This document shows positions 1-37,972 of a stretch of 37,972 bases of DNA, in pieces (the stretch's first letter is position 1; every line of letters starts with the position of its first letter). The stretch covers positions 1 through 37,972 of the forward strand of contig MHOK01000001.1 in the NCBI GenBank assembly GCA_001820055.1, given 5' to 3'. A model generated the notes under the pieces. That model ran no database searches, was not told the origin of the DNA, and saw only the letters and a program-made list of their open reading frames with translations. This DNA is from Candidatus Spechtbacteria bacterium RIFCSPLOWO2_12_FULL_38_22 (GTDB taxonomy: Bacteria; Patescibacteriota; Minisyncoccia; Spechtbacterales; 2-12-FULL-38-22). A program made the position numbers and the translations under genes.

Positions 1-68
1 TAGCTCAGTCGGTTTAGAGCACGGAGCTTATACCTCCGCGGTCCTTGGTTCGAGTCCAAGCACGCCCA
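1..68 (+). tRNA. tRNA-Ile(UAU), 5' end cut by window edge
   Basis: The window opens at U8 of a tRNA; the first seven acceptor bases lie outside. D-arm, a CGGAG/CTCCG anticodon stem, loop CTTATAC, a five-base variable region, a CTTGG/CCAAG T-stem and acceptor CACGCCC follow in order. The loop gives anticodon UAU, which reads the rare Ile codon AUA. The discriminator is A68 and CCA is not encoded. A small ORF starts two bases later. Confidence 0.9.
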
Positions 69-69
69 C

Positions 70-273
70 ATGGGATTTAAAATAGGAATAAAAATTAGCC
101 TTATAGGAACAGCCATCGAAGCGGTAGGAATGGTTTTAGATATTCTTCACCATCTTGAAATTGGTCTAAAAACCTCTGAAGGATTATTGACCTTAAACCA
201 CATTCTTATTTTTATTGGGTTCATTATAAATTTTATTGGTGTTTTAATAACCTTAAAGTCCAGAGTAAAATAA
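70..273 (+). CDS. small two-helix membrane protein, unknown
   Basis: A 67-residue hydrophobic protein that I do not recognise. Two membrane segments are visible, roughly residues 7-27 and 44-62, with a short polar loop (HHLEIGLKTSEG) between them and a basic end (KSRVK). The ATG starts two bases after the tRNA-Ile discriminator, so there is no room for a ribosome-binding site; translation would have to begin on RNA released by tRNA 3' processing. The stop is followed at once by the direct repeat that flanks the GIY-YIG pseudogene. The clean membrane pattern argues for a real gene, but the length and position leave doubt. Confidence 0.5.
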   Translation: MGFKIGIKISLIGTAIEAVGMVLDILHHLEIGLKTSEGLLTLNHILIFIGFIINFIGVLITLKSRVK

Positions 274-572
274 GGGCGTTTAGCCCCTCACATGCAATAA
301 TAAAATGTATTATGTGTATATAATAAGAAGTAAAAAAGATACTAGTTTGTACACTGGTTATACTAATAATTTGAAAAGGCGTTTTGTTGAGCACAACGAT
401 ATGTTAAACATTTCTACAAAGCACAAGGCACCTTTCCAACTTATTTATTACGAAGCCTATTTATCTAAGTGACGCAAAGCATCGTGAAAAACAATTGAAA
501 CGTTTTGCAGGTTCTATGGTGCATTTAAAAAAGAGGCTTCGTAATACTTTAAGCATGTGAGGGGCGTTTAGC
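274..572. repeat. direct and inverted repeats framing the GIY-YIG pseudogene at tRNA-Val
   Basis: GGGCGTTTAGC occurs at 274-284 and again at 562-572, where it forms the 5' end of tRNA-Val. Just inside, CCCCTCACATGC at 284-295 is the exact inverse of GCATGTGAGGGG at 553-564. The GIY-YIG pseudogene lies between them. The arrangement looks like an element that inserted at the tRNA 5' end and left a copy of the first 11 bases upstream. The direct repeat is short; the added 12-bp inverted repeat makes chance less likely. Confidence 0.6.
305..560 (+). pseudogene. GIY-YIG nuclease-domain protein, frameshifted
   Basis: Translation from ATG 305 gives MYYVYIIRSKKDTSLYTGYT, the GIY and YIG strands of the family, then LKRRFVEHN with the usual Arg, then LIYYEAYLSK before a TGA at 470-472. 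One base later, in the frame beginning at 471, the family resumes with DAKHREKQLKRF and runs to a TGA at 558-560. One base inserted (or two lost) near 470 would account for this. The joined product would be about 85 residues, normal for single-domain GIY-YIG proteins of this type. The stop lies one base before tRNA-Val. A sequencing error or programmed shift cannot be excluded. A related intact gene lies at 36755-37060. Confidence 0.8.
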
Positions 573-635
573 TCAGTTGGTTAGAGTGCCTCGACGACAT
601 CGAGAAGGTCGGAGGTTCGAGTCCTCCAACGCCCA
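562..635 (+). tRNA. tRNA-Val(GAC) with C33
   Basis: A 74-nt cloverleaf: acceptor GGGCGTT/AACGCCC, D-arm, T-stem GGAGG/CCTCC, discriminator A, no encoded CCA. The anticodon stem is CCTCG/CGAGA (outermost C-A mismatch) with loop ACGACAT, giving anticodon GAC. Position 33 is C instead of the near-universal U, which is odd. The gene's first 11 bases are duplicated at 274-284 on the far side of the GIY-YIG pseudogene. Confidence 0.85.
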
Positions 636-648
636 CTGGGTTTAATAT

Positions 649-684
649 CAGGAGAGCCGCGGTAACATCTCTCTCCTGCGCCTT
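649..684 (+). terminator. possible terminator after tRNA-Val
   Basis: CAGGAGAG (649-656) and CTCTCCTG (671-678) form an 8-bp stem with a 14-base loop, followed by CGCCTTTTATTT. The U-run is imperfect. Confidence 0.45.
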
Positions 685-767
685 TTATTTCATTGCGGGT
701 TTTGGAATGACAAGTACTAGAGACTTGTTACTCCAAAGCTCCGATAATGTGTTGGAGTGAATAGTGA

Positions 768-1078
768 GCCGGACTAGCTCATTGGTAGAGCGTTGCCCTG
801 GATTCTTCGGGGCCTCTAATAGTAATATTGGATGTAAAAATTGGGTGAATTCGGGGAAACCCCGACATAATGTCGGGACAATTCCGAGCCAAGCCAAAAA
901 GGGTATAAGTTTTTTGGAAGGTGTAGAGACTAGTGAGTGAGTCCCAACAATAATCTCACATTTAGCGCCCAACTCCGTACCCCCGAGAGAACGGAGATGA
1001 TATAGTCCAATCCCTAAAGTAATTTAGGAGTTAAGGAAGAGGCAAGCGTACCCAGTTCGATTCTGGGGTCCGGCACCA
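768..1078 (+). tRNA. tRNA-Phe(GAA), split by a group I intron; CCA encoded
   Basis: Exon 1 is 768-799 and exon 2 is 1036-1075, followed by an encoded CCA (1076-1078). Joined, they give a canonical 72-base body: acceptor GCCGGAC/GTCCGGC, D-stem GCTC/GAGC, anticodon stem TTGCC/GGCAA with loop CTGAAGA, T-stem CCCAG/CTGGG and A73. The anticodon is GAA (Phe). The break lies between U33 and G34. The splice sites are fixed by two pairings inside the intron, described under that entry. This is the only tRNA-Phe in the window. Confidence 0.9.
800..1035 (+). ncRNA. group I self-splicing intron in tRNA-Phe
   Basis: A 236-nt intron without an ORF. Near its 5' end the internal guide sequence UCUUC (804-808) GGGGC (809-813) pairs both exons: GGGGC with exon-1 GCCCU, giving the required U-G wobble at the splice site (P1), and UCUUC with exon-2 GAAGA (P10). 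The last base, G1035, fits the terminal guanosine. Inside are stretches matching the conserved core of tRNA-Leu-type introns: GAAACCCC near 855, CCGAGCCAAGCC near 885, GGTGTAGAGACT near 920, and GATATAGTCC near 1000 (S element). A CCTAAA/TTTAGG hairpin (P9) precedes the 3' site. The core resembles subgroup IC3, but the subgroup was not tested. Confidence 0.92.
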
Positions 1079-1143
1079 AAACAGAATACATACTTTGCGA
1101 TATAGCGCGGACCTGCCCGCCGAAGCTCGCAAAGCGAGCGTAA

Positions 1144-1215
1144 GCGGGTGTCGTATAGTGGCTATTATACTGCCTTGCCAAGGCAGAAACGAGGGTTCGA
1201 TTCCCTTCACCCGCT
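1144..1215 (+). tRNA. tRNA-Gly(GCC)
   Basis: Acceptor GCGGGTG/CACCCGC, anticodon stem CTGCC/GGCAG, loop TTGCCAA (anticodon GCC), T-stem GAGGG/CCCTT and discriminator T. CCA is not encoded. A GCTCGC/GCGAGC hairpin precedes it. Confidence 0.93.
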
Positions 1216-1217
1216 CA

Positions 1218-1263
1218 AAAATAAATAACTCATCCGCCAGCTGGCCGATGAGTTATTTATTTT
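1218..1263. terminator. bidirectional terminator after tRNA-Gly
   Basis: A perfect 17-bp stem (1218-1234 with 1247-1263) closes a 12-base loop that itself contains CGCCAGCTGGCC, a version of the CCAGCTGG palindrome seen elsewhere in the window. The AT-rich lower stem supplies a U-run on both strands. Confidence 0.75.
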
Positions 1264-1350
1264 AAGCATAAGCAGTGCTAAACTAAAAAGGTAGGAAGAA
1301 AAAATGTAATCCGCCTACGCGCAAGGCTGTGGCAGGATTTTATTTTCTAA

Positions 1351-2391
<1,041 letters not shown>

Positions 2392-2436
2392 TATTTTGCT
2401 AAAATTTAGGGGTAGCAGGAGGATGGATAGTTGGTA

Positions 2437-2465
2437 TTGACAAGTGTCTATTTTAATGCTATAAT
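2437..2465 (+). promoter_or_regulatory. consensus sigma70-type promoter
   Basis: TTGACA (2437-2442), a 17-base spacer and TATAAT (2460-2465): a perfect match to consensus. It serves the 3D-domain gene 82 bases downstream, but a terminator-like hairpin lies immediately after the predicted start. Confidence 0.85.
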
Positions 2466-2473
2466 ACATATAT

Positions 2474-2497
2474 ATCTCCGAAAAACGGAGATTTTTT
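2474..2497 (+). terminator. terminator-like leader hairpin right after a promoter
   Basis: ATCTCCG and CGGAGAT pair around an A5 loop and are followed by T6. With initiation near 2472 the hairpin would sit at the very 5' end of the transcript. It could end read-through from trpS, act as an attenuator, or cap the leader. Confidence 0.6.
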
Positions 2498-2547
2498 AAT
2501 GCATATTTAATAACTCGCCAGCTGGCGTAAAATTAAAACAAAAAAAT

Positions 2548-3147
2548 ATGATTAGTAAACAAATTACCCTTTTGCATAAGTGGGAGAGGGGAAAACAGTT
2601 GAAATTTGATTTTGAGGATAATAGTATCCAAATAGAAAAATTTAAGCCCCTTGGGGTTGTCAGCAAAACTTTGTTGGTAGTGATAATGGTGTCAGTTTTA
2701 TTTTCTGCTCATTTTGCTCTCGCTTACGATGGAAATATGCCAAAGTTAGTAACTTGGTTAAACACAGAACAAGATCCAACGATATTACAAGACGAGCAAT
2801 CGCAAGAACCAGTTACTCCTGTTGCGCCAATACAAGAGCCAGATAGAGTTGTGCGAAGTTATTGGATGCCTGTAACAGCGTATTCATCTACACCGGATCA
2901 AACTGACTCTTCTCCCTTTATTACAGCAAATGGTACCCGCGTACGGGAAGGAATAATTGCTGCAAACTTTTTACCGTTTGGTACGAAAGTTAAAATACCA
3001 TCTATGTTCGGAGACAGAGTATTTGTGGTACAGGACAGAATGAACGCGCGGTATTGGCATCGTGTGGATATATGGATGCCAACCAGAGCTCAAGCGTTGC
3101 AGTTTGGAGTAAGAACATTACAAATTGAGATAATACAAGAAACCTAA
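2548..3147 (+). CDS. membrane-anchored 3D-domain (double-psi beta-barrel) protein
   Basis: A 199-residue protein with one hydrophobic segment near residues 37-59 (VVSKTLLVVIMVSVLFSAHF) ending in ALA, so a signal peptide or anchor. A Pro/Gln-rich linker follows, then a 3D domain from about residue 105: VTAYSSTPDQTD, FITANGTRV, GIIAANFLPFGTKVKIP, VVQDRMN, HRVDIWM. The Asp residues in QDRMN and VDIWM are the conserved acidic ones of this fold, which is found in lytic transglycosylase-like and Rpf/YocH-type cell-wall proteins. A role in peptidoglycan remodelling outside the membrane is inferred. It has a consensus promoter but no Shine-Dalgarno sequence. Its last codons lie inside the terminator stem. 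Confidence 0.85.
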   Translation: MISKQITLLHKWERGKQLKFDFEDNSIQIEKFKPLGVVSKTLLVVIMVSVLFSAHFALAYDGNMPKLVTWLNTEQDPTILQDEQSQEPVTPVAPIQEPDRVVRSYWMPVTAYSSTPDQTDSSPFITANGTRVREGIIAANFLPFGTKVKIPSMFGDRVFVVQDRMNARYWHRVDIWMPTRAQALQFGVRTLQIEIIQET

Positions 3148-3191
3148 AAGAAAAACTGCCTCAATGAGGCAGTTTTTCTTTTAGGTTTCTT
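3137..3191. terminator. 26-bp perfect inverted repeat, bidirectional terminator
   Basis: Positions 3137-3162 are the exact reverse complement of 3166-3191, with a loop of only three bases (AAT). The core is CTGCCTC/GAGGCAG flanked by A/T runs, so it can terminate both the 3D-domain gene (+) and ftsH (-). The left arm includes that gene's last codons and its TAA. Confidence 0.85.
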
Positions 3192-3210
3192 GGCTATGCG
3201 ACGAGTATTA

Positions 3211-5061
3211 TTACGCGGGAGTTAGCATTAACTTATCAAATTCCTTTCTTTCAATGACTTCTTTTTTTATTAAATAGTCTGCAATTTGTCTTAATTTATT
3301 TTTTTTCTGAGTAAGCACTTGTTTTGCGGTTTTGTAAGCGTCTTTTATAAAGCGCTCTACTTCCTGATCTATTTTGTGGGCAATTTCTTCTGAATAGTTT
3401 CTGGTTTCACCGAGTTCTTTTCCCAAAAATACCATTTCTTCCCTATCGCCAAATGTTACTGGGCCCAACTTTGTACTCATTCCATATCTTGTTACTAGTC
3501 TACGCGCTAAGTCGGAGGCCCTTTTTAAATCATCTGAGGCTCCAGTGGATACTTGTTTGAATGTAAGTTGCTCGGCTGTGTATCCACCCAACAAAACCGC
3601 AAGCTCTGCCAAAAAGTGTGTTTTTGTTTGGAAACTTGTTTCTTCATCTGGAACTTTTAGTGTATATCCACCGGCTCTGCCTCGGCTTATGATAGATATT
3701 TTATGTACAGGGTCGCTATCCGGTAAAGTTGTTGCTAAAAGAGCATGACCCGCTTCATGGTATGCGGCTATTTTTTTATCTTGGCTGCTGTAAACTTTAC
3801 TGCGTCTTTCGGGACCCAGCATCACTTTTTCTATAGAATCATACAAATCTTGTTGGCGAATTGTTTTTTGGCGCCTACGTGTTGCAAATATTGCCGCTTC
3901 ATTCATGAGATTTGATAAGTCGGCTCCGGAAAACCCAGGCGTTCTTGCGGCCAACTCTTTTAACGCAACATTTGTAGCTAGTGGTTTGCCCTTTGAGTGT
4001 AGTAATAAAATTTCTTCACGCGTTTTTATATCAGGAAAGTCTATTATTATTCGTCTGTCAAAGCGCCCTGGGCGAAGTAGGGCAGGGTCTAAAACGTCTG
4101 GACGGTTCGTAGCGGCAATTATAATAATACTTGTATCTTGTTCAAATCCATCCATTTCGCTTAAAATTTGATTTAGTGTTTGTTCTCTTTCGTCGTTTCC
4201 TCCTCCAAGTCCTGCTCCACGCAAGCGTCCTACCGCGTCTATTTCGTCTATAAATATTATGGCTGGAGCATTCTTTTTTGCGGTTTCAAATAAATCGCGT
4301 ACACGAGCCGCTCCAACACCAACAAACATTTCTACGAATTCCGAGCCACTTATGGAGTAAAATGGAACTCCTGCCTCCCCGCTAATCGCGCGAGCCAAAA
4401 GAGTTTTTCCGGTTCCCGGAGGTCCCATCATCATTACTCCTTTTGGAATACGCGCGCCCATCTTTAAAAACTTTTGAGGTGTTTTTAAAAATTCTACTAT
4501 TTCTTTTAATTCTTCTTTTATTTCCTCTTCTCCGGCAACATCTACAAAGGTTACTTTCTGTTTTTTACCCTGCGCACCTCCAAACAATTTTGCTTTTGCT
4601 TTACCAAAACTAAAGGCTTGATTTGCGCCACGCTGCGCGCCACGCATCATAAACCAAAGGAAAAACCCTATTATTAGGAACGGAAATATAAATGGCAAAA
4701 GAGTCGCAGCCCAAAATAGAAAGCCGTCTTCTGCCTTAAGTTCTAAATTAACTGCGGCAAGTTTATCTTTGTCCACATTATAATTAAATAATGATTGCGT
4801 CAAAGACGCTTCGGGTTCTTTGCGGCTTTTAAGTTTGGTATCATCTTGCAAGGTTATGCTTAAGTTATTTACTTCAACAATAATGTTTTTAACTTCTCCC
4901 GTATTTATTTTTTCTACCAGCGTGCTAAGAGAAATACTTTCCACTTCTTCAAACGGAGAATAAAAAAGCGACGCGAAACTGGTTATAATCGTAAAGACTA
5001 AAATCACGAGAAACACGTTTTTTATTATGGGTTTAGTTTTCATATTACTTTTTTTTATCAT
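3211..5061 (-). CDS. ftsH: ATP-dependent zinc metalloprotease FtsH
   Basis: A membrane-anchored AAA+ protease that degrades misfolded membrane proteins and regulatory proteins; 616 residues, normal length. Order of parts: membrane segment (about 13-33), extracytoplasmic domain, second membrane segment (116-138), AAA+ module with Walker A GPPGTGKT (213-220), Walker B IIFIDE (268-273) and the second region of homology (NRPD to PGRFDRR, 319-337), then the protease with zinc motif HEAGH (435-439). All catalytic residues are present. A second ATG lies six codons in. No Shine-Dalgarno sequence is seen. A strong terminator for the GC-rich gene lies upstream, so ftsH is probably expressed alone. Confidence 0.98.
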
Positions 5062-5182
5062 TTGTTATTTAGTTATTTTATCCGCCTTAGCTCGCGCCAA
5101 GCGAGACAGATTATCTCGTTGCTTAATACTTATTATTTTATCATAAAATAAATTTATAACATATTGTTTGTTTTATTTCAAC

Positions 5183-5207
5183 AAAAAACCGATCGGATTG
5201 CGATCGG
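5183..5207 (-). terminator. intrinsic terminator of the GC-rich gene
   Basis: Read on the minus strand: CCGATCG, a five-base loop, CGATCGG, then T6. It lies between the GC-rich gene and ftsH. Confidence 0.85.
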
Positions 5208-5222
5208 AGTGTGATTGGTGGT

Positions 5223-5255
5223 CCCGGGGGGTTGCGCGTAGCGCAACCCCCCGGG
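5223..5255. repeat. GC-rich 15-bp perfect inverted repeat, 3-base loop
   Basis: CCCGGGGGGTTGCGC (5223-5237) and its exact reverse complement (5241-5255) flank GTA. On the minus strand it follows the GC-rich gene and precedes its terminator, so it would be a very stable 3'-UTR hairpin. It may protect the 3' end or be a recombination scar. The roughly 90 bases between it and the stop codon hold no other recognisable feature. Confidence 0.8.
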
Positions 5256-5347
5256 ATACACCGTGACGAGTAGGTGAAACTCGAAGAAGATTTTACGTCT
5301 TAGATCAGGCGTCTGGCTCTTCTATGCGCCAGTTGGGAAAGGGGTTG

Positions 5348-6013
5348 TTAGGACTCGTTGGAGTCCGCATCCCCTTCATCCGTGGTCTCGGTGGCGGACA
5401 CTTCATCAGCGCCCTTGCCATCGTTGGCCTTGGCCGCCTCGCGGCGAGCGATTCCGGTTGCCCGGTTGACGCTCGCGACGTTGAGGTATGCGCGCAACGC
5501 GCGCGCGCCCTCTTTGAGGTCGGCTTCATCCATCAACTTGGCTGCCGCTGAAATGGCCTCCTGCCCGGTGTGGGGCTGGAGCCATGCCCTCTTACCGTCG
5601 TCGGAGACAACGGTCTTCACGAGACCAAACTGTTCCAGTCCAGCCGTAGTGAGACCCCCGGCCCTCTTGGCCTTGACGATCGCCGCAACAGCGTGAGCCA
5701 TCGCGGTCATCCGGCAAGCTCTGGCGAGCGCGAAGAGGCCAGCAATGTGCACCTCTTCGTTGAACACTGGAATCACGAGACGCCAAGGCGCTTTGCGCTT
5801 CTCGTCTTCTTCCAACATACCGACGGCCGCCTCGATCTCAGCCCAGACTTCGGGCTGGTCGTCTTGCGGCCGGCGAGTCGTCACCTTCTTGGCGGCGTTG
5901 ATCGCAGCCCAGAAAGGATTGAACTTCTGGCCGTCGCCGTTTTCGCTGGCTTCGACACGTTGCCGTGCGACTCGACGAACGTCGTCCGCCGAGATGCCTG
6001 TGTTGCGTGGCAT
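5348..6013 (-). CDS. GC-rich orphan protein of unknown function
   Basis: A 221-residue soluble, Ala-rich, charged protein that I cannot assign. No membrane segment or signal peptide is seen. The middle holds WRLVIPVFNEEVHIAGLF and an Ala-rich helical region; the C-terminus is acidic and probably disordered (DEGDADSNES). It is far more GC-rich than any neighbour and prefers G/C-ending codons, so recent transfer is likely. Yet it has a complete local expression unit: consensus promoter, leader hairpins (CAGTTGT/ACAACTG and CCCC/CGGGG), Shine-Dalgarno GGGGAGGAAG before the ATG, a GC hairpin and an intrinsic terminator. Several other long frames cross this region, as expected for GC-rich DNA. This frame is chosen because promoter, Shine-Dalgarno and terminator all agree with it. 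Confidence 0.75.
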   Translation of the reverse strand: MPRNTGISADDVRRVARQRVEASENGDGQKFNPFWAAINAAKKVTTRRPQDDQPEVWAEIEAAVGMLEEDEKRKAPWRLVIPVFNEEVHIAGLFALARACRMTAMAHAVAAIVKAKRAGGLTTAGLEQFGLVKTVVSDDGKRAWLQPHTGQEAISAAAKLMDEADLKEGARALRAYLNVASVNRATGIARREAAKANDGKGADEVSATETTDEGDADSNES

Positions 6014-6097
6014 TTGGTACCTGTCTTCCTCCCCGTAAGGGGATGATTTGAGTTTCCGTCTTTTTCTTTTTCAGTTGTTTCACCTACAACTGGATGT

Positions 6098-6126
6098 ATT
6101 ATAGCAAAAATAAAAAAGATTGTCAA
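6098..6126 (-). promoter_or_regulatory. consensus promoter of the GC-rich gene
   Basis: On the minus strand TTGACA (6121-6126), a 17-base spacer and TATAAT (6098-6103), again a perfect consensus. The bases around the -10 (GC before it, ACAT after it) match the promoter at 2437. The promoter DNA is AT-rich like the host, unlike the gene it drives. Confidence 0.85.
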
Positions 6127-6173
6127 TAGCGACAGTCCTTTTTATTTTTAAATTTAGTAATATAGTTATGTAG

Positions 6174-7343
6174 TTACTCTGCTAACTTTAATGCAATTTT
6201 ATATTCGGCTGGGTCTATGCTTGTGATTTCAAATTTATATTTTTTACCCTCTTTTAATTTGTCTTTTAACTCTTGTTCATCTTTGAATTCCGATATATGC
6301 AGGAGTCCTTGTATGCCTTCTTCTATTTTCACTAAGGCTCCGTAAGCGCTTATTTTTGCAACCTCTGCTTCTAGTTGGTCTCCAGCTTTATATTTTTTTT
6401 CTATGCCTTCCCATGGATTATTTTTTAAGGCCTTTAGCGATAAGGAGACTTTTCCATCTTCTGCGATATCTACGATTTTCGCTTTCATTTTGTCTCCAAC
6501 TTTTACTATATCGTGAGGGTCTTCTATCAAACTCCAATCAAGTTCTGATATGTGTATCAAACCTTCAAGCAGGGGATCAAATTTAATAAAAGCTCCAAAG
6601 TCCACAACACCAGTTATTTCTCCCTCAACTTCATCACCAATTTTATATTTACCTAGGGCTATTTGTACGGATTCACTTCCCGCCGCTTTTTCTGAAAATA
6701 TAAGTTTATTTTCTTTCTGGTCCGCGTCCAAAATTTGTACTTGCATTTTTTTACCTATAAAACCTCGCAATTCTTGCAATATCTTATTTTTATCCCCGCC
6801 TTCTACTCTGGGGTAGTGTGCCGGTGCAAGCTGGCTCACGGGCAAAAATCCGCTGACATCTCCCACGACGCCCATCAACCCGCCTTTGTTTGCATCTGTT
6901 ATTTCTATTTCAATAATTTTTTTATTCCTTTGCGATTCTTGTATGTGTTGCCAATTTTTTTCCTGCTTAGCTTCTTTTAAGGATAGTTCCCTGTAACCAT
7001 CTTCGTTTTCAACTTCTATTACTTTGGCAGTCAGTTCATCTCCTGGTTTTAATTTTTTTATTTCATCTTGCGCTTTCAAATATTCGGCTCCATAGACGAC
7101 ACCAGTTCCTATGTGTCCTAGGTCTATATAAAGCACACCTCCTTCTTTATCTATAATTTTACCTTCTACAACATCGCCCTTTTTAGGCAACTGAAATAAA
7201 GATTTGTCAGTTTGCACAACTGATTTCATAGCATTTTTACCTGCCTGACCGGTAGGCAGGCCTGCCTGACCGGTAGGCAGGCCAGCTTGTCGCATGTTAT
7301 TTGATGTAGGCAGGCTTGATTGTTTTGTAGTTATGTCTAACAT
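6174..7343 (-). CDS. rpsA: 30S ribosomal protein S1 (four S1 domains)
   Basis: S1 is an RNA-binding protein that helps the 30S subunit capture mRNA, likely important here because most genes lack Shine-Dalgarno sites. Four S1/OB repeats are visible: from GDVVEGKI (about residue 54), a degenerate second one (GGLMGVVGDVSGFLPVSQL), GDEVEGEITGVVDFGAFIKF, and GDQLEAEVAKISAYGALVKI. The count is lower than the six of Escherichia coli S1 and typical of short S1 forms. Residues 19-36 repeat AGLPTGQ, encoded by two tandem 21-bp palindromes. The native start may therefore be MKSVVQTDKS (about residue 39), with the palindromes in the leader; the long form is kept because the frame is open. Confidence 0.9.
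   Translation of the reverse strand: MLDITTKQSSLPTSNNMRQAGLPTGQAGLPTGQAGKNAMKSVVQTDKSLFQLPKKGDVVEGKIIDKEGGVLYIDLGHIGTGVVYGAEYLKAQDEIKKLKPGDELTAKVIEVENEDGYRELSLKEAKQEKNWQHIQESQRNKKIIEIEITDANKGGLMGVVGDVSGFLPVSQLAPAHYPRVEGGDKNKILQELRGFIGKKMQVQILDADQKENKLIFSEKAAGSESVQIALGKYKIGDEVEGEITGVVDFGAFIKFDPLLEGLIHISELDWSLIEDPHDIVKVGDKMKAKIVDIAEDGKVSLSLKALKNNPWEGIEKKYKAGDQLEAEVAKISAYGALVKIEEGIQGLLHISEFKDEQELKDKLKEGKKYKFEITSIDPAEYKIALKLAE
7240..7281. repeat. tandem pair of 21-bp palindromes inside the rpsA 5' region
   Basis: Two head-to-tail copies of a 21-base unit, 7240-7260 and 7261-7281, each nearly self-complementary around ACCGGT. The period of 21 keeps the frame and is read as LPTGQAG twice on the minus strand. 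A partial copy (TAGGCAGGC) lies near 7308. The unit is related to the CCTGCCTG...CAGGCAGG palindromes at 7529, 36650 and 37892. Confidence 0.9.
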
Positions 7344-7446
7344 AGTCTATAGCATAGCAGAAACTTATAAAACACGCAAGATTTTAATTGAAAGTAGATC
7401 AAAAAAATGATAGAATAAAGTAGTAAAAGATTGCTTCGCCCTCTCT

Positions 7447-7570
7447 AAGTAACAAGTAACAAGTAACAAGTAACTGGTAACTAGTAAAAAAGAACATTTG
7501 CCTTTGGCAAATCAAAAATTACTGATTACCTGCCTGCTGGCAGGCAGGCGAGTTACGGATTACTAGTTAC
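7447..7570. repeat. intergenic repeat cluster (AAGTAAC tandem, palindrome, inverted repeat)
   Basis: Four tandem AAGTAAC units (7447-7474) and two decayed ones are followed by an 11-bp inverted repeat, GTAACTAGTAA (7477-7487) with TTACTAGTTAC (7560-7570). Its loop contains TTTGCC/GGCAAA and the 20-bp palindrome CCTGCCTGCTGGCAGGCAGG (7529-7548). This fills the divergent gap between rpsA and the metallo-hydrolase gene. Confidence 0.8.
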
Positions 7571-7595
7571 TTTTTATGAGGCGTAGCCGAATAAA

Positions 7596-8240
7596 ATGGT
7601 AATCACATGGTATGGACAAGCATGTTTTCGTCTTCAGAGCGGTCAAACCACGGTTGTTATTGATCCGTTTGAAAAAAAATTGGGATTAACTCCGCCCAAA
7701 TTTGAAGCGCAAATTGTGCTTGTTACGCACGAACATTTTGATCACAATAACACTAAGGACATTAAAGGAGATCCTCTTGTTATAGATGGTCCTGGAGAAT
7801 ACGAAACCTCTGGCGTACGCATTAGAGGTGTTTTTTCTTATCACGACGACACAGAAGGAAGTCAAAGGGGTGTAAATACGATATATGTCATAAAAATGGA
7901 AGATATTAGAATTGTTCATTTGGGGGATTTAGGGCAAAACAGGCTCACCGAAGAACAGTTGGATACGCTAGGAGAGGTCGATATTTTGATGGTTCCTGTT
8001 GGGGGAATATACACCCTAGATGCCAAACAAGCGACCGAAATTACAAACCAAATTGAACCTAAAATTGTCATCCCCATGCATTATAAGGTTAAGGATTTGA
8101 AAGTGAAATTAGATCCCGTGGACAACTTTCTTAAAGAGGTAGGCAAAACAGAATTGGAGAAGCTAGATAAATTCACCATAAAGCAGAAGGATTTATTAGA
8201 TTTAGAGGGTAAGATGGAAGTTATCGTTTTCAAATTATAA
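7596..8240 (+). CDS. metallo-beta-lactamase-fold hydrolase (COG2220/UlaG-like)
   Basis: A 214-residue Zn-dependent hydrolase of the short MBL branch. Landmarks: WYGQACFRLQ at the N-terminus, VTHEHFDHNN (the HxHxDH metal motif, with E in the second position), GPGEYE, HLGDLG (metal-bridging Asp), and a final IPMHY His. Those residues support a two-metal site. The substrate is unknown; relatives include UlaG-type lactonases and many uncharacterised proteins. It begins close behind the repeat cluster, and an AT-rich gap separates it from the small membrane protein that precedes gyrA. No Shine-Dalgarno site is seen. Confidence 0.9.
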   Translation: MVITWYGQACFRLQSGQTTVVIDPFEKKLGLTPPKFEAQIVLVTHEHFDHNNTKDIKGDPLVIDGPGEYETSGVRIRGVFSYHDDTEGSQRGVNTIYVIKMEDIRIVHLGDLGQNRLTEEQLDTLGEVDILMVPVGGIYTLDAKQATEITNQIEPKIVIPMHYKVKDLKVKLDPVDNFLKEVGKTELEKLDKFTIKQKDLLDLEGKMEVIVFKL

Positions 8241-8320
8241 ATTTGAATGAATTTTAAATTTCTAATTAAAAAATTGTTTTAAATTTATCATTTTAAATTT
8301 TAAATTGGAGCGGAGCGACT

Positions 8321-8479
8321 ATGAGTTATAAAAAACGTTTAGTAATTTTTTTTAGTATCATACTTACGATGGCAGTCATATTAGTAGGGTTTTTTATTTT
8401 TAATACAAAAAGTAATTTTAGGAATGTAAATATAGATATACTTAGGGAAGCAAAATCTATACTTAATGATGGCAAGTAA
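8321..8479 (+). CDS. 52-residue single-pass membrane protein overlapping gyrA
   Basis: ATG 8321 to TAA 8479 encodes a short protein with a basic start (MSYKKR), one membrane helix (about residues 7-27, LVIFFSIILTMAVILVGFFIF) and a polar tail. GGAG lies about ten bases before the ATG. Its last 14 bases overlap the gyrA start, whose ATGATG lies inside this frame, so translation of gyrA may be coupled to it. I do not recognise the protein. The helix, the GGAG and the overlap support a real gene. Confidence 0.6.
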   Translation: MSYKKRLVIFFSIILTMAVILVGFFIFNTKSNFRNVNIDILREAKSILNDGK

Positions 8480-10961
8480 TAAAAAACTACAAGACAAACC
8501 GAAAGACGAGTCCCCAAAACAAAACATACAGCCGAGGCCACTGGTGAGCGAAATGCAGGAATCTTATTTAAGTTATGCGATGAGTGTTATTATGGCGCGC
8601 GCCTTGCCAGATGTTCGTGATGGATTAAAGCCAGTTCACAGGCGTATTTTATATACAATGCACAGAATGGGTCTAAACTCTAGTTCTAGATTTAGAAAGT
8701 CTGCGGCTATCACTGGTGAGACCATGGGTAAATATCATCCGCACGGCAATGCGGCAATTTATGATGCTATCGCGCGTATGGCGCAAAATTTTAGTATGCG
8801 CTATCCCTTAATTTGGGGACAAGGAAATTTTGGTTCAATTGATGGGGATAATCCCGCAGCCGAACGATACACAGAAGCAAAACTTATGCCGATAAGCTCC
8901 TTGATGCTGGAGGATATAGACAAGGACACTGTCGGCTGGATGGATAACTACGATGGTGAACACAAAGAACCGCGTGTTTTACCCGCAGCATTACCTCAGC
9001 TGTTATTAAATGGAACATTGGGAATTGCTGTTGGTATGGCAACAAACATTCCTCCGCATAATCTTGCCGAGGTCATAGACGCCACCATTCAGCTTATAGA
9101 TAAACCAAAGTCAACCGTTGAGGACTTAATGCAGTTTATAAAAGGTCCCGATTTTCCAACCGGAGGTATGATTTATAACAAAAAAGCTATTTTGGAAGCG
9201 TATGGGCAGGGCAAAGGTCCGATTGTAATACGGGGCAGAGCAGAAGTTAAAGAGCCCACAGCTAAAAGCAAAATTAAGGGAACTTATATAGAAATTACAG
9301 AAATCCCTTATCAAGTAAACAAGGCAACTTTAATTGAAAAAATAGCGGCATTAGTGTATGCCGACAAATTAGATTCGGTTCGAGACATAAGAGACGAAAG
9401 CGATAGAGAAAATCAGGTTCGTATTATAATAGAACTAAAACGCGATAGCCAGCCAAAGAAAACTCTAAATAAGCTTTATAAATTCACAGAACTTCAAAAA
9501 ACCTTCCACTTGAATATGACAGCGCTTGTAGGCGGAGTTCAACCGCAAGTGCTTAACTTAAAAGAAGTTTTAGAAAAATATATAGAACACAAACGTGAAG
9601 TAGTGCGACGTCGTACCCAATATGACTTAAACCAAGCAAAGGAACGGGCACACATACTTGAAGGACTTAAGAAAGCATTAGATAATATAGATAGGGTTAT
9701 AGCAACTATTAAAAAATCAAAAGACCGTATAGAAGCTCATAAAAATTTAAAAAGTACTTTTAAGTTTACGGATAGACAGACAACCGCTATATTGGACATG
9801 CGTCTTCATAGCTTGGCTAACCTCGAAAGAAAAAAAGTAGACGATGAGTTGCGTGAGAAGAGGGCGTTTATTAAAGAATGCGAGGAATTATTGAAAAGCG
9901 ATGCCAGAATGAAAACCCAGATTAAGAAAGAACTTAACGATGTTAAGGATAAATATGCTGACGAACGTCGCACAAAGGTAAATATAGGTAGCGTTGGGCA
10001 GTTTAGCGAAGAAGATTTAATTCCAAAAGAAGAAACCATTATCTCAATGACGCGCGATGGATATATAAAGCGAGTCGCGCCTTCCGCCTATAAAGTTCAG
10101 CATAGAGGCGGAAAGGGGATTATTGGGATGGAAACTAGAAGCGACGACGTTGTGGAACATTTTTTGTCAGCTTCAACGCACGATAGATTGTTGTTTTTTA
10201 CCAATCAAGGAAGGGTGTTTCAGGCATTGGCATATGAGATACCGCCATCAACTCGCACCGGACGTGGCAAAGCTCTTGTAAACTTTCTAGAGTTACAGAA
10301 AAACGAAGAGGTCAATACAATAATCCCTTTAACCAGAGGAGAAAAAAGTAGAATTAAAGAAGGGAATTTTCTGATTATGGTTACAAAAAATGGAATTGTA
10401 AAAAAGACCCCTGCTAAAGATTTTGAAAACGTACGCAGAAGCGGTCTCATAGCTATAAGATTAAAAAAGAACGATAAGTTAAACTGGGTTGGAATATCAG
10501 GTGGGTCTGACGACGTTATTTTAAATACAAAAAATGGACAAAGTATTAGGTTTTTAGAAAAAGATGTAAGACCCATGGGACGAAGCGCAAGCGGTGTTAG
10601 GGGCATAGCTTTAAAAGACGGTGATGAAGTTGTCAGTAGCGATATAGTTAGTGACGATAAAGATAAGGACTTGTTAGTGGTTATGGCGAATGGTTATGGT
10701 AAACGAACTGCGCTTAATTTATTTAAAAAACAAAAGAGAGGCGGTAGCGGAATAAAAGCAGCGAAAGTAACCGGAAAAACCGGAGAGGTGGTGGGTGTAT
10801 CTGTGATTAAAGATACAGAAGAATTAATAGTAATTTCTAAAAAGGGACAGGTAATACGTGTGTTGATAAAAAAAATCTCACGACTAGGAAGAGCAACGCA
10901 AGGAGTTAGGATAATGGCGCTAAAAGCGGGAGACAAAATAGCATCTGTCGTTTTTGTTTAG
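8466..10961 (+). CDS. gyrA: DNA gyrase subunit A
   Basis: The breakage-reunion subunit of type IIA topoisomerase; 831 residues. The catalytic Tyr is Y135 in AAERYTEA, preceded by the HPHG motif (91-94). The C-terminal beta-pinwheel carries a GyrA box, QHRGGKG (545-551), which differs from the QRRGGKG consensus only at the second residue and favours GyrA over ParC. The quinolone-pocket sequence is [10 protein letters not shown]: the positions of E. coli D82 and S83 are Asn and Ala, while D87 is kept. The first ~22 residues are polar and variable. The start ATGATG lies inside the preceding small ORF. gyrB is not in the window. Confidence 0.96.
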
Positions 10962-11016
10962 CGGGTTTAGGTATTAAGTAAAAATTAGATTTTAAACAAA
11001 CTTAAATTTAAATAGA

Positions 11017-11586
11017 ATGGAATTAGTGTTAGATCAACAAAAAAGTAACCCCAGCAGTATCTTTTTAAATCCCGTAGGTTCGGTTAAAGATTTTGGTTTA
11101 GACTTGGGTATGCATGTTGCAGATTTCGGCGCTGGGGCAGGGCATTTTACAAAAGCGATAGCAAACGCGGTGGGCGGTAGCGGAGTTGTTAGCGCTGTAG
11201 ATATCAAAAGAAGTTCTCTGGAAGTTATTGACGGCATAAAAAAAATAGATGGACTGTTTCAAATACGAACTGTGCAGGGTAATTTAGAACAAAAGGGCGG
11301 GTCTAAACTTGAAGATAACTCCCAAGACCTTGTTTTGTGTTCTAACATTTTACACCAAGTTAACAACCTATCTGTGATTTTGGAGGAAGCACACAGGGTG
11401 TTGAAACCAAAAGGTTCCCTGGTTGTTATTGACTGGTTTGAGAAGGCGATACTGGGCCCGCTTAGCAGAATTTCCCAAGAAGATATAGATAAACTTGCTA
11501 CCAGTGTAGGATTTAAGAAGAATCGCGAAATAGATGCTGGAGGCTTACACTATGGAATGGTATTTAAAAAAAATAACAAAATTTAA
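11017..11586 (+). CDS. class I SAM-dependent methyltransferase
   Basis: A 189-residue enzyme with the Rossmann-type SAM motif VADFGAGAGHFTKAIA (about residues 35-50), an acidic end of strand 2 (VSAVDIKR), and the post-motif DLVLCSNILHQVNN then HRVLKPKGSLVVIDW typical of Methyltransf_11/UbiE-like enzymes. The substrate cannot be read from sequence. The motif after strand 4 (HQV) is common in small-molecule and ArsM-like enzymes, but the Cys residues of ArsM are absent. It sits 55 bases after gyrA and 11 before the solute-binding protein, probably in one transcript. No Shine-Dalgarno site is seen. Confidence 0.88.
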   Translation: MELVLDQQKSNPSSIFLNPVGSVKDFGLDLGMHVADFGAGAGHFTKAIANAVGGSGVVSAVDIKRSSLEVIDGIKKIDGLFQIRTVQGNLEQKGGSKLEDNSQDLVLCSNILHQVNNLSVILEEAHRVLKPKGSLVVIDWFEKAILGPLSRISQEDIDKLATSVGFKKNREIDAGGLHYGMVFKKNNKI

Positions 11587-11597
11587 AATACTACCAC

Positions 11598-13028
11598 ATG
11601 CCAAAAATTTTTAACGACTTAATACTTAGGTTACGCAACTTAGCGCCCTATCAAAGGAACCGTATAATTTTTGGCGCTATTGTGGGGCTTATTTTATTGT
11701 TTATAATTTTGGGGATATTTGGTGTGTTGGGCAGAAAAGAAGTAGATCAAGGACCGCCACAAAAAGAGGGTACGCTAGTATTTTGGAGTATTTTTGATGA
11801 AGAAGATGTATTTAAAGATATAATAAATAAATATCGGGCAAAAAATCCGCAGGTAAAAATTGTGTATAGGCAGAAAGATTACAGCAGTTACCGCGAGTTT
11901 GTCGCCGAACTTTTGTCAGCAAAAGAGGGCCCTGATATATATGCAATTCATCATACATGGCTTCCGCTTGAGAAAGAGCGCCTTGTGTCTATGAACGAAG
12001 TAGTTATTGACGAAACAACGGGCAAGGGTATAGATGCGCCTTCCATAATAAGTAAATATCCAGATATCTTTAGATTTGATTTTGTGGTGGAAGAAGTTGA
12101 CGATTCGGGCAATAGCCAACCAGTAATATACGCGCTTCCTTTAGCTATTGATACGCTCGCTCTTTATTACAATGAGGACTACTTTAACAGTAACGGTATT
12201 GTGTTTGCGCCGGGTACTTGGGAAGAATTTGTTGAAGCTGTTAAAAAATTGCGCCGTATCGATGCAAATAACAATATTACTTTGGCTGGTGTGGCCGCTG
12301 GAAGCGCATTTAACGATAAAGTAAATCGCGTTACAGATATTTTGTCTCTTTTAATGATACAGTCCGGAGCAGAAATGAACGATAAATTTGGGAATGTAAC
12401 TTTTGATAGGGGAGTTGAAGCACAAAATGGCCTTACATATTTTCCGGCTAAAGAAGCAATGACTTTTTATACGTCTTTCAGTAACCCAAACTCACTAAAT
12501 TATACTTGGCCTACCAACGACAGATATTCCATAGATGCTTTTGCGCAAGGGTATGCCGCAATGATGTTTAACTATTCTTACCATCGCGATACAATTAGGG
12601 AGAAAAATCCTTCTTTAAATTTTGCGATAGCTCCCATGCCCCAACCTCAAGAAAGTACAAAGAGAATAAACTACGCAAGCTATTGGGGTTATGCAGTTCC
12701 AAAAATTTCTGATGAGCCAAAACTTGCTTGGGATTTTATTAACTTTATATCTCAAGAAGAAAATGCTAAGATATACTTAGATGAATCTAATAAGCCAACC
12801 GCTCTTAAATCTCTTATTTCCTATCAACAAAAGGATCCGGAACTTGCTGTATTTGCAAATCAAATTTTGAGCGCAAAAAGCTGGATACAGCCAGATTTTT
12901 TTGAAGTTCAGCGCATATTAGAGCGTACAATAAATGATGTGTTAACAGGTAATAAAGATATTGAAAGTGCGTTAGACAATGGCGCAGATGAGATAAACTT
13001 TTTACCACGCAGCTTTGAAGATCTTTAA
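11598..13028 (+). CDS. extracellular solute-binding protein, family 1, membrane-anchored
   Basis: A 476-residue protein of the MalE-like cluster B fold. A single helix (about residues 23-44) follows a basic N-terminus with no lipobox Cys, so it is likely anchored by this helix. After a short linker come GTLVFWSIFDEED, PDIYAIHHTWL, VIYALPLAIDTLALYYNEDYF, FAPGTWEEFVEAVKKL, DAFAQGYAAMMFNYSYH and YWGYAVPK...AWDFINFIS, all typical of sugar-binding members. No ABC permease or ATPase is near. It could bind an extracellular carbohydrate or peptide, or serve as a scaffold beside the pilin-like genes that follow. The ligand is unknown. Confidence 0.88.
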   Translation: MPKIFNDLILRLRNLAPYQRNRIIFGAIVGLILLFIILGIFGVLGRKEVDQGPPQKEGTLVFWSIFDEEDVFKDIINKYRAKNPQVKIVYRQKDYSSYREFVAELLSAKEGPDIYAIHHTWLPLEKERLVSMNEVVIDETTGKGIDAPSIISKYPDIFRFDFVVEEVDDSGNSQPVIYALPLAIDTLALYYNEDYFNSNGIVFAPGTWEEFVEAVKKLRRIDANNNITLAGVAAGSAFNDKVNRVTDILSLLMIQSGAEMNDKFGNVTFDRGVEAQNGLTYFPAKEAMTFYTSFSNPNSLNYTWPTNDRYSIDAFAQGYAAMMFNYSYHRDTIREKNPSLNFAIAPMPQPQESTKRINYASYWGYAVPKISDEPKLAWDFINFISQEENAKIYLDESNKPTALKSLISYQQKDPELAVFANQILSAKSWIQPDFFEVQRILERTINDVLTGNKDIESALDNGADEINFLPRSFEDL

Positions 13029-13077
13029 GGGGTGATCCATTGGTTTTGTTCATCGCAAGTCGTTCAGGGTAAGATAA

Positions 13078-13788
13078 ATGAATATGAAAAACTTTTTTAA
13101 AATTTTAATTATAACTTTTACAGTTTTTACTTTAAGTGTAGGTTTTTTTGGAGTTGCAAATGCCGCGAGTAACTTATTTAGATGCAACTATCGTTCTGGT
13201 GGTGGTGCTTCAGATTGCTATGTTGATACTTCTACTACAGATTGCGATGGGGGAAAGGTTGTAGATGAGTCAATATGTGACGAATTTGATGACAGACCAA
13301 GCTTATGCAACGGTGCGGCCGGCCATTGCATCGCATCTATTTTAGCCCCTTGCGATACAGACTCGGAATGTATAAATGAAAAAGTGTGTTACAGGGGTGG
13401 CTGTATTCTTCCTAGTTCCATACCATGTGACGCAGATAGCGATTGTCGGGATGGATATATTTGTTCTCTCCTAGGCACTTGTGCTCCAAGCAGTGAGCAA
13501 AATAATAACTCAAACCCTGGATCAGGGGGCAACATAATTTCTTTGCCCAATCCGCTTGCCTCGGATAATTTTGAAGACTTTATAACGAGTTTGATTCGCT
13601 CGCTTACAGTTATTGCCTCACCAATACTAGTTTTGATGATTGTATGGGGGGGATTTACGTTTGTGGTTTCTGGCGGAAAACCAGAAAAAGCAAAGAAGGG
13701 TAGGGATATAATAAAGTATGCGATTATTGGATTTGTTATAATAGTTTTTGCTTGGATAATCGTGGCTATATTGCGAGGTATATTGTAA
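13078..13788 (+). CDS. Cys-rich ectodomain fused to a VirB2/TrbC-like two-helix module
   Basis: 236 residues: signal peptide (1-30, ending ANA), a Cys-rich extracellular part with about 18 cysteines including two repeats of the form CD(T/A)DS(E/D)C...VC/IC...C, a short Ser/Asn/Gly linker, then two hydrophobic helices (ASPILVLMIVWGGFTFVVSGG and YAIIGFVIIVFAWIIVAIL) separated by KPEKAKKGRDIIK. That final pattern (GG, basic loop, second helix) is the TrbC/VirB2-type pilin module common in CPR genomes. Fusion of a disulfide-rich head to a pilin module suggests a surface-displayed or pilus-tip component; this is inference. The next-but-one ORF has the same tail. Confidence 0.75.
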   Translation: MNMKNFFKILIITFTVFTLSVGFFGVANAASNLFRCNYRSGGGASDCYVDTSTTDCDGGKVVDESICDEFDDRPSLCNGAAGHCIASILAPCDTDSECINEKVCYRGGCILPSSIPCDADSDCRDGYICSLLGTCAPSSEQNNNSNPGSGGNIISLPNPLASDNFEDFITSLIRSLTVIASPILVLMIVWGGFTFVVSGGKPEKAKKGRDIIKYAIIGFVIIVFAWIIVAILRGIL

Positions 13789-13988
13789 AAAAGGTAAAAA
13801 AGAAGAGTAAGTATGTTGTATTTTAAGTTCAGTATGTAATAATTTAAATAAGTATTAAAAACAGTAGTTAGGAAAGGTCGTTTTTAGACACCTAAAGTAG
13901 ACCTTGGCGATTTGTTTACAGCAGATTGGCAAGTGTATACTTATCCGGCGCATGGGTTTTATCTGTGTGCCGTGGTTATACAAAACTT

Positions 13989-14447
13989 ATGGGTTCAAAT
14001 ATTTTTTCAGTTTCAAAACTACCCGTTATTTTAGTTGTTATATCTTTGTTCGCTTTGGCTTTTATGCCTAGTTTTGTGCACGCCGCAGATACTTGTAAGG
14101 TGAGAGCGGATATTAGCACAAAGGAGGCAAGTGATTTACTAAACAGAACCCGTGCTAATGTCGGATCTGGATCTGAGCTTGATTTGGATGGAGATGACTC
14201 TTCAGATAACGCGCTCTTATGCACATACGGTCTTATAAAGTTTGCAACTAATTTATTGTTTGTTGCTGTGCTTGCGATAGCCACATTCTTTATAGCTCTT
14301 TCTGCGTTCTACTTTATTACCGCAGGTCAAAATCCAGACAAGGTACAAAAAGCACGAAACTTTCTTATTTGGGCAGTTGTAGGGCTTGTTGTTGCATCTC
14401 TTGCTAGAGTAATTCCTGCGATTGTTAGAGGAATTATCGGACTTTAA
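13989..14447 (+). CDS. VirB2/TrbC-like pilin-type membrane protein
   Basis: 152 residues from ATG 13989. The frame is open back to 13926, but the shorter form begins directly with a good signal peptide (SNIFSVSKLPVILVVISLFALAFMP to VHA, cleavage before ADTCKV), so it is preferred. A polar stretch with two Cys follows, then two helices (FATNLLFVAVLAIATFFIALSAFYF and NFLIWAVVGLVVASLARVIPAIV) around a GQNPDKVQKAR loop. This matches the module ending the preceding gene, so the pair probably work together in a type IV secretion- or pilus-like structure. The 200 bases before it hold no gene. A bidirectional terminator follows. Confidence 0.75.
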   Translation: MGSNIFSVSKLPVILVVISLFALAFMPSFVHAADTCKVRADISTKEASDLLNRTRANVGSGSELDLDGDDSSDNALLCTYGLIKFATNLLFVAVLAIATFFIALSAFYFITAGQNPDKVQKARNFLIWAVVGLVVASLARVIPAIVRGIIGL

Positions 14448-14491
14448 GATGGTATGTCGATAGTGTTTGATAGAGGTATATAGAAATTTAC

Positions 14492-14541
14492 AAAAACAAA
14501 AATCCCAATCCGCCAACTGGTGGACTGGGGTTTTTGTTTTT
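14492..14541. terminator. bidirectional terminator with CCGCCAACTGG core
   Basis: An A-rich arm and its complementary T-rich arm (AAAAACAAAAA...TTTTTGTTTTT) enclose AATCC/GGACT and CCGCCAACTGGTGG. It closes the gyrA-to-pilin run before tRNA-Leu. Confidence 0.8.
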
Positions 14542-14585
14542 GTGGACAAAGTCGTATATTTTTGGTAAAGTGTTAGTTATAGATT

Positions 14586-14669
14586 GTCCAGGTGGCGGAA
14601 TTGGCATACGCGCCAGCCTTAGGAGCTGGTGGGAGCAATCCCGTGGAGGTTCAACTCCTCTCCTGGACA
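14586..14669 (+). tRNA. tRNA-Leu(UAG)
   Basis: Class II cloverleaf of 84 nt: acceptor GTCCAGG/CCTGGAC, anticodon stem CCAGC/GCTGG with loop CTTAGGA (UAG), long variable arm TGGGAGCAATCCCGT, T-stem GGAGG/CCTCT, discriminator A. No intron and no encoded CCA. Confidence 0.95.
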
Positions 14670-14678
14670 CTAAAAAAA

Positions 14679-14698
14679 GGAGCTTTAAGCTCCTTTTT
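14679..14698. terminator. terminator after tRNA-Leu
   Basis: GGAGCTT, one loop base, AAGCTCC (14679-14693), then T5. A7 on the left lets it also stop the minus-strand gene ending at 14715. Confidence 0.85.
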
Positions 14699-14714
14699 GG
14701 ATTTACGGGTTTAT

Positions 14715-14948
14715 TTATTCTTGTAAGAAACTTTCTACGCCTCCTTCTGGATTTGAAGCGTCGCATTCTTTATGTTTTTCTTTGAGTTCGTTTTCTGTAA
14801 AAAAGATACCACCGCATCCCCGACACCATTTTTGGGTGCCACCATCGTCATATGTGTCTACAACATAACTTGGCATAACTTCGCGGTTAACTCTTTTATT
14901 TCCCATTTGGCTTTCGCCCTCTTGTTTAATTGGTTGCTCTTTTGCCAT
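14715..14948 (-). CDS. small zinc-ribbon-like protein, unknown
   Basis: 77 residues: a polar N-terminus, then WCRGCGGIFFTENELKEKHKEC, a CxxC followed about 14 residues later by HxxxC. This could bind one zinc ion in a C2HC arrangement. The tail NPEGGVESFLQE is acidic. No function is recognised; small zinc-finger proteins of this sort are common near housekeeping genes. No Shine-Dalgarno sequence precedes the ATG. The zinc-like spacing and a shared terminator just downstream support it as a gene. Confidence 0.62.
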   Translation of the reverse strand: MAKEQPIKQEGESQMGNKRVNREVMPSYVVDTYDDGGTQKWCRGCGGIFFTENELKEKHKECDASNPEGGVESFLQE

Positions 14949-15031
14949 TTTTTTATTTTTAAGTATGTTTTATTTTACCATAAAGACCTTTATTTTAAAA
15001 GCCTTTATTTATATATAAAAAATAGTACAGT

Positions 15032-16741
15032 TTATTCTAATGGATTTCTGTTTATTGGATAAAGTTTAGGCGATTTATAGTTGGAATAAAATGTTTTTTC
15101 GAATAACACATTCCCATCTTTATTTTTTACAATTTGTTGCAGGGTCGCTTTTACTGACCCGTCTGATTTTTGATCGTATGTTACTGGTCCTACAATCTCC
15201 ACTTGGCGACCATCATTTTGTCCGTATATCTCAAAAGTTAATTTAGATCCTTCAATTTTTTGTTGGATTAATATATATCCGGGTGTGTTATTTTTAAATG
15301 CCAAATCCGGGCTTGGGGGATAAATCGTAGCGTCAAATCCGGGAGTACCATAATAAACAACAGGGTAAGAATGATTGCTTCTTTTTGTTATTTCAAGCCC
15401 CGAATACACAGCGGCGCGAAATAGTGTTGTAGAAACTTGGCAAAGCCCGCCTCCGTATTCTGGAACAGTTTGGTTATTTTTGATAACAAGCTCTGGCAAA
15501 TAACCCTCTGTCGCGGTGACTTCTCCCAAGGATTTGTTAAAAGAGAATTCTTCCCCCGGTTTTATCAGCAGTCCCTGATACTGACTGGCGCCTAGCGCAA
15601 TATTATGTTTACGAGAGTTGGGAGAACCTGCAAAACTGCTTTCTCCGCGTCCAAGTAGGGCATTTATTCCAAGATTATCAACGGTAACTTGGGTAATTTG
15701 GGGGGAAGTTTCTACAAAAACTAAAGAACTTTGTTTTTGCGAGCTTTCTATAGCATTTGCTATCTGATTAGTACTTTCTTCTATGTTTAGTTCATACCCA
15801 GGTGTTGCTAGGTTGAAGGCCACGACTCTGTCTTTTTCTAGTTTGAACTCCGCATTTACCGGCGCAGAGCGAAGACCAGCCACAAAAGGAGTTAGATAAT
15901 TTTGTACACGGGCTCTGGATATTGTTGCGGTCAGGATGTACTCGTTGTCATTTTTAGCCGGACGAAAGTCAATCCAGTTTATTAGATCTTCATATTCTAT
16001 TTCCCACTCATCACTTTTAGCTTTTATAATATAGGGCCCATTTTCTACAATAGCTTGAGCTTGCGCAAGCGCTTGTGGTACGCCCTGGTTTTCAATGAGC
16101 GGTTTATCTATGGTTTGCTTTAGTTTTATATCTTCGTTGGAAAGGATATTCATGCGATACAGAATTTTATTTTGTAGTTCGTTAATATTTATAACAAATC
16201 CTTCTTGAGCAGGTGAAAAATTAAATACTTGCGTATCAAAGTCGTATATAAAGGACGCATTTTTTGCTGGATTGTGTATGGGTTCTAGGGTGTTAGATAC
16301 AAAATGGGAAAATATAGTTCCGTCAAGTTCGATTTTAATAGGTACCTTAACACCAAACATAAACGCTCTGGCTTGATATAATTTATTTAATACATAGTTT
16401 TTATTTTTACCTACGGCATAAGCGTTTTCTAATGTCGTTTTTATATCAAATGTAGGTCCGAAATTTTTTGTATTTGCTTTAAGCTCTATACCCGTATCGG
16501 TAACTAGGGACATATTAGAATTTTTATAATTTTCGATTTTAACTTCAAGAAGTTCTTGAGCTTTTTGCGTGTTTAGTTCATACAAATTTATACCCACCAC
16601 ACTTACGCCCCTTATTGCTTTTGCATCTTTGTTAACAAATCCTATGATTAAAAAAAATATTGCTCCCATAAATAAAACAGGGAGCGATATACTAATAAAT
16701 CTCCGCATATTGCGGCTCATTGTATAGTTTGATAAAAGCAT
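15032..16741 (-). CDS. VanW family protein with peptidoglycan-binding-like repeats
   Basis: 569 residues. An N-terminal membrane helix (about 13-36) is followed by a long extracytoplasmic region with two PG_binding_4-type stretches (GINLYELNTQKAQELL and a later one around residues 245-330), then the VanW domain: FAGSPNSRKHNIALGASQYQG, LIKPGEEFSFNKSLGE, PEYGGGLCQVSTTLFRAA, and ITKRSNHSYPVVYY to FDATIYPP. The conserved GGGLCQVSTTL is intact. VanW proteins occur beside cell-wall genes, but their biochemical role is unknown. The ORF may begin at a later Met (MSRNMRR, residue 8). Two bases separate it from the upstream Hsp20 gene, so they are co-transcribed. Confidence 0.92.
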   Translation of the reverse strand: MLLSNYTMSRNMRRFISISLPVLFMGAIFFLIIGFVNKDAKAIRGVSVVGINLYELNTQKAQELLEVKIENYKNSNMSLVTDTGIELKANTKNFGPTFDIKTTLENAYAVGKNKNYVLNKLYQARAFMFGVKVPIKIELDGTIFSHFVSNTLEPIHNPAKNASFIYDFDTQVFNFSPAQEGFVININELQNKILYRMNILSNEDIKLKQTIDKPLIENQGVPQALAQAQAIVENGPYIIKAKSDEWEIEYEDLINWIDFRPAKNDNEYILTATISRARVQNYLTPFVAGLRSAPVNAEFKLEKDRVVAFNLATPGYELNIEESTNQIANAIESSQKQSSLVFVETSPQITQVTVDNLGINALLGRGESSFAGSPNSRKHNIALGASQYQGLLIKPGEEFSFNKSLGEVTATEGYLPELVIKNNQTVPEYGGGLCQVSTTLFRAAVYSGLEITKRSNHSYPVVYYGTPGFDATIYPPSPDLAFKNNTPGYILIQQKIEGSKLTFEIYGQNDGRQVEIVGPVTYDQKSDGSVKATLQQIVKNKDGNVLFEKTFYSNYKSPKLYPINRNPLE

Positions 16742-16743
16742 AT

Positions 16744-17475
16744 TTATATTTTTTTAACCTTTAGTTTTTTTTGATTAGACTTAGATAGTTTAGGTAGACG
16801 TATACTTAGGATTCCATTTTCAAGAATGGCGTCTGATTTATCGGGATCTATTTCTGTGTGTAAGCGCACAGAACGAGAAAAGGCACCCCAATAGCATTCT
16901 TTGTAGAAATAATTTTCATCAGAAATTTGTTCTCCGTGAGTTCTTTTTCCGCGAATTGTGACAGAATCAGGAGATATGTCTATGTCAAGGTCATCTTCGT
17001 TTACGCCTGCGATAGCAGATTTGATGACCACTTCGTCGTCTAACTCATATACATCTATATTTAGACGGCCTTCTTCTAGGTATTCATCAAACGCATCCCG
17101 TGTTTTGATGTTTGTTTTTGTTATAGATGTTTTTGGTTTTCTGGGCATTCTTTTAGATTTTTTAGAACTAGCTGCCAAGGTAGCAATCGGTGTTTCTAGG
17201 TCCTCGTCTTCTGGTTCATCTTCCCCAAGCTCTTTTAGCATTTCTTCATCTACCTCCAGTTCGCCTTCTTCCAGTTCATCCGCTGGTTCATCTTTAGGTT
17301 TTTTTTCAAGTTCTTCTACACTGAAACCATCCAATGCTTCTGCCTCTTCGTCGCTTAAATCGCTAGAGTCAAAGTCATCTTCATCTCCATCGTATGCCAA
17401 ATTAGCCTCGTACTTAGTGTCGTCTATTTTTAATGATCTGCCTAATTTTTCGAAAAAAGAATCATGTTTAGCCAT
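16744..17475 (-). CDS. small heat-shock protein (Hsp20) with long acidic N-terminus
   Basis: 243 residues. The C-terminal ~100 residues form an alpha-crystallin domain: LNIDVYELDDEVVIKSAIAGVNEDDLDIDI, VTIRGKR, ECYWGAFSRSVRLHTEID, ILENGILSIRLPK. The last residues LKVKKI lack a clear I-X-I anchor. The first ~110 residues are unusual: highly acidic with Asp/Glu runs (EELEEGELEVDEEMLKELG), then a basic KKSKRMPRKPK patch. Ordinary sHsps are 140-170 residues. Holdase activity on unfolding proteins is expected from the family; the acidic arm may control oligomerisation. It lies between the PrsW-type protease and VanW genes, all on the minus strand with very short gaps, so this looks like an envelope or stress operon. 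Confidence 0.9.
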   Translation of the reverse strand: MAKHDSFFEKLGRSLKIDDTKYEANLAYDGDEDDFDSSDLSDEEAEALDGFSVEELEKKPKDEPADELEEGELEVDEEMLKELGEDEPEDEDLETPIATLAASSKKSKRMPRKPKTSITKTNIKTRDAFDEYLEEGRLNIDVYELDDEVVIKSAIAGVNEDDLDIDISPDSVTIRGKRTHGEQISDENYFYKECYWGAFSRSVRLHTEIDPDKSDAILENGILSIRLPKLSKSNQKKLKVKKI

Positions 17476-17478
17476 TTT

Positions 17479-18243
17479 TTAAGGTAGGGTTACTTTACTA
17501 AATTGTATTTTAGCTAATCTATTTATCCCTACTAATATTATTATACCAGAAATTATTAAAAGAGTTGCAATAATAATTACACCGAATAATCCACCGGTTG
17601 TTGATGCGTGTAAAATTTTACCCTCTAAATCCATTATAAAATTATTATAGACTCCGTGTAGCAGAGTGGCAAACACAAGCCCGCTGTAAAAAAATTTCCT
17701 TTTTTGGCTGGGTGTTTCTAGTGACAGTGCGATAAAATATCCTAAAGCTCCGCTTGCTATAACATGTAAAAATGTAGCTGTTACCCCCCGAAACATTGAG
17801 ATCCTAATTACGTCTGCGGCAGTTTCAGCAAAACCTATCGCATAGGTTAAATTTTCTATTGCGGCAAATCCGAGTGCTGCGGCTATCATGTACACCATTG
17901 CGTCCTGCGGTTCATCAAAAAATTTTTTTGGCATTGCGCGAAATCTTACCACTAAGTACTTTGCTATTTCTTCTACAAATGCGACAGCTATAAAAGAATA
18001 AGTCACGGCACTTAAAGCTATTGCGGCAAACGGCGCAAACACAAATTCTTGCGCGCCTGCTTCTACTATAACCACGGGAAGCGCTATGATTACACCCCAA
18101 ATGAATATCTGAGCGATATTGCGCGCGCGTTCTTGATGGCGGTCTTTATGCATAAAAAAAAGCAACCAAAGAATACTTGGCACTATAGAGAGAGGGAGTG
18201 CGAGCGTGCAGAGTCCCCAACAGCTTGTTGGAATGTCTTGCAT
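17479..18243 (-). CDS. PrsW-type intramembrane metalloprotease
   Basis: 254 residues with about seven hydrophobic segments. The family signature is complete: AFVEEIAKY (E91-E92), GFAAIENLTY (residues 125-134), FLHVIASGALGYF and LLHGVYNNF, whose Glu and His residues are the proposed active site of the PrsW/CPBP-like membrane protease clan. In Bacillus subtilis PrsW cleaves an anti-sigma factor; no sigma or anti-sigma gene is visible here, so the substrate is unknown. Its stop is three bases before the Hsp20 start. The N-terminal Met is the first possible and runs straight into a helix. Confidence 0.87.
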   Translation of the reverse strand: MQDIPTSCWGLCTLALPLSIVPSILWLLFFMHKDRHQERARNIAQIFIWGVIIALPVVIVEAGAQEFVFAPFAAIALSAVTYSFIAVAFVEEIAKYLVVRFRAMPKKFFDEPQDAMVYMIAAALGFAAIENLTYAIGFAETAADVIRISMFRGVTATFLHVIASGALGYFIALSLETPSQKRKFFYSGLVFATLLHGVYNNFIMDLEGKILHASTTGGLFGVIIIATLLIISGIIILVGINRLAKIQFSKVTLP

Positions 18244-18281
18244 ACTTATATTGTAACATGTAACTTTTGCTGTAGAAATTT

Positions 18282-18314
18282 AAATAAAAAACCAGTAATT
18301 TTGTTGCTGGTTTT
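18282..18314. terminator. terminator between the small membrane protein and the PrsW-type gene
   Basis: AAAACCAG (18288-18295) and CTGGTTTT (18307-18314) form an 8-bp stem with an 11-base loop. The minus-strand U-run comes from the A-rich bases 18282-18290. Confidence 0.7.
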
Positions 18315-18327
18315 GTTTTGTCTGGAG

Positions 18328-18669
18328 TTAAAAATTCGTGGTGCCGTAGCGGTTTTTATCGAATAAATCGTTTTGGGTTTCTTTAAATTTCGCCCAGCCT
18401 CCGTCTCCCATGCGCATACCTCCATACAGAAAGGACCAAAGAGAACGCAGTACAGACCATACAATTAAAACCAAAATACGTACCACAAGCATTATCAAAG
18501 ACATCAACAAGGCAATCCAGCCAATTCGTTTTATAAATTCGTCAGATGCTGTTCCGTCAATGATTCTTGAATTGACAGCCCTTTCCGCCAGTTGCGCAGC
18601 GAGAGCACCCATGGGCGCCCAAGTGGATATAACCGCAAATGCAGTAAGTCCCCAAAGCCATAGGTTCAT
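18328..18669 (-). CDS. small membrane protein, unknown, with own promoter and SD
   Basis: 113 residues: hydrophobic N-terminus (1-22, possibly a signal peptide ending ALAA), a polar middle, a strong second helix (about 50-80, IALLMSLIMLVVRILVLIVWSVLRSLW), and a polar C-tail rich in Gly, Lys and Asn. I do not recognise it. It has a near-perfect expression unit: TTGACA/TATAAT promoter at 18709-18738, Shine-Dalgarno AGAGGAG seven bases before ATG, and its own terminator. That suggests high, independent expression. Confidence 0.78.
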   Translation of the reverse strand: MNLWLWGLTAFAVISTWAPMGALAAQLAERAVNSRIIDGTASDEFIKRIGWIALLMSLIMLVVRILVLIVWSVLRSLWSFLYGGMRMGDGGWAKFKETQNDLFDKNRYGTTNF

Positions 18670-18708
18670 TTCTGCTCCTCTTTTTTGTAGAGATTGTTAC
18701 TAGCCATA

Positions 18709-18738
18709 ATTATAAGGTATTTATTTTTTTTTTGTCAA
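18709..18738 (-). promoter_or_regulatory. consensus promoter of the 113-residue membrane protein
   Basis: On the minus strand TTGACA (18733-18738), an 18-base spacer and TATAAT (18709-18714). The A-rich spacer may bend the DNA. The rest of 18739-18913 shows no feature. Confidence 0.8.
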
Positions 18739-18913
18739 GAAGCTCGTAATGGTTCAATACCTTCTGAACACCTTATATGGTAATTATGACTCATATGTCA
18801 TACACAACAAAAAATTGGCTCAATCGTAGGATTGAGTTGACTAAAAAGTTTCACGTTTTCCTCCTTCGTTCGTTAGTCAATGGACTTCGGGCGGACGCGG
18901 TATGTTTCATGTT

Positions 18914-21064
18914 TCAGGATATTGGCCATTTTCTAATCATGAGTGGTTCCTTGTCGCTAGACAGGTATTGATACAATTCTTCGGTTATAAACGGCATAAA
19001 TGGATGAAGCACTGTTAAGGCATCTATCCAGATATCAAGTAACAATTTTTGTCGCGATTTACGCATTTTTTTATTGTCGCCGTTTAGTATTTCTTTAGAA
19101 CTTTCTAGAATTTCGCTTGCGAAAGTGGTCCACATAAAATGATAAAGCGCCTCTGCGCTGTGCCAATACTCACAACGCTCCATATAGCGCGTTATTTTTT
19201 TTTTAAACTTTTTAAAATCTTTTGATATTTTTTTGTCCTGATCCGTTAAGATAGCTTTTTGTTTTGGGTCGTGGTCTTCTAAGTTCATTAGTAAAAATCG
19301 TGTAACATTCCAAAGTTTTGTAGCAAAATTTCTATAGCCACGAATTTTGTCTTCAGCGATGGTCGGGTCTTTACCTATGGAGTTTCCAACAATCAGCGCC
19401 ATGCGCAGAGCGTCTGCTCCGTACTCTTGGACAACGCCTAATGGATCTATCGCATTTCCTTTAGATTTACTCATTTTTTGGCGATCTTTATCTCTTACCA
19501 ATCCGTGTAAGTAAACAAGGCGGAATGGAATTTTTTTAGTTCTCCAAAGGCCAAGCATAATCATGCGCGCTACCCAGAAAAAAATAATGTCGTATCCAGT
19601 TTCTAGTATGCTTGTTGGATAAAATGTTTTGAAATCTTTTCCATTGGGCCAGCCAAGAGTTGCAAATGGCCATTGACCAGACGAAAACCAAGTATCAAAC
19701 ACATCGGGATCGCGTTCTAGCGCAGACCCACTACACTGGGAGCATTTTTTTGGTTCTTCGCCAGCAGTTATCGTCCAAACTTCCTTGTCGCTATTTGAGC
19801 AACTTTCGCATTTCCACGCGGGTATTTCTATGCCCCACCAGTTTTGACGAGATATGTTCCAATCTTTTATATTTTTCATCCAATGCATGTAGGTCTTTTT
19901 TTGGCTTTCAGGGATTATTTTAATTTTTTCATCCCTCACAGCTTTTATTGCGGGTTTTGCGAGCGGTTCTATTTTAACAAACCATTGTTTCATTAACATT
20001 GGTTCTATTATGTTTTTACATTTATAGCACAACGCTACAGTGTGTTTGTAAGCTTCTTCTTTTTCTAGTAATCCTTTGTTTTTTAAATCTTTCACAACTA
20101 TTTCACGCGCTTCTTCAATTTTCATGCCTGCGTATTTTCCAGCTTTGTTATTTAATCGTCCATTTTTATTTATGACAGATATAGGACCTCCAATTTCATC
20201 CTTATGTCGTTGCCATATTTCGTAGTCGTTTTGGTCGTGGGCTGGAGTTACCTTAAGTGCCCCTGTTCCAAATTCTGGATCTATTATTGAATCCGCGATA
20301 ACCGGCATATATCTTTTTTCTATAATTAAATCAACTTCAACTTTTTTTCCTATATAATTTTTGTATCTTTTATCTGTAGGATTTACAGCAACTGCCGTAT
20401 CGCCAAAAATAGTTTCAGGGCGTACCGTAGCTACAGTTAGGGGACCGTATTTTAAATAGTATAATTTATCGTCTTTTTCTTGGTGTTCAATTTCAAGTTC
20501 GCTAAATGCAGTCTGATGTTTAACACAATAATTAACCAAACGTTCTCCACGATAAATTAGCCCTTCCTTGTACATATCTTGGAAGGTTTTGTATACGGTT
20601 TTTGTTACTTTGTCATCCAAAGTAAAAACTTCGCGGCTCCAGTCGCAACTTGCGCCAAGGGTTTTTAGTTGCTCGCGTACAGTATTGCGATTTTTTTGAG
20701 TATAATTCCAAACTTCTTTATAAAATTGTTCACGCTTCATATCCAGACGGCTTCTTCCTTCTTTTTGTAACTTTTTTTCATAGACCACTTGAGTTTCAAA
20801 TCCAGCGTGATCCATTCCGGGAAGCCAAAGCGCTTTTTTTCCACGCATGCGCGCATAGCGTGTCATTATATCTTCTAGTGTTACAAATAGTGCATGGCCT
20901 ATATGTAGAGGGTCGTTGGCGTTAGGTGGGGGAATTAGAATGCAGAACGGCTCTTTATGTCGTGACGGCAATTTGTCCGGATTAAAATAGCCACTCTTTT
21001 CCCAAAGAGCGTATATGCGAGGTTCAGATTCTTTATGATTGTACCTTTTATCTAATTCTTTCAT
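18914..21064 (-). CDS. valS: valyl-tRNA synthetase, short form
   Basis: 716 residues; most bacterial ValRS have 850-950. HIGH is at 54-57 (PLHIGH), KMSKS at 530-534. The CP1 editing domain is present (TVRPETIFGDTAVAVNP, DPEFGTGALKVTPAHD). Two Cys clusters, CYKCKN and CESC...CSQC, are zinc-ribbon-like inserts. The anticodon-binding helices end at HPFMPFITEELYQYLSSDKEPLMIRKWP and the usual C-terminal tail with its coiled coil is missing, which explains the length and is common in CPR ValRS. ValRS is favoured over LeuRS or IleRS by the DPDVFDTWFSSGQWPFATLGWP block. No Shine-Dalgarno site or T-box leader is visible. Confidence 0.95.
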   Translation of the reverse strand: MKELDKRYNHKESEPRIYALWEKSGYFNPDKLPSRHKEPFCILIPPPNANDPLHIGHALFVTLEDIMTRYARMRGKKALWLPGMDHAGFETQVVYEKKLQKEGRSRLDMKREQFYKEVWNYTQKNRNTVREQLKTLGASCDWSREVFTLDDKVTKTVYKTFQDMYKEGLIYRGERLVNYCVKHQTAFSELEIEHQEKDDKLYYLKYGPLTVATVRPETIFGDTAVAVNPTDKRYKNYIGKKVEVDLIIEKRYMPVIADSIIDPEFGTGALKVTPAHDQNDYEIWQRHKDEIGGPISVINKNGRLNNKAGKYAGMKIEEAREIVVKDLKNKGLLEKEEAYKHTVALCYKCKNIIEPMLMKQWFVKIEPLAKPAIKAVRDEKIKIIPESQKKTYMHWMKNIKDWNISRQNWWGIEIPAWKCESCSNSDKEVWTITAGEEPKKCSQCSGSALERDPDVFDTWFSSGQWPFATLGWPNGKDFKTFYPTSILETGYDIIFFWVARMIMLGLWRTKKIPFRLVYLHGLVRDKDRQKMSKSKGNAIDPLGVVQEYGADALRMALIVGNSIGKDPTIAEDKIRGYRNFATKLWNVTRFLLMNLEDHDPKQKAILTDQDKKISKDFKKFKKKITRYMERCEYWHSAEALYHFMWTTFASEILESSKEILNGDNKKMRKSRQKLLLDIWIDALTVLHPFMPFITEELYQYLSSDKEPLMIRKWPIS

Positions 21065-21150
21065 ACTATTATTGTACTTTTGAGAATATCAAAAATCAAA
21101 TATCAAAAAGTTTTTTATAGCCTATCTTTATTTTTTAATTTTAAACGGAC

Positions 21151-22335
21151 TTAATTCTCCGTGATAAGTTTATTGCTGTTAGCTTCCAAAACTTTCCAGT
21201 CTGATACGTATCCGTTTTGGTAGCGTAAGTACCCCGCAATTGCAATCATTACTCCGTTATCTGTTGCCAGCTTTATCTGTGGGACAAGATACTGGGCGTC
21301 TGGAAGTTCTCTTTTTATTTCCTCTTGCAATTCTTTTTTGAGTTTTTGGTTTGCCGCAACCCCTCCGGCAAGCATTATTGTTTTTGTGTTATATTCTTTT
21401 GCTGCTTTTATGGTTTTTGAAATAAGCACATCAACTATCGCTTGTTGAAAACTAGCCGCCATGTCTGCTTTTTGAGTTTGAATTTCTTTTTTATTTAATT
21501 TTTCAAGCGTATAGCGAACCGCAGTTTTTAAACCAGAGAAACTGAAGTTGTAGTCACCGCTTTTTTCCATGGGTCGGGGCAAGTCAAATTTACGAGGATC
21601 ACCTTTTTTCCCTAATTTTTCAATGTGGGGTCCGCCAGGGAAGGGGAGTTTTAGCATTCTTGCAACCTTATCAAACGCTTCTCCAGCTGCGTCATCTAAG
21701 GTTTCTCCCAGAAGTTCATACTCCATCCAGTTTTTTACTAAAATTAATTGGGTATGCCCGCCGGAAACAGCTAGAGCTATTGCTGGAAATTTGATTGGTG
21801 AGTAGTCGGTATTTAGAAGGTTGACAGCAACATGTCCTTCCATATGATCTATACCAATTATAGGAATGTCCCAGAGAACAGAGAGCGCGCGGGCAAAGTT
21901 AACGCCGACCCAAAGGGCGGGTTCAAGTCCCGGTCCGTGAGTAACGGCGATTAAATCTATGAGGGGTTTATCACGGGTTGCTATTTTTATTTTAAAATTT
22001 TTTAACAGTTCTGGGTAACGGTGCAGTATATTATCAATAGCTTGAAGCTTGAAACTTGAAACTTGAAACTTTGAAGAACTTAGTTTTAATACTTTCTGGA
22101 GGGTTGGAATTAGGTTTTTTTGATGTTCGCGTTTAGCTAATCCCGGGACAACTCCACCGTATTTTTTGTGTATTTTAATTTGAGATGCAATTATATTTTT
22201 AAGTACCTTAAAAATAGGCGAATTTTTTTTCGTCTCGTTTTTGTCTTGACGAAACGGGCCGCTTGCTTCCACCAATGCAAGAGCTGTTTCATCGCAAGAT
22301 GTTTCTATGCCTAAAATAGTTAGCTTTTTGTCCAT
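21151..22335 (-). CDS. tsaD: tRNA N6-threonylcarbamoyladenosine transferase TsaD
   Basis: The catalytic subunit of t6A37 synthesis on ANN-decoding tRNAs. Start chosen at MDKKLTILGIETSCDET; a Met six codons earlier lies against a 36-bp palindrome and is rejected. Iron-binding His residues lie in HMEGH, and the ASKHA landmarks AVSGGHTQLILV, LGETLDDAAGEAFDK, NFSFSGLKTA and MLAGGVAANQKLK are intact. At 394 residues it is about 50 longer than usual. The excess lies after LIPTLQKVL, where SSSKFQVSSFKLQAIDN interrupts the fold before DLIAVTHGPGLEPAL. That insert is encoded by a short tandem repeat (ACTTGAA units near 22050-22070). TsaB, TsaC and TsaE are not in the window. Confidence 0.95.
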   Translation of the reverse strand: MDKKLTILGIETSCDETALALVEASGPFRQDKNETKKNSPIFKVLKNIIASQIKIHKKYGGVVPGLAKREHQKNLIPTLQKVLKLSSSKFQVSSFKLQAIDNILHRYPELLKNFKIKIATRDKPLIDLIAVTHGPGLEPALWVGVNFARALSVLWDIPIIGIDHMEGHVAVNLLNTDYSPIKFPAIALAVSGGHTQLILVKNWMEYELLGETLDDAAGEAFDKVARMLKLPFPGGPHIEKLGKKGDPRKFDLPRPMEKSGDYNFSFSGLKTAVRYTLEKLNKKEIQTQKADMAASFQQAIVDVLISKTIKAAKEYNTKTIMLAGGVAANQKLKKELQEEIKRELPDAQYLVPQIKLATDNGVMIAIAGYLRYQNGYVSDWKVLEANSNKLITEN

Positions 22336-22343
22336 ACACTTTG

Positions 22344-22379
22344 AACGCCCCAATCCGCCAGCTGGCGGATTGGGGCGTT
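22344..22379. repeat. 36-bp perfect palindrome upstream of tsaD
   Basis: Positions 22344-22361 are the exact reverse complement of 22362-22379; the centre is CCGCCAGCTGGCGG. A T-run follows on the + strand. It could cruciform, terminate + strand transcription, or be a member of the CCAGCTGG palindrome family also seen at 1235, 2515 and 14511. Confidence 0.9.
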
Positions 22380-22426
22380 TGGCAGTTTGTACTGGTAGAA
22401 AATAAATGTTTTCCCGACCCCTTTCT

Positions 22427-22565
22427 CGGGTTCAAATCCCGTTGTATATGGAAGGCGAAACGTACAAATTGCTTCGCAATTTTACGTTCCAGCAACGTAA
22501 AAACGTATACTTTTCAAATAAAATTTACGTTTTGTACGTTGTGGTCCCAACGGGATTTGAACCCG
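22427..22565. repeat. 18-bp inverted repeat from a tRNA T-arm flanking the 94-bp repeat
   Basis: CGGGTTCAAATCCCGTTG at 22427-22444 is the exact inverse of 22548-22565, which is the T-arm of tRNA-Glu. Between them lies the 94-bp repeat. The left copy has no tRNA body around it that I can fold. Confidence 0.8.
22448..22541. repeat. 94-bp repeat, copy 1, abutting the 3' end of tRNA-Glu
   Basis: Matches 37065-37158 with only two visible mismatches over 94 bases and no gaps. Its right end touches the last base of tRNA-Glu (minus strand). It contains two hairpins, AACGTACAAATTGC/GCAATTTTACGTT (one bulge) and one built on ACGT-rich arms. No ORF fits. Confidence 0.9.
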
Positions 22566-22616
22566 TGTTACCAGGATGAAAACCTGGCGTCCTAGACCAG
22601 ACTAGACGATGGGACC
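22542..22616 (-). tRNA. tRNA-Glu(UUC)
   Basis: Read on the minus strand: acceptor GGTCCCA/TGGGACC, anticodon stem CCAGG/CCTGG with loop TTTTCAT (UUC), T-stem ACGGG/CCCGT, discriminator A; 75 nt, no CCA. Its 3' end abuts the 94-bp repeat; its first 15 bases are duplicated at 22806-22820. Confidence 0.94.
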
Positions 22617-22820
22617 GCAAAATGCATTAACCCTATTTTTGGGCGGGCGTATTTTCAGCGCCTGCTTTGTCATTCGTCCGCCTCGGCTTCGCTCTTGGCG
22701 AGACGGGTCGCTTACGATGCTCTGGTATCGTTTTGCTCCTCACTTCGCGCATTCATCTAAAAATGCGTTCCGTTAAATGAATTCTATATTTCAAGGAGAG
22801 GGCACCTAGACGATGGGACC
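22602..22820. repeat. direct repeat of the tRNA-Glu 5' end
   Basis: CTAGACGATGGGACC occurs at 22602-22616 (the tRNA 5' end, minus strand) and again at 22806-22820. The 189 bases between them contain GC-rich stem-forming DNA (for example around 22690-22720) and no ORF or RNA that I can identify. Confidence 0.75.
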
Positions 22821-22924
22821 AGTAACTATATTTTACTGAAAAATTAAAAAAAATCAAGATTGTATATCGTGCAGTAATGTTATACTAGATTTAGTACACG
22901 AAAAATTAAGAAGGGAGGTGGCGC

Positions 22925-24319
22925 ATGACAGGCAAAGACTTAGTAGCAAATCCTTCGGAAGACGAATTTACAGTGAATGTTTCTCAAAAACTTTCTCCTC
23001 AATGGGATAAGTTTGTAAAAAGGGTTAGCGGCAGGGTTTTTGGACAAGACAGAGCTATTCGTAAAGCAGTAAGAAGAATTATGATTGCGTCCTCTGGTTT
23101 TCAAAATTCAGAAAGATCTCCGTCGCCACTTTTGTTTGCCGGACCCCCTGGGAGCGGGAAGACTTATTTGGCAGAAGTTTTAGCCCAAGAGTGGCTGGGA
23201 GCAGGGATAGGAGATCAAAGCTTAAACCCCTTGGTTAAAATTTCTGGAGAAAACTACACACAATCTCATGAGGGCGCAACTCTTAAGGGTTCCCCACCCG
23301 GTTATGTTGGATATGAAGATGCCTCACCGCTTGAAGAAATAGGAATGTTTGACAGACGCACAAGAGAAGGAGAATTTGAGGAAATATTAGGTGAATGGCT
23401 GAAGCGCTCACTAAAAGAGGAAGAGTTTAGTGAATTGCCAAAAGATGTACAAGACACACTCTCGCGTACTTGGGAGATGTTTAAGTTCTTCTATGTTAGG
23501 AAATTTATGCCATTTAGAAGTGTTCTTCTTGTTGACGAATTTGAAAAAATGCATCCAATTGTACAAAAACAGTTTCTTGGCATACTAGACAAGGGCAGGC
23601 TGCAGCTTCACAGTGGCAGGGTAATTGATTTTAGAGGTTGTTTAATAATTTTTACAAGCAACATCGGAACAGAAAAAATAAACAAGATCTTGGAAGGAAA
23701 TGCTGTAGGCTTTGCTCCACCCAAAGGAAACCAAGGAAGAATAATTGTAGATCAGGAAATTTACGAAATGGTTAAGGCCGAAGTTAAGCAAAAATTAGAT
23801 CCAGCAATTTACAGCCGAATAGGCAGTGACGGTATTGTGGTTTTTCATTCCTTATCTAAGGAAGAGTACAGAAGAATAATTGAAAAAGAGATTTCAAAAA
23901 TTAAAGATGGCTTTGCGGGAAGAAACGAAAGAGAGGGTGCGTTACTTATAAGCGTTAGCGAGGGATTTATTGATTTTATTTTGGAGGCAGCAGACGCAAA
24001 GCGCGAGGGTGCTCGTCAGATTGGTCGCTTGCTGGATAAGTATTTGAAAGAACCGCTGGTTGTTGCAATAAACAACGGAGAAATAAAGAATGGAGATACG
24101 ATTTTGTTTGATGTTGTGATAGAAGGTACGGGCAGGCGCGTTAAACTAAAAAGATTGCCAAGACCGAAGGGCATGAAATTAGTAAATATACCTCGCCAAG
24201 CTCAGCGTATTGATAATGTTATGAAAAGGGATATATTTAGAGATTTGGATAACTACTGGAAAAGAACAAAGTCAAGATTGCCAGACATAAAATCAAAAGA
24301 CGAACCTTTTTCAGTTTAA
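22925..24319 (+). CDS. single-ring AAA+ ATPase, ClpB/ClpA D2-like
   Basis: 464 residues with one AAA_2 module: Walker A GPPGSGKT (73-80), substrate-gripping pore loop SPPGYVGYED (123-132), Walker B LLVDE (201-205), sensor 1 TSN (244-246), and a ClpB_D2-small C-domain with sensor-2 Arg in EGAR (361-364). The block RGCLIIFTSNIG and the pore loop match ClpB D2 rather than ClpX, and there is no zinc domain. An insertion of about 55 charged residues lies between pore loop and Walker B. An unfoldase or remodelling role is inferred. A strong Shine-Dalgarno (GGGAGGTGG) precedes the ATG. It heads the PrkA/DUF444/SpoVR cassette, and its own terminator follows. Confidence 0.85.
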   Translation: MTGKDLVANPSEDEFTVNVSQKLSPQWDKFVKRVSGRVFGQDRAIRKAVRRIMIASSGFQNSERSPSPLLFAGPPGSGKTYLAEVLAQEWLGAGIGDQSLNPLVKISGENYTQSHEGATLKGSPPGYVGYEDASPLEEIGMFDRRTREGEFEEILGEWLKRSLKEEEFSELPKDVQDTLSRTWEMFKFFYVRKFMPFRSVLLVDEFEKMHPIVQKQFLGILDKGRLQLHSGRVIDFRGCLIIFTSNIGTEKINKILEGNAVGFAPPKGNQGRIIVDQEIYEMVKAEVKQKLDPAIYSRIGSDGIVVFHSLSKEEYRRIIEKEISKIKDGFAGRNEREGALLISVSEGFIDFILEAADAKREGARQIGRLLDKYLKEPLVVAINNGEIKNGDTILFDVVIEGTGRRVKLKRLPRPKGMKLVNIPRQAQRIDNVMKRDIFRDLDNYWKRTKSRLPDIKSKDEPFSV

Positions 24320-24370
24320 CTAAGACGCGGGAAATGAATGTAAGAAACCAGCTAGTAAAGCCGTAAACGT

Positions 24371-24396
24371 AATCCTCACGCTTGTGAGGATTTTTT
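24371..24396 (+). terminator. terminator between the AAA+ gene and prkA
   Basis: AATCCTCAC (24371-24379), loop GCTT, GTGAGGATT (24384-24392) and T6. TTGACT at 24402-24407 with AT-rich -10 candidates (24424-24431) may restart transcription for prkA. Confidence 0.8.
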
Positions 24397-24476
24397 ATTT
24401 ATTGACTATAAGTTCAAATACTGTAATTATATATCTAGTTGTTTTAAACCCCAGTTGCCACAAAGGAGGCCTGGAC

Positions 24477-26621
24477 ATGACGGACACTTCAAAATTCGAC
24501 ATTGATGATTTTATTAAAAGAGATACACAAGATAAACGCGCTAGACAGCAGACTAAACAAGGACCCATTACTGTTAGAGAGTACTTGGGACTTGTAAAAG
24601 AGAATCCCGAAATTTGTCAGAACGCGCATTCTCGTATTTTAGACATTTTAAGACTCAACGGCGTCGTAGAGTTTTCACCTCAGGATCAAATTTTTGGGGT
24701 AAATGTATCTTATAGATTAATTACCGAAGAACTTTTTGGTCATGCGCCCGCAAAAGCCGCAGAGGAATTTGCGACATGGTTAGATACTGGAGCGCGAGGC
24801 ATAAAGCCAACAGGCGCGATGGCAATTGCTCTTGTGGGTCCCACAGCAAGCGGAAAATCTACATTTGTAAACATTTTGACCAAGGCGCTAGAGAAAAGAA
24901 AAACTCCGGTTGTGTATAAGATTTCTGGATGTCCAATGCAAGAAGAACCTTTGCATGCTTTGCCAAGATATATAAGAAGAGTTGATTTTGATTTAGATAA
25001 AGCAAAATCCATGGGCCTTACTCGACCAATAGAAGATGAGCTTGGCATCGGCGACATAGAAGGTGACCTTTGTCCGCATTGTCGTAGAAGCTTAATGGGA
25101 TGGGAAGACGTTAGTGGCAATTTTCATCCAGGTAAAAATAACGTGGATGGAATTTTTGACTGGTCTTCTGTACAGGTAGAGACATTTACATTTTCTAGAC
25201 AGGCTGGCGTGGGCATTGGCTCTTTTGAGCCAAGTGATGAAAAAACTCAAGATGTTACAGACCTAGTTGGCAAAGAAAATATAGCCGTAACCAAAAATCC
25301 GAGTAGAGGACTGGGTGACCCAGATGCTTTTGCTTTGAACGGAGAGCTTGAAAAAGGTAACCGGGGAATTGTGGAAGCGCGCGAGATTTTTAAAGTAGGA
25401 ATGGACGAAAGAATACTTTGGGTGTTTATTAATGTCGCAGATACTAAGGAAATTAAAGTTCAGGGATCTAACCTCCCACATATATCTGTGGATACTGTGA
25501 CAATTGGGCATTGTAACCTGCGGGGTTTTGAAGAATTTGCAAATGAAAGAGGGCAGGAAGCATTACATAGCAGATTTTATATTATAAAATTTCCGTATAA
25601 TCTGCGCGTCAGAGATCAGGTTCGGGTTTACGAGAAGTTAGTCCAAAAAGAGAAAGCATTTGTTGGCTTAAAACAAGGTAATGGTCACCATATAGCTCCG
25701 GGCGCTTTGGAATTAGCCGCGTCGTTTGAAGTGCTAACGCACCTTAGCGAATCCAAAATAGGTGTTGATCTTTTAACCAAGCTTAGAGCATACAATGGCG
25801 AGTCTGTGTTGGTGGATTTGGAAGACGACGAGAGGCACCCTATTGACCTGGAAAGCCTTATTGAAGAGGGGCAGAGCAATGACGACATTGCAAAACGCGA
25901 AGGAATGTTTGGGTTAGATGTCCGTAACGTCCTTAGCGCATTAAGCGTTGCCGTAGTTAACGAACCTAATGGGGGTTGTTTAACACCCCTTAAAGCCATT
26001 CGTGCTTTGCGCAATATACCAGAACATGTTGTTGGTCATGACACAGAAGACATGAATAGATACTTATCACTGCTTGATGCTGAAGAAGGTGGAAGTATAA
26101 TTACCTTGTACGAGGAGTGGATTGTAAAACAGGTGGGCAGAGCATTTTTGGGCGCTTACGAAGATTTAGCTAAAGAAATTTTTAATAAGTACCTTGAAGA
26201 GGTTGAACACGATAGACAGAGAAAGCGCAGAATGGTTAGGGGAGATACGCGTAAGATACTTCGCGATGAGGTGACAGGAAAACCAAAAGAACCAGACGAA
26301 ACTTTTATGCGTTCTGTAGAGGCACACCTTGGTGTTACAAAAGATCAAGCCGATGTATTTCGCGGAGAGATACTGGAATATCGCGCCACACACCCTGACT
26401 TTAACTACGATACATACGAACCGTTGCGAGAAGCTGTAGAAAAGAAAATTTTAGCAGACGCACGCACGTCGCTTACACTAGTTTTGGCAAAGGATACTCC
26501 TAAAGGCGAGGAAGAGAAGAATCGCGCGCGTGATTTATTTGACGGCCTAAAAGATATGGGATTTTGCGAAATTTGTGCAAGAGAAACAGTTGTGAGGGCA
26601 GCGGAGATATTGAATAAGTGA
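24477..26621 (+). CDS. prkA: PrkA-type serine protein kinase (YeaG family)
   Basis: 714 residues. The frame is open to 24384, but GGAGG lies nine bases before ATG 24477, and the upstream stretch is AT-rich leader, so this start is chosen. The N-terminal PrkA AAA-like domain has Walker A GPTASGKS (121-128), the family motif CPMQEEPLH, and a CPHC pair (199-202) as in YeaG. SRGLGDPDAFALNGELEKGNRGIVEAREIFK and FIIKFPYNLRVRDQVRVYEKL-type blocks follow. In E. coli YeaG phosphorylates proteins during stress and starvation and works with YeaH and YcgB, whose homologues follow here. It is about 70 residues longer than YeaG, mostly at the C-terminus. Confidence 0.93.
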   Translation: MTDTSKFDIDDFIKRDTQDKRARQQTKQGPITVREYLGLVKENPEICQNAHSRILDILRLNGVVEFSPQDQIFGVNVSYRLITEELFGHAPAKAAEEFATWLDTGARGIKPTGAMAIALVGPTASGKSTFVNILTKALEKRKTPVVYKISGCPMQEEPLHALPRYIRRVDFDLDKAKSMGLTRPIEDELGIGDIEGDLCPHCRRSLMGWEDVSGNFHPGKNNVDGIFDWSSVQVETFTFSRQAGVGIGSFEPSDEKTQDVTDLVGKENIAVTKNPSRGLGDPDAFALNGELEKGNRGIVEAREIFKVGMDERILWVFINVADTKEIKVQGSNLPHISVDTVTIGHCNLRGFEEFANERGQEALHSRFYIIKFPYNLRVRDQVRVYEKLVQKEKAFVGLKQGNGHHIAPGALELAASFEVLTHLSESKIGVDLLTKLRAYNGESVLVDLEDDERHPIDLESLIEEGQSNDDIAKREGMFGLDVRNVLSALSVAVVNEPNGGCLTPLKAIRALRNIPEHVVGHDTEDMNRYLSLLDAEEGGSIITLYEEWIVKQVGRAFLGAYEDLAKEIFNKYLEEVEHDRQRKRRMVRGDTRKILRDEVTGKPKEPDETFMRSVEAHLGVTKDQADVFRGEILEYRATHPDFNYDTYEPLREAVEKKILADARTSLTLVLAKDTPKGEEEKNRARDLFDGLKDMGFCEICARETVVRAAEILNK

Positions 26622-26628
26622 GTATTTT

Positions 26629-26662
26629 AATGGGATGTCTTAAAGACACCCCATTTTATTTT
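26629..26662 (+). terminator. terminator or attenuator between prkA and the DUF444 gene
   Basis: A 13-bp stem with one A-C mismatch (26629-26641 with 26643-26655) runs into TTTTATTTT. It may lower expression of the next two genes relative to prkA. Confidence 0.7.
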
Positions 26663-26730
26663 AGACTTTACTTTTATTGGTTTATTACCTAATATAACTA
26701 ACAGATGCTTAAAAACTAAAGGAGAAACAG

Positions 26731-28089
26731 ATGCCTATTGTTCGCAGTAATCCAACAGGTGTCAGGGGTCCAAAAGATGCCAAAAGACACAGAGAAAAGC
26801 AGAAAGAAGTTATTCGGAAAAAACTGCCAGATATAATTGCGCAAGAGGACATTATTACTGATCGTAAAGGCAGAAAAGTAAAGGTTCCTATCCGCGGTAT
26901 TATTATTCCAGATTTTCGTCCAGGCAAGAGAAAACACGATGACGAAGACGAAGGAGATGTTGGTAGCGGTGGTGCTAGTGGAATAGGACAGGGTTCCGGA
27001 GGTGTTGGAGATATAGTAGATAGACGCAAAGCAGAAAGAAGTTCTAAAGACGGGCAACAAGCCGGTGATGAACCAGGAGAAGATTATATTGAGACAGAGA
27101 TTGATATAGAGGAAATTATAGAAATGATGTATGAGGACTTGGGGTTACCAAACCTACAAGAAAAGGATCACGCCGAATTGGAAGTTTCGTTGGGATTTAA
27201 AATTCGAGGAACAAAAAGATCAGGTCCGCAGGTGTTGTTGGATAAAAATAGGAGTTCTGATGAGGCTATTGGTAGGTTTTATGCCTATCTAGAAATTTTG
27301 AAAGCAGAAACCGGGCGCGACGAACTTACTTGTTTTTCTGCACTCAAAGAAACTGGCGGGGATTTAACAGCTGCCTTTGAGCTTTTGAAAGATTTAGAAT
27401 TTAAGGCAAGCGCGGAACAAGTAGAGCCATTTCCTGTTTTTGAAAATGAGGACTTGCGTTTTTTTGACTTGCGTGAAGATATGCAAAAAGAATCCAACGC
27501 GGTAATTATTATTGAATTAGATGTTTCGGGTTCCATGAGCACTGATAAAAAATATATTGCGCGCTCTATGGCATTTTGGTTGACGGAATTTTTAAGAAAG
27601 ATATACGACAAAGTTGAAGTAAGGTTCATAATTTATCACTCAACGGCAAGATTGGTGGATGAGTACACGGCGTTTCACACTGTAGAGAGCGGTGGAACGG
27701 AAGCGCATGAGGCTCATGAACAGGTAATGCACTTGATTGAATCCCAATATCCTACAAATCGCTGGAATGTATATGTATTTCAATTTTCCGATGGGTGGGA
27801 TTTTAGTCCCAAAAAAGCAGTTGAGGCAGTGCGCAAGTTGATTGATAAGTATCGCATAAACATGTTTGGATATGGGGAAATCCGAGTAGATGAACTTTCT
27901 CAATCTTTTTCTAATCTGTATGAGGAGTTTTATTCAAATATGTCGCTTAGAGAATCTTTTGGTACTGGTAAGTTGGAAGTAATTGCTGGCCTACAAGATT
28001 ATCCCTTCGTCGGTTTAAAAATTACAGAGAAAACACAAATTTGGCCGGCTTTGCAGGAATTTCTGAAAAAGGGGAGGTGGCAAAGATGA
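26731..28089 (+). CDS. DUF444 (YeaH/YhbH) von Willebrand A protein with EF-Ts-like insert
   Basis: 452 residues; Shine-Dalgarno AAAGGAGAAAC before ATG. The N-terminal third is basic, then Gly/Ser-rich (GSGGASGIGQGSGGVGD), as in YeaH. Residues 110-165 contain the acidic EDLGLPNLQEKD block of the family. The VWA domain has a MIDAS motif DVSGSMS (264-270), then VRFIIYHSTA, SGGTEAHEAHEQV and FSDGWDFS. Between residues 190 and 224 lies a segment resembling the EF-Ts N-terminal (TS-N/UBA) domain: LKAETGRDELTCFSAL then ETGGDLTAAFELLKDLEF. I do not recall this in standard YeaH. The stop overlaps the spoVR start (ATGA). Confidence 0.92.
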   Translation: MPIVRSNPTGVRGPKDAKRHREKQKEVIRKKLPDIIAQEDIITDRKGRKVKVPIRGIIIPDFRPGKRKHDDEDEGDVGSGGASGIGQGSGGVGDIVDRRKAERSSKDGQQAGDEPGEDYIETEIDIEEIIEMMYEDLGLPNLQEKDHAELEVSLGFKIRGTKRSGPQVLLDKNRSSDEAIGRFYAYLEILKAETGRDELTCFSALKETGGDLTAAFELLKDLEFKASAEQVEPFPVFENEDLRFFDLREDMQKESNAVIIIELDVSGSMSTDKKYIARSMAFWLTEFLRKIYDKVEVRFIIYHSTARLVDEYTAFHTVESGGTEAHEAHEQVMHLIESQYPTNRWNVYVFQFSDGWDFSPKKAVEAVRKLIDKYRINMFGYGEIRVDELSQSFSNLYEEFYSNMSLRESFGTGKLEVIAGLQDYPFVGLKITEKTQIWPALQEFLKKGRWQR

Positions 28090-29657
28090 ACGACCAAGAA
28101 CTTAGACGTTTGCAGGAAATAGATAAAAGGGTTAAAGAGATTGCTTCTGAAAACGGCCTAATCACAACAGACATTTTGTTTGAGCTTGTATCTCCCCAAA
28201 GAATGATAGAGGCTATGGCTTATAATTTTCCCACCAACTATTCTAGCTGGGATCACGGTAGAGATTATGACAGACAGCGCACTATATATGATTATTCTGG
28301 AACAGGTATTCCCTATGAAGTAGTTTGGAATTTTAACACCCCCAGAGCATTTCTCGTTGACACAAACCCGTTTGCGTTAAACGTTTTAATTTTATGCCAC
28401 GTTTATGCCCATGTCGATTTCTTTTTGGGCAGTACCTTATTGCAAAAAAGTAGGGCAATGGGAGATATGGCTCAAGAGGCGCGGGAAGCAGAAAAGCGGT
28501 TCAGGGGATACGAAGCAAAGTACGGCAGAGATGAGTTGGAAAGAACGATCGAAGCTGCAAAAGCAATTCAGTGGCTACAAGATCCGGATCCGTATGCGCA
28601 AGATGTCGATGAAGAAGAGTTGCGTCAACATCTTATTCGTTTAAAACAAGAAGAGTTACGTAGGTTTCAGGATTTAAGAACGCAAACAGGTGGGCGCGGC
28701 ATATCGGGCAAAGACATAGAGCGCGTGGAGGCCGAGCTTAAAAAAATTAAGTACAGAACGCCGGTGGTTGATGAACACGATTTACTAAGATATATAATCG
28801 GACATTCCCCGAAACCACTGCGGGACTGGCAAAAGGATGTTCTATCGGTCATCCGTTTGCAGGCAAGATACCTTGGACCGCAAATGCGTACAAAACTTTT
28901 GAATGAGGGATGGGCCACATATTGGCATACGCGAATTATGCGTCAGTTATTTGAAGAAGGATTGTTAACAGACGAAGAACACGGTATTTACAACGAATAT
29001 CATAAAAATGTTTTAACCAAAAACAGAACAAGATTTAATTGGTATCGGGTGGGACTCCATTTGTTTGAGTACGTTGAAGAGCGATGGAACAGAGGACAGT
29101 TTGGCAGAAAATATAAAGAATCAGAAGATCCCCATAAGCGTAGTGACTGGGACAGCGGTGCTGGTATGGGTAGAGAAAAAATTTTTGAAGTTCGTACTCA
29201 TTTTACGGATCGCATGGCAATAGAAGAATTTTTCACAGAAGAATTTATGCGTCAAGAAGAATTGTATATTTGGGGAGAGATGCTTTTAAATGACGAAGTG
29301 GTGTACGTAATAATTGAAGATGATCTAGAAAAAATACGTAAAATTCTATTAAGACAGCACACCCTATACAATATACCGCTTATATTTGTGAAAGATGGCA
29401 ACGCTTTTGGTAGTAGCGGACTATATTTAGTACATGAATATACAGGGTTTGAGTTAAACGAAGTATTTGAGACCGGTGCGCTTGAATACGTTCAGTATTT
29501 ATGGGGTAAGACAGTTAATTTGGAAACTATTTTGGAGGAGGAAGACTTAGATGAGGAAGGTGGCATTGCTTTTGTGCCAATCCTGCATTCATATAATGGC
29601 AAGAGTCATAAGGTTAAAGTTTTAGATCAGACAAGGAATCCGAGATTCCCTAAATAA
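28086..29657 (+). CDS. spoVR: SpoVR family protein (YcgB-like)
   Basis: 523 residues. Start set at ATG 28086, behind GGGGAGGTGG and overlapping the previous stop by ATGA, so it is translationally coupled. Family landmarks: FPTNYSSWDHGRDYDRQ, PYEVVWNFNTPRAFLVDTNPFALNVLILCHVYAHVDFF, LNEGWATYWHTRIMRQLFE, and the C-terminal DLEKIRKILLRQHTLYNIPLI then LVHEYTGFELN. The His/Glu residues in HVYAHVDF and NEGWATYWH look like a metal site, though the biochemistry is unknown. SpoVR is needed for spore cortex in Bacillus, but its homologues occur in many non-sporulating bacteria beside prkA and yeaH. A terminator follows. Confidence 0.94.
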   Translation: MNDQELRRLQEIDKRVKEIASENGLITTDILFELVSPQRMIEAMAYNFPTNYSSWDHGRDYDRQRTIYDYSGTGIPYEVVWNFNTPRAFLVDTNPFALNVLILCHVYAHVDFFLGSTLLQKSRAMGDMAQEAREAEKRFRGYEAKYGRDELERTIEAAKAIQWLQDPDPYAQDVDEEELRQHLIRLKQEELRRFQDLRTQTGGRGISGKDIERVEAELKKIKYRTPVVDEHDLLRYIIGHSPKPLRDWQKDVLSVIRLQARYLGPQMRTKLLNEGWATYWHTRIMRQLFEEGLLTDEEHGIYNEYHKNVLTKNRTRFNWYRVGLHLFEYVEERWNRGQFGRKYKESEDPHKRSDWDSGAGMGREKIFEVRTHFTDRMAIEEFFTEEFMRQEELYIWGEMLLNDEVVYVIIEDDLEKIRKILLRQHTLYNIPLIFVKDGNAFGSSGLYLVHEYTGFELNEVFETGALEYVQYLWGKTVNLETILEEEDLDEEGGIAFVPILHSYNGKSHKVKVLDQTRNPRFPK

Positions 29658-29663
29658 TTATAC

Positions 29664-29691
29664 AATCCCGCATAGAAGCGGGATTTTTTTT
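29664..29691 (+). terminator. terminator of the prkA-spoVR cassette
   Basis: AATCCCGC, loop ATAGAA, GCGGGATT, then T8. Confidence 0.88.
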
Positions 29692-29757
29692 ATCTAGGAG
29701 TTTAATTTTGCTTCCTATCGACAAAACGGTAAAAATTTGGTAAATATACATAAGATT

Positions 29758-31335
29758 ATGCAAAATAATTTAGACTCTCAAATTCCAGACTATCTGCATA
29801 TTGGAAACGCAAAAGATATAAAAAATAAAAAAGACCGTATATTATACAGAGCATTTGAAATTTTGCCTGGTTTTTTGGTTTGGTTTACGTTTGCCCTAGT
29901 TGTATTTTTATCTTACACAACCCCGCTTGCAATGAGTATTTTAATTTTAGCTTTTGCCTTTTATTGGCTACTTAAATCTTTTTATTTAGCCCTACACACA
30001 AAAAGCGGCTATAACAAAATGCTAGAGCACGAACGCGTAAATTGGATGGAAAAGTTAAGAGGCCTACCACAGCATAAGATAAGCGCTAAAATATCTAACT
30101 GGCAGGACGTTTGGCATTTAGTTGTAATACCTAGAGTTGACGAAAGTTACGAGGTAACTAAAGGAGCTTTTGATAGTTTATTGGACGTAGATTATCCTCG
30201 TAGTCGCATGATTGTAGTTTTAACCACAGAGGAGCGCGCAGGCGAAGATGCTATAAAAATAGCAGAGCGCATAGAGCAAGAATACGGAAAAGAATTTGGA
30301 CATTTTTTATTGACTGTTCATCCAAAAAATATTGAGGGCGAGATAATTGGAGCAGGCAGTAACGAGACTTGGGGAGCGCGGAAAGCGCGCAATTTAATAG
30401 ATGCAAACAACATTAACTACGATAGCGTTTTAGTCTCTGTGTTTGATGCAGATACTGTTATTTATCCCAGATATTTTTCCTGTTTAACGTATCATTTTTT
30501 GACAGTTGAAAAGCCGTATCGCACTAGTTATCAACCGATACCTCTTTTTATAAACAATATTTGGGATGCGCCGGCCATTAGCCGTGTTACCGCGTTTTCA
30601 GCTACTTTTTGGCATACTCTTAGCCAAGAGAGGCCAGAAAAACAAACAACATTTTCTTCACATTCCATGACGTTTCGCGCACTTTTGGATATTGGTTATT
30701 GGCAAACGAATATCGTTAGTGATGATTCGCGGGTATTTTTTCAGTGTTTTTTGCGCTACAGCGGGGATTACAGAGTTCAAAGTTTATACTATCCGGTAGC
30801 TATGGATGCCAATGTCTCGCGTAGTTGGTTTGCGACCATGAAAAGCGTTTATAAACAGCAAAAGCGCTGGGGATATGGAGCAGAAAATATTCCCTACTTT
30901 CTTTATGGATATAGAAAAAATAAAAATATTGAATTTAAAAAATTTTTTCGTTATGCGTTTTTTAAGATAGAGGGTATGTATTCTTGGGCTACTAATGCGC
31001 TACTTCTTTTTGTTATGGGGTGGCTGCCACTTTGGCTTGGAGGAGATGCGTTTAATACAACTTTATTTTCTTATAACCTTTTGCGTATGGTGCGTTTTCT
31101 TTTAACGCTTGCTTTGGTGGGTTTGGTATCTTCGGCGTACTTGAGTATCTTGTTATTACCTCCGCGTCCCCTGAAATATGGAAAATACAAACATGTAGTT
31201 ATGGTTTTACAATGGTTTTTAGTTCTTATAACACTAATTGTGTTTGGTGCGTTTCCTGCAATTGAAGCTCAAACCCGTTTGATGTTTGGAAAATATATGG
31301 GTTTTTGGGTTACTCCTAAGCATCGCAAGGAGTAA
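29758..31335 (+). CDS. membrane glycosyltransferase, family 2 (cellulose synthase-like)
   Basis: 525 residues from ATG 29758 (an upstream TTG at 29737 is less likely). Two N-terminal helices (about 34-75) precede the cytoplasmic GT-A domain: HLVVIPRVDESYEV, then the DxD-type motif VFDADTV, an acidic SDDSRVFF (the usual ED position), and QQKRWGYGAEN, the QxxRW motif of processive GT2 enzymes. Three or more C-terminal helices follow (ATNALLLFVMGWLPLW onwards). Such enzymes polymerise or transfer sugars to lipid or polymer acceptors at the inner face of the membrane. The product is unknown. No exporter or polysaccharide cluster is near. Confidence 0.88.
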   Translation: MQNNLDSQIPDYLHIGNAKDIKNKKDRILYRAFEILPGFLVWFTFALVVFLSYTTPLAMSILILAFAFYWLLKSFYLALHTKSGYNKMLEHERVNWMEKLRGLPQHKISAKISNWQDVWHLVVIPRVDESYEVTKGAFDSLLDVDYPRSRMIVVLTTEERAGEDAIKIAERIEQEYGKEFGHFLLTVHPKNIEGEIIGAGSNETWGARKARNLIDANNINYDSVLVSVFDADTVIYPRYFSCLTYHFLTVEKPYRTSYQPIPLFINNIWDAPAISRVTAFSATFWHTLSQERPEKQTTFSSHSMTFRALLDIGYWQTNIVSDDSRVFFQCFLRYSGDYRVQSLYYPVAMDANVSRSWFATMKSVYKQQKRWGYGAENIPYFLYGYRKNKNIEFKKFFRYAFFKIEGMYSWATNALLLFVMGWLPLWLGGDAFNTTLFSYNLLRMVRFLLTLALVGLVSSAYLSILLLPPRPLKYGKYKHVVMVLQWFLVLITLIVFGAFPAIEAQTRLMFGKYMGFWVTPKHRKE

Positions 31336-31364
31336 CCCGAAAACCGATTTTAGAAATTAGGATA

Positions 31365-31456
31365 AATAAAAGAGTTTGTATAATTTTATTTCACGCTGCC
31401 ATTCGCTACGCTCATTTCCTCTTACGACGAAATAAAATTATACAAACTCTTTTATT
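31365..31456. terminator. 28-bp perfect inverted repeat, bidirectional terminator
   Basis: 31365-31392 and 31429-31456 are exact complements around a 36-base loop. It lies between the convergent glycosyltransferase and recG genes. The right arm includes the recG stop codon (31452-31454). AT-rich arms give U-runs both ways. Confidence 0.8.
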
Positions 31457-33518
31457 CTAAGTGCACGTTTAGCTGGATGCTTTCTATTTTTTGTTTAAGC
31501 TGGGGGTATTTTTCCAGTGTCGGGTTTTCTTCTAATAGTTTGTCTGCTTGTTCGCGAATTTTTTCTATAAGTTCTATGTTTCCTAAATTTTGCATTGCAA
31601 TATCTGGGATACCGCTTTGGCGTACACCATACATTTCTCCGGGGCCTCGTAATTTTAAATCGTATTGGGCAAGCTCAAAACCACTTTGAGTTTTTTCTAT
31701 TATTTTCAATCTGCGCATAACACTGCCACCGGAAGAATCTGTTAATAAAAACGCATACGACTGATGCTGTGCTCGTCCGACACGCCCTCTAAATTGATGC
31801 AGTTGGGCTAGACCAAATCTATCTGCCCCATCTATCATCATTATTGTTGCGTTTGGAATGTCAATTCCCACCTCAACTACGGAAGTGGAAATTAAAATAT
31901 CTATTTTTCCCTCCTCCATTTGGGTCATTATTTCCTCTTTTTCTTTTGTTTTTAAGCGTCCGTGCAAAAGGCCAACGCGGTATTTTTTGAATGGTCCTTC
32001 TTTTAATTTTTCATATTCTGCTTTTGCGCTTTTAAGCTCAAGTATTTTTGATTCTTCCACTAGGGGGAATACAACAAATGCCTGGTGGCCGCTGTCTAGT
32101 TCTTTTTTAATAAAGTTGTATGCTTTAAGTCTTTTTTCTGGCGGTACAATGTTAGTAATTATCGTTTTTCTGTTATGGGGCATTTCTTTAAGAAGTGAAA
32201 TATCCAAATCGCCATAAATTGTGAGAGCAAGAGAGCGGGGGATTGGAGTCGCAGTCATACTTAGAAGATGGGGATTTTTTTTGCCTCTTCTTACAAGCGA
32301 AGCGCGTTGTTTGACTCCAAAGCGATGTTGTTCATCTAAAATCACAAGTCCTAATTTTTTAAATTCAACACCTTCTTGCGCAAGGGTGTGAGTGCCTATT
32401 ATAAAATTAACTGCGCCTTCTTTTATTTGCGCCTTAAGTTTTTCTTTATTTATATTTTTATTTATATGACTTAACCTTCGCTGGCCTCTAGTGAACAAAG
32501 CGATGTTAGCGTTGGTATCTTTTAAAAGCTCACTCAAATTTTTAAAATGTTGTGTTGCTAGTATCTCTGTTGGTGCCATAAAAGCTACCTGATAGCCTGC
32601 ATCAATTGCGTTTAGGGTTGCGATTGCGCTTACAACAGTTTTACCGCTTCCAACATCTCCTTCCAGGAGTCTATTCATTGGAAAATTGCGTTCCATATCT
32701 TTTAAAATTTGCCAGGCGGATTTTTTTTGTGAGTCGGTTAGTTGGAAGGGTAAAGAATTAACAAATTTTTTTGTAAGTTCTATGTTTGTTTTTATTGTTG
32801 GCGATGCTAAGTCTTTTAGTTCGCGTTTTTTCTTGAGCGCCGCCAGTTGAATATCAAATATATTTTCAAATACAAATCTGTCACGCGCTTTTTCTGCCTC
32901 CTCTGTGTTTTTTGGAAAGTGAATTTTTTGTAGAGCGTCCCCGATACCAAGTAAATTGTTTTGTTTTAATATATTCTTTGGAAGCTGTTCTTCCAAACTT
33001 TCTACGATAGGAAGCAGTTTTGAGATTATGTATCTGAACCAGCGTGAACTCACACCGCTAGTTTCTGGATATATAGGTATAAGCCGTCCTGTGTGTACAG
33101 ACATTTCACCTAAATTTTTGATTTCATAAATCGGATTTTGCAGATAAAGCCCATCTTTGCCAAGGCCTACTTTTCCAGAGAGCATAACGGTTTTTTTAGT
33201 ATCAAGAGTTGTAGTTAAATATGTTTGATTAAACCAAACTGCTTTTATTGTGTCTGTGTCATCTTCAATGTATGCCTCTACTATTTTTAGTCCGCGCTTA
33301 TATAGGTTGCGTTGATTTATGTGCGTTACGTGGCCTTGTACTGTAACTTCATCTCCTTTTTGTAAGTCTTTTATTTTGACTATATTTGTAAAATCTTGGT
33401 AACGACTTGGAAAATGAAAAAGAAGGTCGCCGACCTCCTTGATGCCCATTTTTTTTAGGCGTTTTGTATAAGCTGGGCCTATTCTTTTTATGTTTTCTAT
33501 TGGGGTTGAAGGAATCAT
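31452..33518 (-). CDS. recG: ATP-dependent DNA helicase RecG
   Basis: 688 residues, normal length. An N-terminal HhH-like start (IENIKRIGPAYTKRLKKMGI) and the OB-fold wedge domain (KGDEVTVQGHVTHINQR) precede the superfamily 2 motor: motif I GDVGSGKT (287-294), motif Ia FMAPTEILA, motif II LDEQH, motif III MTATPIPR, then VVFPLVEESK, VEVGIDIPNATIMMI and the RecG-specific QFRGRVGRAQHQSYAFLL. RecG remodels stalled replication forks and branched DNA. The last two codons and the stop are part of a terminator stem. It is the first gene of a minus-strand accessory run (NADAR, THEP1-like, DUF1861, GrpB lie upstream). Confidence 0.97.
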   Translation of the reverse strand: MIPSTPIENIKRIGPAYTKRLKKMGIKEVGDLLFHFPSRYQDFTNIVKIKDLQKGDEVTVQGHVTHINQRNLYKRGLKIVEAYIEDDTDTIKAVWFNQTYLTTTLDTKKTVMLSGKVGLGKDGLYLQNPIYEIKNLGEMSVHTGRLIPIYPETSGVSSRWFRYIISKLLPIVESLEEQLPKNILKQNNLLGIGDALQKIHFPKNTEEAEKARDRFVFENIFDIQLAALKKKRELKDLASPTIKTNIELTKKFVNSLPFQLTDSQKKSAWQILKDMERNFPMNRLLEGDVGSGKTVVSAIATLNAIDAGYQVAFMAPTEILATQHFKNLSELLKDTNANIALFTRGQRRLSHINKNINKEKLKAQIKEGAVNFIIGTHTLAQEGVEFKKLGLVILDEQHRFGVKQRASLVRRGKKNPHLLSMTATPIPRSLALTIYGDLDISLLKEMPHNRKTIITNIVPPEKRLKAYNFIKKELDSGHQAFVVFPLVEESKILELKSAKAEYEKLKEGPFKKYRVGLLHGRLKTKEKEEIMTQMEEGKIDILISTSVVEVGIDIPNATIMMIDGADRFGLAQLHQFRGRVGRAQHQSYAFLLTDSSGGSVMRRLKIIEKTQSGFELAQYDLKLRGPGEMYGVRQSGIPDIAMQNLGNIELIEKIREQADKLLEENPTLEKYPQLKQKIESIQLNVHLE

Positions 33519-33544
33519 TTAAATTAGTTTGCGAGTTTAAAAAA

Positions 33545-34030
33545 TTAGTTGGCTAAATTGGGGAGTTCGTCTCTAAGTTTCATCCATATTTTACCAAGTT
33601 CATTTTTGCCATCACGTTTTGCCCCCCAACCCCAAAAGTTATCTTTTGGAGAATCCTCAACTATTTTTTTGTCTCCAGTTTGGCGCAATTTTTTTTCAAC
33701 ATAAGGATTTTGCTGTAACTTATGGCGTAAAATATCTTGCATTATTTCTAAATTTTTTTTATAAAAATCTGAATCTATTTTATCTTCATATTTCCTTGCG
33801 ATTTTTTGTGCGTCATGCGCACTGCGCGCATTAAAGATTTCCTCTACAATTTTTGGGTTTTTTTGTAAGAAGTGTGATGCTTGATAAGCATGTTCGCTTG
33901 TTTGCCATTTTCTTCCTCGCCATTCAACCGCAAAAGACGAGAAGTTGTCTAATGGATAAAATTCTCTAGGGTAAAATCCTACGATTTCGCCTGAGGTTTC
34001 TAAAATAGGATCTCGATTTTTATATTTCAT
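33545..34030 (-). CDS. NADAR family protein (YbiA-like N-glycosidase)
   Basis: 161 residues from MKYKNRDPI. The frame is open for 93 more codons upstream, but those overlap the NTPase gene and do not look like family sequence. Signature: FYPLDNFSSFAVEWRGRKWQTSEHAYQASHF, then IFNARSAHDAQKIARKYEDKI, MQDILRHKL and a C-terminal NFWGWGAKRDGKNELGKIWMKLRDEL. NADAR proteins act on ADP-ribosyl compounds; YbiA-type enzymes cleave riboflavin-pathway intermediates and some members remove ADP-ribose from guanine as antitoxins to DarT1. No DarT-like toxin is visible here. No Shine-Dalgarno site. The 150 bases up to the NTPase gene are empty. Confidence 0.88.
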   Translation of the reverse strand: MKYKNRDPILETSGEIVGFYPREFYPLDNFSSFAVEWRGRKWQTSEHAYQASHFLQKNPKIVEEIFNARSAHDAQKIARKYEDKIDSDFYKKNLEIMQDILRHKLQQNPYVEKKLRQTGDKKIVEDSPKDNFWGWGAKRDGKNELGKIWMKLRDELPNLAN

Positions 34031-34178
34031 GCTGATAAGTGTATATGGTTGGTGAGATTGTGTTTCTTGTGTTGTTGTAAAACTTAGCGAGGACGACTTC
34101 CGTAATTTAGAACCGACTTCTCCTGAGTAAAATCGAAGGAAAAAGCGACGTAATTTTAGGATATCACTTACAGCGGGT

Positions 34179-34877
34179 TTATTTAAATACTTCTTGTACA
34201 GCAATAGCGTGACTACAAATCCCGTACTCTTTATAGAAATCACAGACACAGCTCCAGTCACTACCTGTAAGAGATAGGATTCTGATATCATGCTCAGATC
34301 GCAGTTCAACTTGAGAGCCTTTGCGATTAAATCTTTGAGGTTCAGAAATATATCCCTTTGCTTTCCCCACCTTCTTAATTAGTTGTCTTAGAAATTTTTC
34401 TTTTTCATTTCGATTTTCTGATGAAATTTCAACAATAATTATGTCCTCGCGTTCTTTTATGCTTTTCGTAAAATCATCTTCAAACACACACGAAAGAGTG
34501 GCTAAGCATGTATTTTGTGAATTTAAATATTTCAAAACAAGCTCTTTAAACTGATCAGAAAAAAGTTGCATCTGACCAATTTCATCTAAGTATAAGAAGT
34601 CGTCGTTTTTAAACTTAGAAACCTCTGAAACTACTGATTCAAGATTTTGAATATCTACAAAGTATCTGGAAACTTTATGTGGAGTTTTAAAATTGATGTG
34701 AGCTAGAACTTTTTTTTGTTGTGAATGGGTTTCTATCTCAAAACCAACTCGGCCATTATTTTCCGAAATCTCGTTCGTAACGAAACCTATTTTATTTGGA
34801 ATATCCTCAGTAATCTTCCTTAGCAGAGTGGATTTTCCACTTTTTGGTTCGCCAGTGATCAAAATATTTTTTTTCAT
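34179..34877 (-). CDS. THEP1-like nucleoside triphosphatase fused to a SWIM zinc finger
   Basis: 232 residues. Residues 1-170 resemble THEP1/NTPase_1: P-loop GEPKSGKS (9-16), GFVTNEISENNGRVGFEIET, a Walker B-like FLYLDEIGQM, and a late LATLSC strand. Residues 170-232 form a second module, AKGYISEPQRFNRKGSQVEL then W208-S-C-V-C to G219-I-C-S-H, which matches the CxC...CxH pattern of SWIM zinc fingers (C210, C212, C221, H223). SWIM domains bind DNA or protein. I know THEP1 proteins without such a tail, so the fusion is notable. It could act on nucleotides in a DNA-repair or defence context; that is inference. No Shine-Dalgarno site. Confidence 0.78.
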   Translation of the reverse strand: MKKNILITGEPKSGKSTLLRKITEDIPNKIGFVTNEISENNGRVGFEIETHSQQKKVLAHINFKTPHKVSRYFVDIQNLESVVSEVSKFKNDDFLYLDEIGQMQLFSDQFKELVLKYLNSQNTCLATLSCVFEDDFTKSIKEREDIIIVEISSENRNEKEKFLRQLIKKVGKAKGYISEPQRFNRKGSQVELRSEHDIRILSLTGSDWSCVCDFYKEYGICSHAIAVQEVFK

Positions 34878-34935
34878 AGATTTAGGCTAAGTTCTAACTT
34901 GGAAATCTTGCGGTGTCTGTCTGAAAATACTTGTC

Positions 34936-35946
34936 CTAAGCTTGCTCGTGGTATATTTCATCTAATTGTCGAAGGGATCCGAACGGATCAGGCAATATAA
35001 TACTCCCAGCCTCTGCGTCGCTCAAACCTACATAGAGCGTCGCGGTGTCATCGCCGTGGCGCACTAAACCGCCGGGGAAGATGACGTCCGCGAGCTCCGA
35101 CGCTTTTGCGTCACCTGCGGGGAAGTTCTTTCTTGTCGCAATAATCTCGATCGGTGATGCGCAATGCGTCTTGGGATCGTACACGAACGACATCGCGTGG
35201 TAATGCAAACCTCCTTTCGCGTCTTGATACGCAATATGTCCAATGACGCCAATCATACCATCTGGCAATGGATGTAACTCGTTTGCGCCACCCCATTCTT
35301 CAGGAGCGAATTGATTCTCAATGACTCTCGCGCTGAGAATATTATCTGCGTTCATCTCCTCAAGGCGCTGCAATTCGATATAACCTATTTTGCCTTTTCC
35401 ACTAGATCCTCCCTGGGGGCGCGTGAAGACACCGATCCGACCGTTTACAAGAGGCATAAGTCGAATATCTTTCATCATATCAGGACCAACGGCGAACTTT
35501 TGGAGCGATGATAAATCGTGTCCGCGGTAAAAAACTGTTCGATAACCAACACTGCGAGATCGGTAGTCAACATCGTGAGAGTTAATCGTGGCAGGATCGG
35601 GGTACACCTCAACGCCGCCAAAAATTGTTTCATCTCCTATGTGTGTTGCAAAGCCGTCTTCTAACCGTAGGATTGGCGCGCCGTTAGTTGGAGTCCATAT
35701 TCCATTTTTCTCTTCAAAAAAGATGACGCGCGAATCTGATCTTGCCTCTCGCGCCTCCACGCGCCCGGCAATAACGGTTGCGTTGCCAATATGAAATGGC
35801 GCTGAAATATTGTACACATCGTGTTCGTCGACGCCTGAAAACCGCAACTTCTTTCCAGAATGAAGCGCTTCTTTTTTTTCAAATCTCTGAAGAAGTTCAG
35901 CACAGTTTGGAGGAGAACCCCCCTTTTTTTCTACGTTTTGTACCAT
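34936..35946 (-). CDS. DUF1861 family protein (GT108/GH130-like beta-propeller)
   Basis: 336 residues. Matches my memory of DUF1861: HDVYNISAPFHIGNATVIAGRVEARE at the N-terminus, FATHIGDETIFGGVEVYPDP, TVFYRGHDLSSLQKFAVGPDMMKDIRL, GRIGVFTRPQGG.GKGKIGYIEL-type core, GGANELHPLPDGMIGVIGH. The fold is a five-bladed propeller related to GH130; some members are beta-1,2-mannosyltransferase/phosphorylases (CAZy GT108). The activity of this one is not proven. It is clearly GC-richer than its neighbours, which suggests transfer. Its first 35 residues are variable. It stands apart from the NTPase gene by 58 bases. Confidence 0.7.
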   Translation of the reverse strand: MVQNVEKKGGSPPNCAELLQRFEKKEALHSGKKLRFSGVDEHDVYNISAPFHIGNATVIAGRVEAREARSDSRVIFFEEKNGIWTPTNGAPILRLEDGFATHIGDETIFGGVEVYPDPATINSHDVDYRSRSVGYRTVFYRGHDLSSLQKFAVGPDMMKDIRLMPLVNGRIGVFTRPQGGSSGKGKIGYIELQRLEEMNADNILSARVIENQFAPEEWGGANELHPLPDGMIGVIGHIAYQDAKGGLHYHAMSFVYDPKTHCASPIEIIATRKNFPAGDAKASELADVIFPGGLVRHGDDTATLYVGLSDAEAGSIILPDPFGSLRQLDEIYHEQA

Positions 35947-36074
35947 AAAATTTCTGAAATATCGTATTTAATGATATTTTTTTAAAAATATAATTCTTGG
36001 TAAGACACAGGGGTCAAGTATCCTTATTATACAAGTAGTATAAGGCTTTTTTGATGGTCTGAAAAGATCGAATT

Positions 36075-36572
36075 TTAGGTCCGTGGGTCGGGGGTAATAA
36101 AATGAGTGTTAAGTTTTTCAAAAAATTCTTCCTTTTCTTTTCGGTATTCATCCATGCTTTTGTCTTCAAATTTTTCTTTAAGTGTATTAAGCTCAACTAC
36201 TTTTTTAGGATGACTTTTAAGGTAATCGCGTTGGGCAACAAAATAATCTTCTGGGGAACTAATCGCCGTAACCTGAATACTAAGCTCACGAGCTTCATTT
36301 TTGAAACTTGCAAATCCCTTTGACCAGTTATTCAGTTGATTAATTTTGTAAAGCGTTTTAAGGGTTTCTACAGTTTTTTCAAAATTTTCAGGCGCGACTC
36401 GAATGTTGATGTCTAAATCTCCCTTCGATAAACTCCCAGGAACAGAGGTACCACCAACATGTTCAATGTCAGCATCCGGAAATAATGCCGTGAGTTTCTG
36501 TTTCTCAATTTTAAATAATGCATTTATCTTTTTTAAGATGTCCTCAGTTTTTATGAAGTTAACTGTTTGCAT
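36075..36572 (-). CDS. GrpB/UPF0157 family nucleotidyltransferase-fold protein
   Basis: 165 residues, normal for the family. The GrpB signature IEHVGGTSVPGSLSKGDLDINIRV is clear, with Gly-Thr-Ser and Asp-X-Asp residues (DLDI) in the positions of a nucleotidyltransferase active site. KGFASFKNEARELSIQVTAI and YFVAQRDYLKSHPKKVVELNTLKEKF follow, typical of the group. Substrates are unknown, though some relatives attach nucleotides or are linked to CoA-type small molecules. It lies at the upstream end of the minus-strand run. About 130 bases to the DUF1861 gene contain a possible minus-strand -10 (TATAAT near 36026) and nothing else. Confidence 0.88.
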   Translation of the reverse strand: MQTVNFIKTEDILKKINALFKIEKQKLTALFPDADIEHVGGTSVPGSLSKGDLDINIRVAPENFEKTVETLKTLYKINQLNNWSKGFASFKNEARELSIQVTAISSPEDYFVAQRDYLKSHPKKVVELNTLKEKFEDKSMDEYRKEKEEFFEKLNTHFITPDPRT

Positions 36573-36649
36573 AAGTGTTTAAGTCGTCCTATGTCTATAA
36601 ATGCCTTCAAAATTGCGGGAAAATACCATGCCGAGGCGCAACGCGCCGA

Positions 36650-36670
36650 CCTGCCTGCCGGCGAGGCAGG
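36650..36670. repeat. CCTGCCTG/CAGGCAGG palindrome near tRNA-Ser(UGA)
   Basis: CCTGCCTGCCGGCGAGGCAGG, an imperfect copy of the palindrome also found at 7240, 7529 and 37892. The stretch 36573-36704 holds no gene. Confidence 0.8.
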
Positions 36671-36704
36671 GGCAACTTCTTACGATTTTTCTGAAAGTAC
36701 GAAT

Positions 36705-36791
36705 TGGCGGAGGCGGGAGGATTCGAACCTCCGAGTCCTTTCGGACGCTGGTTTTCAAAACCAGTGCGATAAACCACTATGCGACGCCTCC
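36705..36791 (-). tRNA. tRNA-Ser(UGA), CCA encoded
   Basis: Class II cloverleaf on the minus strand: acceptor GGAGGCG/CGCCTCC, anticodon stem CTGGT/ACCAG with loop TTTGAAA (UGA), long variable arm, T-stem GGAGG/CCTCC, G73 and encoded CCA (36705-36707). The GIY-YIG reading frame enters it from upstream and uses the anticodon TGA as its stop. Confidence 0.95.
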
Positions 36792-37060
36792 TGTTGGTTG
36801 TACGATTTATTTAAAAATGTTTTTTTCAGCATTTTTGTGATGGTTCTTTTGCCCCAGCCACTTTTGAGGTATTCTTCTCTATCTTTGGCATCATTTTTGT
36901 TCAGGAATGCTTCGTAAAAGATAAGCTGATATGGACGAAATGGTTTTGTCGCTAAACTTTTTCCTTCGTTGTGTTCCTTAAATCGTTTTTGTAAATCGGA
37001 GGTATATCCTATGTATAAACTTTTGTCTTTTTTACTTTGAAGAATATATACGTAATACAT
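36755..37060 (-). CDS. GIY-YIG nuclease-domain protein running into tRNA-Ser
   Basis: 101 residues from MYYVYILQSK (earlier Met codons lie in the 94-bp repeat). The family signature is complete: YVYILQS, SLYIGYT, the catalytic-type Arg in LQKRFKEHN, and a Glu in LIFYEAFL. KDREEYLKSGWGKRTITKML ends the usual domain; the last ~11 residues (EASHSGLSHWF) are encoded by the 5' half of tRNA-Ser, and the TGA stop is its anticodon. Single-domain proteins of this type are small DNA endonuclease-like factors. The gene lies between two tRNA-Ser genes and begins five bases after the 94-bp repeat. A decayed relative sits at 305-560. Confidence 0.85.
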   Translation of the reverse strand: MYYVYILQSKKDKSLYIGYTSDLQKRFKEHNEGKSLATKPFRPYQLIFYEAFLNKNDAKDREEYLKSGWGKRTITKMLKKTFLNKSYNQQEASHSGLSHWF

Positions 37061-37064
37061 AAAG

Positions 37065-37158
37065 ATGGAAGGCGAAACGTACAAATTGCTTCGCAATTTT
37101 ACGTTCCAGCAACGTAAAAACGTATAATTTTCAAAGAAAATTTACGTTTTGTACGTTG
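37065..37158. repeat. 94-bp repeat, copy 2, abutting the 3' end of tRNA-Ser(GCU)
   Basis: Nearly identical to 22448-22541. Its right end again touches the discriminator base of a minus-strand tRNA. Its left end is five bases from the GIY-YIG start codon. Confidence 0.9.
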
Positions 37159-37245
37159 CGGAGGAGGTGGGATTTGAACCCACGGACCCGGTAAGGGGTC
37201 AACACATTAGCAGTGTGTTCTTTTCGGCCACTCAAGCACTCCTCC
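37159..37245 (-). tRNA. tRNA-Ser(GCU)
   Basis: Minus-strand class II cloverleaf of 87 nt: acceptor GGAGGAG/CTCCTCC, anticodon stem ACACA/TGTGT with loop CTGCTAA (GCU), variable arm ending ACCGGGTCC, T-stem GTGGG/CCCAC, G73, no CCA. Confidence 0.95.
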
Positions 37246-37290
37246 CAGCTCCCCAATGTTGGGAGACTAATCTATATTTTACTATAAATA

Positions 37291-37319
37291 TTGAAAAAAT
37301 CAATCTTTAGGTATAAAAT
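37291..37319 (+). promoter_or_regulatory. promoter giving a possible leaderless mRNA
   Basis: TTGAAA (37291-37296), 17-base spacer, TAAAAT (37314-37319). The expected transcription start, seven bases on, coincides with the A of ATG 37326. Confidence 0.6.
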
Positions 37320-37325
37320 GCAGAT

Positions 37326-37760
37326 ATGGATTTTAGCTGGGAAGTTTTTAAAAAAGATAGAGTATTGCCCCTAAAAACATTTATATTTATAGGTGTTTTA
37401 TCTATGGGGGCCGGAGTTTATTTTTTCTTTGAAGAAAGTTATTTTGCTATGGTCCTATTTATGATAATACCGGCCGTCGTTATTTTAAGTTCAGTTCAGG
37501 GCCCAGACGTAGTACAAGCAAAAATTACAGAAAAAGGAATACATTTGAATAATAAAAAACATACTTATACAGAGTTAAAATCTTTTTTTGTTATTCACGA
37601 TCGCTTGGTTTTAAAAGACCAAAATGATAAAGCAATTTATATGCTCATAAATCCAGAAGAAAAAGAAGAAGTTGAAAACGCGCTATCAAATTATATTCCC
37701 CAAAAAGAACATGAAGAAGGGTTTGTAGATATAGTAAATAGATTTTTGTATCTTCATTAG
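37326..37760 (+). CDS. small two-helix membrane protein with cytoplasmic domain, unknown
   Basis: 144 residues. Two helices (about 19-35 and 39-55) are joined by a short turn (FFEES). The C-terminal ~85 residues look like a small beta-rich domain (KITEKGIHLNNKKHTYTELKSFFVIHDRLVLK, then a helix LINPEEKEEVENALSNYI), reminiscent of bacterial PH-like membrane-associated proteins, but I cannot name the family. No Shine-Dalgarno site; the promoter suggests initiation at the AUG itself. It is transcribed away from the tRNA-Ser pair. Confidence 0.75.
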   Translation: MDFSWEVFKKDRVLPLKTFIFIGVLSMGAGVYFFFEESYFAMVLFMIIPAVVILSSVQGPDVVQAKITEKGIHLNNKKHTYTELKSFFVIHDRLVLKDQNDKAIYMLINPEEKEEVENALSNYIPQKEHEEGFVDIVNRFLYLH

Positions 37761-37763
37761 TAT

Positions 37764-37891
37764 GTCCTCGTAGCGTCCTCCTACGCCCTTCATTTATTCA
37801 GGGCTTCGGAAGGGCAAGTAGTGATTTAAATTTACTACTCGCTCGTCCGTAGCTCAGAATATTTTTCTGAGCGAAGGAGAGTCCTCGTAGC
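37764..37891. repeat. direct repeat of the tRNA-Arg 5' end with hairpin-rich DNA between
   Basis: GTCCTCGTAGC occurs at 37764-37774 and 37881-37891; the second is the tRNA 5' end. Between them are small hairpins (GCCCTTC/GGAAGGGC; GCTCAGAA/TTCTGAGC; an ATTTAAAT core) and no ORF. Confidence 0.65.
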
Positions 37892-37944
37892 CCTGCCTGC
37901 CGGCAGGCAGGTCAGCTGGATAGAGCGCAACCTTGCGGAGGTAA
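37881..37944 (+). pseudogene. tRNA-Arg(GCG), D-stem interrupted by a 20-bp palindrome; 3' half missing or outside
   Basis: Without 37892-37911 the sequence reads GTCCTCGTAGC then TCAGCTGGATAGAGC, a perfect tRNA 5' half with D-stem GCTC/GAGC. The insert CCTGCCTGCCGGCAGGCAGG falls between C11 and T12. The anticodon arm follows (CAACC, loop TTGCGGA, GGT), giving anticodon GCG (Arg), but the 3' stem continues AA instead of TG, and no T-arm is found in the last 28 bases. Either the gene is dead or a second insertion begins near 37943; the window ends too early to tell. Confidence 0.65.
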
Positions 37945-37972
37945 GTCCTGTATTTAACAACTGAAGTTTAGC

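Follow-up and report, generated by a model that had tools for sequence, protein, structure and literature searches.

A group I intron between U33 and G34 of a tRNA-Phe(GAA) gene and related introns at the same site across Patescibacteria

In the window, the whole stretch of 37,972 nucleotides that was analysed and contig 1 of its genome, a tRNA-Phe(GAA) gene is present in two pieces at positions 768-1078, where U33 and G34 are separated by 236 nt (Table 1). The default mode of ARAGORN, without the intron option, reports no tRNA at 768-1078. With introns allowed, the program called tRNA-Phe [768,1078] i(33,236) unaided and at the same junction, and the joined exons form the perfect tRNA-Phe(gaa) cloverleaf with GAA anticodon that had been claimed from the sequence (75 nt, all stems paired). 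An ORF scan of the 236 nt yielded 12 codons as the longest reading frame and no endonuclease ORF, the feature that characterizes mobile homing-endonuclease introns. The intron lacks an ORF and at present is not mobile by itself. Simple scans near the tRNA cluster of the window detected neither a promoter nor a terminator. At the other end of the window, a short ORF on the minus strand (36755-37096), which may resemble a GIY-YIG protein, overlaps the tRNA-Ser(TGA) gene (36705-36791).

Table 1. Features of the interrupted tRNA-Phe(GAA) gene, in window positions
Feature	Position	Strand	Basis
tRNA-Phe(GAA) exon 1, nucleotides 1 to U33 (GCCGGACTAGCTCATTGGTAGAGCGTTGCCCT)	768..799	+	ARAGORN, joined exons and unspliced locus
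Group I intron, 236 nt, ends in G, no ORF	800..1035	+	RF00028; exon joining and guide; ORF scan
tRNA-Phe exon 2, from anticodon GAA on, CCA encoded	1036..1078	+	ARAGORN
Internal guide UCUUC-GGGGC	804..813	+	Pairing with both exons; covariation in 87 introns
P2 hairpin, GUAA loop	815..832	+	Double changes at 7/7 pairs, 64 introns
P3 5' strand, pairs with 966-972	841..847	+	99.3% of cells paired, double changes at 4/7 pairs
P4 (851-854/884-887) around P5 (861-867/871-877), elements P and Q	851..887	+	
P6 (888-890/920-922) and P6a (894-900/911-917)	888..922	+	64-intron helix count
P7 5' strand in R element (AGAGACUA), pairs with 1003-1007	928..932	+	100% paired, invariant in 64 introns
Extra domain, type A, GUGAG-UGAGUCCCAACAAUAAU-CUCAC, between P7 5' and P3 3' strands	933..959	+	Insertion relative to RF00028
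P3 3' strand	966..972	+	64-intron helix count
P8 hairpin	973..996	+	83.7% paired, double changes at 6/6 pairs
P7 3' strand in S element (GAUAUAGUCC)	1003..1007	+	64-intron helix count
P9 hairpin, GUAA loop	1013..1028	+	Double changes at all pairs; about half of relatives without P9

The intervening sequence has the anatomy of a group I intron. The Rfam model RF00028 (Intron_gpI) matches positions 790-1029 over its full length (model 1-253 of 253) with 83.7 bits compared to a gathering threshold of 50 and an E-value of 4.9e-20. This match bears out the original prediction of a group I intron between U33 and G34, including the P3-P7 core that a covariance model was expected to recover. Helices P3 to P8 with the P3/P7 pseudoknot and the P, Q, R and S elements are present, exon 1 terminates in a U (799) that faces G 809 of the guide, and the last base of the intron is a G (1035), as is typical of group I introns. 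The predicted guide pairings with both exons were likewise recovered: nucleotides 804-808 (UCUUC) pair with 1036-1040 of exon 2 (GAAGA) to form P10, and nucleotides 809-813 (GGGGC) pair with 795-799 of exon 1 (GCCCU) to form P1, with a U33-G wobble at 799/809. In folding calculations the pre-tRNA was more stable than shuffled sequences (z -3.3).

At least 87 distinct introns were verified at position 33/34 of tRNA-Phe. The other Patescibacteria introns at this site share the tRNA, the insertion site, the guide arrangement and the core with the window intron, most of them also the type A domain, and are 65-77% identical to it over most of the length. In 87 introns, the pairing between exons and guide is maintained by alternative base pairs at position 31 (C-G in 57, A-U in 29 and U-A in one), position 30 (C-G in 37, G-C in 50) and position 37 (G-C in 56, A-U in 28); the search pattern left these three positions free, so the covariation there was not imposed. 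A terminal G was not demanded by the search either and is found in 87 of 87 introns. The search itself required the U-G pair at the splice site, which therefore constitutes no independent test in the relatives. Across 64 divergent introns, 91.1% of the cells of the proposed P1-P10 structure are paired, and double changes occupy 812 cells compared to 255.6 +/- 19.2 in shuffled data, a control that keeps no relatedness among the sequences. Sliding by one column lowers the pairing to 50% or less; the alignment was not fitted to the structure, but since the window's own sequence supplied the structure, this control is somewhat favourable to it. Individual helices differ in their contribution: P4 is 100% paired with three double-change pairs, P5 is weaker with 62.9%, and P7, being invariant in all 64 introns, gives no covariation signal. 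The anticodon stem between the two exons is 99.4% paired with strong covariation. Because of the E-value of the covariance model and the covariation across 64 related introns, chance can be excluded as an explanation of the structure. Overall, comparison at the sequence level establishes the anatomy, the splice sites and the homology of the tRNA-Phe intron.

Relative to the RF00028 consensus, about 31 nt are inserted between the R element and the 3' strand of P3 in the window intron. The type A domain in this region occurs in approximately 62 of the 87 Phe introns as judged by motif and by eye, or 57 by the strict motif, and its sequence is near-invariant among the Phe introns carrying it. About 24 of the 87 differ from the window intron in having a two-hairpin type B domain, one is masked, and around half of the Patescibacteria Phe introns are devoid of P9. 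The type B domain is also found in tRNA-Asn introns of the host's class. Introns of subgroup IC3, represented by those of tRNA-Leu, are not known to have an extra domain between the 5' strand of P7 and the 3' strand of P3. By this criterion the window intron would fall outside IC3, as it contains the domain at 933-959. The initial description of the core as tRNA-Leu-type thus stands only in part: the extra domain is absent from the RF00028 consensus and from the sampled Leu and fMet introns of the host's class, which lead straight on from the R element. Tentatively, the Patescibacteria tRNA-Phe introns might represent an undescribed structural subgroup that is marked by a near-invariant P7-P3 domain of 27 nt (GnGAG-UGAGUCCCAACAAUAAU-CUCnC) and has become fixed in tRNA genes that are essential and present as single copies. 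All decoding of one amino acid, Phe, would then rely on one ribozyme, and the domain would have a dedicated structural or regulatory role; we regard this combined reading as possible but rather unlikely.

The wider scan comprised contigs of about 85,000 species, and the matches listed represent a lower bound. Among the matches listed, all carriers with a taxon name belong to the Patescibacteria (Ca. Niyogibacteria, Yanofskybacteria, Moranbacteria, Wolfebacteria, Magasanikbacteria, Peregrinibacteria, Gracilibacteria and others), and the remaining ones are labelled only 'bacterium'. Listed pattern matches outside the Patescibacteria (Verrucomicrobiales, Bryobacterales, Clostridia and others) were discarded as masked runs of N, as other tRNAs or because the exon 2 test failed, and an ARAGORN call of Ser(aga) for one locus (L132) was replaced by Phe. 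None of the 10 viral contigs matching the exon-guide pattern contained an exon 2 partner, phage records gave one short match (Rhizobium phage, 81% over 67 nt), and plasmid records gave no match. As a separate observation, several Clostridia MAGs (L174, L214, L217, L229, L233, L234, L237, L241, L243) contain tRNA-Phe-like 5' parts (CTGAAAATCTTTGGTGC) that directly precede a further start resembling that of a tRNA; one case shows two in tandem.

Within the host's class, group I intron matches were obtained for 225 of 384 genomes, and tRNAs for Phe, Asn, fMet, Met/Ile2, Leu and Asp were seen as intron hosts. The pattern of exon 1 and guide is present in 36 of 368 class genomes, in 34 of them in the Phe form according to the matched sequence. 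An intact tRNA-Phe pattern was found in 175 of the 368 genomes. It occurs in 2 of the 34 intron genomes compared to 173 of the 334 others (Fisher p 7e-8), although this exclusivity figure is a lower-quality estimate since the intact-gene pattern misses many tRNA-Phe genes. Both the interrupted and the intact pattern are matched by G121, for which contamination is estimated at 5%, and by G251. Uninterrupted tRNA-Phe genes are found in both other genomes of the window's family and in two of the four further genomes of its order, and in G002 the intact gene adjoins tRNA-Gly(GCC) as in the window. As these relatives are mostly uninterrupted, the distribution of the intron is patchy.

The host genome (G000) is a draft assembly of 623 kb in 24 contigs that is 93.7% complete. 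Its 41 matches to RF00005, evaluated with ARAGORN and, for two partial matches, by direct reading, include no second tRNA-Phe; the suspicion that the interrupted gene is the only copy is therefore upheld for this 93.7%-complete assembly. The other group I intron of this genome interrupts the 23S rRNA gene (L033:2069-2359, corresponding to G000:C24:16068-16358, 47.9 bits). An intact tRNA-Asn(GUU) was found in G000 neither by ARAGORN nor by pattern, and this gene may be interrupted as well or lie in the missing part of the assembly. A further tRNA on the minus strand (L039, G000:C2:700-960) has the loop CTTATAC and a palindromic insert in its D arm (CCTGCCTGCCGGCAGGCAGG). In the window, the GLPTGQAG runs of the ORF at 6174-7343 seem to be encoded by a repeat similar to this insert.

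A quick tree was built from 109 tRNA introns, in which the alignment of these fast-evolving ribozymes is imperfect and half of the branches are open. It places the window intron within 44 Phe introns with an SH-aLRT of 98, and a larger Phe set around them reaches 96. The Phe label requires 3 changes on the tree compared to 32.7 in shuffles. The nearest exon sequence stems from Parcubacteria LiPW_15 (L166), outside the window's family, and this likeness would be compatible with a transfer of the whole gene. The patchy occurrence suggests occasional spread, presumably horizontal, or frequent loss of the intron.

Classical bacterial tRNA group I introns interrupt Leu(UAA), fMet (in cyanobacteria), Ile(CAU) and Arg(CCU). 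The window intron resembles them in its small size, its (near) lack of ORFs, its location in the anticodon loop, the P1/P10 guide and the P-Q-R-S elements, but differs in the tRNA, the position and the ~31-nt insert. The initial impression that position 33/34 of tRNA-Phe was unfamiliar as an insertion site is correct with respect to the classical hosts; as a singular case it does not hold, given the at least 87 introns at this site in Patescibacteria. Introns in genomes of the host's class also occupy the anticodon loop in Asn(GUU) at 35/36, fMet at 36/37, Met/Ile2 at 33/34, Leu and Asp, but differ from the window intron in host tRNA and position and, for fMet and Leu, in the lack of an extra domain. 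Some tRNA-Asn(GUU) 35/36 introns of 519-585 nt (L056, L074, L078, L089, L098, L107, L126) encode proteins of about 105 aa with an HNH-like CxxC...HH...CxxC pattern; the one tested gave a weak Pfam HNH match. ARAGORN labels many of the tRNAs hosting these introns 'Thr(TGT)'; its calls of this kind among the relatives were rejected, as guide and joined loop fit Asn(GUU) 35/36 better. At three other loci (L189:2192-2233, L173, L281), an apparently interrupted tRNA has an exon 1 ending in ACTCCAT followed by GGTGGGTCGTTTGA, possibly representing tRNA-Val(CAC).

PMC8450103 discusses fMet and Ile2 as intron hosts, and PMC8172020 (2021) mentions group I introns in some tRNAs of CPR genomes. A preprint from 2025 (bioRxiv 2025.07.03.662931), which is cited in PMC12641178, deals with a novel insertion site in Patescibacteria tRNA genes and, by its title, concerns the phenomenon seen here in the phylum of the window's host. 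Leaving aside the text of this preprint, the literature searched contains no description of tRNA-Phe as host of a group I intron. The Phe-intron family across Patescibacteria is probably covered in part by the preprint.

Taken as a whole, the locus is best explained, with high confidence, by a group I intron in tRNA-Phe whose guide holds the exons and which is spliced to intact tRNA-Phe. The guide would bind the 5' exon via P1 and, once the first cleavage has taken place, the 3' exon via P10. Following the standard group I pathway, a guanosine would attack after U33, and the free U33 would then attack after the terminal G, thereby joining the exons to intact tRNA-Phe. On the basis of sequence, the intron RNA is predicted to be spliced, and all Phe decoding of the organism would depend on this reaction. 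It appears unlikely that splicing requires a host protein or acts as a translation switch instead of being constitutive self-splicing. Some group I introns do depend on host proteins, as stated in a review (PMC3984707), and the near-invariant type A domain could mark a binding site, but it may be no more than a tertiary contact of the RNA. We consider it very unlikely that the interrupted gene is a decayed or splicing-deficient pseudogene and that an intact tRNA-Phe resides in the 6% that the assembly lacks. The draft state with 24 contigs and the two related genomes in which an intact gene accompanies the interrupted one would agree with such decay, whereas the perfect tRNA formed by the exons, the exact fit of the guide to both exons, the integrity of every core element and the 32 of 34 intron genomes without an intact gene by pattern argue against it. 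Another type of intervening sequence, be it a protein-spliced intron as is usual in archaeal and eukaryotic tRNAs, a group II intron or an assembly artefact, is practically negligible in view of the full-length group I match, the covariation of the core helices and the identical structure and site in at least 87 independently assembled sequences.

An essential tRNA in these reduced genomes appears to depend on splicing by a ribozyme. Standard tRNA finders run without the intron option report tRNA-Phe as missing, which biases completeness estimates and studies of codon use. Finally, introns recur at a single site while their guides and exons change in concert, and this offers an extensive natural data set for the question of how group I introns keep track of their targets.

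Follow-up and report, generated by a model that had tools for sequence, protein, structure and literature searches.

What becomes of a tRNA gene when a short palindrome lands in its D-stem? The question arises at the end of the window, a stretch of 37,972 nucleotides that is the whole of contig C1 of the source genome (G000; 623 kb, 24 contigs, 93.7% complete). There a 20-bp perfect palindrome (CCTGCCTGCCGGCAGGCAGG, 37892-37911; 0 chance matches across 100 shuffles) is cleanly inserted between nucleotides 11 and 12 of a tRNA-Arg(GCG), in the 5' strand of the D-stem (TAGC/TCAG, the slash marking the insertion point). Its left flank (GTCCTCGTAGC, 37881-37891) and right flank (TCAGCTGGATAGAGCGCAACCTTGCGGAGGT, 37912-37942) join into 42 bases identical to the first 42 of an intact tRNA-Arg(GCG) on contig C22 (C22:44930-45006), which confirms the insertion described in the original prediction. 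The further claim, of a perfect 5' half once the palindrome is removed, is true as far as 37942. A second, larger insertion starts at 37943; with the contig ending at 37972, it was not recognisable in the window. The features of this region are:

37764-37774, plus strand: second 5' relic of tRNA-Arg(GCG), 11 nt, GTCCTCGTAGC
37775-37880, plus strand: 'element X', a hairpin-rich repeat with a homologue on C5, where it follows a 5' relic and precedes tRNA-Arg(TCG)
37881-37942, plus strand: tRNA-Arg(GCG) 5' half (relic), interrupted by the palindrome, from sequence comparison with the C22 copy
37892-37911, no strand: 20-bp perfect palindrome between tRNA nucleotides 11 and 12, D-stem, from a palindrome search
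37943-37972, plus strand: left end of the 377-nt insert, its arm (37946-37971) pairing with C22:44701-44726

The sequence could be extended past 37972. C1 shares its last 65 bases exactly with the end of C22 (C22:45046-45110, reverse strand), the overlap starting at 37908, and C22 continues the locus with an insert, an intact tRNA-Arg and the outer 3' half. The insert of 377 nt starts after ...GGAGGT, contains nested inverted repeats, is delimited by a pair of 26-nt inverted-repeat arms (37946-37971; C22:44701-44726) and is followed by the 3' half GGTCGGAGG...GACGCC. It had been proposed that the interrupted gene would be only a relic if it were unexpressed and an intact tRNA-Arg existed elsewhere. 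A 77-nt intact tRNA-Arg(GCG) lies inside the insert itself (C22:44930-45006). This intact gene has its own flanking inverted repeats and sits in one arm of a ~230-nt palindromic element with homologues on C19, on C20 and in relatives. Neither outer half differs from the intact copy, but three bases (TGA) between the halves, at the anticodon stem / variable loop, have been replaced. The Arg locus is a stack of insertions within one tRNA gene.

Because an intact, identical tRNA-Arg(GCG) lies inside the insert, the reading of the palindrome-bearing outer gene as a non-functional relic is well supported. Three fates had been offered for it (dead, tolerant of the hairpin, or rescued by processing), and the first is the one favored by the second split, the replaced bases and the enclosed intact copy. 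Could the outer tRNA-Arg nonetheless work, either by tolerating a hairpin in its D-arm or by removal of the palindrome and the 377-nt insert from its RNA in the manner of introns? Its halves carry no point changes relative to the intact copy, a TAT-anticodon tRNA on C2 has the same D-stem palindrome and is otherwise complete, and at other loci some inserts interrupt the anticodon, where tRNA introns are usually found. However, joining the Arg halves does not restore a tRNA, as TGA is replaced; no group I or group II intron was matched at E values up to 1; the intact copy makes the outer gene dispensable; and excision of tRNA-located palindromes left a whole tRNA at 0/122 listed and 0/12 sampled sites, described below. 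A working outer gene is therefore very improbable.

The junction also invites the suspicion of an assembly or binning artefact at the palindrome. C22 starts with the last four bases of the palindrome and C1 stops 65 bases later, so the assembly graph branched here; strain variation is possible, and the two contigs are joined by the 65-nt overlap only. Yet both tRNA halves and both repeat arms match across the join, and palindrome-bearing relics lie beside intact tRNAs in closed or isolate genomes too: CP055307.1 (L180), a WWE3 record titled complete (L137), Muriicola marianensis (L178) and Salinimicrobium xinjiangense (L213). We give an artefact hardly any credence.

The anticodon had been called GCG rather than the usual ACG, which is misleading. 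The best-matching loci of relatives, picked by similarity to the GCG tRNA, comprised 19 GCG, 5 CCG, 1 TCG and 0 ACG; a GCG anticodon is normal in this class. One intact GCG tRNA was seen in the 93.7% complete G000. In relatives, Arg(GCG) likewise lies near Ser(TGA) and Ser(GCT) (L043, L046), and the present place thus looks like the old site.

Broken tRNA genes were found elsewhere in the same genome. The surroundings of each of 38 intact G000 tRNAs were searched for tRNA halves, a half being a match scoring at least 12. An adjacent half was present for 13/38 and both halves for 5/38, namely Arg(GCG), Ala(TGC), Thr(CGT), Cys(GCA) and Glu(CTC), against 0 with shuffled halves; one of the 13, a 3' match at Ile(TAT), may be the neighboring palindrome-bearing tRNA, unmasked since ARAGORN misses it. 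The break in the outer gene falls within the anticodon at Ala, Thr(CGT) and Cys and in the D-arm at Glu, and these four inserts start and end with variants of TCCCGAT...ATCGGGA, as read by eye. The Arg insert differs in kind from them. At Thr(CGT) and Glu(CTC) the inner tRNA is clearly different from the outer one, so that a simple recent duplication does not account for them. At Leu(TAA), Leu(CAA) and Val(GAC) the order is 5' relic, GIY-YIG open reading frame, intact tRNA, and at Ala(TGC) a GIY-YIG gene lies between the 5' half and the intact tRNA. The Val case is in the window, with the intact tRNA-Val(GAC) at 562-636 directly after the insert:

274-284, plus strand: 5' relic of tRNA-Val(GAC), 11 nt, ending in TAGC like the Arg palindrome site, read from the sequence
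286-562, plus strand: insert with inverted-repeat ends CCTCACATGC / GCATGTGAGG and a GIY-YIG open reading frame (PF01541 at 305-469) that stops early

Escherichia coli K-12 served as control, with both halves at 0/35 tRNAs and one half at 10/35, nine of these being 3' repeats in Lys/Arg clusters. By Fisher's test, G000 differed from E. coli K-12 in 5' halves (10/38 vs 1/35, P = 0.007), with P = 0.055 for both halves (5/38 vs 0/35). Given the one-sided 3' repeats of E. coli, the 3'-only cases in G000 (Tyr, Met) prove nothing and were not counted as support. Those two loci, 3' of tRNA-Tyr(GTA) and of a tRNA-Met(CAT) on C19 and C22 (L067, L074), share an element GGGCAGGAAGCACTTAGCGA...GACTTGACG, followed at both by a 3' tRNA fragment that begins in the T-loop.

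Several other observations were made in passing. A palindromic element of ~200 nt, made of two large hairpins whose tips are similar, recurs outside tRNA genes (C19, C20; L025, L027, L028, L051), and by eye several copies end in arms resembling tRNA T-arm sequence. The window also holds a GIY-YIG gene between two tRNA-Ser genes (36860-37060, minus strand); here the downstream tRNA-Ser(TGA) showed no clear 5' relic. The scanned G000 tRNAs included no intact tRNA-Phe or tRNA-Asn; either the genome is incomplete or both are broken too.

The nested layout recurs in other genomes. Both halves were found for 4/91 tRNAs at the loci of relatives (threshold 14) and for 12/199 in a partly selected set (threshold 13), one of the latter in the complete genome CP011215.1 (L222). 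In one relative, G088, at least three nested split Ser tRNAs enclose a tRNA-Ser(TGA) (L040; G088:C7, minus strand; 2530-2617 of the reversed locus). The 5' halves end at ...CTTG, and the inverted repeats pair in nested order: CCCCGTAGAAAAGC with TTTCTTACGGGG, CCCCGCACCAAAAAATG with CATTTTTGGTGCAGGG, and TCCCGCACCTTTT with AAAGGTGCGGGA. One middle relic of this stack carries the palindrome variant CCTACCTGCCGGCAGGCAGG. A same-family genome, G002, has a tRNA-His(GTG) that is split twice (L036; G002:C24, minus strand). One split, in the D-loop, is due to a palindromic element, and the other, beside the anticodon, to an intact tRNA-His flanked by inverted repeats. More broadly, similar nested or half-duplicated tRNA genes were seen in other bacteria, often near a small GIY-YIG gene; several of these samples were selected by palindrome or by nuclease.

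We turned to the nuclease genes, which are single-domain GIY-YIG genes, often between relic and intact tRNA. From a PF01541 search in 13 genomes, 30 loci were fetched; nine had an intact tRNA just downstream, and seven of these nine a 5' relic of the same tRNA just upstream. The wider locus set, many members of which were chosen for carrying the palindrome, gave 34 GIY-YIG genes with an intact tRNA within 160 nt downstream, 27 of them with a 5' relic. In a tree of 33 GIY-YIG proteins, the 14 linked to tRNA-Leu, which come from several Patescibacteria lineages and from Bacteroidota, needed 2 label changes (shuffled mean 10.9; 0/500 as low). With 70 columns and mostly low branch supports, the tree is a clustering test and not a branching order. 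Judged by this clustering of protein sequences, nuclease family matches tRNA target.

Ordinary tandem duplication of tRNA genes, with decay of one copy and later insertions, would call for no tRNA-specific element. One-sided 3' repeats do occur in the E. coli K-12 clusters, and the inner and outer copies are identical at Arg and at the G002 His locus, as after a recent duplication. Tandem duplication, however, puts no intact copy between the halves of another, nor does it nest genes three levels deep with matching inverted repeats; the clear divergence of inner from outer tRNA at Thr(CGT) and Glu(CTC) and the tracking of tRNA target by GIY-YIG families also speak against it. We consider this explanation unlikely.

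The distribution of the palindrome itself was examined separately. G000 contains 10 palindromes within two mismatches of CCTGCCTGCCGGCAGGCAGG, of which 4 fall in tRNA sequence, although tRNA makes up ~0.54% of the genome (binomial P ~2e-7). These four are in the Arg relic, both Leu relics and a TAT tRNA on C2, two at TAGC/TCAG and two at GGYAGA/CG. Another copy lies 3' of tRNA-Ser(TGA) in the window (36650-36670). The earlier report of related palindromes in rpsA and intergenic DNA proved right, with copies at 7240-7260 and 7261-7281 in an rpsA-like open reading frame and at 7529-7548 in intergenic DNA. The former pair (7240-7281) consists of tandem 21-bp variants within N-terminal codons of this S1/rpsA-like frame and encodes GLPTGQA repeats; the 21-bp variants keep the frame, which a 20-bp copy would shift.

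A scan for TRGM-preceded palindromes, a pattern that favors the D-arm by design, covered one genome per species and gave at least 119 loci with 122 sites. Among the matches listed, 19/122 had an intact downstream tRNA matching the relic (score at least 15), 17/122 a GIY-YIG open reading frame within 600 nt and 11/122 such a frame together with a matching tRNA. Excision of the palindrome restored a whole tRNA at none of the 122 listed sites (a positive control was run). A sample free of this D-arm preference came from a class-wide search, in which 36/112 genomes (G000 included) had the palindrome; among the loci listed there were 78 palindromes from genomes other than G000. Twelve of the 78 were in tRNA sequence, nine in 5' halves and three in 3' halves, with the other 66 elsewhere; the threshold was reached at 2/78 random positions drawn from these loci. 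Nine of the 12 had an intact tRNA 29-304 nt downstream and three a GIY-YIG open reading frame, and excision gave a whole tRNA at 0/12. The sole exception to the excision result is the TAT-anticodon tRNA on C2 of G000 (L021 806-893; minus strand), which has the palindrome at TAGC/TCAG and is otherwise complete. A second intact TAT tRNA lies ~200 bp from it, and positions 1-60 of the window resemble a third that the contig end truncates; no other contig matched the first 200 bases of C1.

Is the palindrome then connected with the splitting of tRNA genes at all? It could be an independent short repeat that enters any DNA and favors hairpin-forming sequence, being found in relics as insertions into working tRNAs are lost. 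The 66/78 sampled palindromes outside tRNA sequence are in keeping with this, as are the copies in rpsA, in intergenic DNA and in other palindromes, and at the Arg locus palindrome and 377-nt insert are separate insertions. In a Nitrospirae MAG (L165, 1016), for instance, the palindrome sits at the exact center of another palindrome (GTTTAGC/GCTAAAC). On the other side, hairpins of other sequence occur at similar D-arm places in other relics (L281, L218, L241), which suggests a property of relics and not of one repeat family; D-arm hairpins, of this palindrome and others, recur in relics of Patescibacteria and Bacteroidota. We put an independent repeat somewhat short of an even chance. It is compatible with the relic reading and denies a functional link only.

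A role of the palindrome as insulator was also considered and rejected. When 25 relic-to-tRNA transcripts were folded, native pairing of the intact tRNA averaged 0.57 when the palindrome was kept, 0.54 after its removal and 0.51 after its shuffling, too weak an effect; folding was better with than without the palindrome in nine cases and worse in three, and the Arg locus stood at 0.87 in all. The flanking inverted repeats fared no better as insulators. Shuffling the 3' flank had little effect in most of 11 nested cases, and at Glu(CTC) pairing rose.

Several known systems resemble parts of this picture. Elements that integrate into tRNA genes use the gene as attachment site, carry an integrase and restore the split gene itself by a copied segment. 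They share with the present inserts the targeting of a tRNA gene and the preservation of tRNA function. The 377-nt insert, 77-nt tRNA included, is too short for an integrase gene and holds a complete second tRNA, unlike a tRNA-integrating island. Rickettsia palindromic elements, to which the original prediction likened the palindrome, are ~100-150 bp long, lie in frame in protein genes and also insert in RNA genes. The likeness, repeated palindromes across genes and spacers of small genomes, is a loose analogy in which size and host range differ. PMC5799277 describes these elements as confined to Rickettsia. Here the palindrome is 20 bp long with exact copies, and its matches are in Patescibacteria, Bacteroidota and others, with no Rickettsia among the 80 record titles of palindrome matches listed. 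Unlike the Rickettsia elements as there described, the present palindrome, when in tRNA sequence, nearly always occupies a dead half.

Group I introns of bacterial tRNA genes spread with homing endonucleases, according to a review (PMC3984707). As portrayed there, they likewise place mobile DNA in the anticodon region of tRNAs, but splice out to leave one working gene, whereas here the working tRNA is a separate complete copy. Part of the Arg insert looks intron-like by eye; a group I/II intron was nonetheless rejected, as cmscan of L019 and L001 (E up to 1) gave no Rfam intron match and exact exon joining fails at the three replaced bases. SegB of T-even phages is a free-standing GIY-YIG homing endonuclease that is reported to introduce breaks within tRNA sequences; tRNAs are copied when its gene recombines with the 5' part of a tRNA gene (PMC13096335). 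Both systems place a small GIY-YIG gene beside tRNA genes. SegB concerns phage, tandem amplification and measured cutting, while the present elements are chromosomal, have a complete tRNA inside or behind the split one and are known from sequence. In G000 a GIY-YIG gene is present at Leu(TAA), Leu(CAA), Val(GAC) and Ala(TGC), as it is at further loci elsewhere. The Arg insert, when searched, contained no GIY-YIG gene; this element may have lost its nuclease gene, or may be a member of the palindromic family alone. Loci that do have the nuclease gene resemble a free-standing tRNA-gene homing element in layout, with the whole replacement tRNA behind or inside the broken one as its unusual trait. 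Search listings of open-licence PMC literature yielded no report of nested tRNA genes of this kind, and 0 papers with the letters of the palindrome.

We think it likely that selfish elements, probably GIY-YIG homing endonucleases and their deletion forms, break tRNA genes and leave a complete copy beside the break. Their cutting and mobility are what we infer from these layouts. A small GIY-YIG endonuclease that recognises a single kind of tRNA gene would cut it, and repair would then copy in the nuclease gene with a complete tRNA, yielding a 5' relic, the nuclease gene or its remnant and a complete tRNA, sometimes followed by a 3' half. Such an insertion would be harmless because a complete tRNA is present. 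At the Arg locus, a mobile palindrome-rich element would have split tRNA-Arg(GCG) between the anticodon stem and the variable loop, with the complete tRNA inside the insert keeping the cell supplied. The D-arm hairpins could be insertions tolerated in dead DNA, repair scars, or a shield for an old recognition site. A more far-reaching version is tentative, and we would sooner doubt it than affirm it. In it, widespread selfish elements, each devoted to one tRNA kind, break the gene (often at the anticodon) and bring a replacement flanked by inverted repeats; each new tRNA would be the next target, building Russian-doll stacks, and the D-arm hairpins of relics would mark the site that the nuclease once recognised, or block it.

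At this locus the palindrome is the ordinary feature, marking a dead gene half, and the surprising one is the nested or half-duplicated tRNA layout. If the proposed mechanism is true, the tRNA genes of very small genomes would be under heavy attack by selfish DNA that compensates for its own damage. It would also give tRNA genes a natural way of being replaced, even by divergent copies such as those at Thr(CGT) and Glu(CTC). It would account for small GIY-YIG genes beside tRNAs and warn annotators of relic tRNA halves. Finally, it would point to a family of ~70-residue nuclease domains whose tRNA-gene specificity could be guessed from genomic place and tested directly.
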